This document shows positions 1 through 49,161 of a DNA stretch of 49,161 nt, one piece after another (the stretch's first letter is position 1; the number at the start of each line of letters is the position of its first letter). Below the pieces are notes generated by a model, which saw only the letters and a program-made list of their open reading frames with translations, was not told where the DNA came from and did no database searches. Position numbers and translations under genes: made by a program. The stretch comes from an uncultured Fibrobacter sp. Lineage in GTDB: Bacteria > Fibrobacterota > Fibrobacteria > Fibrobacterales > Fibrobacteraceae. Location of the stretch: positions 1 through 49,161 of the forward strand of contig NZ_CAMZCS010000026.1 of the NCBI RefSeq assembly GCF_947305105.1, given 5' to 3'.

Positions 1-686
1 AGGAAGTAACGGTCATGCGTCACGAGAATCACGGAGCCCTTGTATTCGCGGAGGTGGCGTTCGAGCCAGGCAACCGTTTCGGCATCCAGGTGGTTCGTCG
101 GTTCGTCAAGCAAGAGCAAATCCGGCTCTTCAAGGAGCAGGCGGCAGAGGGCCACACGGCGCTTTTCACCACCGGAAAGGTTCGTCACCGGCCAGTCACC
201 CGGCGGGCAGCGAAGAGCGTCCATTGCAATTTCAATGTTGCGGTCGAGGCTCCACAGGTCCTGCGCGTCGATGATGTCCTGGAGCTTTGCCTGTTCGTCG
301 AGGAGCTTGTTCATCTCGTCGTCTTCCATGGGTTCGGCGAACTTCATGGAAATTTCGTTGAAGCGGTCAAGTACGGCCTGCTTCTTGGCCACGGCCTGCA
401 TCACGTTTTCCTTGACGGTCAAGTTCGGGTCGAGCTGCGGTTCCTGCGGCAGGTAGCCCGCGGTGCGGCCCGGCTCGATCCAGGCTTCGCCCTGGAATTC
501 CTTGTCGATGCCCGCCATGATGCGCAGCAGCGTCGACTTACCGGCACCGTTCTGGCCGATGATGCCAATCTTTGCGCCGTAGTAGAAGCTCAAGGAAATG
601 TCCTTCAGCACCTCCTTGTTAGGCGGGTATGACTTGGTCATCTTGTACATGTAGAAAACGAATTTTTCTGCTTTATTTTCGGCCAT
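1..686 (-). CDS. ettA: ABC-F ATPase, EttA type (partial, N-terminal part)
   Basis: The first 228 or so residues of a cytoplasmic ABC-F protein; the rest lies beyond the left window edge. Reading from the ATG at 686 the protein begins MAENKAEKFVFYMYKMTKSY and shows a Walker A (GQNGAGKST), an ABC signature (LSGGE), a Walker B with the ABC-F hallmark (LLLLDEPTNHLD) and the following H-loop region (THDRYFL). The YMYKMTK opening is characteristic of EttA, the energy-dependent translational throttle that binds the ribosomal E site and senses ATP/ADP. The family is about 555 residues with two ATPase domains, so only the first domain and its inter-subdomain arm are seen here. No good Shine-Dalgarno precedes the ATG. 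It lies 171 bp downstream of the RND permease, behind a repeat-filled gap, so it is probably a separate transcript. The subfamily call is from motifs alone. Confidence 0.9.
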   Translation of the reverse strand, partial: MAENKAEKFVFYMYKMTKSYPPNKEVLKDISLSFYYGAKIGIIGQNGAGKSTLLRIMAGIDKEFQGEAWIEPGRTAGYLPQEPQLDPNLTVKENVMQAVAKKQAVLDRFNEISMKFAEPMEDDEMNKLLDEQAKLQDIIDAQDLWSLDRNIEIAMDALRCPPGDWPVTNLSGGEKRRVALCRLLLEEPDLLLLDEPTNHLDAETVAWLERHLREYKGSVILVTHDRYF

Positions 687-687
687 A

Positions 688-859
688 AATAGTGGTTTGT
701 GGTTAGTGGTTGGTGGTTAGAATCTAGAGCCTAGAGGTTAGGATCTAGGGGTTTTTCAATGGAAATTTAATTCTTTCGCGTTTTAGCGCGGAGGATGCAA
801 AGTTGTTTATAGGGGTTTTTAGGAGGCCCGAGCCTCGAGCCTGGGGCCCCGAGCCTGCT
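688..859. repeat. Heptad-phased intergenic repeat DNA
   Basis: The gap between the RND permease and ettA is filled with degenerate 7-bp repeats. Eight consecutive heptads run from 699 to 754, mostly of the form GNNNYTA (GTGGTTA, GTGGTTG, GTGGTTA, GAATCTA, GAGCCTA, GAGGTTA, GGATCTA, GGGGTTT). A second GC-rich block runs from 825 to 859 (GGCCCGA, GCCTCGA, GCCTGGG, GCCCCGA, GCCTGCT) and touches the stop codon of the RND gene at 858. Between them, near 776-792, is a short CGCG/CGCG inverted repeat. The same words recur at 48.77-49.1 kb and 14.65-14.71 kb. The GC-rich block could also act as a 3' structure for the RND transcript, but there is no T-run typical of an intrinsic terminator. Confidence 0.75.
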
Positions 860-3800
860 ATGCCATTTTGCTAGCGTCAATGGTATTCGTGGACTCGACC
901 TTGCCGGCAAAGAAGCTGTAGGCCGCAGGCACGATGAACAGCGAGAGGAACGTTGCAAACGTGAGGCCACCGGCGATGGCGATGCCCATCGCAATGCGGC
1001 TCGGGGTGCCGGTCATGATGAGCGGCACCGCGCCCAATACTGTTGACAGGCTTGTCATCAGGATTGGGCGGAAGCGGCGTTCCGCCGCTTGGCGAGCCGC
1101 CTCCAGCTTGCTGCAGCCTGTGTTCGCTGCAATCTGGTTTGCAAATTCCACAATCAAGATACCGTTCTTCGTCACAAGCGCAATCAAGAGAATCAGCGCA
1201 ATTTCGCTGAAAATATTGAGTGTCTGCCCGGTAATGAACAAGAAGGCAAGCGCACCTGCCAAGGCGAGCGGCACCGTAAAGAAGATGACGAATGGTGCAC
1301 GGAAACTTTCGAACTGCCCGGCAAGCACGAGGAACACAAGTGCCAGCGCCAGGAGGAACACGATGTAGAGGCCGCTGGAGCTTTCCTCGAATTCCTTCGA
1401 AGACCCGCTCAACGCCGTACTCACGTTCGGGTAATCCTTCAACAAGTGCTTTGCAATACGGCGCATTTCTTCGACGCCGTCGCCAATCGTCTTGCCCGGC
1501 ACAAGGCCCGCCTGGATGGTCGCCGCGGAGAATCGATTGAAACGCGGGAGCGACGGCGATGCGGACTGTTCGCTAAACGTGATGAAGTTATCGAGGCTCA
1601 CAAGTTCGCCCTTACCGTTCTTCACGGTAAGCATCGAGATGTTCTCGGGCATGCTACGGTACTGGTAACCCACCGCGCCGATGATATCGTACTGGCGGCC
1701 GTCCTTGTAGAACTCGCCGTAACTCTGGTCGCTAATCGCAAGCTGCACCGCCTGGGCAATGTCGTTCACCGACACGCCTTCTTCGTTCGCCTTGTCGCGT
1801 AAAATCTCGATATGCAGTTCCGGCTTGGTAAAGCGCAGGTTCGTGTTCACCACACTGAACACAGGGCTCTTGCTCGCCTCTTCTTCGAACTTGGGCACGA
1901 GCGTACGCAAGATTTCGATGTTCGGAGCCTGCAGCACGAACTGCACCGGAAGGCCGCCGCGCTGCGTACTGATGCTCTGCGGTTCAAACACCATCACGCG
2001 CAAGTCAGGGTATTCGTTACCGAGCACCTGAATGGCGCGTGCAATCTCGCTCTGCGGGCGACGCGCCTTCTTGTCGTCGTTCAAGAAGATCCGCATTCTC
2101 GAGTTGCCCGCATTCCACGCACCTGCCTGGATTTCGGAATACTCGTTGGTATCCATGAGCGCAATGACTTCTTCGGCAAAGGCATCGGCCATGCGCTTGG
2201 TGCGCGTCAGCGTCACGCCCTCGGGCATGTTCATGTTCACCATGACCGCATTGGAGTCTTCGGTCGGGGCCATTTCGCTACTCATGTTGTTGAAGCAGAA
2301 ATACGCCGCAGCGAGGAGGCCCGCCACAATCGGGAAAAGCAAGAAGCGTAACTTGAGGAACAATCCGAGAAGCACTGCGTAAACGCGGTTAATCCAGTCA
2401 AAGAACGGTTCGGTGATGCGGTAGAACCAGCCTTGCTTCTGGCGGCTGAGGAACTTGGAGCAGAGCATCGGCGAAAGCGTGAGTGCGCACAATGTCGAAA
2501 GGAATACCGTCCCGATCATCACCGCTACGAACTCGCGGAACAGGAGGCCCGTGGTACCGCCAAGGGCCAGCACCGGCACGAACACAGCCATCAACACCAC
2601 CGAAGTCGCAATCACGGCAAAGAAGATTTCGTTTGTACCCGCCACAGCCGCCTGCTTGGGCGTCATGCCTTTTTCAATCTTGTGGTAGATGTTCTCCACA
2701 ATCACGATGGCATCGTCCACGACAAGGCCAATCGCCAGCACCATCGCAAGCAAGGTCAACACGTTGATACTGAACCCGCACAAGTAAAGCACAAAGAAGC
2801 TACCGATAACGGCGACCGGCACCACCACCATCGGAATGAGCGTCGTACGCGCCTGACGCAGGAACGCGAAGATAATCGCAATCACCAACAAGAACGCGAT
2901 GAAGATGGTCTGCACCACTTCCTTGATGGATGCGCGGATGTTAATCGAGGTATCGCGGCCATAGAGGACTTGCACGCCTTCGGGTATTTCGCGGCGGATA
3001 TCTTCCACGCGCTTGTAAAATTCGTTGGCGATTTCCACATGGTTAGAACCGGGCTGCGCCATCAATGCGAGCGTGATGGAGTTCTTGCCATTGCGCCTAA
3101 AGCCCGTGCGCGTATCCTTCGGTTCGTAATGGATGTCGGCTACATCCGAAATGCGAATGACCGTACCATCGGCAGCCGTCTTTACTGCAATGTTTTCGAA
3201 TGATTTCGGGTCCAAAATGCGACCCAGCGTACGGATAGAAAGCGTCGTCTCGCTCCCTTCGATAGAACCGGAGGGCAGTTCCAGGTTGCCCTTCTTAAGG
3301 GCAGCCGACATCTCGGCACCAGAAACACCCAACGCCTGCAAGCGCACCGGATCAATCCAAAGGCGAACCGTCGGGCGCTTTTCACCCCAAATGGCGACTT
3401 CGGACACGCCATTGATTGTCTGCAGGCGTTCCTTCACAAAATTGTTCGCGATTTCCGAAACTTCCATCGGGTCGAGCTTGTCGCTCACGAGACTCACCAT
3501 CAAAATCGGGTCGTTGTCGCTATCGGACTTGTAAACCGTCGGTTCGTCCACATCGTCAGGGAGCCTACGACGCACACGGCTCACGCGGTCGCGGATTTCG
3601 TTCGCGGCCGCTTCCAAATCCATGCCGGTTTCGAATTCAATGTTGATGAAGGAGAAACCATCTCGGCTCGTAGACGTCAGCGCCTTGATACCGGAAGCAC
3701 TGTTGATGGACGCTTCCAAAATTTCGGTCACTTCGGCTTCCACCACCGCGGCGTTCGCACCGGGGTAAGATGTACGCACCTGGATAAGCGGGTAGTCCAC

Positions 3801-3917
3801 GTTCGGATATTCACGCACGCCCAAGTTGGAAGCGCCAAAAGCACCGAGCAAGATGATGACAAGCGCCATCACCGTCATGAGCACCGGACGACGTACGGAT
3901 AGGTTCGCTACACTCAT
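858..3917 (-). CDS. RND multidrug efflux permease (AcrB/HAE1 family)
   Basis: A 1019-residue inner-membrane drug/proton antiporter, close to the family length (AcrB is 1049). It has the expected order: TM1 in residues 11-30, the REYPNVDYPLIQV start of the first periplasmic porter domain, a TM2-6 bundle with the proton-relay GLVVDDAIVIVEN motif (the two Asp equivalent to AcrB D407/D408), a second porter and docking domain, then TM8-12 with TKNGILIVEFAN (Lys equivalent to AcrB K940). It starts 7 bp after the adaptor stop codon with a good Shine-Dalgarno (GGGGAG), so the two are one operon. The substrate cannot be told from sequence. No outer-membrane channel gene is adjacent; a TolC-like protein at 44092-45498 could complete the pump. 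Confidence 0.95.
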   Translation of the reverse strand: MSVANLSVRRPVLMTVMALVIILLGAFGASNLGVREYPNVDYPLIQVRTSYPGANAAVVEAEVTEILEASINSASGIKALTSTSRDGFSFINIEFETGMDLEAAANEIRDRVSRVRRRLPDDVDEPTVYKSDSDNDPILMVSLVSDKLDPMEVSEIANNFVKERLQTINGVSEVAIWGEKRPTVRLWIDPVRLQALGVSGAEMSAALKKGNLELPSGSIEGSETTLSIRTLGRILDPKSFENIAVKTAADGTVIRISDVADIHYEPKDTRTGFRRNGKNSITLALMAQPGSNHVEIANEFYKRVEDIRREIPEGVQVLYGRDTSINIRASIKEVVQTIFIAFLLVIAIIFAFLRQARTTLIPMVVVPVAVIGSFFVLYLCGFSINVLTLLAMVLAIGLVVDDAIVIVENIYHKIEKGMTPKQAAVAGTNEIFFAVIATSVVLMAVFVPVLALGGTTGLLFREFVAVMIGTVFLSTLCALTLSPMLCSKFLSRQKQGWFYRITEPFFDWINRVYAVLLGLFLKLRFLLFPIVAGLLAAAYFCFNNMSSEMAPTEDSNAVMVNMNMPEGVTLTRTKRMADAFAEEVIALMDTNEYSEIQAGAWNAGNSRMRIFLNDDKKARRPQSEIARAIQVLGNEYPDLRVMVFEPQSISTQRGGLPVQFVLQAPNIEILRTLVPKFEEEASKSPVFSVVNTNLRFTKPELHIEILRDKANEEGVSVNDIAQAVQLAISDQSYGEFYKDGRQYDIIGAVGYQYRSMPENISMLTVKNGKGELVSLDNFITFSEQSASPSLPRFNRFSAATIQAGLVPGKTIGDGVEEMRRIAKHLLKDYPNVSTALSGSSKEFEESSSGLYIVFLLALALVFLVLAGQFESFRAPFVIFFTVPLALAGALAFLFITGQTLNIFSEIALILLIALVTKNGILIVEFANQIAANTGCSKLEAARQAAERRFRPILMTSLSTVLGAVPLIMTGTPSRIAMGIAIAGGLTFATFLSLFIVPAAYSFFAGKVESTNTIDASKMA

Positions 3918-3924
3918 CGCTCCC

Positions 3925-5070
3925 CTACTCCACTTCGTAATCAGTGTTGTGGCGGATTTCGCGGATGCGCACCGAGGTCCCTTCGCGCAAACTGATCAAG
4001 CCGGAGGTAATCACGGTATCGCCCTCGTCGAGGCCGGCAGTCACATCGACCGCAATCGGAGTGCGGAGACCCGTTTCGACATGCTTGATTTTCGCCTTGC
4101 CGCCAGTCGCCACGAACACGTAAGCGCCATCTTTATCCAGCGTAAAAGCTTCTGCCGGAATCGGGATGCTCTTGGCCATTCCCGACTGCATCGACACATT
4201 CACTTTTGCATAGGAGCCCGCCAAAAGTTCGCCATTCACATTGTCGACTTCCACCATCACCCGGCGGGTACGGCTGCTTTCGGAAAGCGAAGCCTCGAGC
4301 GCCTTCACCACGCCCGACTTGGAAATATTGCGTTCTTCGTCCTTGACATCAACAGCATCGCCCACATTGAGGCTAGACGCATAACGCTGCGGGAGAGCAA
4401 ACTTGGCCTTGAGATATTCCACATCGCTGAGGGTAGCAATCGACGTTCCCGTCGTGAGCCAAGCCCCTACCGACACGTTCACGAACCCGAGCCTGCCCGC
4501 AAACGGAGCTCGGACTTCGGTCTTTGCAATTTGCGCCTTGATGAGTTCCACAGATGCTTCGGCCGACTTGAGCGAGGCTTCGGCATTTTCCATGTCCGCC
4601 TTGGTGGCTCCGTCTTTTTCGAAAAGCGTCTTTACGCGGTCGAACTTCTGCTGTGCGAGTTGCTGGTTCGATTCGGCCTGCTTGAGTTGCGCCTTGAGTT
4701 CGGAATCGTCAATCTTTGCAAGGAGAGCGCCCTTCTGTACCTGGGCCCCGTCTTTCGCATAAAGGTTCATGAGCCTGCCGGACGTTGCCGCCGTGAGTTC
4801 CACGCTGTTCATGGGTTCAAGCGTCGCCATTGCAGAGAACGTCTTGTTTGCCGAATGAGCCTCGGCAATGTAGCCTTCGACCGCAATTTCGCGGGCCGGC
4901 CTGCCGCCAGGGCCGCCCTTTCCGCCGGGAGCGCCCGCTCCGGGGCCACCTTTACCACCTGGCGCAGAACCAGATTCACCGCCACAGGCAGCAAGGAAAA
5001 AAGACACAAAAATGGGGATAAAAATCGATTTCACGCCCATTAGATGCATGTCGGGCTTGTTTGGTTGCAT
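3925..5070 (-). CDS. RND efflux periplasmic adaptor lipoprotein (MFP)
   Basis: A 381-residue membrane-fusion protein linking the RND permease to an outer-membrane channel. The N-terminus carries a hydrophobic segment ending in a lipobox (FFLAAC, Cys29), so it is probably lipid-anchored in the periplasmic face of a membrane. A Gly/Pro-rich linker (GGKGGPGAGAPGGKGG) follows. Then come the barrel-sandwich half motif (NSVELTAATSGRL), a coiled-coil hairpin of about 60 residues (LKAQLKQAESNQQLAQQKFD region), the second lipoyl half (TEVRAPFAGRLG) and the beta-barrel and membrane-proximal domains. I chose the ATG at 5070 because GAGG lies 5 bases upstream; a TTG at 5073 and internal ATGs at 5049 and 5040 are alternatives. 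Its stop is 7 bp before the permease start. Confidence 0.93.
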   Translation of the reverse strand: MQPNKPDMHLMGVKSIFIPIFVSFFLAACGGESGSAPGGKGGPGAGAPGGKGGPGGRPAREIAVEGYIAEAHSANKTFSAMATLEPMNSVELTAATSGRLMNLYAKDGAQVQKGALLAKIDDSELKAQLKQAESNQQLAQQKFDRVKTLFEKDGATKADMENAEASLKSAEASVELIKAQIAKTEVRAPFAGRLGFVNVSVGAWLTTGTSIATLSDVEYLKAKFALPQRYASSLNVGDAVDVKDEERNISKSGVVKALEASLSESSRTRRVMVEVDNVNGELLAGSYAKVNVSMQSGMAKSIPIPAEAFTLDKDGAYVFVATGGKAKIKHVETGLRTPIAVDVTAGLDEGDTVITSGLISLREGTSVRIREIRHNTDYEVE

Positions 5071-5126
5071 CAAAACCTCACATTCGGCAACTTTTTAGGC
5101 CTTAAATTTAGAAAAAAACTTTCTCT

Positions 5127-6257
5127 CTATTCCCATCCAAATTCCGAGCGTATCCACGCACTCAGTTTTTTAGCATCTTCGGCGGCCTGCTCCTTATTCG
5201 GATGGGCAACTAAGCCTTCCGGGGAATCCCCTCTCGGTTCAAGAGAAAAGCGGTACAAATTCTTTTCGCCTTGATTTTTGAGAACTTTTTTTACGGCATC
5301 CAGATAACGCCGGCATTTGACCTTGTTTTTCCCTGTCAGCATCGGGCCGTCCAACAGCACAATTTTCGCCTTCGGATGGTAAGACCGGATATTCCGAATA
5401 AAATTAACGGCAGCGTTTACAAAATGGGCCGAATCACTCTGACCACTGGCGATATCGTTCGTGCCCAAGTTTATTACGACTAAATCTGGGTGCCATTTAT
5501 CGTGGTCCCAAGCAATCGCAGACAAAGACCGCGTCCCCGTCTTGTTATATACAACAGGAAGAAGATCCATTTTCGAACCATCGATGTTCACATAAAAGCC
5601 ATGCCCGCTACTGCAAATGATATGAGGTTCCGCATTGAGGATTCTTGCAGTCTGCCCTGCATAACCATAAAATGAGCTTTCATAAATAAAGCCATTATCC
5701 AAACTCAAGTCAGGAATCAGAACGCCGCTGCCACATGTTATGGAATTCCCGACAAATTCAATCTTCTTTTTTTTCGCCTTGGGCAAAAGATCTTTTTGGG
5801 CCTGGCCTAAAACACGCAACCCGTAGAAGTACCAATCCCCAAGATTACTTTCAGTTTTTTTATACAAGGTTACAACATGCGGCCCATAAGACAAGCCGGA
5901 AACAACTCGCACCATGGCAGGATCATCACCGGATTGGACGTATTCAATTACAGAAGACGGATCGTCTTCCCCATCAACAAATACATCTAGATAAACGTAA
6001 ATATCTGTCCAAATTTTTGTTTCCAGCGCAGTCCCTACAAAGCCTATCGTAACAGCAGACGACGACCACGACAGAATCACGAAATCGCCTTTTTCGTAAT
6101 TCGTTCGCCCTGTAATCTGCAAAAGATCCGAGTCATAAGGAATCCAGGTCCATTCCTGGTTCTGAGCTTCGTCTTTAAAATCTTCCAAACAAACAGAGTT
6201 ACTACACGAAACCGCGAGCAGAGAACAGAGTAACGCAATAAAGAGGATGGGCTTCAT
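5127..6257 (-). CDS. Secreted SGNH esterase, CE2-like (acetylxylan esterase type)
   Basis: A 376-residue lipoprotein: signal peptide with lipobox LLAVSC, an N-terminal beta-sandwich region (about residues 25-150) and a C-terminal SGNH hydrolase domain (about 160-376). The hydrolase motifs are IEFVGNSITCGSG (nucleophile Ser172), VINLGTNDIASG (block III) and GLVAHPNKEQA (catalytic His, block V). A jelly-roll plus SGNH layout with GNSITCG is typical of carbohydrate esterase family 2, whose members remove acetyl groups from xylan and mannan side chains, fitting a plant-cell-wall degrader. The exact substrate is inferred. The ATG at 6257 is preferred (AGGT six bases upstream); a GTG at 6260 is possible. 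It follows the PGxGxLYxG protein by 22 bp, so it may be cotranscribed, but their functions are not obviously linked. Confidence 0.8.
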   Translation of the reverse strand: MKPILFIALLCSLLAVSCSNSVCLEDFKDEAQNQEWTWIPYDSDLLQITGRTNYEKGDFVILSWSSSAVTIGFVGTALETKIWTDIYVYLDVFVDGEDDPSSVIEYVQSGDDPAMVRVVSGLSYGPHVVTLYKKTESNLGDWYFYGLRVLGQAQKDLLPKAKKKKIEFVGNSITCGSGVLIPDLSLDNGFIYESSFYGYAGQTARILNAEPHIICSSGHGFYVNIDGSKMDLLPVVYNKTGTRSLSAIAWDHDKWHPDLVVINLGTNDIASGQSDSAHFVNAAVNFIRNIRSYHPKAKIVLLDGPMLTGKNKVKCRRYLDAVKKVLKNQGEKNLYRFSLEPRGDSPEGLVAHPNKEQAAEDAKKLSAWIRSEFGWE

Positions 6258-6279
6258 CACGATACCTAGTTATCAATGT

Positions 6280-6990
6280 TTAGAATTTCACATTCACGCT
6301 CAGGCCACTTCCTTCGTCTGAAAACTCAGGCAAGAAGCGAACCCTTTCGGAGAAGGACTTCGAAGATGTCGCACGGTAAACACGCATCACATCCAACACA
6401 GAAATCACGCGGTTGAGGACCAGTGCGCCAATGGACGCCTGGAAAACGATACGGGAAACACGGTAATGGCTCAAACGGTCCTTGTATTCTTCCATGTGTT
6501 CCGTAGACTCGGGATTGTCACTGGCGCCCCAGTCCCACAGGATACTAGAATCGAACTCGTTGTCAATCTTCTTCCCGGAACGGATCATCGCCTGATTGTA
6601 GTCTTCGTCCATGTCTGGCGAGGAATTCTGCCCAGAGACACCACTACGGCTGCGGTAGTCCCCCACCGTGTTGAGGAGCGAGACATCCTTGCTGTTCGTG
6701 TTCAGGCCCGCATGCCTCACGGCGTAATCGTGTGCAGACGATATATAGCGGTCTCCGATGACATAGGAACTAATCGCCGTAATCCAAAGGGCGGCGTCTA
6801 CCCAGACAAAGGGACGAACCATTTTCTGTTCGCCTAGATAAAGTTCACCCATACCCGGGAGAAGTGCCGAGGCTCCTAGTCCGAGGAATAGACTCTTGTC
6901 GTGGTTCCGGCTTACGTTTTCATCAACCGAAATCACGATTTGCGAAAAGGAGGCTGTAACAGCGAGCAATACAAGCAGGAAAAAACGCAT
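6280..6990 (-). CDS. Exported protein with PGxGxLYxG motif (DUF5683-like)
   Basis: A 236-residue protein of unknown function. It has a cleavable signal peptide (MRFFLLVLLAVTASFS), then ALLPGMGELYLGEQ followed by a hydrophobic segment (PFVWVDAALWITAISSYVIG). This PGxGxLYxG-plus-hydrophobic-helix layout resembles DUF5683/TM2-like proteins. A second hydrophobic stretch (VFQASIGALVLNRVISVLDV) lies near residues 175-205. The ATG overlaps the stop of the next upstream gene as ATGA, which implies translational coupling with its larger paralogue at 6990-8408. Both share the same core plan, including a conserved C-terminal segment of the form (L/I)xLNxxxSxxDxxxxY. I infer that the two work as a pair in the envelope; nothing in the sequence reveals a catalytic site. 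Confidence 0.75.
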   Translation of the reverse strand: MRFFLLVLLAVTASFSQIVISVDENVSRNHDKSLFLGLGASALLPGMGELYLGEQKMVRPFVWVDAALWITAISSYVIGDRYISSAHDYAVRHAGLNTNSKDVSLLNTVGDYRSRSGVSGQNSSPDMDEDYNQAMIRSGKKIDNEFDSSILWDWGASDNPESTEHMEEYKDRLSHYRVSRIVFQASIGALVLNRVISVLDVMRVYRATSSKSFSERVRFLPEFSDEGSGLSVNVKF

Positions 6991-8408
6991 CAGAATCCCC
7001 AGGAAGCGCGGACATCCACGCCAAACCCGTTAAAGAAGGAAAATCCGCTGTCAAAATGCAAGTGGTCGTACCAGGAAACATCTTCCTCATACAACGCCTT
7101 GTTGTGCGAGTAAGCAGTAATGGCAGCATCCACAGCAGAAACCAGATGGTTGAGAATCAAGCCACCGATAAACCACGCTTGCATGTCGGCCAAATCGTTG
7201 GCCTCACTGCGCATAGACCTGTACTTGTTTCGATTGCTCGATTCGCCAAGCGAAATCACACTTGAATTCGGGTCCCCGAGATCCATTTCACGGGCGAGGG
7301 CGACGCTATCCACGTCATCCCAACCCAACACGTATGTCGCTCCACCAATCATCTGGTAAATCTCGGCAGATTCATAGAAGTCATGTTCACGCTTGCTTTC
7401 CTTTCCGAGAGACTCCGGATTGTTCCCGAAATGTTTCTTGTGGGGTGTTTCATCGGAATACGGAAGTTGGCGACCTGTATAGCACTCTCGATTACTTGCA
7501 TTGCCATACAAAGCCTCGCAGAACGATTGACGGCTGCTCATGTAGCGTTCAACGAACCTATTCTTTTCTGTTTCGTCGTTCAAGGAGTGGAACAAATCAT
7601 ACATGGCATTTTCGTAACGGCCTATAGAATAATGTTCGTTTGCAAACTTCTTGTACTTGTCCACCTGCTTGTCGTACTTGTACACCGAATTATAATACCA
7701 ACCGGCCCACAGGCCTGCTTCGAGAGCCAGGTAAACCACACCACGGGCATAAGTGAACTTGCCCCCACCCACATAGAGTTGGCCGCTACCCGGAATGACG
7801 AGCGAGAGGAACAAAGCCTTGCGCGGGCTCTTGTACTGGCCCTTCATCTCGTCGATACCATGCACCTTGGATACCTTGACCGGGCCAAGGAGGTCACGAC
7901 GGCTCATGCTGGAAGAAGAAAGAGACGGAGCCTGCTCGGAACTGCTGGAACTGAGCGCAGCAAGGGAATCCTGCTTTCTGGATTTTTCCATAGCGGCGTT
8001 TACCGCATCAACATATTCCTTTATTTTTGCAGAATCCACCTTGGCAGAATCCACCTTGGCAGAATCCGCGACCGCAGAATCGGCGACAACAGGAACAGAC
8101 GAAGACGAAACTGCCGACGTATCGGCCGCCGGAGCGACAGCCGGGGCTACGCTACTGGAAGAAACGGCAACGGAACTCGACAGCGCCACAGAACTTGACG
8201 ACAGGACCGGAGCCGAACTGGAAAGATTTGCAGAAGAAACAGGCGCGGGAGCGACACTGCTCGAACTGGGAACAGTCTTTACGGAATCAGCGGACTGCTG
8301 AGTGGCCTCCGCCTCAAATTCCGCAAACAGGTCACGGGTCTGGGCGAAGGACTGAGCCACAAAAACACTAGCCACACAGGCAACAAGAGAAAAGGCAAAA
8401 TTGCGCAT
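6990..8408 (-). CDS. Exported Ser/Ala/Val-rich protein with PGxGQLYxG motif (DUF5683-like)
   Basis: A 472-residue exported protein, paralogous to its downstream neighbour. Signal peptide residues 1-22 (ending VAQSFA). Residues 30-165 are low complexity: runs of Ser, Ala, Val and Pro, including three VDSAK repeats encoded by a 15-bp tandem repeat near 8026-8064. The folded part starts near residue 190 with LVIPGSGQLYVGGGKFTYAR and a hydrophobic helix (GVVYLALEAGLWAGWYY), followed by a charged region with several Tyr and Asp residues and a C-terminal hydrophobic segment (AWFIGGLILNHLVSAVDAAI). The Ser-rich linker is of the kind seen in many Fibrobacter surface proteins and probably extends the domain away from a membrane or through the periplasm. 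Function unknown. It is the first gene of the pair. Confidence 0.75.
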   Translation of the reverse strand: MRNFAFSLVACVASVFVAQSFAQTRDLFAEFEAEATQQSADSVKTVPSSSSVAPAPVSSANLSSSAPVLSSSSVALSSSVAVSSSSVAPAVAPAADTSAVSSSSVPVVADSAVADSAKVDSAKVDSAKIKEYVDAVNAAMEKSRKQDSLAALSSSSSEQAPSLSSSSMSRRDLLGPVKVSKVHGIDEMKGQYKSPRKALFLSLVIPGSGQLYVGGGKFTYARGVVYLALEAGLWAGWYYNSVYKYDKQVDKYKKFANEHYSIGRYENAMYDLFHSLNDETEKNRFVERYMSSRQSFCEALYGNASNRECYTGRQLPYSDETPHKKHFGNNPESLGKESKREHDFYESAEIYQMIGGATYVLGWDDVDSVALAREMDLGDPNSSVISLGESSNRNKYRSMRSEANDLADMQAWFIGGLILNHLVSAVDAAITAYSHNKALYEEDVSWYDHLHFDSGFSFFNGFGVDVRASWGF

Positions 8409-8480
8409 ACACCGCTAAAATAGCAAATGTATGCGCAATCTAACCAATACAAACGTTCAAATTAGGCCGGAAAGGCTCAA

Positions 8481-10187
8481 CTAACCGGGGAATCGACGGT
8501 TCACGTGCGCTTCGACGACGTTCACCACGTAGTCGCCCAGCTTTTCGCAGTCGTTCACCACGTCCATGTAGTGGACGCCCATCTGGTAGCTGTATTCCTG
8601 GTTCTCGATATCGGTGACGTTCTTCTCCTTGAGGAGTTTGCGGTAGTCGTTGATTTCGTTTTCCAGGTTCAGCGTGCGGTTCGCATCGGCGGACGCATGG
8701 TCGCTAATGACATCGACCATGTTGGTGAGCGCATTGTCGCAAAGCTGCATAATGTGCTTGATATGGCCGTACTGGTTTTCCGTAAAGTCATCCTTACTGC
8801 GGAACTTGCGGTTGATGGCGCGGGCCATGTTGTAGCAGGCATCGCCGATACTCTCGATTTCAGAAATCTCCCTAAGCATCGCCTGGATGATCGTCTTACT
8901 TTCAGGACTCAGGCGGCCTTCCGAAACCTTGTTCAGGTAGTTCGCAATCTCGATTTCCATATTGTCGCTGATTCCCTCGTATTTTTCGATACGGGCGAAC
9001 AGTTTCACGAAATCGTTTTCATCCTTCATCTCGAGCAGTTCGGGCACCATGCGGAACATCTTCTGCGTGCGTGCCGCGAACAAGTTTATTTCCTTGCGGG
9101 CTTCAAAGAGCGAGAGTTCCGCAGTACTCATGAGGCCCGCGCTGATAAACTTGACCTTGAAATCCTCGCCGTCTTCCTTCTCGCGGATAATCCTGCAAAT
9201 GATTTTTTCCATCGGCTTGATGAACCAGATAAGGATAAGCACGTTGCAGAGGTTGAATGCCGTGTGGAAAGCAGAAAGTGCGTAAGTCACGCGTACGCCC
9301 GCCTGGGCAATTTCTTCTTCGGTATGCGGCACGAAATTCGGGTCGAACCCCACGATGCTGCACACTATGTTCACGAACGGGCGGAACACAATCAGAATCC
9401 ACACCACGCCGAACACGTTGAAGAGCATGTGGGCCAAAGCCGCGCGCCTTGCCTGCGTACTTGCCGAAAGGGCCGCGAGGTTCGATGTCACCGTGGTACC
9501 GATGTTTTCGCCCATCACGAGCGCAATGCCCTGGTAAATCGGGAGCACGCCGCTACTGCAGAGCAAGAGCGTAATCGCCATGATGGCCGCAGACGACTGC
9601 ACGCACATAGTAAGGATGCTGCCCAGCAACAGGAAGAGGAGCGTGCTGAAGATCCCCCAGCCGCCGGTCGTCGAAAAGAAGTTGATGACGGCCTGGTTGT
9701 GAGCCAGGTCCATCGCCACGGCATTCTCGCGCAGCGTGGTAAGGCCCAGGAACATGAACGCGAAACCGAACACGAATTCGCCGATACTCTTGGTCGAGTT
9801 CTTCTTGGTGTAAGAAAGGATGATGCCGAGGGCGAAGAAGGGCCACACCACCGAGCTCATGTTGAACTGGAACCCGAATATCGACATGATCCACGCCGTG
9901 GCTGTGGTACCGATGTTCGCGCCCATAATAACAGGAATGGCCTGACTCAACGTGAGCAGGCCAGCATTAACGAAACTTACGGTGAGGACGGTCGTAGCGG
10001 TAGAAGACTGCACCGAGGCCGTGACGAACGTGCCTGTGAGGAGGCCTCCGATACGGTGCTTGGTCATGGTGCCAAGGACTGCGCGGAGGTGCCCGCCGGT
10101 GAGTTTCTGCAAGCCTTCGCTCATCGTCTTCATGCCGAACATGAGGAGCGCAAGGCAACCAATCATTTTAAGAATTGCAAGAATCAT
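8481..10187 (-). CDS. Na+/phosphate cotransporter with C-terminal PhoU domain (copy 1)
   Basis: A 568-residue inner-membrane protein. The N-terminal half (to about residue 340) has the duplicated Na/Pi-cotransporter repeat, with the paired signatures VQSSTATT and VQSSAAIMAI. The C-terminal half (about 355-568) is a helical PhoU-like domain (ARIEKYEGISDNMEIEIANYL, LREISEIESIGDACYNMA). Such proteins import phosphate with sodium and the PhoU part is thought to link transport to signalling. Its ATG overlaps the histidine kinase stop as ATGA, so it is the last gene of a regulator-kinase-transporter operon. A second copy of the same length lies at 12587-14293; the two C-terminal coding regions are almost identical in places even at DNA level (for example 8520-8570 and 12634-12684), which points to a gene duplication. 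Confidence 0.93.
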   Translation of the reverse strand: MILAILKMIGCLALLMFGMKTMSEGLQKLTGGHLRAVLGTMTKHRIGGLLTGTFVTASVQSSTATTVLTVSFVNAGLLTLSQAIPVIMGANIGTTATAWIMSIFGFQFNMSSVVWPFFALGIILSYTKKNSTKSIGEFVFGFAFMFLGLTTLRENAVAMDLAHNQAVINFFSTTGGWGIFSTLLFLLLGSILTMCVQSSAAIMAITLLLCSSGVLPIYQGIALVMGENIGTTVTSNLAALSASTQARRAALAHMLFNVFGVVWILIVFRPFVNIVCSIVGFDPNFVPHTEEEIAQAGVRVTYALSAFHTAFNLCNVLILIWFIKPMEKIICRIIREKEDGEDFKVKFISAGLMSTAELSLFEARKEINLFAARTQKMFRMVPELLEMKDENDFVKLFARIEKYEGISDNMEIEIANYLNKVSEGRLSPESKTIIQAMLREISEIESIGDACYNMARAINRKFRSKDDFTENQYGHIKHIMQLCDNALTNMVDVISDHASADANRTLNLENEINDYRKLLKEKNVTDIENQEYSYQMGVHYMDVVNDCEKLGDYVVNVVEAHVNRRFPG

Positions 10188-11551
10188 ACTTTAAATCCAA
10201 TCCTAATTTCAGTACCGAATCCGACAGCCGAATTCAGTTGTATTGTTGCGTGGAGAACTTCCGCTATGTGCTTTACGATAGCAAGCCCGAGCCCCGTTCC
10301 ACCTGTTGCCTTGGAACGGCTCTTGTCTACGCGGTAAAAGCGCTCAAAGACACGCGATTGGCATTCTTCCGGAATGCCGATGCCGGTATCCTTCACCACG
10401 ATAGCGCCCGGTTCAACAACAACGGCAACCTTGCCGCCTTGCTCCGTATAGCGAATGGAGTTATCCACTAGGTTAAAGACCATCTCGTAAAGCAGTTTCG
10501 AGTTTCCCTGGATTTCCGCAGCCTTATCGCCATCCAGCGAGACTGATACGGATTTTTTGCTTGCCTTCAGGCTAAGGTCCTCGACGCAGCCGTGCGCCAC
10601 GTTCCAGAGGTTGACCTTTTCGTTCAGGTCAAATAGTTCGCCTTGTTGCCCATCCAGTTTCGAGAGCGTGATGATGTCGTTCGCGATGGACTGCAGGCGG
10701 AGCGCTTCCTTGTGGATTTTGCCCGCAAACATCTTGACATCTTCAGGTTTTGCCATGTCGTTCTCGATAAGTTCCGCATAGCCCGAAATAGAGGTCAACG
10801 GCGTCTTCAGCTCGTGAGAAGCATTCGCCGTAAACTCGTCCTTCAGGTGCGTTATCTTCTGCTTTTCGTTCGAGAGCTGCTCGATGGTCAACTGCAGCTC
10901 AAGATCCTGCTTGCGTATGGTATTGACAAGCGGTGCGATTTCCTTGTAGACGTTCTCGATTTTCATCCACTCGGGAGTTCCCAACTGGTCCACTAGCTTT
11001 TGTAGCGGACTAATGAAGGCTCGGCTAAGCCCGATTGCAATGAGAATTGCCGCAGCGACAATGGCCGCCAACAAAACAATAAGGTACGGAATCGTCTTGG
11101 AAAATACCTGCTGCAAGTTCGCCTGGCGCATTCCGAGGCGCAGCACCTTGCCATCATTCAGGCGCTTGGCAAAGTAGAACACCTTTGCCTGCAAGGTAGA
11201 GGAATAGCGGAGATCTTCGCCAGCCCCTTTCGCAAAGGCATCTATGACCTCTTCGCGGTCATTGTGATTTTCCATCTTGACCGTTTCGGCATCGCTATCG
11301 TAAAGGATTCCTCCCTTCGAATCGATGAGCGTTATGCGAAGGTCCTTGCTTGCAAACTTTGAAAGCTTTTGAGGCTCGTCGCCAAGGGCTTCCCCGACAT
11401 ACGCTGTCTCTATCAGGCGCAGGTTCTCGCGAAGTTGGCTCTTGAGCTGGCCCGCCATTTCCCCTTCAAAAACCTGCATTGTAAAGTAAACCGCACACAG
11501 GGCTGCAATCACCCCCATATAGATCAAGCTATATCTTATGCGGTCCTTCAT
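10184..11551 (-). CDS. Sensor histidine kinase, PhoR-like
   Basis: A 455-residue inner-membrane kinase. TM1 is at residues 8-26; a periplasmic sensor region (27-152) with a Cache/PAS-like ITLIDSKGGILYDSDAE stretch follows; TM2 is at 153-176; then a short linker and the HisKA domain with phospho-acceptor His246 in NASHELKTPLTS. The HATPase domain shows the N box (NLVDNSIRYTE), G1 (DTGIGIP), F box (FERFYRVDKSRS) and G2 (GGTGLGLAIVKH). The FERFYRVDKSRS/GGTGLGLAIVKH combination is usual in PhoR-like kinases. It overlaps the response regulator gene by 4 bp (ATGA) upstream and the Na/Pi transporter by 4 bp downstream, so a phosphate-related signal is likely, but the ligand is not shown by sequence. 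Confidence 0.92.
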   Translation of the reverse strand: MKDRIRYSLIYMGVIAALCAVYFTMQVFEGEMAGQLKSQLRENLRLIETAYVGEALGDEPQKLSKFASKDLRITLIDSKGGILYDSDAETVKMENHNDREEVIDAFAKGAGEDLRYSSTLQAKVFYFAKRLNDGKVLRLGMRQANLQQVFSKTIPYLIVLLAAIVAAAILIAIGLSRAFISPLQKLVDQLGTPEWMKIENVYKEIAPLVNTIRKQDLELQLTIEQLSNEKQKITHLKDEFTANASHELKTPLTSISGYAELIENDMAKPEDVKMFAGKIHKEALRLQSIANDIITLSKLDGQQGELFDLNEKVNLWNVAHGCVEDLSLKASKKSVSVSLDGDKAAEIQGNSKLLYEMVFNLVDNSIRYTEQGGKVAVVVEPGAIVVKDTGIGIPEECQSRVFERFYRVDKSRSKATGGTGLGLAIVKHIAEVLHATIQLNSAVGFGTEIRIGFKV

Positions 11552-12231
11552 TGCGCCTTGTAACCTACATTGCGGACGGTTTGAATGATGGACCCTTGCT
11601 CACCCAATTTTTGTCGGAGGGTCTTGATGTGCATATCCACCGTTCGAGTGTCCATCTTGAAATCGATGCCCCAAATCTTTTCTAGAATCTGCTGCCTGGA
11701 ATAGACGAGCCCCGGTTGAGACATGAGAAGTTTCAGGAGCTCGTATTCCTTATAGGTGAGTTCCACGTTCCCGCCATCGGCGGTAACGATGCGCTTACCC
11801 ATATCGATGCAAACACCCCCGAGCGATAGCGAAGTCTGTTCCTCGGAATCGGCTTTCAGCGTGCCCGCACGGCGGAGCAGCGCCTTGACGCGCGAAATGA
11901 ATTCCAGAATACCGAAAGGCTTTGCAATGTAATCGTCCGCACCCGCGTCGAGACCCTTGACCTTTTCGATTTCAGAGCCCTTGGCAGTAATCATGATGAC
12001 AGGGACACTCTTAGTAGCGTCCTGTGCGCGGAGGCGCCTCAGAATACTTAGGCCATCTTCTCCCGGCAACATGATATCGAGAATAATCAGGTCGGGCACG
12101 CATGTCTTGACAGCCTCGTCTAAGCCCTTCCCGCAGTCGAAAGCGTTCACATCAAAACCGCTACTTTTAAGCGCGTAGGCTTCCATCTCGCGGATTTCGG
12201 AATCGTCTTCAACAATGTAGATTGTATTCAT
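11548..12231 (-). CDS. Response regulator, OmpR/PhoB family
   Basis: A 227-residue cytoplasmic transcription factor. The receiver domain (1-120) has the acidic pair Asp9-Asp10, phospho-acceptor Asp52 (LILDIMLPGEDG), Thr82 and Lys104 (IAKPF). The C-terminal winged-helix domain (about 135-227) carries LTYKEYELLKLLMSQPG and RTVDMHIKTLRQKLG, typical of the OmpR/PhoB class. It heads an operon with the PhoR-like kinase and a Na/Pi cotransporter, so it is probably the phosphate-starvation regulator. I chose the ATG at 12231 because MNTIYIVEDD aligns with the start of the receiver fold; an in-frame TTG at 12249 would add MENPQT. An 11-bp direct repeat resembling a Pho box lies about 80-107 bp upstream, consistent with autoregulation. 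Confidence 0.92.
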   Translation of the reverse strand: MNTIYIVEDDSEIREMEAYALKSSGFDVNAFDCGKGLDEAVKTCVPDLIILDIMLPGEDGLSILRRLRAQDATKSVPVIMITAKGSEIEKVKGLDAGADDYIAKPFGILEFISRVKALLRRAGTLKADSEEQTSLSLGGVCIDMGKRIVTADGGNVELTYKEYELLKLLMSQPGLVYSRQQILEKIWGIDFKMDTRTVDMHIKTLRQKLGEQGSIIQTVRNVGYKAQ

Positions 12232-12249
12232 AGTTTGCGGATTTTCCAA

Positions 12250-12586
12250 TCACCAAGATAAAAACACAATACAATCAATGCAATGTCTAAAACAAAAGCT
12301 TCGCAAAGGTTTTATTTATACTTTACATGGATTTTACAAATCAGAATTTGACTAGAAAAGCCTATCTTCAAAATTCACCTAGAAACGAGCAAGGTCCTAA
12401 TCTATATCTTGAAACGGAAACAAGTTTCCGACAAGATATGATTACGACATCCTTCGACGAACAATGGGCAAAGCCCATTTCCCGCGCTAAAGCGCGGAGT
12501 CTCAGTAGCAAAGAGCGCGAACCGAAGCTGTATAAAAATACAGCGAGTGCGAGCGCGATGCCGTATGGCGACGTTTATAGGCAAAT
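12250..12586. other. Intergenic region with Pho-box-like repeat and hairpin cluster
   Basis: This 337-bp gap lies between the regulator operon and the second Na/Pi transporter, both on the minus strand. Beyond the 11-bp repeat at 12311-12338 it holds three perfect stem-loops in about 80 bp: 12463-12479 (AATGGGC, AAA loop, GCCCATT), 12482-12497 (CCGCGC, TAAA loop, GCGCGG) and 12527-12544 (GCTGTAT, AAAA loop, ATACAGC). The TAAA-loop hairpin is of the same class as the modules at 14493-14506 and 14545-14560. They may shape the 3' end of the transporter transcript, but none has a proper T-run. Short open frames exist on both strands here; they lack a ribosome site and any recognisable protein pattern, so I do not call them genes. 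Confidence 0.6.
12311..12338 (-). promoter_or_regulatory. Candidate Pho-box-like direct repeat upstream of the regulator operon
   Basis: On the plus strand TTTATT-N5-TTTACA-N5-TTTACA has starts at 12311, 12322 and 12333, an exact 11-bp period. Read toward the regulator gene (minus strand) it is TGTAAA-N5-TGTAAA. PhoB-type regulators bind 11-bp-spaced direct repeats (E. coli CTGTCAT-type, Bacillus TTAACA-N5-type), so the spacing and position fit an autoregulatory site for the adjacent response regulator. The half-site is not identical to either known consensus. The region is AT-rich, which raises the chance of a coincidental match. Confidence 0.4.
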
Positions 12587-14293
12587 TTATGTAGAGAATT
12601 TCTTGTTGGCGTGAGCCTCTACCACATTCACCACGTAGTCGCCCAGCTTTTCGCAGTCGTTCACCACGTCCATGTAGTGCACGCCCATCTGGTAGCTGTA
12701 CTTCTGGTTTTCAATATCGTCGACATTCTTCTCCTTGAGGAGCTTGCGGTAGTCGTTAATCTCGTTTTCCAGGTTCAGCGTACGGTTCGCATCCACCTGC
12801 TGGCTATCGTCGAGAACAGCTATCATATGCTCGAGCGCCTTGTCGCACAGGCCCATGATATGCTTGATATGCCCGTACTGCTCCGCGGTAAAATCTTCCT
12901 TGCTGCGGAACTTGCGGTTGATGGCGCGCGCCATGTTGTAGCAGGAATCGCCAATGCTTTCGATTTCGGAAATTTCCCTGAGCATTGCCTGAATGGTCGT
13001 CTTGCTCTCCGGGCTCAGGCGGCCTTCGCTCACCTGGTTCAGGTACTTCGCAATCTCTATTTCCATGTTGTCGCTGATGCCTTCGTACTTCTCAATGCGG
13101 GCGAACAACTTCACGAAGTCGTTCTCTTCCTTCATTTCGAGCAGGTTCGGTACGAAGTTGAACATCTTGCGAGTGCGGGTCGCAAACAGGCTGATTTCCT
13201 TGCGGGCCTCAAGGAGCGAGAGTTCCGGAGTGCCCATCAGGCCAGAGCTAATGAAGTGCAGGCGGGAATCTTCCTCTTCATCGGATTTCTTGGGCTTAAT
13301 GACCCTGCAAACAAATTTTTCGATGTACTTGATGAACCAAATCTGGATGAATGTGTTCGAGACGTTGAACGCCGAGTGGAACGTGGCGAGCACCACGGAA
13401 ATCTTCGCAAGGTTCTTTTCGTAACCCGGTTCGCCCATGTGGATGGAGAGGTCGAAGCCAACCACGTTACAGACGGCAGCGAGGAACCACTTGAGCACGA
13501 TGATTACCCAGATAACGCCTATCACGTTAATCGTAAAGTGAGCAAGGGCCGCGCGGCGAGCCTGCGTATTGGCGGAAAGCGCCACGATGTTCGCGGTAAT
13601 CGTCGTACCGATGTTTTCGCCAAGCACGAGCATGATGCCCTGGTCAATATGGAGCACGCCGGTGGAGCAGAGGATCATCGTGATGGCCATGATGGCGGCA
13701 GAAGACTGCACGCACAGGGTAAGCACCGTACCCATCACGAGGAAGAACAGCGAGTTGAAGAAGTTCGGGTCGCTGAAGCGGGCAAAGAACGAACTGATGG
13801 AAGCGCTCGCACCCGGATCCTGTACTACCGCGAAACCAGTTTCCTTGAGGGTCGTAAGACCGAGGAAGAGAAAACCGACACCGAACAGGAACTCGCCCAG
13901 CACGCGCTTCTTGTTCAGGTACACGAGAATGATACCGATGAAGAACGCCGGGTAGACGAAGTTCGCGATGTTGAACGAGAACCCGAGGCTCATGATCCAT
14001 GCCGTTACCGTCGTACCGATGTGGGCGCCGAGGATAATCGAGATGGCCTGCATGAGCGTAAGGAGCCCCGCATTAACAAAAGAGACCGTCATCAACGTGG
14101 TGGCGGTCGAACTTTGTACCGAGGCTGTAACGAACATACCGGTGAGCATACCCGTGAAACGGTTTGTGGTCATGGTTCCGAGCACGTGTCTGAGCTGCGG
14201 ACCGGCCATTTTTTGAAGAGCTTCGCTCATGGACTTCATACCGAACATGAGCAGGGCCAAGCACCCTAACATTTTGAGAGCCATCCAAGTCAT
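12587..14293 (-). CDS. Na+/phosphate cotransporter with C-terminal PhoU domain (copy 2)
   Basis: A 568-residue paralogue of the protein at 8481-10187, with the same layout: an N-terminal duplicated Na/Pi-cotransporter region (VQSSTATT and VQSSAAIMAI signatures) and a C-terminal PhoU-like helical domain (ARIEKYEGISDNMEIEIAKYL). The start at ATG 14293 (MTWMALKMLGCLALLMFGMK) makes it exactly as long as copy 1 and aligns with its MILAILKMIGCLALLMFGMK; a GTG at 14323 would add ten residues. The two copies differ most in the central loops and in the cytoplasmic linker before the PhoU part, where this copy carries PKKSDEEEDS. It is transcribed alone and precedes the regulator operon in the same direction. 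Different affinities or ion use are possible but cannot be read from the sequence. Confidence 0.93.
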   Translation of the reverse strand: MTWMALKMLGCLALLMFGMKSMSEALQKMAGPQLRHVLGTMTTNRFTGMLTGMFVTASVQSSTATTLMTVSFVNAGLLTLMQAISIILGAHIGTTVTAWIMSLGFSFNIANFVYPAFFIGIILVYLNKKRVLGEFLFGVGFLFLGLTTLKETGFAVVQDPGASASISSFFARFSDPNFFNSLFFLVMGTVLTLCVQSSAAIMAITMILCSTGVLHIDQGIMLVLGENIGTTITANIVALSANTQARRAALAHFTINVIGVIWVIIVLKWFLAAVCNVVGFDLSIHMGEPGYEKNLAKISVVLATFHSAFNVSNTFIQIWFIKYIEKFVCRVIKPKKSDEEEDSRLHFISSGLMGTPELSLLEARKEISLFATRTRKMFNFVPNLLEMKEENDFVKLFARIEKYEGISDNMEIEIAKYLNQVSEGRLSPESKTTIQAMLREISEIESIGDSCYNMARAINRKFRSKEDFTAEQYGHIKHIMGLCDKALEHMIAVLDDSQQVDANRTLNLENEINDYRKLLKEKNVDDIENQKYSYQMGVHYMDVVNDCEKLGDYVVNVVEAHANKKFST

Positions 14294-14382
14294 AGAATAG
14301 GACCTTCCTATAAGGAGCGCCACTACCGGATCATCGTCGCTGCCTTTCAGCTAGTTCGGGCTCATGGCGGTGAATTGTTGTT

Positions 14383-14421
14383 TGTAAAGCTGGCGTAAAA
14401 TATAGAAAAAAAATTGGTAAA
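14383..14421 (+). promoter_or_regulatory. Candidate Pho-box-like repeats upstream of Na/Pi transporter copy 2
   Basis: TGTAAA at 14383 and CGTAAA at 14394 are 11 bp apart, and a further GTAAA at 14417 is in the same helical phase (22 bp from the one at 14395). This mirrors the 11-bp repeat upstream of the regulator operon, but in the opposite orientation relative to the gene. The sequence sits about 90-130 bp upstream of the transporter ATG. Support is the shared half-site and spacing only. Confidence 0.3.
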
Positions 14422-14476
14422 ATTTAACCACTAAAAAAAATGGTAAACCAAACACGTTGAATCAGGGACAACGAGG

Positions 14477-14708
14477 GATGAGGTGTGAGGTCGGGGCTAA
14501 AGCCCCTTTGAGGTCGCTTCTACTCATAGAGCATAACTCAACTAAAGAACTAAAGTTCTTAGTTTCGTATAGCTTTGAGCAATGAGGTCGCGACCTTCGG
14601 TCGCTTTGAGGCATGAGGTCGGCACTTCGTGCCTTTGAGGTATGAGGCATCTTGCCTCACTGTTCATCGCTCACTGCTCGAGCCTCGGGCCCCGCGCCTC
14701 GTACCTCA
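14477..14708. repeat. Stem-loop mosaic with heptad linkers (site A)
   Basis: The gap between the FISUMP lipoprotein gene and the Na/Pi transporter is almost wholly made of small perfect stem-loops joined by 7-bp linker words. Stem-loops: 14493-14506 (GGGGC/TAAA/GCCCC), 14545-14560 (AAGAAC/TAAA/GTTCTT), 14590-14604 (GCGACC/TTC/GGTCGC), 14621-14633 (GGCAC/TTC/GTGCC) and 14643-14659 (TGAGGCA/TCT/TGCCTCA). Linkers have the form TTTGAGG-YRTGAGG. After the last hairpin the heptads continue as the complementary form (GCCTCAC, TGTTCAT, CGCTCAC, TGCTCGA, GCCTCGG, GCCCCGC, GCCTCGT, ACCTCAT) from 14654 to 14709, ending at the stop codon of the FISUMP gene. No coding potential is seen. Confidence 0.8.
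14505..14590 (+). repeat. 86-bp direct repeat, copy 1 (partner 17245-17330)
   Basis: An 86-bp segment beginning CCTTTGAGGTCGCTTC and ending AATGAGGTCG occurs again at 17245-17330 in the same orientation, offset by 2740 bp, with one mismatch (C at 14580, G at 17320). It contains the AAGAAC/TAAA/GTTCTT stem-loop. The two copies flank the FISUMP lipoprotein gene, so recombination between them would delete that gene. Confidence 0.92.
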
Positions 14709-17036
14709 TTAGTTTTTCACGCAGCGAAGCGAGAATCCACGGTCTTTCTGGTTGTAGCTGGACAGATAATAATCGAGATAATTATAACGATAATCAAGAT
14801 ACCAGTAAGCGGCTCGGATTTTACCCGTTTCTGTAGAACTCCAGAAATTCGCAAAGTAACCTGCATCGTCATAGATGAGGCGGCTATAATCAGCACTTGG
14901 ATCGGCATAAGAGCCATAATAAGCTCCCGTTGGAATCGCAGAGAATCCATAAGCATCCGAAGACCTGGTTGCCGTAGAGTACGAAGTCCACCCTTTCTGA
15001 GATTTTAACTGCCCCGAATGGTCGTTCGTATACCCGTCGTAGCCCTCCATCTTGGCAACATACCTCTTGAGTTGGAACCACTCGGAAGTATCTGGAACAT
15101 GCCATCCCTCAGGACAAATACCCCGGTGCGGAGTTTCAATCAACGCTTCCGCAAGTAAAGACTGATACGAGCTAGGTATATCCATAGCGGCAGTCCAAGA
15201 ATAGAGTCGACCACCGACTTCGCAGTTTTCTTTCTTGTTCTTGTAACACCAGCTGTTATCAACTAGGTTCACATTTTTTTCATCGTAAAAATTCAGATTT
15301 TCCGCCATCCAGGTTTGCAAACCGATTTCAACAGTCTTGTATGTTTTCCCGTCACGACCGTCCTTCAACGTTCCATAATGTGCATCCTGGCTCAGGTAAT
15401 CCCCTTTTTTATGGTCGTAAACGGCCATCTGGCGCCAATTGCCCGCGCCCCCATCACATATGTAATCAACCGAAGTTCCCGAGACTTTCGATCCATTCTT
15501 ATTACTCGTACAAGCGGCACCTAGGGAGGTTTCTATAGACGTCGGCAAACGCCATCTTTCATCATCGCAAACGTATGTCTTGCCTAAGTTATCACTATAA
15601 GCGTTGGTCATCTTTATCATGGAAGCATCGGAACCTGAATTGCACACGCCAAGTCCATAAATAGTTCCAACAAATATATGGATGTATTTTTCAAAATTCG
15701 GAACGGCTTTGTTCATGGCGGTCAGTTTCGAGCGCGTCGTAGCATAATTACGCGTCGTCTGCATCGCCCAGTCAGCTATGTTGACTTTCGCAGCAGAGTC
15801 ATTCCAGAGGCCGTCAGCCTCGAAATCCGCAGTCATGGAGGTCAATCGGCTGGAAAGATCCGCATCGTCTAGAGAGCCCTGCAAGAGAATCGATGCCGCA
15901 AGAAGTTTCGCGTCATCTTCGTAGCTACCGTAAATACTCAAATCTTCGAACGCATGGTTGTTGACTCCCCAACCGAATGCGGCGAGCACTTCCTTTTCGG
16001 CAGCCGATTTTGCCGCCGGGAAATTGCTATACGAACCGCTTTGCGTGAACAAATAAATGGCACGCTTGTGCGCCAAGTGGCCCAAGACATTAATGTTCGC
16101 CGAAGACCTCCCGCTCAAGTCGGCTAAAGATTTAATCGTAAGCTGCCCTGTAGACCTCTTAGCGGAGTTTTCGTTATAGAAATAACCATTCGCTTGGAAC
16201 AATGCATATTGATTTACAAGTGACACCTTTGGCGAAGTGTACGCACCCAAGTCACTGGACACTTCCCATTCAAAGGTCGTACCCGTCGGGTCCATGTCTT
16301 CGTCGAGTTCAATCAACCTGATTATCGAACCGCTGGTGTACGGTCCCTTTTCGGCGACTCCCGTAAAAGACTTTTTAGAAATGACGACGTTCTTCACCGT
16401 ATCTTTGGCATCCTTGACACTGGAACTCGATTCGGGAATGCTACTGGAACTTGACTTCTTGGAACTGCTACTGGATTTCGCCTCTGGCTTTGACGAAGAA
16501 GACGCTACCTTAGAAGAAGAAGATTTTTCTTCCGAAGCCGAGGAGGTTCCCTTGGAAGAAGACGATTTTTCTTCTGATGCTGAGGAGTTGCCCTTGGAAG
16601 AGGAAGATTTTTCCTCTGACGCAGAGGAGTCGCCTTTAGAAGAGGAAGATTTTTCCTCTGATGCAGAGGACTCGCCTTTAGAAGAGGAAGACGACTTTTT
16701 CTCCGATGCAGAGGACTTGCCTTTGGAGGAGGAAGATTTTTCCTCTGATGCAGAGGATTTTCCCTTGGAAGACGAAGACTTCTTTGTGACAGCACTTACA
16801 AGTTCTTCCCACGTGCCCTTCTTGCACAGATAATCAAGGCTGTCTTCTTCGACAAAAATGACATCACCTTCCCTGTCAGGAATACATTTTCCCAAATCGT
16901 AGATGGTTTCTACAGAGGAACCGTTCTCAGGGACGCCGCCCACCGTATCAGAAGCATCCGAAGTAGAATCTTCTCCGCAAGAGATCAAGAGAAATACCGT
17001 TGCAGCAGACAGCGTCAGCAAGGAAAATTTGTTCAT
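14709..17036 (-). CDS. FISUMP-domain lipoprotein with Ser/Lys/Glu repeat linker
   Basis: A 775-residue surface or periplasmic lipoprotein. The signal peptide ends in lipobox LLISC (Cys20). Residues 47-83 hold a small module (LGKCIPDREG... VEEDSLDYLCKKGTWEEL) that recurs in the other FISUMP protein of this window. Residues 87-171 are six repeats of about 14 residues, SSSSKGxSSASEEK, followed by more Ser-rich sequence to about 205. A middle domain of unknown type (about 215-450) contains VAEKGPYTSGSIIRL. The C-terminus (about 555-775) is a FISUMP domain: TYKTVEIGLQTWMAENLNF, GRLYSWTAAMDIP, GICPEGWHVPDTSEW, FSLRCVKN. The family is named from Fibrobacter succinogenes; its function is not established. 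ATG 17036 with MNKFSLL start. No neighbour suggests an operon. Confidence 0.92.
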   Translation of the reverse strand: MNKFSLLTLSAATVFLLISCGEDSTSDASDTVGGVPENGSSVETIYDLGKCIPDREGDVIFVEEDSLDYLCKKGTWEELVSAVTKKSSSSKGKSSASEEKSSSSKGKSSASEKKSSSSSKGESSASEEKSSSSKGDSSASEEKSSSSKGNSSASEEKSSSSKGTSSASEEKSSSSKVASSSSKPEAKSSSSSKKSSSSSIPESSSSVKDAKDTVKNVVISKKSFTGVAEKGPYTSGSIIRLIELDEDMDPTGTTFEWEVSSDLGAYTSPKVSLVNQYALFQANGYFYNENSAKRSTGQLTIKSLADLSGRSSANINVLGHLAHKRAIYLFTQSGSYSNFPAAKSAAEKEVLAAFGWGVNNHAFEDLSIYGSYEDDAKLLAASILLQGSLDDADLSSRLTSMTADFEADGLWNDSAAKVNIADWAMQTTRNYATTRSKLTAMNKAVPNFEKYIHIFVGTIYGLGVCNSGSDASMIKMTNAYSDNLGKTYVCDDERWRLPTSIETSLGAACTSNKNGSKVSGTSVDYICDGGAGNWRQMAVYDHKKGDYLSQDAHYGTLKDGRDGKTYKTVEIGLQTWMAENLNFYDEKNVNLVDNSWCYKNKKENCEVGGRLYSWTAAMDIPSSYQSLLAEALIETPHRGICPEGWHVPDTSEWFQLKRYVAKMEGYDGYTNDHSGQLKSQKGWTSYSTATRSSDAYGFSAIPTGAYYGSYADPSADYSRLIYDDAGYFANFWSSTETGKIRAAYWYLDYRYNYLDYYLSSYNQKDRGFSLRCVKN
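16524..16778 (-). repeat. In-frame 42-bp tandem repeats encoding SSSSKGxSSASEEK
   Basis: Six tandem copies of a 42-bp unit (one unit is 45 bp because of an extra Ser codon) inside the FISUMP lipoprotein gene. The unit keeps reading frame and alternates Ser-rich with charged blocks. One residue per unit changes in order K, K, E, D, N, T. This gives a flexible, charge-patterned linker and a site where copy number could vary between strains. Confidence 0.9.
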
Positions 17037-17459
17037 ATACCAGCCTTATGGTTATCTGATTTCACCATCAATCAAATAGCGTTTCTGCTATTGAGAATGC
17101 CCCTTAGAAAACCCACAAATGACCGTGGACTCTCCACACCCGACAATCCCGCTTGCAAATATATCTTTTTCTTTCGCCAAGTTCAAGACAAACTTATCTG
17201 CAGCAAAAAAACGTACAAAAAAACACAAAAAAAGTCAAAAAGGACCTTTGAGGTCGCTTCTACTCATAGAGCATAACTCAACTAAAGAACTAAAGTTCTT
17301 AGTTTCGTATAGCTTTGAGGAATGAGGTCGGCACTTCGTGCCTTTGAGGTGTGAGGTCGCGACCTTCGGTCGCTTTGAGGCGTGAGGGACAAGGAACTCA
17401 TGGCTCACTGCTCACGGCTCATTGCTCATCGCTGGGGCCTCGTGCCCCGAGCCTTTTCC
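17037..17459. other. Intergenic region with stem-loop mosaic (site B)
   Basis: This 423-bp gap separates ispF (downstream) from the FISUMP lipoprotein gene. Its right flank of the FISUMP gene (about 17037-17240) is AT-rich and contains a perfect 6-bp stem-loop at 17075-17092 (AATAGC/GCTATT) and A-runs; I cannot place a promoter with confidence. From 17245 it repeats the modules of site A in another order: the 86-bp repeat, then GGCAC/TTC/GTGCC at 17330-17342 and GCGACC/TTC/GGTCGC at 17359-17373, then heptads AACTCAT, GGCTCAC, TGCTCAC, GGCTCAT, TGCTCAT, CGCTGGG, GCCTCGT, GCCCCGA from 17395 to 17450, ending next to the ispF stop. Confidence 0.75.
17245..17330 (+). repeat. 86-bp direct repeat, copy 2 (partner 14505-14590)
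   Basis: Second copy of the segment at 14505-14590, same orientation, one mismatch (G at 17320). What follows differs in order: at site A the next module is the GCGACC stem-loop then the GGCAC one; here it is GGCAC then GCGACC. This shuffling of modules around a fixed repeat is visible directly in the sequence. Confidence 0.92.
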
Positions 17460-17945
17460 TTACAGACTTCTTACCATGGCGACGGCCTGGGAGGCGATGC
17501 CTTCGCCCCTGCCGGTAAAGCCGAGTTTTTCGGTCGTGGTACCCTTGATGCCGATTTGCTTCACGTCGAGGCCGAGCACACGAGCGATTTTCGCCTTCAT
17601 TTGTTCCTTGTGCGGGTTCACCTTCGGGCGTTCGCACATCACGATGCTGTCGATGTTCACGATTTCGTAGCCGGCTTTGCGGACTTCTTCGCCCACCTTG
17701 CGCAACAGTTCCAGGCTGTCGGCACCCTTGAACGCAGGGTCAGTATCTGGGAAGTACGTGCCAATGTCGCCGAGGCCGGCAGCCCCGAGCAAAGCGTCGC
17801 TAATCGCATGCAAAAGCACGTCGGCATCGCTGTGACCGAGCAGGCCCTTCTCGTACGGGATATCTACCCCGCCGATAATGCACTTGCGGCCCTCTACCAA
17901 CTTGTGAACGTCGAAACCGATTCCAGAACGATAAACCTTGTCCAT
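17460..17945 (-). CDS. ispF: 2-C-methyl-D-erythritol 2,4-cyclodiphosphate synthase
   Basis: A 161-residue cytoplasmic enzyme of the MEP isoprenoid pathway; it converts CDP-methylerythritol 2-phosphate to the 2,4-cyclodiphosphate with release of CMP. The metal-binding motif GIGFDVHKL (Asp12, His14), the IspF signature [21 protein letters not shown] and [19 protein letters not shown], and the substrate-binding [18 protein letters not shown] near the C-terminus are all present; length is normal (about 160). I chose the ATG at 17945 because AAAAGGAC lies just upstream and the family starts with this segment; the frame is open further upstream (to about 18008) without matching family sequence. It lies 84 bp downstream of a FISUMP lipoprotein gene and is not next to ispD here. 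Confidence 0.97.
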
Positions 17946-18029
17946 AAAAAGTCCTTTTCTATACCTTTTAAAAATAAAAAAATAGGGGACTCCGATGGAG
18001 TCACCCATTACGCTACATTCGCCTCACTG

Positions 18030-19472
18030 TTAGTCCTTGAGACAACGAACAGAGAGAGCATTATTCTTGTTACTGTAGCCTCTGGCCCCGGAGCCTGGGA
18101 GCACTACGTAGGCTTGGAGGTCATCGTACTCAGTGGCACTCCACATATAGGCATGCACGCCTTTATCGTCAAAGTAACCATTGGGGGCCCTGATACCAGC
18201 AGGGAGCACAGAGAAGCCCACGCTGTCCGTACCGGCTTCTTCATATTCCCAACCTGTCTTCGACCTGAGGACACGTCCACACGTTGATATACCGCCCAAC
18301 TCAGTATACAAAATGCCCCATTCTGAATACGACGGAACGTGCCAACCGTCGGGACAGATTCCCTGCACGCGGCCCGTGTCAAGGTGGCAATCGTAACCAT
18401 AGCCGCACTCGTCCTCAGACTTGTCCACTACTGCCGCCCAAGTGTACAGGCGTCCGTACATAGCGCAATCGCCTTCCGTAGCTCCGCTGCCACCACCACA
18501 CCAACTGTTTTCCACTTTGTAGTTCAAGTTCTCCGCCATCCAGGTCTGTGAGCCGATGGTCACTACCCTGTAGAGTTGCTTGTCGCGAGAGTCAATCATC
18601 CAGCCGTCCATAAATCCCTTTCCGTCGGAACCATCCTTGCCGTTTGAAATCGTCCCAACGACATTGCCGCCGCAGGTAAGTTCAAAGCCGGAACTGTCGC
18701 TCAAAGCGGTCGCCGTGCAAGATGTTCCCGGATTCCCCTTCAGCGATTCAAGCCACGAAGCGACATCCGTAATGGTTGGATCTTCTTCCTTGGCAATTTC
18801 GTAGGCCGATTTGCCCTCTTTACCATCAGTTCCATTGTGAAGCACACCCGTAAAATCCTTGCCACAAGAAATCTGGATATCGCCATTTTCAAGAGTCTTG
18901 CCCGTGCAACTTTCCCCCTGCGAGTCAGTGACGCTTTCACCGTCGGAACCATTCGTTACCGTAACGACTTTACCATCACAGGTTAAATCATACCCGTTCT
19001 TTTCTTCATTTGCTTTCACCGTGCAATTTTCGCCCGATTTTCCTTGAACGCCCTGCGCTCCAGAATCGCCCTTGGCTCCATTCAATAGCACTCCGACCGA
19101 ATCACCACCGCACAGCACTTTGTAACCATTCTCAATAGGCGTTACTGTACATGACGCTCCATCCTTACCATCTTTTCCATTCTTACCATCGGTACCGTTT
19201 TTTCCATCCTTGCCGTCCAAGCCATTCTTCCCATCGGAGTTGTTCGCACTCAAATTAGTCCATTCACTAGCGCCACACAGATACGCCTTTGCGGAATCCT
19301 TCACATACACAAGTTCGCCTTCGTTTTCGGCGGTGCATTCGGCCAAGTTTTTGAACTTGTCGACAGAAGTCAGGCCCGTGGTTTCGGTAATGTTAGTCGT
19401 TTCATCGCCGCAAGCGCTAAGGAATGCGGCTGCTGTCAAAGCAAGAACCGACGACCATAATAATTTATTCAT
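18030..19472 (-). CDS. FISUMP-domain lipoprotein with collagen-like Gly repeats
   Basis: A 480-residue lipoprotein. Signal peptide with lipobox FLSAC (Cys21). Residues 40-75 repeat the small module of the other FISUMP protein (LAECTAENEG... VKDSAKAYLCGASEWTNL). Residues 79-108 are collagen-like Gly-x-x triplets rich in Asp and Lys (DGKNGLDGKDGKNGTDG). Then come several copies of a short module with a conserved pattern CTxxxxxNGxxxxCGGxxVG interrupted by Gly-rich stretches (GAKGDSGAQGVQGKSG). The C-terminal FISUMP domain (about 295-480) contains YRVVTIGSQTWMAENLNYK, GRLYTWAAVVDKS, GICPDGWHVPSYSEW and SVRCLKD. A good ribosome site (AAGGGG) precedes ATG 19472. Likely surface-exposed; function unknown. 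It is transcribed divergently from the flavodiiron protein across a 224-bp gap. Confidence 0.92.
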   Translation of the reverse strand: MNKLLWSSVLALTAAAFLSACGDETTNITETTGLTSVDKFKNLAECTAENEGELVYVKDSAKAYLCGASEWTNLSANNSDGKNGLDGKDGKNGTDGKNGKDGKDGASCTVTPIENGYKVLCGGDSVGVLLNGAKGDSGAQGVQGKSGENCTVKANEEKNGYDLTCDGKVVTVTNGSDGESVTDSQGESCTGKTLENGDIQISCGKDFTGVLHNGTDGKEGKSAYEIAKEEDPTITDVASWLESLKGNPGTSCTATALSDSSGFELTCGGNVVGTISNGKDGSDGKGFMDGWMIDSRDKQLYRVVTIGSQTWMAENLNYKVENSWCGGGSGATEGDCAMYGRLYTWAAVVDKSEDECGYGYDCHLDTGRVQGICPDGWHVPSYSEWGILYTELGGISTCGRVLRSKTGWEYEEAGTDSVGFSVLPAGIRAPNGYFDDKGVHAYMWSATEYDDLQAYVVLPGSGARGYSNKNNALSVRCLKD

Positions 19473-19696
19473 AATATGCCCCTTATTGATTTGTTCCCTT
19501 TATTCAGGGATTTTCTCTTCCAAATATAATTACATTGTGTAAAGATTTTCTCTCAATGTTGTACAAATTCATACATTCAGCCATCGCCTCTTTTTTGTTT
19601 TTGGAGAAAGGTTGAGTCATAAAGCCAAGCATTTTCTATTCCGTTCCCTTTTTTGCTCAAGCGAAATATTATCTTTTTCGAAAAAAAGGATTTGAT

Positions 19697-20854
19697 ATGA
19701 AAAACTTTAGCGACAGCATCAAGTACGTCGGCGTAGACGACAGCGACTTGGACATTTTCGAAGGGCAGTACGACCTCCCGAACGGGGTGACCTACAATTC
19801 CTACGTCATCATGGACGAGAAGGTCGCGGTGCTCGACACCGTGGATTCCCGCAAAGTGGACGACTGGATGGAAAACCTCAAGAAGCAGCTCGACGGCAAG
19901 GCGCCCGACTACCTGGTAGTCCACCACATCGAGCCCGACCATGCCGGCGGCATCCTGGCCTTCGTGAAGGCCTACCCCGATGCGACCATCGTCTCGTCGG
20001 CCAAGGCGTTCGCGATGCTCCCGCAATTCGCGCCGCTACCGCAAGCGCAAAAGACGCTTACCGTCAAGGAAGGCGACACGCTCGCACTCGGCAAGCACAC
20101 GCTCCAGTTCATCGGTGCGCCGATGGTGCATTGGCCCGAAGTCCTGTTCAGCTACGAGCAGTCCGAAAAGGTGCTGTTCTCCGCCGATGCGTTCGGCAAG
20201 TTCGGCGTGTACGATGCCGACCCGGACGACTGGGCTTGCGAAGCCCGCCGATACTACTTCAATATCGTGGGCAAGTACGGCAACCAGGTGCAGGCTGTGC
20301 TCAAGAAGGCCGCCGCGCTCGACATCAAGACGATTTGCCCGCTGCACGGTCCGGTACTCGCCGAAAATCTCGGCTACTATATCGACAAGTACAACACCTG
20401 GAGCAGCTACACTCCCGAAGACAAGGGTGTGCTTATCGCGTTTGGCACCATGCACGGGAACACGGCCAAGGCTGCCGAAGTCCTGAAGCAAAAGCTGACC
20501 GCCGCCGGAGTGGAAAAGGTCGTCGTTTCCGACCTCGTCCGCGACGACATGGCCGAAGTCATCGAAGACGCCTTCCGCTACGACCGCATGGTCATCATGG
20601 CCCCGACATACGACGCCGGGCTTTTCCCCGCGATGGAAGATTTCCTCAACCACCTCAAGGCAAAGAACTACTGCAACCGCAAAGTGGGCATTGTTGAAAA
20701 CGGCACGTGGGCACCCATGGCCGCAAAGAAGATGGCCGAAATCGCGTCGGCGTTCAAGAACGTGACGCTCACGGAAACTGTCGTAACAATCAAATCCGCG
20801 CTGAACGCGGATTCCGAAGCGGCTCTCGACAAGCTCGTCGCCGAACTGGCCTAA
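19697..20854 (+). CDS. Flavodiiron protein (FprA family A-type flavoprotein)
   Basis: A 385-residue cytoplasmic protein with two domains: an N-terminal metallo-beta-lactamase-like diiron domain (1-245) and a C-terminal flavodoxin domain (about 250-385). Diiron ligands are visible: His77, Glu79, Asp81 and His82 (HIEPDHAGG), His145 (APMVHWPE), Asp164 (SADAFGKFG) and the His of CPLHGPVL. The FMN-binding loop is IAFGTMHGNTAKAA. The family reduces oxygen to water and/or nitric oxide to nitrous oxide, protecting anaerobes from short oxygen or NO exposure. No C-terminal rubredoxin is fused, so an external electron donor is needed. AGGA lies upstream of ATG 19697. The gene is alone on the plus strand, followed by a strong bidirectional terminator shared with nuoN. 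Confidence 0.95.
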   Translation: MKNFSDSIKYVGVDDSDLDIFEGQYDLPNGVTYNSYVIMDEKVAVLDTVDSRKVDDWMENLKKQLDGKAPDYLVVHHIEPDHAGGILAFVKAYPDATIVSSAKAFAMLPQFAPLPQAQKTLTVKEGDTLALGKHTLQFIGAPMVHWPEVLFSYEQSEKVLFSADAFGKFGVYDADPDDWACEARRYYFNIVGKYGNQVQAVLKKAAALDIKTICPLHGPVLAENLGYYIDKYNTWSSYTPEDKGVLIAFGTMHGNTAKAAEVLKQKLTAAGVEKVVVSDLVRDDMAEVIEDAFRYDRMVIMAPTYDAGLFPAMEDFLNHLKAKNYCNRKVGIVENGTWAPMAAKKMAEIASAFKNVTLTETVVTIKSALNADSEAALDKLVAELA

Positions 20855-20875
20855 AAATTTCTAATCGCCATTAAC

Positions 20876-20907
20876 AAAAAATCCTCCGCCATCGCGGAGG
20901 ATTTTTT
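20876..20907. terminator. Bidirectional rho-independent terminator
   Basis: Perfect 9-bp stem ATCCTCCGC/GCGGAGGAT with a CATC loop (20881-20902), preceded by an A-run and followed by a T-run (20902-20907). It lies between the convergent flavodiiron gene and nuoN, and its A/T flanks let it work in both directions. Confidence 0.93.
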
Positions 20908-20924
20908 CAGTCAATGTTTACGGC

Positions 20925-22397
20925 TTACGCAATCAAAGCCAAGTTCGGGAAGATCCCGATGACAATCAAGGCAATCGCGGCGACCGTCACGCCAAAGCGG
21001 AGCAAGTAGGCGAACGGAGTGGAACCGCAGCAGCTCTTCTTGCATTCGCACTTGTTCTTGATCGGCATAAAGAGCACGAACGCGACACGCAGGTAGTACA
21101 CCGCAGCCACGAGGGACAGGCCAAAGCCCGCAATGGCGAGCCAGCCGAGTCCACCGGAGAAGGCTTCGGTGAACAGCGAGAACTTGGCCAAGAAACCGGC
21201 AACCGGCGGGAGGCCGGCAAGGCTTGCAAGGCAGACCGTCACACCGAGAGCGACATACGGACGCTTGCGTCCACTACCCTGGAGGTCTTCCAGATTCTCG
21301 TTACGGTCTTCGCGACCGGCCAAGTAGGCAATACCCGTCAGCGCACCGGCACTGGCCACGGCGTAAGTGATAAGGAAATAGAACATGGCGCCCATCTGCA
21401 CCGTGCCATCCTTGGCGTAGTTCGGGAGCAAAAGGCCAATGACGATGAAGCCTGCGTTCATCACAGCGGAGAACGCGAGGATACGGCGAATAGACTTTTG
21501 GGCAAGGCCGCTAAAGGCGCCGATAATCATGGAAAGCAGCGCAACGATGACCACCATGTAGAACAGTCCCTTGGACTGGCTTGCAATGGTGACCGGCTCG
21601 GCGAGGTTCCAGGCCGGAGCAGTTGCGGCGTTCGTAACGAGAATACCCAGCCATACAGAAGCGAGAGCGGCAAGAGCGCCCACCTTCACGACAGCGGCCA
21701 TGAAACCGGTCACGGCAACGGAAGCACCCGTATAAACATCGGCGACCCAGAAGTGTACCGGAGCGGCGCCCGCCTTGAACAGGAGGCCAATCACGGTCAA
21801 GAGCACGCCGATACCATAAAGCGCTTCACGGCCATCGAGGCAAGAGGCAAAGAAATGCGTCGTGCCGGTAGCGCCGTAAACCAGAGCCACACCGTAGAGG
21901 AATATGGCGCTGAAGATGGAGCCCGAGACGAAGTATTTGAACACGCCTTCGTTCGCATTCACGTCTTTGCGGCGGATACCGACCAGGGCGTAAATCGGGA
22001 AGCTCGCGAGTTCCATGCCGATAAACAGCGCAAGGAAATCAATCGCCTGCGTCATGAGGCATGCACCGCACGTTGCAAGCATCAGCAAAGCGTAGGCCTC
22101 GCCACCCTTGTACTTCTCGTGGCCAAGCGTCCACTGGAGGCCGGCAATCCCGAGGAAGGCGCAGAACATGACCGATGCGCCGAGAACCTTACGGACAGGG
22201 TCCATGGCGTACAAGTTGAACATCACGTCTGTCGTGCAAAGGTAGTAGGCGGCCATGCCGGCGATGACGAACAGCGACGCCACCCAGGGGAGAATCTTGT
22301 GCTTGTTCTCGTCCTTGATGAACGGTTCCGCGGCAAGCGAAACAAGGGCGCCAACGGCGACAATGACAATCGGCAATAAATTGATGTAATTACTCAT
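20925..22397 (-). CDS. nuoN: NADH-quinone oxidoreductase subunit N
   Basis: A 490-residue membrane subunit of complex I, one of the three antiporter-like proton-pumping subunits. About 14 TM helices; conserved features include the FIGMELASFPIYALVGI helix with its key Glu, the FKAGAAPVHFWVADVYTGAS loop with its Lys, and GLAQKSIRRILAFSAVMNAGF. The start is ATG 22397 (MSNYINLLPIVIV); the frame is open further upstream, but that would run deep into nuoM. It overlaps the nuoM stop by 8 bp. Odd: a Cys-rich loop KCECKKSCCG (Cys450, 452, 456, 457; codons at 21027-21050) before the last TM, which I do not know from other NuoN proteins. It is the last gene of the operon, followed by the terminator at 20876-20907. 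Confidence 0.95.
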   Translation of the reverse strand: MSNYINLLPIVIVAVGALVSLAAEPFIKDENKHKILPWVASLFVIAGMAAYYLCTTDVMFNLYAMDPVRKVLGASVMFCAFLGIAGLQWTLGHEKYKGGEAYALLMLATCGACLMTQAIDFLALFIGMELASFPIYALVGIRRKDVNANEGVFKYFVSGSIFSAIFLYGVALVYGATGTTHFFASCLDGREALYGIGVLLTVIGLLFKAGAAPVHFWVADVYTGASVAVTGFMAAVVKVGALAALASVWLGILVTNAATAPAWNLAEPVTIASQSKGLFYMVVIVALLSMIIGAFSGLAQKSIRRILAFSAVMNAGFIVIGLLLPNYAKDGTVQMGAMFYFLITYAVASAGALTGIAYLAGREDRNENLEDLQGSGRKRPYVALGVTVCLASLAGLPPVAGFLAKFSLFTEAFSGGLGWLAIAGFGLSLVAAVYYLRVAFVLFMPIKNKCECKKSCCGSTPFAYLLRFGVTVAAIALIVIGIFPNLALIA

Positions 22398-24096
22398 TTT
22401 CTGTAGCCTCCGCGTTTGTCTGTGCGGCTTCGCCATTTTGAGCGGCATCGGCAGCAATCATCTGCCGGATCAGTGCCGCGCGCTCGGACTCGTCAAAGCC
22501 CGCCTCGGCGAGCGTGGAGTCCAGCTGTGCAATTTCTTTTTCCGTCATCGGGTGGTGTTCCTCGGCGGACTCGCTGACTTCGGAGTTTTGCCCGGAGAGA
22601 GAATCAGAAGCAGGGGCCGCCTGTTCCGCTTCGCCTTCCTGGCCCGAGAGCTTACTCATCTCCTCGATGGCATCCTCGTCAAAGAGGTGCAGGGAGTTGG
22701 TGATGAAAGCCGGATGGAAACCGAACGTGAGGAGCAAGGCAACCATGATGCCGAAGGTAGAACCTTCCAAAGCCGTCATGCGTTTGCCCTCGGTATATTC
22801 GCGGGCAGGCTTGCCGAAGATGACCTTCTGGACAAAGCGGAGCATGTAGGCGGCAGAGAGAATCAGGCAGAACCCAGCCACGACGGCAGGGAGCGGGCCC
22901 ATATCCCAAATGGCGAGAAGCACCGTGAATTCACCGACAAAGCCCGCCGTACCGGGAACGGCAAGAGCCATCACCGCGGCAAAACCGAACAAGGTGCTGA
23001 ACACCGGATTCTTGCCGGCGAGACCACCCATGAGCGTAATGTCGCGCGTGCCAGTCACGCGTTCAGCGACACCGGCGAGGTAGAAGAGCACACCGGCCGA
23101 AATACCGTGAGCGACCAAAAGGACGAGCACCGCCGGCAACATCGCCTCGGAAAGGCTGAACACGCCAGCGACTGCAAGGCCAAGGTGACCCATGGAGCTG
23201 TAAGCCAAAAGCTTCTTGGCATCCGTGGCACGCAGGGCGAGCAGCGCGCCGTACACAGCCGTCGCAAGCCCGAGCCACAGCATCACGTTCACAACCGTCA
23301 TGGAGAGCGGGAAAATCGGGAGAATCCAGGCGATAAAGCCGAACACGCCAGCCTTACTCATCGCACCTGTCAAAATGGCAGAAAGCGGAGCCGGAGCCTC
23401 GGCGTAGGTAATGGCCTGCCAGCCGTGGAACGGGAAAATCGGAGTCTTCACGAGGAAGGCGAGCAAGAAGCTCAGCAAGATGACAAACTGCGTCTCGGCA
23501 GGCAAACTCTGCAACGCGATAGCGAACGAGAGAAGCAGCGAGTTATCGGCAACCGTGAGCAGGTACCACAAGGAGACCATCATCGGAGCCGAACCCACGA
23601 GCGTATAAATCGCGAACGTCATCGCCGCCTTCTTACGCTCCTTTCCACCGTAGCCCGCAATCATCACGGCAGCCGGGATGACCATGGCCTCGAAGAAGAA
23701 GAAGAACAATACGGCGTCGGCGGAGAGGAACGTGCCGTTCATGGCGCCCATCAGCGAGAAGATGCCGATGGCGAAATTACGGTAGTTCTTTTCGAAGGTG
23801 TTCCGTGCGGTAATCAAGGCAACAAGCGAGAGACCGCAAGAAAGGAACACCATCCAAGCGCCAAGACCATGGCTGTACAAGTAGTAATAGACCGGACCCT
23901 TGCAGCCGGGGATGCGGAACCATTCCATGGGTTCGGTCGCCTGGTTGCCACCAGCCACCAGCGCGATGGACATGGCGAAGAAGGCAACACCGAAAAGGAA
24001 GGCCAAACGGGAAGACGACTTGGGGTCTTCCTTGGAAGTCGCAACCATCAGGATAGCGGCGACAAACGGGGCCAAGACGAGGAGATGTAACAACAT
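22390..24096 (-). CDS. nuoM: NADH-quinone oxidoreductase subunit M, with acidic C-terminal tail
   Basis: A 568-residue membrane subunit of complex I (proton-pumping antiporter-like). Conserved motifs: FFFFEAMVIPAAVMIAGYG (functional Glu in TM5), FLVKTPIFPFHGWQAITYAEAP (Lys and the discontinuous helix) and LLAYSSMGHLG. The last TM ends near residue 470. After it comes an unusual tail of about 90 residues rich in Glu, Ala, Ser and Gln (SKLSGQEGEAEQAAPASDS onwards), containing a possible helix (TEKEIAQLDSTLAEAGFDES) and no hydrophobic segment. Usual NuoM proteins end soon after TM14 (about 490-510 residues). The stop and nuoN start overlap; the start overlaps the nuoL stop as TAATG. Confidence 0.95.
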   Translation of the reverse strand: MLLHLLVLAPFVAAILMVATSKEDPKSSSRLAFLFGVAFFAMSIALVAGGNQATEPMEWFRIPGCKGPVYYYLYSHGLGAWMVFLSCGLSLVALITARNTFEKNYRNFAIGIFSLMGAMNGTFLSADAVLFFFFFEAMVIPAAVMIAGYGGKERKKAAMTFAIYTLVGSAPMMVSLWYLLTVADNSLLLSFAIALQSLPAETQFVILLSFLLAFLVKTPIFPFHGWQAITYAEAPAPLSAILTGAMSKAGVFGFIAWILPIFPLSMTVVNVMLWLGLATAVYGALLALRATDAKKLLAYSSMGHLGLAVAGVFSLSEAMLPAVLVLLVAHGISAGVLFYLAGVAERVTGTRDITLMGGLAGKNPVFSTLFGFAAVMALAVPGTAGFVGEFTVLLAIWDMGPLPAVVAGFCLILSAAYMLRFVQKVIFGKPAREYTEGKRMTALEGSTFGIMVALLLTFGFHPAFITNSLHLFDEDAIEEMSKLSGQEGEAEQAAPASDSLSGQNSEVSESAEEHHPMTEKEIAQLDSTLAEAGFDESERAALIRQMIAADAAQNGEAAQTNAEATENE

Positions 24097-26036
24097 TAGA
24101 TCGAACCTCCAGTCAAAAGGACAACAGCCACAAGGATGGCGACACCCGCCACGCTAAGAGCAAGCTGGAGTCGGACCTTGCGGACCTGGAAAGCGGCAGC
24201 ACCATCGCCCAGAATCTCGGCGAGAGCACCCACCATCCACTGAGCAGCCTGCAAGATCTTTTCGACAACCACGTCGGCAATCCAAGCAAGCACGGCAACC
24301 GGGATGATGCCGCAGAACTTGTGAATCGTGTCAAAGAAGAACGTCCAGTCGGCCTTGAAGCCTTCGGGAGCGGAACTGCCCTTGGCCTCCGGAACGCGAG
24401 ACGAACCGTAGACCTTGAGAGCGATGAACATACCAAGCAAGGCAGCCAAAGTACCAAGGCCCGCGAAGATAATCGGGTTCACATGTGCATGAGCGACACC
24501 CGACTGAGCAGCACTGAGTACCGGAGCGAGGGAATCCTTGAACATCGTGATTCCGAGAGAATCGGCCCAGAAGTAACCGGCAAAGATTGCGCCAATCGAG
24601 AGCACGACCATCGGGATGAGCATGGATGCCGGAGCTTCGTGGATGTGTTCCTCGCTTTCCTTGCTGCCACGGTAGCTACCGAAGAAGGTCAGGATGATGA
24701 GGCGGCTCATGTAGACAGCCGTGATGACAGCAGTCAAGAGACCGATACCGTAGAAGACAGGGCCCAGCGAACCGCTCGTATAGAGGCGTTCCAGAATCAG
24801 GTCCTTGGACCAGAAACCGGCAAAGCCCGGGAAACCGATAATGGCGAAGAATGCGAAAATCATGACGCATGCCGTCACCGGAGTTTTCCGGAGGAGGCCA
24901 CCCATCTTGCGCATGTCCTGTTCGCCGGCGAGAGCGTGAATCACGGCACCGGCACCGAGGAAGAGCGCCGCCTTGAAGAAGGCGTGGGTAAACACGTGGA
25001 AGATAGAAGCGTCAAAGGCGCAAACACCCGCAGCCATGAACATGTAGCCCAGCTGGGAAATTGTCGAGTAGGCAAGCACCTTCTTGATGTCGTTCTGGAA
25101 GAGCCCAGCCACGGCAGCCCAGAAGGCCGTCGCAAGGCCGATCAGCGTGATGATGAGCAGCACGACCGGCAAGAGCGAGAAGAGGTTGCCCATACGAGCG
25201 AGCAGGTACACACCAGAAGTCACCATGGTCGCGGCATGGATGAGGGCAGACACAGGGGTCGGACCCGCCATGGCGTCGGGGAGCCAGGTGAGGAGCGGAA
25301 TCTGAGCAGACTTACCAGTGCAACCGATAAAGAACAGGAGCCCGGCCAGCGAAAGCAGCGGGAGCACGATTTCGACATGGCCACCGGCAATGAGCATCTG
25401 GATAAAGGCGCTCAGCGAATCGTAGTTGAGGATTTCGGAGCCGCCCACGGTCACGAGGCAGAGCATACCGAGCAAGAAGCCGATATCGCCCACGCGGTTC
25501 ACGATGAACGCCTTGTTCGCAGCCTTGCAGTTGGAGAGGTCCTTGTTCCAGAAGCCGATGAGCAGGTAGGAGCAGAGTCCCACGCCTTCCCAGCCGAGGA
25601 ACGTGAGCAGCAGGCTATCCGAAAGCACGAGCACAATCATGCTGAACAGGAACAGGTTGATGTAGGCGAAGAAGCGGGCGAAGCCGCGGTCGCCGTGCAT
25701 GTAACCGATGGAGTACAGCGCGATGAGCGAACCGATACCCGTCACGAACAGGAGCATGATGCGGGAAAGCCCGTCGAACAGGAATCCGATATCCACCTTG
25801 AACAGCGGGATGTCAATCCAGTTGCAGAGCGTCTGGCGCAATCCCTCGGCAGGCATGCCCCAAGCCAAAAGGACCACGCTTGCAAAAGCCAGCACAGGGA
25901 AAATCACGGCGAGGAAGCCGACGATGCCCTCTGCCGGGCCCTTCTTGCTGCCGGAAGAAATCACGGCGATAGCGCCCAGGAGGACAGTCCCGACCAGCGG
26001 GAAGAGCGGAATAAGCCAAAGCGGTAAATTCGTCAT
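24096..26036 (-). CDS. nuoL: NADH-quinone oxidoreductase subunit L
   Basis: A 646-residue membrane subunit of complex I, the distal proton-pumping antiporter-like protein with the long lateral helix. Conserved: FLGWEGVGLCSYLLIGFW (TM5 Glu), SAQIPLLTWLPDAMAGPTPVSALIHAATMV and LAYSTISQLGYMFMAAG. Length is near normal (E. coli 613). The C-terminal 100 residues fit the amphipathic lateral helix and its final anchor. The start ATG 26036 is 3 bp after the nuoK stop, and the stop overlaps the nuoM start as TAATG, so translation is probably coupled through the operon. Confidence 0.97.
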   Translation of the reverse strand: MTNLPLWLIPLFPLVGTVLLGAIAVISSGSKKGPAEGIVGFLAVIFPVLAFASVVLLAWGMPAEGLRQTLCNWIDIPLFKVDIGFLFDGLSRIMLLFVTGIGSLIALYSIGYMHGDRGFARFFAYINLFLFSMIVLVLSDSLLLTFLGWEGVGLCSYLLIGFWNKDLSNCKAANKAFIVNRVGDIGFLLGMLCLVTVGGSEILNYDSLSAFIQMLIAGGHVEIVLPLLSLAGLLFFIGCTGKSAQIPLLTWLPDAMAGPTPVSALIHAATMVTSGVYLLARMGNLFSLLPVVLLIITLIGLATAFWAAVAGLFQNDIKKVLAYSTISQLGYMFMAAGVCAFDASIFHVFTHAFFKAALFLGAGAVIHALAGEQDMRKMGGLLRKTPVTACVMIFAFFAIIGFPGFAGFWSKDLILERLYTSGSLGPVFYGIGLLTAVITAVYMSRLIILTFFGSYRGSKESEEHIHEAPASMLIPMVVLSIGAIFAGYFWADSLGITMFKDSLAPVLSAAQSGVAHAHVNPIIFAGLGTLAALLGMFIALKVYGSSRVPEAKGSSAPEGFKADWTFFFDTIHKFCGIIPVAVLAWIADVVVEKILQAAQWMVGALAEILGDGAAAFQVRKVRLQLALSVAGVAILVAVVLLTGGSI

Positions 26037-26039
26037 TGT

Positions 26040-26354
26040 TTACCCCTTCATGTTGGAATACGTGTCGGCGTCGACGCTTTCACGGTTACGGAAAATGAGG
26101 ATGACCATAGCAAGACCGACGCAAGCCTCCGCCGCGGCAATCGCGATGGAGAACAGCGGAACAATCTGGCCCGCGATGCTCAAGTCGGCAGGCAGGGTCT
26201 TTGCGAACCCGACAAAGCTCAGGTTCACCGCGTTCAGGGCGATTTCGACACCCATCAGCACGAAGAACACGTTACGGCGGGCAATCGCCACAATCAGGCC
26301 AATGGAGAAAAGGATCAGTGCAAGGACCTGCACGTAAATAGCTTCCAATGCCAT
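26040..26354 (-). CDS. nuoK: NADH-quinone oxidoreductase subunit K
   Basis: A 104-residue, three-TM membrane subunit of complex I, of normal size (about 100). It shows the conserved LMGVEIALNAVNLSFVGF segment, with the membrane Glu that is needed for proton transfer, and AAAEACVGLAMVI with a second conserved Glu. The start overlaps the nuoJ stop as TAATG. Confidence 0.97.
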   Translation of the reverse strand: MALEAIYVQVLALILFSIGLIVAIARRNVFFVLMGVEIALNAVNLSFVGFAKTLPADLSIAGQIVPLFSIAIAAAEACVGLAMVILIFRNRESVDADTYSNMKG

Positions 26355-26893
26355 TATTTTTCCTCCTTGTCGTCAGAATCTACAGAACCGAGGCGCTTCT
26401 TGGCGAGGAGCACCGCCGCCGCCATCGACGACAGCAAAAGCAAGCCAAGGATCTCGAACAAGATAAAGTAGCCCGGGCCCGTCTGCGCGACATCGAACAG
26501 CGTGCGAGACGTGAGAGCCACAGAACCGCGGAGCGTCGTTTCGTCAAACGCCATCGGGGTACGCACGAGAACAAACCCGACGAGGGCCGCAAGCACGATA
26601 ACGCCCGGAATGACAAACAGGGAAACGCCATCGAACATCGGTGTCTTGGAATCGCGGGCGCCGTTCAGCACCATGATGACAAACGTCAGGAGCATCATGA
26701 TAGCACCGGCGTAGACCATGACCTGCACCACCCCGATGAAGGGGCTGCCCAGCAGGCCGTAGATGCCAGCGAGCGAGAGCATGGACAGCACGAGCGAAAG
26801 TGCGCCGTACAGCGGGTGCCTCGACAGGAGAACGCACAGCGCGCTCCCCACAGCGAGGATTCCCAGAATAATAAAGTATATCAGGGCAAGCAT
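26354..26893 (-). CDS. nuoJ: NADH-quinone oxidoreductase subunit J
   Basis: A 179-residue membrane subunit with five TM helices. Conserved: LLSRHPLYGALSLVLSMLSLAGIYGLL and the TM3 segment FIGVVQVMVYAGAIMMLLTFVIM, whose pi-bulge and Tyr are involved in coupling in complex I. Length matches the family (about 165-185). The C-terminus ends in a charged KRLGSVDSDDKEEK tail. It overlaps nuoI and nuoK by TAATG junctions. Confidence 0.96.
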   Translation of the reverse strand: MLALIYFIILGILAVGSALCVLLSRHPLYGALSLVLSMLSLAGIYGLLGSPFIGVVQVMVYAGAIMMLLTFVIMVLNGARDSKTPMFDGVSLFVIPGVIVLAALVGFVLVRTPMAFDETTLRGSVALTSRTLFDVAQTGPGYFILFEILGLLLLSSMAAAVLLAKKRLGSVDSDDKEEK

Positions 26894-27459
26894 TACTTCA
26901 CCTCCATTCCCCAGACCTTGCGGGCCTCGGCATTCTTAGTTCCGCCCGGAGCCACTTGGCTCTGTTCGTCTTCGGGATAATCCTTCGGATCCCAGGCGGT
27001 AAGGTCTTCCAGGTGGGCCACGAACTCGTCGCGGGTCCTGTGCTCAAAAGAAATCACCTTGGTATCCATGCGGAGCGCATCCACCGGGCAGGCTTCGGCG
27101 CAGAGGCCGCAGAACACACAGGTCAAATGGTCAATGTCGAAACGCTTCACCTTCTTTTCGATGCGCGGGTCATCGCTGGCCGTTGCCTCGATAAAGATGC
27201 AGTGGGCAGGGCAAGCCGCAGCGCACATACCGCATGCGACACAACGGGGCGTTCCATCCGGACGCAACATCAGGCGGTGCTTGGCACGGTAAGTGTTGCG
27301 GACTTCCGGCTGGCCTTCCGGGTAAGAAATCGTCGGCAAGGTCTCGTAACGGAACAGGCCGCGAGCGGCGTGCTTGAGCGTCGTCCAAAGGCCACGAATC
27401 GCTTCAAAGACATAAAGACGTTCAACCCAGTTCATGGGTTTCTGTTTAATAACGCGCAT
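26893..27459 (-). CDS. nuoI: NADH-quinone oxidoreductase subunit I
   Basis: A 188-residue peripheral subunit that carries the two 4Fe-4S clusters N6a and N6b. Both ferredoxin motifs are complete: CVACGMCAAACPAHCI and CVFCGLCAEACPVDAL. The amphipathic N-terminal helix and the RYETLPTISYPEGQPE linker match the family. The C-terminal tail (DEQSQVAPGGTKNAEARK) is somewhat longer than in E. coli. TAATG junctions join it with nuoH and nuoJ. Confidence 0.97.
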   Translation of the reverse strand: MRVIKQKPMNWVERLYVFEAIRGLWTTLKHAARGLFRYETLPTISYPEGQPEVRNTYRAKHRLMLRPDGTPRCVACGMCAAACPAHCIFIEATASDDPRIEKKVKRFDIDHLTCVFCGLCAEACPVDALRMDTKVISFEHRTRDEFVAHLEDLTAWDPKDYPEDEQSQVAPGGTKNAEARKVWGMEVK

Positions 27460-28814
27460 TAGTTCCCCCCTACGAGTTTAGCGATGACGGCGGTCACCAC
27501 GAGGTTGATGAGGGCGATATTCAGGATAATCTTCCAGCCGAGGTGCATCACGTGGTCATAACGGAAGCGCGGCAGAGTCCAGCGGACCCAAATCCACACC
27601 CAGCAGAAGAACACGCTCTTTGCAACAAGCACGAGCAAGTGGATGAGGGCGGTACCCACCGCGGTAGCGAAGCTACCCACGGCAAAGCCGTTCACCACGA
27701 ACTTCGACGGGTCGTAATAGAGCCAGGCACAAACGCCACCGGCAACAAGCACGACGACGGCCAGCCAGGCAACAATCTTGTAAAGGCTGTATTCGCGCAG
27801 GATTTCGAAGCGGTTCGTAAGGTTCGTCGCCTTGAGCTTGCGGGAATAGCGGTAAATCAGGTGGAGGAAGGCCAGGGCGAAGAAGGCCAGCACGCCGCAG
27901 AGAATGGCCAGCGAGCCACCCATGTGGGCCTGCATCGTCTCGGTCGTAACAAACGGCACCGAGTAGCCGCCCAAGAAGAGCGTCGCCACCAGGAAGCTGT
28001 TGATGCAGATGTGCGAGTATTCACCCATGTAGAACAGGCCGAACTGCATGGCACCGTATTCGGTATGGTAACCGGCAACGAGTTCAGGTTCACCTTCGGC
28101 CACGTCGAACGGAGCGCGGCCCGTCTCGGCGATACAGGCGATAAGGAAGCAGAAGAACGCCACCGGCTGGGCGACAATGCCCCACACGTGGTGTTCCTGC
28201 CAGTTCACGATATCGGTCAGGTTGAAGGAGCCCGCGAGGAGCAGCATGCCCATCATCGAAAGGCCGAGGCAGACTTCGTAGCTAATCGTCATGGAGCTCG
28301 TACGGAGCGCACCGAGGAAGCTGTACTTGGACTTGGACGCCCAACCGGCCAGCACGGCACCGTAAGCCGAGAGCGAAGAGAGACCGAACAGCAAAAGCAC
28401 GCCCACCTCGGAATCCACGATGGAGCCCGGAATGCGGACAACCTGGCCGCCCCACTCGAACACCATCGGGCCAAACCACGGAATCACGCAGGGGCTCAGG
28501 AACACGATAGCGAACGGAATCGCCGGAGCAACATAGTAGAGCACCTTGTTCACGCCCGCAGGAGCGAACATTTCCTTGAAGAACAGCTTGGTGCCGTCGC
28601 ACATATTCTGCACGTAGCCAAGCAAGCGGATCTTGCCGAAGAACGGAATCTTGATGTAGGAACGGTTCGGTCCCTGGCGGTCTTGCATGAAGCCTGCGCC
28701 ACGGCGTTCCATCGGAATCAAAAGAAGGATGTAGAGAACAGGCACGAAGCAGAAGGCGAACTTCGCAATCGTGATGACCCATTCAATCCATGTCCTGGAT
28801 TCGATAATATCCAT
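27459..28814 (-). CDS. nuoH: NADH-quinone oxidoreductase subunit H, enlarged
   Basis: The 451-residue membrane subunit that forms much of the quinone chamber. Conserved motifs: ERRGAGFMQDRQGPNR, SKYSFLGALRTSSMTISYE, ETGRAPFDVAEGEPELVAGYHTEY and the C-terminal WVRWTLPRFRYDHVMHLGWK. It is about 120 residues longer than E. coli NuoH (325). The extra sequence lies between the TM after GEYSHICINSFLVATLFLGG and the final conserved TM pair, and holds additional hydrophobic segments (LAILCGVLAFFALAFLHLIY; IVAWLAVVVLVAGGVCAWLY). The junctions with nuoG and nuoI overlap as TAATG. Confidence 0.95.
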   Translation of the reverse strand: MDIIESRTWIEWVITIAKFAFCFVPVLYILLLIPMERRGAGFMQDRQGPNRSYIKIPFFGKIRLLGYVQNMCDGTKLFFKEMFAPAGVNKVLYYVAPAIPFAIVFLSPCVIPWFGPMVFEWGGQVVRIPGSIVDSEVGVLLLFGLSSLSAYGAVLAGWASKSKYSFLGALRTSSMTISYEVCLGLSMMGMLLLAGSFNLTDIVNWQEHHVWGIVAQPVAFFCFLIACIAETGRAPFDVAEGEPELVAGYHTEYGAMQFGLFYMGEYSHICINSFLVATLFLGGYSVPFVTTETMQAHMGGSLAILCGVLAFFALAFLHLIYRYSRKLKATNLTNRFEILREYSLYKIVAWLAVVVLVAGGVCAWLYYDPSKFVVNGFAVGSFATAVGTALIHLLVLVAKSVFFCWVWIWVRWTLPRFRYDHVMHLGWKIILNIALINLVVTAVIAKLVGGN

Positions 28815-30406
28815 TATGCGTTACCTCCTTCGAGGAGTTTTCCAGTGCTCTTGATGCTGTCGTAGGTAAGTCCGGCCAGCGCGGGGACATATTCCGTCGC
28901 CTTGGCAAACGCGGCAGATGCACTTTCGAGCTTGTTCCCGGCCAATTCCGATATGACCTCGTAAGCGGCCTTAAGATTTTCGTCGGGGCAAACCGGGCAG
29001 GCGTTCAGCTTCTGGATAATGTTCAAGCTGTTCACCATCGTGCCCTGCACCTCGCTCCAGTGCCTTACGCCGATAGCGATTGTCGCCTTGCGGGCGGTCG
29101 CATCGTCGAAAGCGGATAGCGCTATGCGGCTATTGATTTTTTCGAGATCCTTCGCGGCGGCGGCATCTTCACCGAAGAGGTCCGCGTTCACGGTCACGAG
29201 GGTTTCGAACTCGGAAGCGCGCTTCATGAATTCAGAAACGTCGGCAAAGCCCATGAGCTTCATGCCGCTACGGTTCGCCACCGGGTCGCCGCTCTTGGCG
29301 ATGCCGTCCGGAGCGTTCACCTTGAGCAGGCTGCCGCCGAACAGTTCGGCTCCATCCCCGAGGGATTCCTTGAACATGCGGAGCGCGGCGAGGTCTTCCA
29401 TGGTGCAGGCACCACCGGCGACCAGGGCAACCTTGCCCTTGCCGATAGGCAGGGATTCCACATCGATTGCCGGGAGGCGGTTCTTGTCGAAGTTCTGGAA
29501 CGCGAGGCGGCTCGTGTTAGAGAGCCAGCTGCGGTTCACTTCGGGGTTGCAACGCGGCATCACGCGGTAGATGTGGCCGTCGGCATGGTCGAGCCAAATG
29601 TTCGCGCCGAGGGAATCGTCCATCGAGATGGTCGGTGTGTGGCTCAAGAGCCATACGCGCTTCTGGAAGCGGAAATACTTGGCGGTCATCGCGCCCACCG
29701 GGCAAACGTCGGTGACGCACAAGTCGTATTCGTGGTCGAGCTTTTCGCCCGGGAAGGTCGTAATGTAAGTGTGGTCGGCACGGCCAGCGAGCTGCAGCTG
29801 TTCGGAACCGGCGATGCTACGCATAAAGCGCACGCAACGGTCGCACTGCACGCAGCGTTCTTCGTCAAGCAACACGCGGGGGCCCAAGTCCACATGCTTG
29901 CCGCCACGGACCTGGCCCTTCGCATCAATGAACTGGTGCTCGGGATTGCCGTGGTAGTTCTTGCCGAACTCGGGGCGCATGCGGGATTCGTTCTGGCCCG
30001 CTTCCATGTAGTTTTCTTGCAGGGTGCATTCACCGGCCTTGTCGCAGATGGGGCAATCGAGCGGGTGGTTCACCAGCATGAATTCCTGCGTAGCCTTGCG
30101 GGCGTTCTTCACGCGGGCGCTGGATGCAGGCGTAAAAATTTTCATCCCCGGAGCGACCGGCGTGTAGCATGCAATCACGAGCATGCGGCCACGCGGGCCT
30201 TCCTGTTCCACCAGGCACTGGCGGCAGTTACCCGACACCGGGAGGAAAGGATGGTAACATACGTGGGGAGTTTCAATCCCGACAGCCTTGAGGGCCTCGA
30301 GGAGGTTCGTATCGCCAGGAACCATCACCGGCTTGTCGTCCACGAAGATTTCCACCTTCGGGCTGTTCTCGGTCGGGAGTTTCGGCATGTTGTAGTAGTT
30401 ACTCAT
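28814..30406 (-). CDS. nuoG: NADH-quinone oxidoreductase subunit G, short form
   Basis: A 530-residue iron-sulfur subunit. 2Fe-2S cluster N1b ligands are Cys50, Cys61, Cys64 and Cys80; the His-Cys3 4Fe-4S cluster N5 is His114, Cys118, Cys121 and Cys127; cluster N4 is Cys185, Cys188, Cys191 and Cys235. The start of the molybdopterin-oxidoreductase-like domain follows (about 250-530) but is much shorter than in E. coli (908 residues total). In the position of the optional N7 cluster the sequence is TPTISMDDSLGANIW, without the Cys ligands. I chose ATG 30406, 4 bp after the nuoF stop; the longer open frame upstream would overlap nuoF. The stop overlaps the nuoH start. Confidence 0.95.
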   Translation of the reverse strand: MSNYYNMPKLPTENSPKVEIFVDDKPVMVPGDTNLLEALKAVGIETPHVCYHPFLPVSGNCRQCLVEQEGPRGRMLVIACYTPVAPGMKIFTPASSARVKNARKATQEFMLVNHPLDCPICDKAGECTLQENYMEAGQNESRMRPEFGKNYHGNPEHQFIDAKGQVRGGKHVDLGPRVLLDEERCVQCDRCVRFMRSIAGSEQLQLAGRADHTYITTFPGEKLDHEYDLCVTDVCPVGAMTAKYFRFQKRVWLLSHTPTISMDDSLGANIWLDHADGHIYRVMPRCNPEVNRSWLSNTSRLAFQNFDKNRLPAIDVESLPIGKGKVALVAGGACTMEDLAALRMFKESLGDGAELFGGSLLKVNAPDGIAKSGDPVANRSGMKLMGFADVSEFMKRASEFETLVTVNADLFGEDAAAAKDLEKINSRIALSAFDDATARKATIAIGVRHWSEVQGTMVNSLNIIQKLNACPVCPDENLKAAYEVISELAGNKLESASAAFAKATEYVPALAGLTYDSIKSTGKLLEGGNA

Positions 30407-30410
30407 ATTA

Positions 30411-31718
30411 TTACCAGAAAATTCCAGGACGATAGGTTTCTTGAACACGCGGCTTGGCGTGGTCGGGATTCTTTGCGATATACTCATCAAAGTCCGCACG
30501 GAACTTCGCCGTGTAACTCGAGACGGGGCCGCCGAGCGAAATGGACAGCGGGCAAATCGTCACGCCGCCAAAGCCGCCGCAGAGGCTCTGCATCAGTTCC
30601 ACGTCGCCGTCGTGGCCCTTGCCCGCGACAATCAGGTTCAGCATGCGGTGCAACAGGCCCGTACCTTCGCGGCACGGAGTGCACTGGCCGCAAGATTCGT
30701 GGCTGTAGAAGTTACCGAGGCAGTTCAAAAGGTCGACCATGTTGTGCGTATCGTTGATCACGATCATGGCGCCCGAACCGAACATCGTCTTCATCGAGGC
30801 GAGGCATTCGTAGTCCATCGTCGCGACAGCGGCTTCTTCGGCAGTCAAGGGAGCGCAGGAGGAACCGCCCGGCAGCACGGCCTTGAGCTTTCCGCCCACG
30901 ACGCCGCCGGCATATTCGTTAATCATCGTCATCATCGGAGTGCCGAGAGGAGCCTCGTACACGCCCGGATTCTTCACGTCGCCCGAGATGCAGAACACCT
31001 TCGTACCACCGGCACGCGGCGTACCCATCTTGGCGTATTCGCTCGGGTCGTGTTGCAGAATCCACGGGAGAGCCATGATGGTTTCCACGTTGTTCACGCA
31101 GGTCGGGGACTTCCAGGCGCCGCTCACCGCCGGGAAAGGCGGCTTCAGGCGGGGCTGACCCTTCTGGCCTTCGAGCGAGTTAATCAAAGCAGTTTCTTCA
31201 CCGCAAATGTAGGCGCCGGCGCCGCGATGCACGAAGATATCGAAGCAGAACTTGGTGCCCATGATATTTTCGCCGAGGTAACCGGCAACGTATGCCTGGT
31301 TCAAAGCCTTGTTGATGCTCTCGATGCAGGGCAGGAATTCGCCACGGCAGTAGATGTATGCCGCGCGAGAACCGAGCGCCCAAGCCGCGATAATCAGGCC
31401 TTCGATCAAGCGGTGCGGATCTTCCATCATCAGGAAGTGGTCCTTGAACGTACCGCCTTCGCCTTCGTCCGCGTTCACCACGATGTACACGGGCTTGCCG
31501 GAATTGCGGGGCACGAAGCTCCACTTCATGCCGGTCGGGAAGCCTGCACCGCCACGGCCGCGCAAGTTAGAGCGCTGCACGTAGTCGATGAGCTCGAACT
31601 GGCTCATGTTGAACAAACGTTCCGAGATGTTCGCATAGCCGCCCAGCTTCTTGTAGACTTCGATGTCCTGGGCGCCCTTGCCAAAATTCTGCGTACAAAC
31701 TTTCACTACTTCTGCCAT
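30411..31718 (-). CDS. nuoF: NADH-quinone oxidoreductase subunit F
   Basis: A 435-residue peripheral subunit that binds NADH and FMN and holds 4Fe-4S cluster N3. The FMN site is RGRGGAGFPTGMKW; the NADH site is NADEGEGGTFKDH; the cluster ligands are ESCGQCTPCREGTG plus the later Cys in LCGG. The length is normal. Together with NuoE and NuoG it shows that this complex has a full NADH dehydrogenase arm, unlike ferredoxin- or F420-linked variants. It starts 2 bp after the nuoE stop. Confidence 0.98.
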   Translation of the reverse strand: MAEVVKVCTQNFGKGAQDIEVYKKLGGYANISERLFNMSQFELIDYVQRSNLRGRGGAGFPTGMKWSFVPRNSGKPVYIVVNADEGEGGTFKDHFLMMEDPHRLIEGLIIAAWALGSRAAYIYCRGEFLPCIESINKALNQAYVAGYLGENIMGTKFCFDIFVHRGAGAYICGEETALINSLEGQKGQPRLKPPFPAVSGAWKSPTCVNNVETIMALPWILQHDPSEYAKMGTPRAGGTKVFCISGDVKNPGVYEAPLGTPMMTMINEYAGGVVGGKLKAVLPGGSSCAPLTAEEAAVATMDYECLASMKTMFGSGAMIVINDTHNMVDLLNCLGNFYSHESCGQCTPCREGTGLLHRMLNLIVAGKGHDGDVELMQSLCGGFGGVTICPLSISLGGPVSSYTAKFRADFDEYIAKNPDHAKPRVQETYRPGIFW

Positions 31719-31720
31719 AA

Positions 31721-32782
31721 TTACTTGCCCTCCTCGACCGGAACCGGCTTCTGGGTAGTCACCGCTTCGTTGGAAGGTTTCGCCGTGCGTTCGCCGGAAG
31801 TGGCAATCATGCGGTAGACATCGCCCACCTTGCCGCTCGCATCGACAAACGCCTTGTCCTTAACGCCCGGCTCGCCAACGGCGACCCAGTCGTTACCATT
31901 CTTCTTTTCGACCACGATCTTCGTGAATTCGGGAGCGCCCTTCCACGTGAGCGTGGCGCCGGCATCGTCGGCCTCGGCCTTCACGTTCAAGACCGGAGAA
32001 GGAGGAGCATAGTCGGCGACCTGCGGCTTGGCCGTAGCACCCGGGGCTCCGGGGTGGCCGCCGTGGCCCTTGACGATGCCGCCAAGAACGTCATGCTTCG
32101 GCATGTCGTTCACGTGAGCCTTGCACCAGGCAATAATGCGGTCAATGCTCGCTTCGGTGAGCGTCGTGCCGCGCTTCATCTTAAGCTCTCCATCCACGAC
32201 GTCGGTCGCGAAGTCATCGTTCACAAGCATCATCGGGCCGTTGCCGCAGCTGCCGAGGCATTCCACCTGGAGCACGGTAAAGAGTCCGTCGGGAGTGGTT
32301 TCGCCGGTCTTCACGCCGAGTTTCTTTTCCACATAGGCGATCAGGCTCGGGGCTCCCTTGATGGTGCAGCTGATGTTGCGGCAGAACTGCAACAGGAACT
32401 TGCCCTTGGGGGCGTGGTTGTACATGGTGTAGAAAGTCGCGACACCGAGCGCATGGGCCGGAGCGCAACCGCAAACGTTAGCCGCCCAGCGGATACCTTC
32501 CGTGGGGACCCAGCCGAACACGCCCTGCACCAGCCACAGCACTTCGAGGAGCGCACCCTGGCCCACCGGGTAGCGGCTGAGCAAGTCGGCGCAGCGTTCC
32601 TTGATCTCGGGAGTGTCGAGCTTGGCGAGCACTTCCTTCGGGGCGGGCTGCGGGACGGCCTTGTGAACATGGCCGAATGTCTGCGCCGGATCCGGCAGAG
32701 CCTCGATGGGCTGCGACGGTCCGTCGAACTTCAGGCGGTTATTGGAGACAAACTGAACAGCACCTTGAATATGTTCTCTCAT
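31721..32782 (-). CDS. nuoE: NADH-quinone oxidoreductase subunit E fused to a fibronectin type III-like domain
   Basis: A 353-residue protein, about twice the usual NuoE length (160-170). Residues 1-50 are a Pro-rich leader. Residues 55-225 are the NuoE thioredoxin-like domain with 2Fe-2S (N1a) ligands Cys134, Cys139, Cys175 and Cys179 (FCRNISC and ECLGSCGNGP). A Gly/His-rich linker (GIVKGHGGHPGAPGATAKPQ) follows. Residues 260-345 (codons 31748-32005) look like an FN3 domain: PSPVLNVKAE, ATLTWKG, KIVVEKKNGNDWVAVG, DVYRMIATSG and KPSNEAVTT match the strand pattern, with the core Trp and Tyr. FN3 is unusual in a cytoplasmic respiratory subunit. The gene overlaps nuoD by 4 bp, so the fusion is within the operon. 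Confidence 0.93.
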   Translation of the reverse strand: MREHIQGAVQFVSNNRLKFDGPSQPIEALPDPAQTFGHVHKAVPQPAPKEVLAKLDTPEIKERCADLLSRYPVGQGALLEVLWLVQGVFGWVPTEGIRWAANVCGCAPAHALGVATFYTMYNHAPKGKFLLQFCRNISCTIKGAPSLIAYVEKKLGVKTGETTPDGLFTVLQVECLGSCGNGPMMLVNDDFATDVVDGELKMKRGTTLTEASIDRIIAWCKAHVNDMPKHDVLGGIVKGHGGHPGAPGATAKPQVADYAPPSPVLNVKAEADDAGATLTWKGAPEFTKIVVEKKNGNDWVAVGEPGVKDKAFVDASGKVGDVYRMIATSGERTAKPSNEAVTTQKPVPVEEGK

Positions 32783-33972
32783 CGGTCAAGTTCTCCAGCA
32801 ATGATGTTGAGGCCGGAAAGTACAGCCATGGAGTCGGCAAGCATGCCCCCTTCCACGAGTTCGTGGAATGCGGCGAACTGCGTGAAGCAGGGCGGGCGCA
32901 CCTTGATGCGGTACGGATGGCCGCTGCCGTCAGAAACAATCGTAAAGCCGAGTTCGCCGTTCGCGCACTCGCTGCCACAGTAGAATTCGCCTTCGGGGAC
33001 GCGGATACCTTCGTACACGCTCTTGAAGCGGCCGATGAGGCCTTCCATGTCCTGGTAGGCCAGCTTGTGCGCCGGCACGCGGATGCGTGGGTCGACGATG
33101 TCGACCGGGCCCGGAGCGAGACGCTTCAGGGCCTGGCGCACAATCTTCACAGATTCCTCAATTTCGGCCATGCGCACCTGCAAGCGGTCGTTGCAGTCGC
33201 CCTGAGTACCCACGACAACTTCCCAGTCGTAGGTTTCGTAATCGTAATAAGGTTCGTCCTTGCGCAAGTCGGATGCGACACCCGAGGCGCGGAGGCAGGG
33301 GCCCGTCCAGCCGTAGCTGATGGCGCGTTCAGCAGAAATCTTGCCGATGCCCACGGTACGGTCGAGGAAGATGCGGTTGCGGTCGAGACATGCGTGCAAA
33401 TCCTTCAAAGCCTTTTCCGTCGAATCGAGGGCGGCGAGCACATCCTGCTCGAAGCCGTCGTAGCTGTCGCGGTAGAGGCCACCGATACGGGCATAGCTGT
33501 TGGTGAGACGTGCACCCGTGAGCTTTTCCCAGATGCACATGATTTCTTCACGCGGGTTGAACGCGTACATGAACGGAGTCGTGCCGCCCAAATCTTGGAA
33601 AGCAGCCGCAATGCACACAAAGTGGTCGTTGATACGGCTAAGTTCGTTCACAATCACGCGGAGCACCTTGCAGCGTTCCGGGATTTCCACGCCGAACATC
33701 GTCTCCACCGCACGCACGTAGGCGATATTGTTCATAATCGCCGAACAGTAGTTGAGACGGTCGGTATAGGGCAGCACCTGCTGCCACGTGCCGCGTTCGA
33801 CCATCTTCTCAAAACCGCGGTGCAGATAACCGATTTCTTCCACGCTCGCGACAATCGTCTCGCCGTCCATGGCGGCCAAGAAACGCAAGCAGCCGTGGGT
33901 CGCCGGATGGCTCGGTCCCACGTTCAAGGGCATCAAGTTCAGCTTTTCGCCATTAGGATCCAATACGATCAT
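32779..33972 (-). CDS. nuoD: NADH-quinone oxidoreductase subunit D
   Basis: A 397-residue peripheral subunit that forms the quinone pocket with NuoB. Conserved: LNVGPSHPATHGCLRF, EIGYLHRGFEKMVE, PYTDRLNYCS and the C-terminal VLSGLNIIAGELDR. Length is normal for a stand-alone NuoD (about 400), so NuoC and NuoD are separate proteins rather than the E. coli CD fusion. ATGA overlaps join it to nuoC and nuoE. Confidence 0.97.
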   Translation of the reverse strand: MIVLDPNGEKLNLMPLNVGPSHPATHGCLRFLAAMDGETIVASVEEIGYLHRGFEKMVERGTWQQVLPYTDRLNYCSAIMNNIAYVRAVETMFGVEIPERCKVLRVIVNELSRINDHFVCIAAAFQDLGGTTPFMYAFNPREEIMCIWEKLTGARLTNSYARIGGLYRDSYDGFEQDVLAALDSTEKALKDLHACLDRNRIFLDRTVGIGKISAERAISYGWTGPCLRASGVASDLRKDEPYYDYETYDWEVVVGTQGDCNDRLQVRMAEIEESVKIVRQALKRLAPGPVDIVDPRIRVPAHKLAYQDMEGLIGRFKSVYEGIRVPEGEFYCGSECANGELGFTIVSDGSGHPYRIKVRPPCFTQFAAFHELVEGGMLADSMAVLSGLNIIAGELDR

Positions 33973-34574
33973 TCTTTGATACTCCCTTCGAGATATTCGT
34001 TGTCGTTGGTCCCGACTTCCTTGCTACGCTGGACAACCCTGTAACCGAGGTCTTCCAGGCGCTTTTCCAAAGCCGGGAGCAGATAATCGTTGGTAGAGAG
34101 CCACTGGCGCTTCTGGGCCGGGTAGTCCTTGCGCAGCGGATGTCCAACAAATTCCACATGGTTCAACAGGCGGCGGAGGTCCGGATGGCCCGTGAACACG
34201 ATACCGAACTGGTCGAACACTTCGCGCTCGTACCAGTTGGCGTTCGCGAAAAGGTCACTGATCGTCGAGACCTTCAAATCGGCCTCCCCGACCAGCACCT
34301 TCAGACGGATGCGTGCGCCCGGGACGGACATGCTCTTGAACGCATAAGAGACGGCAAAGCGCGGACCTTCGTGGTTCGGGTAGGTCAGGTAGTCGATACC
34401 CGCGATGTCCACGAGCATCTCGAACTTGATAGCGGCAGAGTCCTTGAGGAACAGGGCCGCATTGTGCAGGTAGGCAGCACTCACGATGGCGGCCACGCCC
34501 CACTTGTCTTGCGTATCGCGCTTCGCGCCAAACTTTTCCTCCAGGACGGAGAAGATATCTTCAACAGTATTCAT
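33969..34574 (-). CDS. nuoC: NADH-quinone oxidoreductase subunit C
   Basis: A 201-residue peripheral subunit. The 30-kDa-subunit signature is clear: ANWYEREVFDQFGIVFTGHP followed by DLRRLL and GHPLRKDYP. It bridges NuoD and NuoI at the base of the hydrophilic arm and carries no cofactor. It starts 3 bp after the nuoB stop and overlaps nuoD by ATGA. Confidence 0.96.
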   Translation of the reverse strand: MNTVEDIFSVLEEKFGAKRDTQDKWGVAAIVSAAYLHNAALFLKDSAAIKFEMLVDIAGIDYLTYPNHEGPRFAVSYAFKSMSVPGARIRLKVLVGEADLKVSTISDLFANANWYEREVFDQFGIVFTGHPDLRRLLNHVEFVGHPLRKDYPAQKRQWLSTNDYLLPALEKRLEDLGYRVVQRSKEVGTNDNEYLEGSIKE

Positions 34575-34577
34575 TCC

Positions 34578-35213
34578 CTACTCCTTCCAGAACTGAGCCT
34601 TCTTGACGAGTTCCTGCTCTTTGGACGCCACGAAATCCTTGATGTCCACGACTTTTTCGCGGGCAAAATCCTTGGCGGCAGCCTTCGCCTCGGCGGTCTT
34701 CGCCTTGATCATTTCGAGCTGTTCTTTCACGCGTTCGGCACGCTGCTTCATGTAGGACTCGTCCTTGATTTTCTTCTGCAAATCGAACATCGCATCGAAG
34801 AACGCTTCCGGACGGCTCGGGCAACCACCGATATACACGTCCACCGGGATGATGTGGTCGATACCCGGAACCGTGCAGTAGCAGTCGTAGAAACCGCCAG
34901 AACAAGCACAGGCGCCCATAGCAATCACCCAACGCGGCTCAGCCATCTGTTCGTAGATGCGCTTGAGAATAGGAGCCTGCTTGTAGGTAATCGTACCCGC
35001 GACAAGCAGCACGTCGGACTGGCGCGGAGTAAAACGCACGTACTCTGAACCAATACGGGAAAGGTCGTAACGACCCACTTCCGTACTCATGAACTCGATT
35101 GCACAACATGCCGTACCGTAAGGGAACGGCCAAAGAGAATTCGTCCTGCCCCAATTGACCAAAAAGTCCAGGGAGGCCGTTATGATATTCGGCTTATCTG
35201 CCTCAGCTGTCAT
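34578..35213 (-). CDS. nuoB: NADH-quinone oxidoreductase subunit B, with helical C-terminal extension
   Basis: A 211-residue peripheral subunit that holds cluster N2, the electron donor to quinone. The ligands are visible as YGTACCAIEF, MGACACSGG and GGCPSRPE. After the conserved core (about residue 150) a charged, Lys/Glu/Ala-rich segment of about 60 residues follows (KKIKDESYMKQRAERVKEQL onwards) that looks like a long helix or coiled coil; usual NuoB proteins have a short tail. The start is ATG 35213 with GAGGT seven bases upstream; the longer open frame upstream is not family-like. It is the first gene of the operon. No nuoA lies upstream. Confidence 0.95.
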   Translation of the reverse strand: MTAEADKPNIITASLDFLVNWGRTNSLWPFPYGTACCAIEFMSTEVGRYDLSRIGSEYVRFTPRQSDVLLVAGTITYKQAPILKRIYEQMAEPRWVIAMGACACSGGFYDCYCTVPGIDHIIPVDVYIGGCPSRPEAFFDAMFDLQKKIKDESYMKQRAERVKEQLEMIKAKTAEAKAAAKDFAREKVVDIKDFVASKEQELVKKAQFWKE

Positions 35214-35460
35214 AGAGGATACCTCATAAAATGCGCGAAAAAAATAGAAATTTTGTATTCTTTCCAATCCAAATAGGCGCGAAAAATCCCACACCATCAG
35301 CCGCCCCGCGCGGCAGCTTATTTTCTTATTACGTTACATATCAACGAGTTACGCGCAAGCGCCCAATTTTGGTCAAATATCTTCATAAAAAAAACTTCCG
35401 CGCCATCAGAAAACGCCGAGAAAAAGCTAAATTTGGCTCGGCTTTTTGAATGGGGAAAAC
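35214..35460. promoter_or_regulatory. Divergent intergenic region, nuo operon / EAL protein
   Basis: This 247-bp AT-rich gap separates the divergently transcribed nuoB and GGDEF/EAL genes and must hold both promoters. Visible features are the nuoB ribosome site (GAGGT), a 5-bp GC stem-loop at 35300-35314 (GCCGC/GCGGC) and several A/T runs. I find no convincing -35/-10 pair and no open frame that resembles NuoA. Confidence 0.5.
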
Positions 35461-37146
35461 ATGGAAGGTAATTTTTGCAGCAAGTTGTTTAGGGACTTCT
35501 GGAACGCAATGTACAGCAGTGCGTTGTCACCCGCACAAACGCTGGAAAAACTTTCCACAGAAATTCTCCCTTTGGCCAAAGCCTTGGGAATCGCAAGAAT
35601 CGAGTTGGAAACCCGCCCCACCGAAGCGGTAGACGACAAGAAAGCGTCCAACTCGCCCGTCCGCCTTTTCGACAGGGGGACAGCAACCGGCGAGCCGCTC
35701 TCGACCGAATGTGCCAAAGAGGACAACTACATCGCCGCCATCCGGATGTACCCGGCCAAGGGCAACGAGTTCACACCAGAAGCCCGTGCAGACGTCGAAT
35801 TCCTCTCTTCCATCATCAGGGCCCTGTTCGAACACTCTAGACTCTCGGACCTCATCTACCAGGCCACAATCACCGACGCGGCTACAGGAGTGCACAACCC
35901 GCACTACCTCGTACAGATGGGCAACATGCTCGAAGAAAAAAAGCAGCTTTTCAAATACACGGCCTTCTTCATCAACCTGAAGAACTTCAAGTACGTGAAC
36001 AAGTCGCTCGGTCCGGAACCCAGCAACAGGGTGCTCACCATCTATGCGCAGAGCGCGAAGGCCTTCCTCAAGGAAGGCGAGGTGTTCGTACGCCTGGGCG
36101 GCGACAACTTCTTCGCCCTCATCCTTAGCGAGCGCACCAACGACTTCCTGAACAAGTTCGTCATCTTCCCCATCAACGAGCGCAAACAGGGAAGCGAACT
36201 CATCGTGCAGGTCATGGCCCGCATGGGCGTCTATCGCGCCACGGAAGGCGACACGTTCAACGAGCTCATGAACAAGAGCGCCATCGCGCTTGACCTCGGC
36301 AGGAACGTACTCAACAAGGACATCACGCTGTTCAAGCCCGAGATGATGGAAAAGGTCATGTACCAGAAAAAGGTGTCGACCCATTTCCCGCAGGCGCTGA
36401 ACGACGGAGAGTTCATCATCTACTTCCAGCCCAAGATCAATCTGTACGACAACAACATGCACAGTGCAGAAGCCCTTGTCCGCTGGGTCCACGACGACCG
36501 CATCATCCCGCCCGCAGAATTCGTCAACATTCTGGAGAAAGAAGAAACCATCTGCAGGCTCGACCTGTATGTATTCGAATGTGTCTGCAAGTGCCTCAGG
36601 AAATGGCTCAACGCAGGCATGCACATCGTCCGCATTTCGTCGAACTTCTCCAAGCGCAACCTGCGCAACCAGAATATCGTGAACGAGATTCTCTCCATCA
36701 TGAAGAAGTACGATATCGACAGCAAGTATATCGAAATCGAACTGACCGAAATTTCGGACTACGACGACTACGCGGAATTTGAAAGTTTCGTCAAGAAGTT
36801 GAGGAGAAACGGCATCTCGGTCGCCATCGATGACTTTGGAACGGGTTATTCCACCATGAACATCCTCAAGAACTTGGACGTCGATGTCATCAAGATAGAC
36901 AAGTCGCTTATCGACAACCTGGAAAGCCCGAAAAAAGAAGACGAAATCGTCATCCGCAATATTGTGAACATGATTAACGAGCTGAGCATCGAGACCATCG
37001 CCGAAGGCGTGGAAACTCCGGCCCAGGTCAAGTTCCTCAAACGCATCCACTGCCCGTTGGTCCAGGGATTCCTTTTCGACCAGCCGCTGACCATCAGCGA
37101 CTTCGAAAAGCGCCTCAGGTCCCCCCATTACTACGAAAGCATCTAG
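35461..37146 (+). CDS. Degenerate GGDEF plus EAL domain protein (c-di-GMP signalling)
   Basis: A 561-residue protein without TM segments. Residues about 20-125 may form a GAF-like input domain. The GGDEF domain (about 130-290) has TDAATGVHNPHYL but its active-site motif is GGDNF (213-217) instead of GGDEF/GGEEF, so diguanylate cyclase activity is doubtful. The EAL domain (about 305-555) keeps the catalytic set: Glu337 in AEALVRW, Asn395, Glu427 in ELTE, Asp457-Asp458 in DDFGTG, Lys478, Glu515 in AEGVE and Gln535 in QGFLFDQP. It is therefore likely a c-di-GMP phosphodiesterase, perhaps with GTP-sensing by the degenerate GGDEF. I chose ATG 35461 (MEGNFCSKLF) with a GGGG element upstream; an in-frame TTG at 35446 is possible. 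Confidence 0.92.
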   Translation: MEGNFCSKLFRDFWNAMYSSALSPAQTLEKLSTEILPLAKALGIARIELETRPTEAVDDKKASNSPVRLFDRGTATGEPLSTECAKEDNYIAAIRMYPAKGNEFTPEARADVEFLSSIIRALFEHSRLSDLIYQATITDAATGVHNPHYLVQMGNMLEEKKQLFKYTAFFINLKNFKYVNKSLGPEPSNRVLTIYAQSAKAFLKEGEVFVRLGGDNFFALILSERTNDFLNKFVIFPINERKQGSELIVQVMARMGVYRATEGDTFNELMNKSAIALDLGRNVLNKDITLFKPEMMEKVMYQKKVSTHFPQALNDGEFIIYFQPKINLYDNNMHSAEALVRWVHDDRIIPPAEFVNILEKEETICRLDLYVFECVCKCLRKWLNAGMHIVRISSNFSKRNLRNQNIVNEILSIMKKYDIDSKYIEIELTEISDYDDYAEFESFVKKLRRNGISVAIDDFGTGYSTMNILKNLDVDVIKIDKSLIDNLESPKKEDEIVIRNIVNMINELSIETIAEGVETPAQVKFLKRIHCPLVQGFLFDQPLTISDFEKRLRSPHYYESI

Positions 37147-37174
37147 GCGCCCCCACGGGAGCCCCATAGCGTAA

Positions 37175-37387
37175 TTATTCCGCAGGGAGAATGATCTCGA
37201 TGTGGCTTGTGCTCACATTCAAGAAATGCGTCCTGAACAGGTCGCGTTCGGAACGGTCGCTGACCTTCACCTGCGTCACGGCGATGAAGTCCTTGTTTTC
37301 GCGGATATAGTCCGTAAGGCGTTCGTCACGGAGCGTGTCGATTTCGCCGGTGATAATAAAACTGTCTGTCCATATTTTTACGAGCAT
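37175..37387 (-). CDS. Small conserved-looking protein (DUF6812-like)
   Basis: A 70-residue cytoplasmic protein starting MLVKIWTDSFIITGEI, with no signal peptide or Cys. The pattern TDSFIITGEI...RLTDYIRENKDFIAVTQVKV resembles the small DUF6812-type proteins as I remember them, but I cannot verify this. The start is uncertain: ATG 37387 matches the conserved-looking part but lacks a close Shine-Dalgarno; ATG 37444 would add 19 residues. It is convergent with the EAL gene, 28 bp away, and divergent from the LOG-family gene. Function unknown. Confidence 0.65.
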   Translation of the reverse strand: MLVKIWTDSFIITGEIDTLRDERLTDYIRENKDFIAVTQVKVSDRSERDLFRTHFLNVSTSHIEIILPAE

Positions 37388-37520
37388 GACGTAAATATAA
37401 AGATTTTTCCTTCCTGAACAGCCCCCTGCGAGCACGAAATGCATATTTATCGCATTTTTTTGTTGCCGAATGAAATTTTGAAAGTAGATTCAAGTTAAAT
37501 ATCATAAAAAGAGGTTTATC

Positions 37521-38378
37521 ATGGCTACAAAGACTGTTAAGAAGAAAACCAAGTGCGACATAGATACGGCAACCCCGAAAATGGCTTATTACGATTCGAA
37601 GTTCATCGAAAGCGACGCCGGCAGGACCATCCGTATCCTTTCTGAATTTTTTGAACCCCAGCAGATTTTCGAGGACGAAGAAATCAAGAACGCCATCGTG
37701 TTCTTCGGTTCTGCAAGGACGCTCCCGCCTGCCGAAATCAAGAAACTCCGCAAGAACTGCAAAGACAAGAAGGAACTCGACCGTCTCGACCGCCTCGAAA
37801 AGGTGGCCCAGTCCTACGACGACGCCCGCGAACTCGCCGGACGCCTCGGCAAGTGGGCCAACAACCGCCGCAAGGGCTACGCCATCATGACCGGTGGCGG
37901 CCCCGGCATCATGGAAGCGGGCAACCGCGGCGCAAACGATGTGGGAACGCCCTCCATCGGCCTCAACATCAAGCTCCCGTTCGAACAGCATCCGAACCCC
38001 TACATCGACAATGGACTGAGCCTGCAATTCCGCTACTTCTTCATCCGCAAGTACTGGTTCCTCCGCAAGGCCCGCACCCTCGTCGTGTTCCCGGGCGGCT
38101 TCGGCACCTTCGACGAAATGTTCGAAATGCTCACGCTCATCCAGACCGACAAATACGCCCAGCAGCTCCCCGTGGTCATCTTCGATTCCAAGTTCTGGAA
38201 AAAGGTGGTGAACTGGGAATACCTCGCCGAGGCTGGCATGATCAACAAAGAAGACCTCAAGCTCTTCAAGTTCTGCGACACCGTCGACGAAGCCTACGAC
38301 TTCATCACCGGAACGCTCGACAAACAAGAAGAAGAGTGGACCATGTTCAACGGGAACCGTAACGGCAAGAAAAAGTAA
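37521..38378 (+). CDS. LOG-family protein (TIGR00730/lysine decarboxylase-like Rossmann)
   Basis: A 285-residue cytoplasmic Rossmann-fold protein. It carries the LOG signature PGGFGTFDE (191-199) and the nucleotide-binding loop MTGGGPGIMEAGNRGA (about 123-138). Proteins with this motif are cytokinin-riboside/nucleoside 5'-monophosphate phosphoribohydrolases, which release a free base and ribose 5-phosphate; many bacterial members have no defined role. Length fits the long LOG type with an N-terminal helical extension. GAGGT lies at a good distance before ATG 37521. A clear terminator follows at 38404-38427, so it seems to be monocistronic. Confidence 0.9.
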   Translation: MATKTVKKKTKCDIDTATPKMAYYDSKFIESDAGRTIRILSEFFEPQQIFEDEEIKNAIVFFGSARTLPPAEIKKLRKNCKDKKELDRLDRLEKVAQSYDDARELAGRLGKWANNRRKGYAIMTGGGPGIMEAGNRGANDVGTPSIGLNIKLPFEQHPNPYIDNGLSLQFRYFFIRKYWFLRKARTLVVFPGGFGTFDEMFEMLTLIQTDKYAQQLPVVIFDSKFWKKVVNWEYLAEAGMINKEDLKLFKFCDTVDEAYDFITGTLDKQEEEWTMFNGNRNGKKK

Positions 38379-38403
38379 CCTTTCCCAAGAAATCATTCCA
38401 AAG

Positions 38404-38427
38404 CGCCCGGCCACACGGGCGTTTTTT
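38404..38427 (+). terminator. Rho-independent terminator after the LOG gene
   Basis: Stem CGCCCG (38404-38409), six-base loop, CGGGCG (38416-38421), followed by six T (38422-38427). It lies 25 bp after the LOG-family stop codon and 18 bp before the next gene on the same strand. Confidence 0.9.
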
Positions 38428-38444
38428 AATATATATTCCTTTAT

Positions 38445-39908
38445 ATGAACGAAAACGTGAAAAGCCTCGTCAAGAAACTCAAGATTCACCACTACGTCGT
38501 GTTTGCGGCAATCATCGCCATAGGCATATTCAACGCAGTGACGATATACTCCCCCATTATCCAGCAGAGCCAACGCGAAGACCGCATCGCCGAGAGTTTC
38601 AACACATGGTGGGAAGAAGAAGGCGCACCAAAGTTCATGGCGATAGGGCTCAAAGCCGACGAAAAAACGCGAGCCGAAGAATTCGAGCAGTATCGCGACC
38701 GCTACCTGCAGCAGAACCACACCTACATCATCGAAGACCGCATCGCCGAAATGCGTCAGGAATTCCGGACGTGGTGGGAAATTGGCGGTGGCAAGGAAGA
38801 ATACGCAAAAGACCACAAAGTCTACCCGAACGAGCGGATTTTCGAACAGGAATGTTACAAGTGGATTAAGAAATATACCGACAAGCACGCACGCTACGCC
38901 ATGGCCTTTGTTCCCAAAGACGCCGAATACGAGAGGCTCCTTACCTCCTGGATTCTCACTCCGGGCATGTTGAACTACGCCATATTTGCGATATTCTTCT
39001 TGTTCGCCTACGTGCAACTTTCCAGGCGCTGGGGCGTCGCCGTCACTCTCGGTTGCTTCGCAGGAGCTGTCTTAGTCGGCGGTATCGGAGTTGTCCTTTG
39101 TACGTCAACGAGTTTCTTTGACCACTTTGTAGGCGATCGGTACATGGGAGCAAGCATCGCGCTCGCCTTCATGTTGGGCGCAACGAGTTTCGGACTCACA
39201 AAAGACGCAGTCCCTGGCACCGTGCGCGCGGTGGCCATCATCGGAGCCGTCATCGACCTCATCGCAAACGCACTCGGCTACGGAGGCATTTACGGTGCCG
39301 TCGCCCTGACTTCGATTGCAACTTTCGCCCTCGGGGCCGTCGCCGGATTAAAAATCCCCAACCGCAAAATTAGCCACGAAGAGCGGAAGGCGAACGCCCT
39401 CGAAGAACGCATCCGCAAGACCGCATCGAACAATCCTATCGCCATGCGCAAGGCAAAGACACGTGCCCTTATCAAGGACGGGCTGCAAGAAGCGAACGAA
39501 GCCCGCTACGAAAAGGCCCAGCAAATCCTGACCCAGGCAATGTCCTCGCTCCTGCAAGAATACCCCATCGACACGGCAACAGCAAAAGACCTCACCGAAC
39601 GCATGACCAGCCCGAACATGTACATCAGCGTCCCCAGCGTGCAGTGGCTAGAATGGGGCGAAACAGCCAAGGGCAAAAACAGCGCCGAAATCGCGCTCAT
39701 GCTACTCGAAAAAGGGCTTTCGATGGAGAAAAACGAAAAGCTCGCCCGCAGGGCTCTTTTCAACATCGGAGAAATCAGGGTGGCCAAGGGGCTGGACCGC
39801 GAAGAGGGTCTGCGCCGCCTCAATCAGGTACTCAGCCTCGGCGAAGGGGACGCCCTCGCCATCCAGGCAAAGCGGCTTATCGAACTCGCTTCCAAGAAGC
39901 AAGGCTAA
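38445..39908 (+). CDS. Six-helix membrane protein with TPR-like C-terminus (possible pseudo-rhomboid)
   Basis: A 487-residue protein I do not recognise with certainty. TM1 is at residues 18-38; a charged extracytoplasmic region of about 130 residues follows with two FNTWWEE/FRTWWEI motifs; then five TM helices lie between about 170 and 305. The order (TM1, long loop, TM2 ending in a Gly, TM4 with a GAS motif, TM6 with small residues) resembles the rhomboid fold: LNYAIFAIFFLFAYVQLSRRWG for TM2 and YMGASIALAFMLGA for TM4. The second catalytic residue (His in TM6) is absent, so if related it would be inactive. Residues 320-487 are helical and TPR-like (ARYEKAQQILTQAM, ALMLLEKGLSM, RRALFNIGEI). 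No close operon partner; convergent with galE. Confidence 0.6.
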   Translation: MNENVKSLVKKLKIHHYVVFAAIIAIGIFNAVTIYSPIIQQSQREDRIAESFNTWWEEEGAPKFMAIGLKADEKTRAEEFEQYRDRYLQQNHTYIIEDRIAEMRQEFRTWWEIGGGKEEYAKDHKVYPNERIFEQECYKWIKKYTDKHARYAMAFVPKDAEYERLLTSWILTPGMLNYAIFAIFFLFAYVQLSRRWGVAVTLGCFAGAVLVGGIGVVLCTSTSFFDHFVGDRYMGASIALAFMLGATSFGLTKDAVPGTVRAVAIIGAVIDLIANALGYGGIYGAVALTSIATFALGAVAGLKIPNRKISHEERKANALEERIRKTASNNPIAMRKAKTRALIKDGLQEANEARYEKAQQILTQAMSSLLQEYPIDTATAKDLTERMTSPNMYISVPSVQWLEWGETAKGKNSAEIALMLLEKGLSMEKNEKLARRALFNIGEIRVAKGLDREEGLRRLNQVLSLGEGDALAIQAKRLIELASKKQG

Positions 39909-39913
39909 AAAGC

Positions 39914-40891
39914 CTACTTCTCGTTCGCCAAGTAAGCGCGCCAAGTTGTCGCAAGCAACGTTTCCAAATCGCTGTACTGCGCCTTCCAGCCAAGAACTTC
40001 GTGAGCCTTCTTGGGGTTGGCCACGAGTGTCGCAGGGTCGCCCGGGCGGCGTTCCACAATGCGGTACGGGCACTTGCGACCGCTCACCTTCTCTGCCATG
40101 TGGATCACGTCGAGCACGGAACTCCCCTGCTGCACGCCGAGGTTTACAATCAAGCTCTTGTTGTTCTTCTGCAAGTAATCGAACGCCATCCCGTGACCGA
40201 TTGCAAGGTCGTTCACGTGGATATAATCGCGCACGCCCGTGCCATCGGGCGTATCGTAGTCGTTACCGAACACGAGCAGTTCCTTGCGCTTGCCGAGCAA
40301 GGCTTCCATCACCACCGGAATCAGGTTCGCCGGGTTCTTTTCGAGCCCGTTGATACGCCCCTTCACGTCGTAGCCAGCGGCATTGAAATAGCGCAAGGCA
40401 GCGAACTTAATACCACGCAGCTGGTCGTACCACTTGAGGAACCCTTCGATAGCGAGCTTGGTGTAGCCGTAATAATTCTCAGGGTTTGTCGGGTGGTTTT
40501 CATCAACTGGCTGATACTGCGGGGACCCGTAAGTCGCAGCAGAACTCGAGAACACAAAATACTTGACTCCAGCAGCAGATGCCGCGTTCAGGATATTGAT
40601 GGACCCTGTGATATTGTTGACGCTGTACTTTTCGGGATTGAGCATCGATTCGCCCGCAGCCTTGAAAGCGGCCAAGTGGACCAATCCTTCCGGCTTGAAG
40701 TCTTTGAGGAATTTTTCAATCTCGTCGGGATGGAGAATGTCGCCCTTCACAAAGCCCGCTTCCGGGAAAAGGTTCTGTTCCAAGCCACTCGAAAGATTGT
40801 CAAACACACAAACTTCATGACCACGGTCCAAAAGTTCACGCACCGTATGCGAACCAATATACCCAGCACCACCAATAACAGCAATTTTCAT
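39914..40891 (-). CDS. galE: UDP-glucose 4-epimerase
   Basis: A 325-residue cytoplasmic short-chain dehydrogenase-type enzyme that interconverts UDP-glucose and UDP-galactose. The NAD-binding motif is VIGGAGYIGSH; the catalytic set is Ser in FSSSAATYG and Tyr/Lys in YYGYTKLAIE; GTGVRDYIHVNDLAIGH and RRPGDPATLVANPKKAHEVLGW are typical GalE segments. Length is normal (about 330). AGAGGA precedes ATG 40891. It is the nearest gene downstream of the flavodoxin-cystatin lipoprotein (21 bp) and could be cotranscribed. Its stop faces the upstream membrane gene; a 5-bp stem-loop at 39902-39915 lies exactly between the two stops. Confidence 0.95.
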   Translation of the reverse strand: MKIAVIGGAGYIGSHTVRELLDRGHEVCVFDNLSSGLEQNLFPEAGFVKGDILHPDEIEKFLKDFKPEGLVHLAAFKAAGESMLNPEKYSVNNITGSINILNAASAAGVKYFVFSSSAATYGSPQYQPVDENHPTNPENYYGYTKLAIEGFLKWYDQLRGIKFAALRYFNAAGYDVKGRINGLEKNPANLIPVVMEALLGKRKELLVFGNDYDTPDGTGVRDYIHVNDLAIGHGMAFDYLQKNNKSLIVNLGVQQGSSVLDVIHMAEKVSGRKCPYRIVERRPGDPATLVANPKKAHEVLGWKAQYSDLETLLATTWRAYLANEK

Positions 40892-40912
40892 AACAAAGTC
40901 CTCTTTATAAAT

Positions 40913-41809
40913 CTACTTTTCCACCGAAATCAATTCGGGGTTTCCGCGTCCGGGGAGCGGACGGAATATTTTTACGTTAGCCTGCACCGCAGGGCCACCG
41001 AAAGCCTTCATTTCGCAGACGAAAAGGAAATTCGTCCCCGCCACCACCTGCGTAGAAACGCTCAGCGGTTTCAAGCCCAAGTAGGCATAATCCTTTGTCG
41101 CCTCGGCAAACACGGCGGAATCTTCGGCCACAAGCGGGCGCTGCTCGGAGTAGCCGCCCATGAGCATTTCGTCGGTCTTGCCCGATGCAAGGTCTGCAAA
41201 GAACGACTCGACTTCGGCCTTCGCCTTTTCGATACCGCCTTCGGCATTGATGCGCTTGTTGGTGATTCCGTAAGCAAGCGTCACGTTGGCCTGCGGTTCA
41301 AGTTCCTTGAGTTCTGCGGCACTCGCCTTGCGACCACCGCTGCCAAAAGTACAGAACGGGACAACCACCTTACCGCTCAAATCATTGGAATCGAGGAAGG
41401 TGTATATCGGCGGAGTGAACGAGCCGAACATGATAGGATAACCCAAGAAAACCGTATCGTACTGGGCAAGGTCAATTTTTGCATTCACGAGAGCAGGCCA
41501 TTGCTTGGATTGGCGCTGCGCACCTACCTTGGCAATCGTGCTGTCGTAAGTAGACGGGTAAGGCTCCACAAGTTTGAGTTCGATAACATCGGCATTCCTC
41601 GCCTCTTTGAAAATGCCCGCCAGCTTTGCAGTCGAGCCCGTCTGCGAGAAGAACACCACCACCGACTTTGCAGAGGCTATCGGTTCTTGCGCCTCAGGCA
41701 ATGCTTCCGCACGCTTCTTGGACTGGTCACCCTGCCCGTCGCAGGCAGTGAACATCGTCGCGGCAGCAACCGCAGATGCAGCAATAACCCATTTCAGTTT
41801 ACAAGGCAT
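40913..41809 (-). CDS. Flavodoxin-domain lipoprotein fused to a cystatin (stefin)-like domain
   Basis: A 298-residue exported protein. Signal peptide with lipobox MFTAC (Cys23), then a linker and a flavodoxin-like domain (about 46-205): VVFFSQTGSTAKLAG is the FMN phosphate loop, and LGYPIMFGSFTPPIYTFL and PFCTFGSGG match the flavodoxin-4 type. Residues 216-298 (codons 40916-41164) look like a cystatin: GGYSEQRPL at the N-terminus, QVVAGTNF (254-261) as the QxVxG loop, then VKIFRPLPGRGNPEL, which lines up with the stefin segment KVFKSLPGQNEDL. These three regions form the wedge that blocks papain-like cysteine proteases. The ATG at 41809 has a strong AGGAGG upstream. An extracytoplasmic flavodoxin is itself unusual. 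Inhibitory activity is inferred. Confidence 0.88.
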   Translation of the reverse strand: MPCKLKWVIAASAVAAATMFTACDGQGDQSKKRAEALPEAQEPIASAKSVVVFFSQTGSTAKLAGIFKEARNADVIELKLVEPYPSTYDSTIAKVGAQRQSKQWPALVNAKIDLAQYDTVFLGYPIMFGSFTPPIYTFLDSNDLSGKVVVPFCTFGSGGRKASAAELKELEPQANVTLAYGITNKRINAEGGIEKAKAEVESFFADLASGKTDEMLMGGYSEQRPLVAEDSAVFAEATKDYAYLGLKPLSVSTQVVAGTNFLFVCEMKAFGGPAVQANVKIFRPLPGRGNPELISVEK

Positions 41810-41869
41810 AACAACCTCCTGTAATATTTCCATCTAAAAGATAGCCATACTTGCCATGGCAAGTCCAGC

Positions 41870-42574
41870 CTACATCAAGGAATTCACTTCTTCTGCCGTC
41901 AAGAAGCGCCACCCCCCATTACCCAGCGTATCATCTAGAGCCACAGGACCAATGGATTCGCGTTTAAGTGTTTCCACATGGTTCCCGACAGCAGCAAACA
42001 TGCGGCGCACCTGATGGTACAACCCTTCACCAATACTCACGACGACAGAATCCCCATCGCGTTCAATCGCACGGGCAACAACCTCGCGGCGTTCCCCCTT
42101 GAGCATCACGCCCTTCAGGAGTTCCGCTTCTTGTTCTGCCGTAAACGGGCGAGCAAGCGTCACGCGGTATTTCTTCAAGAATCCCTTCTTGGGGCTTTCG
42201 ACCCTATGGATAAAATCGCCCTGGTTCGAGAGCAGCAACAATCCGGTAGAATCCGCATCCAGGCGGCCCACCGTCTGGATACCCATTGCCGTAAAACGGT
42301 CGGGCACAAGTTCAAAGACCGAGCGGTGGTCACGGGCGTTATGGCTACATTCCACATCGAGCGGTTTATCGAGCATCACGTACAACTTTTCTTCTGTCGT
42401 CACTTCTTCGCCATTCACGGTAATGCAAGCGGGCCTTTCCGCAAACTCCATGAACGGGTCTTCTACAACCTGGCCGTCCAATTCCACGAGCCCCATGCGC
42501 ACAAGCGCACGCGCTTCTTTGCGGGAACCGAAACCAATCGACGAGAGCAGGCGATCCAAAGTCAAAGCAGGCAT
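41870..42574 (-). CDS. rsuA: 16S rRNA pseudouridine synthase, RsuA type
   Basis: A 234-residue cytoplasmic enzyme that modifies a uridine of 16S rRNA (position 516 in E. coli). The N-terminal S4 RNA-binding domain is LDRLLSSIGFGSRKEARAL; the catalytic loop is TVGRLDADSTGLLLLSNQGD with nucleophile Asp106; the C-terminal GLYHQVRRMFAAVGNHV segment is nearly identical to that of RsuA, which separates it from RluB/E/F. It starts by a TAATG overlap with the DUF2953-like gene and is the last gene of the seven-gene run. Confidence 0.93.
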   Translation of the reverse strand: MPALTLDRLLSSIGFGSRKEARALVRMGLVELDGQVVEDPFMEFAERPACITVNGEEVTTEEKLYVMLDKPLDVECSHNARDHRSVFELVPDRFTAMGIQTVGRLDADSTGLLLLSNQGDFIHRVESPKKGFLKKYRVTLARPFTAEQEAELLKGVMLKGERREVVARAIERDGDSVVVSIGEGLYHQVRRMFAAVGNHVETLKRESIGPVALDDTLGNGGWRFLTAEEVNSLM

Positions 42575-43512
42575 TATTCCTCCACCATCCAGCCGACAAT
42601 CTTTTTACGGACAAAACCAAGTTCCGGCAGTTCACCCGTCTTGAGCACATGCGCACGGCGACGCCAGAACGACAAGAAAAGAACTGCAACATAAAACACG
42701 GCGGCAAACAACAGGAAAAACACACGGCAAAGGTTCGTCTTCGCATGGATCGTCCCTGCAGTACACAAATCCTTGTCGCGACACCAATCCATACGGATGT
42801 CCCACGATTCCAAATATGGGAAACCTTTCATCACGGCATTTACTGCAGCCCCGTAACCCATCGTAACATAATCCGCACGGATTCCCTCAACATAGCAGTT
42901 TTCGAACCGGATATTGAACAACTTAAAAATGATTCCAAGCAAGCTCTTCACGTAGCGAAATGCACAGCTATCCAATTCCGGCGTGAGAAGTATCGTCCAG
43001 AATTCCGCCTCTGTCAGTTTGCGCTTTTCTTTTTTCTCGGGGGCCGGTTCTGGGGCATCATGATTTGAAGCCGTTTCTACAGGTGCAGCTTTTACAGATT
43101 CTATTTTAACAGGTTCGGTCTTTACAGGTTCCGCTTCTTTCGGTTCCATCCTGGCTTGTGCCTTGATCTCCGCCAGTTTATTTTCCACAGCAGGAGGTGG
43201 AGTGGCTACGGGTGCAGCATTCTTTTCCACCTTCGGTTTAGGTGCCGTCGCGACGAATTCCGGCATAAAGGATTCGTCGTCGTCCACGATATCACTATCT
43301 AGGTCTCTGTCATTCTCATGGGCTTTCGCATCGCGTTTCCCGCGGCCCCACTTTTTCTCTCCAGACCACAGTTTCTTTTTAAAAAAGAAAAGGCGTACCT
43401 TGCCGCCATGTTCGCCAGCCTCGAATTCGGCCCTGAACCGGAATGGGAAAAACAGGGCGACCAAAACGAGGACGCAGGCAACAAGTACAAGCCAAGAGAG
43501 AAATCCGCCCAT
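42574..43512 (-). CDS. Membrane-anchored protein, DUF2953-like
   Basis: A 312-residue protein with an N-terminal TM (residues 2-22), a short RFRAEFEAGEHGGKVRLFFF beta-rich stretch, a low-complexity Lys/Glu/Pro/Val-rich linker (about 60-150) and a C-terminal region (about 155-312) with LDSCAFRYVKSLLGIIFKLF and VTMGYGAAVNAVMKGFPYL, ending in a second TM (FFLLFAAVFYVAVLFLSF). The pattern fits DUF2953, a family of unknown function. The ATG at 43512 shares one base with the MlaC-like stop (TGATG). Its position suggests an envelope role, which is inference. Confidence 0.75.
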   Translation of the reverse strand: MGGFLSWLVLVACVLVLVALFFPFRFRAEFEAGEHGGKVRLFFFKKKLWSGEKKWGRGKRDAKAHENDRDLDSDIVDDDESFMPEFVATAPKPKVEKNAAPVATPPPAVENKLAEIKAQARMEPKEAEPVKTEPVKIESVKAAPVETASNHDAPEPAPEKKEKRKLTEAEFWTILLTPELDSCAFRYVKSLLGIIFKLFNIRFENCYVEGIRADYVTMGYGAAVNAVMKGFPYLESWDIRMDWCRDKDLCTAGTIHAKTNLCRVFFLLFAAVFYVAVLFLSFWRRRAHVLKTGELPELGFVRKKIVGWMVEE

Positions 43513-44090
43513 CACTTCTCGGCTTCGTCAGCCTTCTTACTGATAATGTCAATCAGTTCGGCAAAGCTCTTGGTCTTCAAGATCTGGCTGAACTGGTCCT
43601 TGTAGTTACGGGCTGTAGAGAGGTCGTCAATGACCAGGTCCCAAGCCTTCCAGGTACCGTCCACAAGGCTCATCTTGTATTCCAGCACAGATTCCTTGCC
43701 CTTGTTCCACAGATGCGCCGTCACGCGGGCCTCGTTGGTCCCTTTCATCTTGGCCGGTTCGTATATCGTAGAATCGGCGCGGTAGAGTTCAAGGCGCTTT
43801 GCGCTGGAATTGCGGACCATGCGCTGGAATTCCGATACGAACTTATTGCGGGAGGCTTCATCCTGAGCATCCCAGTCCTTCGTCGAAAGAGATTTCTTGG
43901 CGAGCAAAGCAAAGTCGAACGAATCGTTGAGCAACGACTTGACCCTTTCGGTTTCCTTGGCACTGCGGTTCGACTTTTTGAGCAAAGTCTGGAGTTCCGC
44001 ATCCTTCTTCTTGATGACCGTAACCGGGTCGTCGGCGGCAAAAGCAACGACAGCCGCACAAGCAAGCATAATAACCAATTTCTTCAACAT
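43512..44090 (-). CDS. MlaC/Ttg2D-like periplasmic phospholipid-binding protein
   Basis: A 192-residue exported protein. Signal peptide 1-18 (MLKKLVIMLACAAVVAFA). The mature part shows the MlaC layout: NDSFDFALLAKKSLS, FVSEFQRMVRNSSAKRLELY and LVDGTWKAWDLVIDDLSTARNYKDQFSQIL. MlaC carries phospholipids between the outer and inner membranes to the MlaFEDB transporter, which is not encoded nearby. AGGAG precedes the ATG; the gene starts 1 bp after the TolC-like stop. The assignment is from sequence pattern and may cover any MlaC-type carrier. Confidence 0.88.
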   Translation of the reverse strand: MLKKLVIMLACAAVVAFAADDPVTVIKKKDAELQTLLKKSNRSAKETERVKSLLNDSFDFALLAKKSLSTKDWDAQDEASRNKFVSEFQRMVRNSSAKRLELYRADSTIYEPAKMKGTNEARVTAHLWNKGKESVLEYKMSLVDGTWKAWDLVIDDLSTARNYKDQFSQILKTKSFAELIDIISKKADEAEK

Positions 44091-44091
44091 C

Positions 44092-45498
44092 CTATTCTCC
44101 TGTTTTTTTAACCATGTACACCATATGGAAGTCCTTTAAGGACCATCCCATCTTTGCAATCAACTGGGCAAACTCCACATTGTACTTGCAAACGGCGAAA
44201 TAGTAATCCTTCTTGACCGTGGCGTTCTGGGTGTAGGCCGACGCCAGTTCGCTGGTTTTGGACTTGTCCAAATCATACTGCATCGCAGCGCCCTTCAAAA
44301 TAGACTCCGTCGCACGCAAGCTTTCTTGCAGGGCATCCATCTTTTCTTTGGCGGCAACAACCTGATAATACTGTTCTTCGGCTTTAGCAACAAGGCCGTT
44401 TACAGCATAGGCCTCCTTCAGTTGCAAGCCATGATATTCCGTACGCGACGCTTTGTACTTTTCCCAATTGTTCCAGAAGTTCAGGCGATACCGCAGTCCG
44501 ATACCGATAGCCCCCGTAAGCCTGTTGACGGCATCCTGGGCAAAGGCGTTCTTCTGCATCACGCTTCGGTTGCCGGCCCAGCTTTTCACATACTCGAACT
44601 CGCCCATGATAAAGAACTCCGGTGCAAGTTTCGCCTCGGACAAATCCATCTGCAAGCGGCGAGCCCTAAGCCCGGCAGAAAGCTGTCGCAGTTCGGGATG
44701 GTGGCGTTCGGTCATAGCGCGCACATCATCAAGACTCGGCAAAGGTTCTGTTCGCGGGAGCAAGATCGAATCCTCGGCCACGAAAACATCCCCCTCTTGC
44801 AAGCCCAGCGAGAACCGGATAGCCAGCTGGACACGCTTCATGCCAAGATCAGCCTCCGTCACGGCCTCCTTGACCGTGTGCATTTTCGCCTTGAGGTTCA
44901 AGAAATCCATCTGGGTAACGTTCGGATCGTCGTCGTCCAGCGCTTCTTCCATCTGCTCGTAAGCCTTGTCGATTTGCTGTTTTGCATCATCGGCCAGGCG
45001 CTTCATTTCGAGTGCAAGCAGGTAATTGTAGTAATACGTCTGGAATTCCACATCCTTCTGGTGGAGCTGATTTTCGATTTCGAAACTTTTCTGCTGGAGG
45101 TCGGCCTGCAGCGCCTCTTTCCCCGTACGGTACTGCCCGAGATTGAGCGGCTGCACGAACTTACCCTCGACACCCCAGAAAGGTCCCATCTTGGAAAAAT
45201 CGTACTTCTCGGCCTTCTCGACACCGAGCGTGTCGCCATTCTCGTTGAAATAGTAGTCGTTGTATTCCTTGAGGCCCGGAGCAGGGCCAACCAACATCGA
45301 AATCGTAAACGTAGGCAGAATCGCTTCCGCCTTGAGCGCATCGATCTTGTTTTTCTTGGCTTCGGTACCGTAACGCAGTTCTTCCACCTGCGGGTCAAAA
45401 GCAAGCCCTGCCTCCACAAAACGTAGGCAGTCATAGCGGACCTCGGCAGCAAAAGCGAGCCCGGCAAGCAACAGTGGTACCAGCGGACGAATAATCAC
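44092..45498 (-). CDS. TolC-family outer-membrane protein
   Basis: A 468-residue outer-membrane protein. Signal peptide 1-17, then two long helical hairpins typical of the family, e.g. LQQKSFEIENQLHQKDVEFQ and LRATESILKGAAMQYDLDKSK near the C-terminus, with MTERHHPELRQLSAGLRARR at the start of the second repeat. Length is normal. GTG start at 45498. It lies between a lytic transglycosylase and the MlaC-like gene, so it probably serves export or lipid handling, and could also partner the RND pump at 858-5070, which lacks its own channel. Confidence 0.9.
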   Translation of the reverse strand: MIIRPLVPLLLAGLAFAAEVRYDCLRFVEAGLAFDPQVEELRYGTEAKKNKIDALKAEAILPTFTISMLVGPAPGLKEYNDYYFNENGDTLGVEKAEKYDFSKMGPFWGVEGKFVQPLNLGQYRTGKEALQADLQQKSFEIENQLHQKDVEFQTYYYNYLLALEMKRLADDAKQQIDKAYEQMEEALDDDDPNVTQMDFLNLKAKMHTVKEAVTEADLGMKRVQLAIRFSLGLQEGDVFVAEDSILLPRTEPLPSLDDVRAMTERHHPELRQLSAGLRARRLQMDLSEAKLAPEFFIMGEFEYVKSWAGNRSVMQKNAFAQDAVNRLTGAIGIGLRYRLNFWNNWEKYKASRTEYHGLQLKEAYAVNGLVAKAEEQYYQVVAAKEKMDALQESLRATESILKGAAMQYDLDKSKTSELASAYTQNATVKKDYYFAVCKYNVEFAQLIAKMGWSLKDFHMVYMVKKTGE

Positions 45499-45510
45499 AA
45501 TATAAATTTA

Positions 45511-46194
45511 CTAAAAAGAAAGTCTCGCGAGATCCCAATATTTGGAAATGACCCTATCATAGTAACGGGAAGGAATCGGCTGTCCACTCGCAATCATCTT
45601 GTCCACGGCCGCATGGCCCAGATTGTACGCCATCAAAGCCGACTTCAGGTTGCCGTACTTTCCCAACAGGCGAATCAGGTAGGCCGAACCCACAGCGACA
45701 TTCACTTCTGGGCGCAACAAGTCCTCGGTAGATTCGATGATCAATCCGAACCGGGCCCCCATCAGCTGAGCAGTCTCCAGCTTAATTTGCATGAGACCCA
45801 TCGCACCCGTTTCCTTGCCGGAGCGGCCACGGCCACGCGCATTCGGGTTGCCGCGACTTTCCTGCGCCACCACGGCGAGGATCAAGAGCGGGTCGATATA
45901 GTACGACCTCGAGATTTTCCAGATTTGTTCAGCAAGCACCGTGCGGGTGCCCTGCGTCAACTTGTTCTTGGAAAGGTAGTTCAGCGCGCGGTCGATTTTC
46001 ACGTAATCAATCGTCCACTTGCCCCAAGTATCCAACTGCTCCAAATCGCTCCGCAAAGCCGATTCCTGCTCGGCCAAGTGCGCCAAGGTATTCGCCCTCG
46101 AAAACCAGCACACGCCAAAGACCACAAGCAAGGCAAATAGCCCGGCAAGAATCAGCACCATCAGCGGCGGCGATATCTGGATACTATTTTTCAC
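45511..46194 (-). CDS. Membrane-anchored lytic transglycosylase (SLT domain)
   Basis: A 227-residue protein with one N-terminal TM (residues 12-30) and an SLT domain (about 95-227) in the periplasm. Catalytic Glu112 in VAQESRGNPNA, then GAMGLMQIKLETAQ and LMAYNLGHAAV match the goose-lysozyme-like family, which cuts peptidoglycan between MurNAc and GlcNAc to give 1,6-anhydro ends. I chose a GTG start at 46194 (VKNSIQISPPLMVL), overlapping the previous gene by 11 bp, because the longer open frame is not family-like. It sits in the envelope operon between the STAS-TM and TolC-like genes. Confidence 0.87.
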   Translation of the reverse strand: MKNSIQISPPLMVLILAGLFALLVVFGVCWFSRANTLAHLAEQESALRSDLEQLDTWGKWTIDYVKIDRALNYLSKNKLTQGTRTVLAEQIWKISRSYYIDPLLILAVVAQESRGNPNARGRGRSGKETGAMGLMQIKLETAQLMGARFGLIIESTEDLLRPEVNVAVGSAYLIRLLGKYGNLKSALMAYNLGHAAVDKMIASGQPIPSRYYDRVISKYWDLARLSF

Positions 46195-46873
46195 GCCTGT
46201 CGTTCTCCAGGTATTCCAAATAGGAAACCCAGTCCTGTATAGCACCAAAAGAGCTGAGCATAGTCGTATCCTGGACAACCCCGAGCTTGCGCAGCGGGCC
46301 AATAGAAGATTCTAGTTTGTCTATTTCACGGACATAGCGGTCTTTCTGGCTCTGCAATGCGATAATCTGCGCCTGTTTGTCCACAATATCGCGCCCCTGC
46401 GAGACCACGATAAGGAACATCGTCACCGCCCAGCCGATGATGAGCAAAGCCGTCGCGATGGCGACAGAAGGGCTCAGGCGGAGCCCGGTTTTCTTGCCGT
46501 AATGGATTCCGACCTGCCACATCTGTTTCGCAATACCCGAATGCCGGTAATCGTCGCGGCTCGCGTAAATTTCGAAAATGTTGCGGTACTTCGCGAAATA
46601 CTGTTTCTGTTCCTCGTTGTCGAACAGCAGTATAAGTGCGGAACCCTGCCCGCGCACGCGGTTCAACAAATCCAGGAAGAATACGATGTACTCGTCCGTC
46701 GCGAAATGAGCATCCTGCAAGTTGAAAAAGAAGAAACAGCCGGGCCCATCGGTAAGCATCTCAATTTTTTCGCGGACAGCCGCCAGCTGGAACACGCCCA
46801 GAGAACCGGACAACTTGATTTCGACGTCCTCACCGCGGTCGTCTACGCTGATATCAATCAAATCCGCCTTCAT
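46184..46873 (-). CDS. STAS-like domain protein with TM helix and coiled coil
   Basis: A 229-residue protein. Residues 1-105 resemble a STAS domain (VEIKLSGSLGVFQLAAVREK and LLNRVRGQGSALILLF), but the usual phospho-acceptor Ser is replaced in FATDEYIVFF, so it is probably not a classical anti-sigma-factor antagonist. A TM helix lies at about 134-157 (VAIATALLIIGWAVTMFLIV). Residues 160-190 form a coiled coil and the rest is helical, presumably periplasmic. ATGA overlap with the GH57-like gene and 11-bp overlap with the transglycosylase show an operon. It might position the transglycosylase or sense envelope state; that is inference. Confidence 0.75.
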   Translation of the reverse strand: MKADLIDISVDDRGEDVEIKLSGSLGVFQLAAVREKIEMLTDGPGCFFFFNLQDAHFATDEYIVFFLDLLNRVRGQGSALILLFDNEEQKQYFAKYRNIFEIYASRDDYRHSGIAKQMWQVGIHYGKKTGLRLSPSVAIATALLIIGWAVTMFLIVVSQGRDIVDKQAQIIALQSQKDRYVREIDKLESSIGPLRKLGVVQDTTMLSSFGAIQDWVSYLEYLENDRREK

Positions 46874-48738
46874 CTGAGAATTTTCCTTTGCGACAGGCTG
46901 ACCTTGATGCCGTAGTTCGCGGTGTTCAGGCTTTCCATGGCGAGTTTCCAGAACGGGAATATGCGGATTCCCTGGAACGATTCAGGTGCCGCCGTAGATG
47001 AAGCCCCGAAAATGGGACCCAAGAAAAGGTTCGTCGGCACATCGAAATCCAGGCGGAACAAGCACGAAAGCACCCTGTCGTAAATTTCGACCGTTCTCGC
47101 ATCTGGGTAGATTAGCGGGATATCCAGTTTCCAACGGAGGTTCTGCCCGTTGATATAGACAGCCTGACTCCTTGAACTGAACGGGCGCATGCCCAGTTCC
47201 ATGAGCGTGCCGAAGTATCCCTTGAAATCAACATAGGTCGTATTCGACACACGATACCAAAGTTGGAACGTAGAATCCGTAGGCTTGAGGGAATAGCGCT
47301 TGTCCACCTGCAAAAGGCCCCGGAGCGAACCCACAGAAAAAGCCTGTTCCGAAGACAGCTGGATATCGGTAGATTCCTCGTGCCGCTTAATTTGGTAATC
47401 ATAAGGTTCCGCGAGGAGGTTCTCACGGTTCGAGAGGATCAAGTCCAGCTTGGCCGGCATGAGCGCCGTGTTCGGGATAAGGCAATCCAAGAAACCAAGC
47501 GTCGGTTCGCCGTCGTCGCGCCAAGCCGAAAGGAGGCTGAGCGTAGAACGTTTGTAGTTGAGGGAACGCAACGTGCCGCCCTGCGCATAATCGAGCAAAA
47601 GTGAAAAATGCGGATTTTCCACCGAGACCAGCTTGCGACCGACCAGGAGAAAATCGGAAACCTCGACACGCAGGCCGTTAAAGCCCGTAGCCCGCCCCAG
47701 CCAGTTCACGACGCTGATCAAGTGCCTATAGGCTCGCCAGCGCACCGCAGGAGAACGCATGCCGCCATCCTGCAAGTCGCGGAAATACTGCGGGAGCATT
47801 GCCGGCAGAAGCCTCCTGAAAAAATCCTGCCGGTCCTTGCCATCAAGTTGGGCAACGCCCGAACGGTAAAGAGCAAGGATAGTCTTGTGAAGCATGTTGA
47901 TTTCGGGCCTGCGAATCAGGAGTTCACGGCAACTCTTCGCCGTAGTTGGCAAGCCCAGGTTTGTCCCGACAGACATGAGAGAACTGACGCTGCCTTCGGA
48001 ACCTTGCTGCGAAACGATATGTCCGACAGGCCAGGTCCGGATTTCGTTCATTTCTACAAATTCGGCAAGCCTCTCGAAGAAGGGCACAATTTCTTTGGGA
48101 TCGCGCGGCATTGTAAGGACAATGACTGCCGACTTGTTTTCACGGCAATACGGGCCTGCACAGCTATCCCAGTCCAACTTGTCTTCGGCAATCGCGCGGG
48201 AAAGGCCTTCGGCAACAGGAACGACGCGCATCAGAGCGCCCTTGTCTTCGGTCGTGAACCAACCCGATATGGGAGTTGTCCTGCCCAATGCGTCCTGCAA
48301 TGCCGATTCGCTGACAAGCGAATATTCAAAGGACTCCCTCGACAGGAGGTCGGTCATATCCATTTCCCAGACCATTGACGAATTGAAGAACCCCGTCGGT
48401 TCAACGTCAAACATCTTGCGAAGGAGCTTACGGTGCATCTTGAGTTGCATCTGCTGCAGTTCGGCCGGGAATAAAGGGAGCAATGAATCGTGGTAGCTGC
48501 CGCCCAGGAATTCAAGCTTGCCCTCGCGGATGCCGTGCCGGATTTTCCCAATAGAGAGCGGACCAGCCGCATGGTTGATGGCCTCGAGCACCGTACCGTC
48601 CAAGAAGAACGAACTGCGGAACGAGCTCAGGTTCAAGAGGAAATCAAAGGCACCCAGGAGATTCCTGGCAATGGCCTTGACGTCGTCCTCGAACGTCAGC
48701 GGAGGCAGCTGGAACACAAAAGAAAAAGTCAGCTTCAT
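46870..48738 (-). CDS. GH57-like glycoside hydrolase (divergent)
   Basis: A 622-residue cytoplasmic protein without a signal peptide. The N-terminal 300 residues follow the GH57 plan (alpha-amylase/4-alpha-glucanotransferase type): FLGGSYHDSLLPLFP matches the usual GG(F/S)YxP motif and SMVWEMDM (Glu125) the nucleophile region. The first family motif (HQP) is replaced by FQLPP. The C-terminal half (about 350-622) is beta-rich. The changed first motif means activity is uncertain; it may be a glucan-binding relative. It heads the seven-gene operon (ATGA overlap with the STAS-like gene) and is preceded by repeat-filled DNA. No Shine-Dalgarno is obvious before ATG 48738. Confidence 0.75.
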   Translation of the reverse strand: MKLTFSFVFQLPPLTFEDDVKAIARNLLGAFDFLLNLSSFRSSFFLDGTVLEAINHAAGPLSIGKIRHGIREGKLEFLGGSYHDSLLPLFPAELQQMQLKMHRKLLRKMFDVEPTGFFNSSMVWEMDMTDLLSRESFEYSLVSESALQDALGRTTPISGWFTTEDKGALMRVVPVAEGLSRAIAEDKLDWDSCAGPYCRENKSAVIVLTMPRDPKEIVPFFERLAEFVEMNEIRTWPVGHIVSQQGSEGSVSSLMSVGTNLGLPTTAKSCRELLIRRPEINMLHKTILALYRSGVAQLDGKDRQDFFRRLLPAMLPQYFRDLQDGGMRSPAVRWRAYRHLISVVNWLGRATGFNGLRVEVSDFLLVGRKLVSVENPHFSLLLDYAQGGTLRSLNYKRSTLSLLSAWRDDGEPTLGFLDCLIPNTALMPAKLDLILSNRENLLAEPYDYQIKRHEESTDIQLSSEQAFSVGSLRGLLQVDKRYSLKPTDSTFQLWYRVSNTTYVDFKGYFGTLMELGMRPFSSRSQAVYINGQNLRWKLDIPLIYPDARTVEIYDRVLSCLFRLDFDVPTNLFLGPIFGASSTAAPESFQGIRIFPFWKLAMESLNTANYGIKVSLSQRKILR

Positions 48739-48771
48739 AAGGTGAAGAATAGAAAAAAAAGTAAACAGTGG

Positions 48772-48852
48772 TTGGTGGTTAGTGGCGATGAGGTGTGAGG
48801 GAAGTTGGAAGTAGACAGTAGAAAGTAGATAGTAGGAAGTGGGATTGTCATT
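48772..48852 (+). repeat. 81-bp heptad-phased direct repeat, copy 1
   Basis: Matches 49034-49114 with two mismatches and an offset of 262 bp. The unit is itself 7-bp periodic: after GTGGTTA come GTGGCGA, TGAGGTG, TGAGGGA, AGTTGGA, AGTAGAC, AGTAGAA, AGTAGAT, AGTAGGA and AGTGGGA. Confidence 0.93.
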
Positions 48853-48905
48853 GCAAGGGGTGAAAACCCCGAAGCAATCTCTAGATATGAGTTAGGGATT
48901 AGGAT

Positions 48906-48932
48906 CTAGGGGCTAGGGGCTAGGGGCTAGGG
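48906..48932 (+). repeat. CTAGGGG tandem heptamer, potential G-quadruplex
   Basis: Nearly four exact copies of CTAGGGG. Four G-tracts of three or more are separated by three-base CTA loops, a layout suited to G-quadruplex formation on the plus strand. Similar but degenerate heptads (GGGATTA, GGATCTA) precede it. Confidence 0.85.
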
Positions 48933-49033
48933 AGAAACATCACGGCTTCGCCGTCTGTTAATAACGCACGAAGTGCGTGATACTTATTCACTAGCCTTTA
49001 GTCTCTAATCTCTAGCCTCTTTTTAATTAGTGA

Positions 49034-49114
49034 TTGGTGGTTAGGGGCGATGAGGTGTGAGGGAAGTTGGAAGTAGACAGAAGAAAGTAGATAGTAGGAA
49101 GTGGGATTGTCATT
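49034..49114 (+). repeat. 81-bp heptad-phased direct repeat, copy 2
   Basis: Second copy of 48772-48852 in the same orientation, with G for T at the AGTGG position and A for T in the CAGTAG word. The 181 bp between the copies hold stem-loops and the CTAGGGG array, so the pair could recombine and delete them. Confidence 0.93.
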
Positions 49115-49161
49115 CTATATTAAACTTTAAAGAAAACAGCAGAGCGGGTGGATAAAGGCGG

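Follow-up and report, generated by a model that had tools for sequence, protein, structure and literature searches.

The window, i.e. the whole 49,161-nucleotide stretch of DNA analysed here, originates from an uncultured Fibrobacter sp. (genome G000, contig NZ_CAMZCS010000026.1) and contains arrays of seven-base words (heptads) in its larger intergenic gaps. The words are of two types, designated AG-type and CT-type, and are combined with small hairpins as follows:

48762-48852, forward strand: AG-type heptad block, copy 1 (GTGGTTG/GTGGTTA, TGAGGTG and AGTAGAC/AGTAGAA/AGTAGGA words), 95% identical to 49024-49114
48847-48881, forward strand: REP-like hairpin GTCATTGCAAGGGGTGAAAACCCCGAAGCAATCTC, non-heptadic; the same module stands beside many other copies
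48889-48932, forward strand: AG-type left arm (GGGATTA, GGATCTA and CTAGGGG words), which the fold pairs in register to the right arm
48933-48989, forward strand: hairpin core 'HP-A', two small hairpins within an ATCACG/CGTGAT stem; a dispersed repeat with at least 41 copies in G000
48990-49021, forward strand: CT-type right arm (CTAGCCT, TTAGTCT, CTAATCT, CTAGCCT), pairing with the left arm
49024-49114, forward strand: AG-type heptad block, copy 2, a 91-bp, 95% copy of 48762-48852
690-857, forward strand: gap with AG-type heptads (690-760) and then CT-type heptads (829-856)
14480-14708, forward strand: AG-type heptads (TGAGGTR), accompanied by several small hairpins and followed by CT-type heptads (14654-14704); fold-back at 14560-14700, z -3.3
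17239-17459, forward strand: second copy of the 14480-14708 composite; AG-type and then CT-type heptads (17397-17450)

The region 48762-49114 is a composite, with two AG-type blocks placed around the REP-like hairpin and one element made of an AG-type arm, a core and a CT-type arm; its order, A-A-C-A (A, AG-type; C, CT-type), is that of one element with an extra AG-type block at the contig end. A preliminary description, made from the letters of the window, had read positions 48766-49114 as consecutive 7-mers in one continuous run, which they are not, since the REP-like hairpin (48847-48881) and the hairpin core (approximately 48933-48989) are non-heptadic. The exact 7-bp period that it claimed there is nevertheless real: identity at lag 7 was 0.512 versus 0.274 in dinucleotide-preserving shuffles (z 9.5), with extra peaks at lags 14 and 21, and the heptads that it listed in other large gaps of the window were confirmed as well (z 4.4-5.3). 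A search of the window against Rfam gave no match. At least 41 relatives of the HP-A core plus arms occur across G000, in both orientations, and 23-46 matches were listed in each of three Fibrobacter relatives.

Several other repeats occur in the same stretch. The REP-like hairpin GTCATTGCGAGGGGCGAAGCCCTGAAGCAATCTC, present at 48847-48881 and at many loci, recurs beside heptad elements, and similar modules (GTCATCCTGAGCG...GGATC) occupy the same gaps in other Fibrobacter species. Positions 14480-14650 and 17239-17390 consist of tandem modules of the form TGAGGTCG-hairpin-CTTTGAGG, in which the stem sequence varies and self-complementarity is kept. The two near-identical composites (97% over 92 bp) flank a gene of 775 amino acids (14709-17036), which itself contains an in-frame, acidic 42-nt repeat in six to seven copies (16508-16779). 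Two paralogous genes on the minus strand (8499-10187 and 12605-14323) lie about 4.1 kb apart and contain stretches that are 74-90% identical at the DNA level.

The excess at lag 7, which was to be sought against other lags and shuffled controls, extends to the genome, which contigs of named Fibrobacter match at up to 95% over 6.7 kb and which is thus a Fibrobacter. In 1.19 Mb of G000, 119 lag-7 islands were found at the stricter threshold, versus 0-2 at lags 5, 8, 13, 16, 17 and 19, while islands at lags 6, 9, 12, 15 and 18 were coding repeats; extrapolation to the whole genome gives about 420 lag-7 islands. According to a hexamer-based gene call, 129 of 141 islands in the scanned part were intergenic and 12 were coding, and coding DNA showed a lag-7 identity of just 0.244. 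Thus, the statement that coding regions do not show the period is correct as a tendency, but some ORFs do carry arrays, such as the in-frame array in a membrane protein of contig C1 (280009-281163, locus L045:9-1163), which lies at L045:643-724 and encodes a hydrophobic stretch. In other species, the linker of this ORF contains different heptads or hairpin modules, so that coding sequence is supplied by the repeats. Like heptameric simple-sequence repeats (SSR/STRR), the arrays of the window and of G000 are tandem 7-bp units, mainly intergenic, but their units are not near-identical: mixed words recur from a small vocabulary. The contrast drawn earlier with near-identical cyanobacterial units was too sharp, because mixed heptamers are found in Microcystis (PMC4679880). 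A universal role of the heptads as stop codons was rejected on inspection, as many words contain none.

The heptad arrays are arms of fold-back elements with the fixed order AG-type heptads, core, CT-type heptads. Among the G000 gaps that hold both array types, 23 read AC and one ACAC, with none in the order CA (24:0), and gaps without arrays showed no left/right asymmetry. Convergent gaps with both types give the same picture (seven AC, one ACAC). Array density depends on gap type, peaking at 2.0 per kb in convergent gaps and falling to 0.37 in divergent ones. An arrangement with AG-type words on the left and CT-type words on the right is identical on either strand, indicating that the polarity is a property of the element and not of gene direction. 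In the predicted RNA fold of 48883-49022, the arms pair in register (z -4.5), and another copy (L041) reached z -8.7; some arrays fold poorly, for example L049 (z +0.75). As in the intervening sequences (IVS) of 23S rRNA that carry an S23 gene, complementary ends form a stem around the core at 48883-49022 and 14560-14700, and the window copies have AG-type heptamers to the left of the core.

Comparison with relatives clarifies how the period is kept. In one orthologous gap (L043), heptads occupy 192, 213 and 234 bp in G000, G013 and G031; G008 has other heptads, G018 has 11 bp and four species have a 4-bp gene overlap. Arrays had been expected at the orthologous gaps of relatives, and this held in part: other Fibrobacter do carry heptads, often of other words (for the same gap, e.g. 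fold-backs of TAGGTNN in G001 and of ATTGATG in G011), but the orthologous gaps are often empty. Between G000 and G031, indels of at least 4 bp were multiples of 7 in 19 of 35 cases in heptads, 4 of 32 in other intergenic DNA and 4 of 49 in coding DNA, whereas substitutions per site were similar (0.068, 0.074 and 0.081 in heptads, intergenic and coding DNA). G031 has conserved the window locus as well; there, the left arm of the core element differs by a single indel of exactly 7 bp (CCCTAGC). Length change in 7-bp steps at ordinary substitution rates argues that slippage, not selection, keeps the period. Of the two causes offered in the preliminary description, a replication mechanism that preserves spacing is therefore supported and selection is not; the preserved spacing is ordinary slippage inside the fold-back arms. 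The period had also been described as kept while the word drifts, which is true of the period, but many 'drifted' words are identical in G000 and G031, so the drift is old, and the words come from the small vocabulary mentioned above.

The same words and the same polarity occur far outside Fibrobacter. A pattern of 28 bases of AGTAG heptads matched at least 118 stretches in a species-level genome collection, among them Bacteroidota, Alphaproteobacteria, Cyanobacteria, Acidobacteria, Verrucomicrobia, Planctomycetes, Nitrospinota, Chloroflexi and others. A common vocabulary was rejected as evidence on its own, given that a reversed control pattern matched about as many Pseudomonadota genomes, its words being purine-rich heptads too. 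As for polarity, 105 non-Fibrobacter loci included 45 with the order AC, two with CA and one with ACA. This order agrees with the position biases published for G-rich heptamers, which, whichever strand carries them, sit close to the ORF on their 5' side (PMC4692102), and for TAACTGA repeats, which are mostly forward and ahead of start codons (PMC4679880).

In some elements the core is a gene. In the gap C5:107667-108144, found in G000 and G031, AG-type heptads are followed by an ORF and CT-type heptads, and the stop codon of the ORF lies within the right arm. This ORF (C5:107737-108108), flanked by GAGTTRT and AACTGAY arms, matches the S23 family (PF05635, E 4.7e-41) and the NCBIfam four helix bundle protein. 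PF05635 is a four-helix-bundle protein with solved relatives 2GSC and 2RLD, and the solved relative from Xanthomonas is a homopentamer. Altogether, G000 contains three loci with an S23 ORF as the core, whose arms use disjoint word sets, and further tblastn matches to S23 among the loci then examined were all beside heptads. The window contains no S23 gene or recognisable remnant, and the same applies to most Fibrobacter copies. Two candidate links between the coding and non-coding arrays failed: S23 remnants were found in none of the non-coding arrays, and the S23 arms are not special as sources of words, as 83 of 138 non-coding islands share their words, versus a mean of 91 for random trios of non-coding gaps. 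The S23 copies are, thus, typical members of the set and not proven sources.

The association with S23 was also read in the opposite direction. Nineteen plasmid S23 loci were picked by protein search alone, regardless of repeats, and their flanks were then read: tandem repeats were present on the right side of all 19 (14 with period 7 and five with period 8). For all 25 S23 loci, repeats occurred on the right in 24 and on the left in 19, compared with 9% of control windows (2.7% for period 7). A strict 100-bp count of AG-left/CT-right was reached by 17 of the 25; the Pseudanabaena and Oscillatoria loci, with same-strand repeats on both sides, fail it. Five S23 elements (L424, L431, L433, L436 and L437) have 8-bp arms and not 7-bp ones, so the period looks like a trait of the element lineage and not like a constraint common to all.

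Heptads likewise pointed to S23. In G067, G169, G185 and G285, a pattern search of 299 Pseudomonadota genomes placed plus- and minus-strand heptad arrays at a distance of about 410 bp from each other, and a later family search found an S23 gene inside the heptad pair in all four of these alphaproteobacterial genomes. Across Pseudomonadota (298 genomes, the centre excluded), S23 was present in 15 of the 22 genomes with heptads and in 32 of the 276 without them (odds ratio 16, p 8e-9), a p-value that is optimistic because the genomes are related, several looking like one rhizobial group. All 10 Fibrobacter with at least 30 AGTAG matches have S23, and none of the 13 lacking S23 reaches 30 (p 0.007, likewise optimistic among related genomes). 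Some S23-less Fibrobacter still carry short heptads, and G026 and G038 have heptad islands with no S23 match. A search of viral contigs with one S23 query found no relative. Probably, the heptad arms with their fixed polarity represent a class that spans phyla and in which the coding members have an S23 gene; the window copies are best read as non-coding members of this class, relatives by their arms only. The fold-back polarity and the S23 link are new relative to the preliminary description, and a search of the openly accessible literature found no paper stating a heptad-S23 link.

Empty and filled sites show the elements as insertions. Picosynechococcus PCC 7003 has an S23 element between cas10 and cmr3 where only 12 bp separate the two genes in PCC 7002. 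In one Nostoc strain, two plasmids have S23 elements that differ from each other (one with GAGTCAG arms, one with AAAGGGA arms) and lie at two consecutive stop/start junctions of an operon, which in related plasmids measure 1-3 bp and lack the element, placing the insertion exactly between the stop and start codons. Neither the Nostoc nor the Picosynechococcus pairs showed a clear target-site duplication of the kind that marks MITEs, the tandem ends hampering the scoring of short ones.

Several known systems resemble these elements. One is the 23S rRNA IVS of Coxiella, Leptospira and others, in which an S23 ORF stands between complementary ends. In Coxiella, two or three GACAGAT heptamers and a degenerate one, strain-variable in number, are located directly upstream of the S23p ORF (PMC4990558), so the rRNA IVS shows the same AG-type left arm; an IVS with this ORF has been termed a selfish element. 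IVS are located in 23S rRNA helices and excised by RNase III, whereas the elements of this study are found between protein genes, their heptad arms are longer, and the majority of the Fibrobacter copies are non-coding. The TAACTGA repeats of Beggiatoaceae, Cyanobacteria and Bacteroidetes are intergenic heptamers with 7-nt indel steps, and their mostly forward (CT-type) placement before start codons fits the polarity found here; the words AACTGAT and AACTGAC are present in G000. They were interpreted as possible translational regulator sites, with no fold-back polarity or S23 link reported (MacGregor 2015). The GGGNATC heptamers of Xanthomonas and Nostoc are also intergenic, their G-rich strand near the 5' ORF corresponding to AG-left/CT-right, and the S23 protein solved as 2GSC comes from Xanthomonas, but they were read as G-quadruplex motifs and said to be unassociated with mobile elements (Rehm 2015). 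REP/REPIN sequences with RAYT (Y1) transposases are similarly small, dispersed, palindromic and intergenic, whereas the arms here are tandem heptads and G000 has no Y1 transposase. The heptanucleotide STRR of cyanobacteria are intergenic 7-bp tandem units, and the cyanobacterial S23 elements found here carry such arms. To our knowledge, STRR are known as repeats only, and no element structure has been assigned to them (see also PMC4692102).

The explanation that we consider probable is that fold-back elements with AG- and CT-type heptad arms insert at gene boundaries, their full-length members carrying an S23 gene (PF05635) and many others, including the window copies, having a hairpin core only or nothing between the arms. 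The window copies would be non-coding derivatives of S23 elements. The S23 protein might bind the arms, as DNA or RNA, and drive their spread in trans, in which case S23 would mobilise the heptad elements; slippage would then lengthen or shorten the arms by whole heptads, and point mutations would cause the drift of the words. An IVS in rRNA would then be an element of this kind lodged in a 23S rRNA helix. As a more tentative extension, it is possible, though somewhat less likely than not, that the elements form an unnamed cross-phylum class of minimal elements that spreads between genes, in which a pentameric S23 acts on heptads with no known transposase or reverse transcriptase, which accounts for a large share of bacterial heptamers and of which the rRNA IVS is one branch. 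The Y1 transposase (PF01797) and reverse transcriptase (PF00078) families were both absent from G000 (99.97% complete).

It might be argued that the arrays are ordinary simple-sequence repeats, arising by chance, slipping in 7-bp steps and decaying by point mutation, with no element involved and S23 merely situated in repeat-rich gaps. The 7-bp indels and ordinary substitution rates would be expected in that case, and heptamers are over-represented among bacterial SSRs (PMC4692102). Yet chance repeats would not explain the AG-left/CT-right order of mixed gaps (24:0 in G000 and 45:2 in other phyla), the same core at dozens of loci, the joint appearance of arms and S23 in a single insertion at places where relatives have none, or the fact that arm pairs predicted S23 positions; this explanation is improbable and already hard to keep. 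A possibility that deserves more weight, albeit a doubtful one, is that the mobile fold-backs are real but are moved by some other enzyme, borne by the host or the element, with S23 as a passenger or accessory. Most Fibrobacter elements and several array-bearing relatives lack S23, as such an arrangement would allow, whereas the genome-level co-occurrence of S23 and heptads, the contrast in density, and the absence of PF01797 and PF00078 from G000 speak against it.

The density peak in convergent gaps (against the low in divergent ones) and the strong folds could also suit regulatory or terminator hairpins selected at operon boundaries. This is very unlikely, as orthologous junctions are empty or have different words in close relatives, the arrays show no extra conservation, and polarity is constant whatever the gene orientation. 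Finally, a telomerase-like or DGR-like reverse transcriptase, or else a REP-type Y1 transposase, might add the repeats; AG-type extension of both 3' ends would yield the polarity, and S23 is related to the DGR protein Avd, but its match to the Avd model is weak (NCBIfam E 1.6e-7), and G000, among the densest genomes, has neither a PF00078 partner, unlike DGR systems, nor PF01797. Repeat addition has, in our estimation, hardly any probability and is essentially refuted for G000, except for an enzyme so divergent that these models would miss it.

S23, or 23S rRNA intervening-sequence, proteins are a widespread family whose function is not known (PMC4990558); the heptameric repeats of bacteria are a long-standing observation with no established cause. 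The S23 link gives both a concrete, testable setting, and the two puzzles, the role of S23 and the abundance of 7-base repeats, seem to merge into a single question that can be tested; if the link is true, S23 should act on the heptad arms. The link also accounts for the biases of strand and position published for GGGNATC and TAACTGA repeats.

S23 elements were also observed in other junctions of CRISPR-Cas operons, namely in L422 and L428 (cas6/cas4) besides L424 (cas10/cmr3). An association of the 23S rRNA IVP with CRISPR adaptation modules has been recorded (PMC10910872), and insertions of S23 elements in cas junctions may explain this 'CRISPR-associated' listing.
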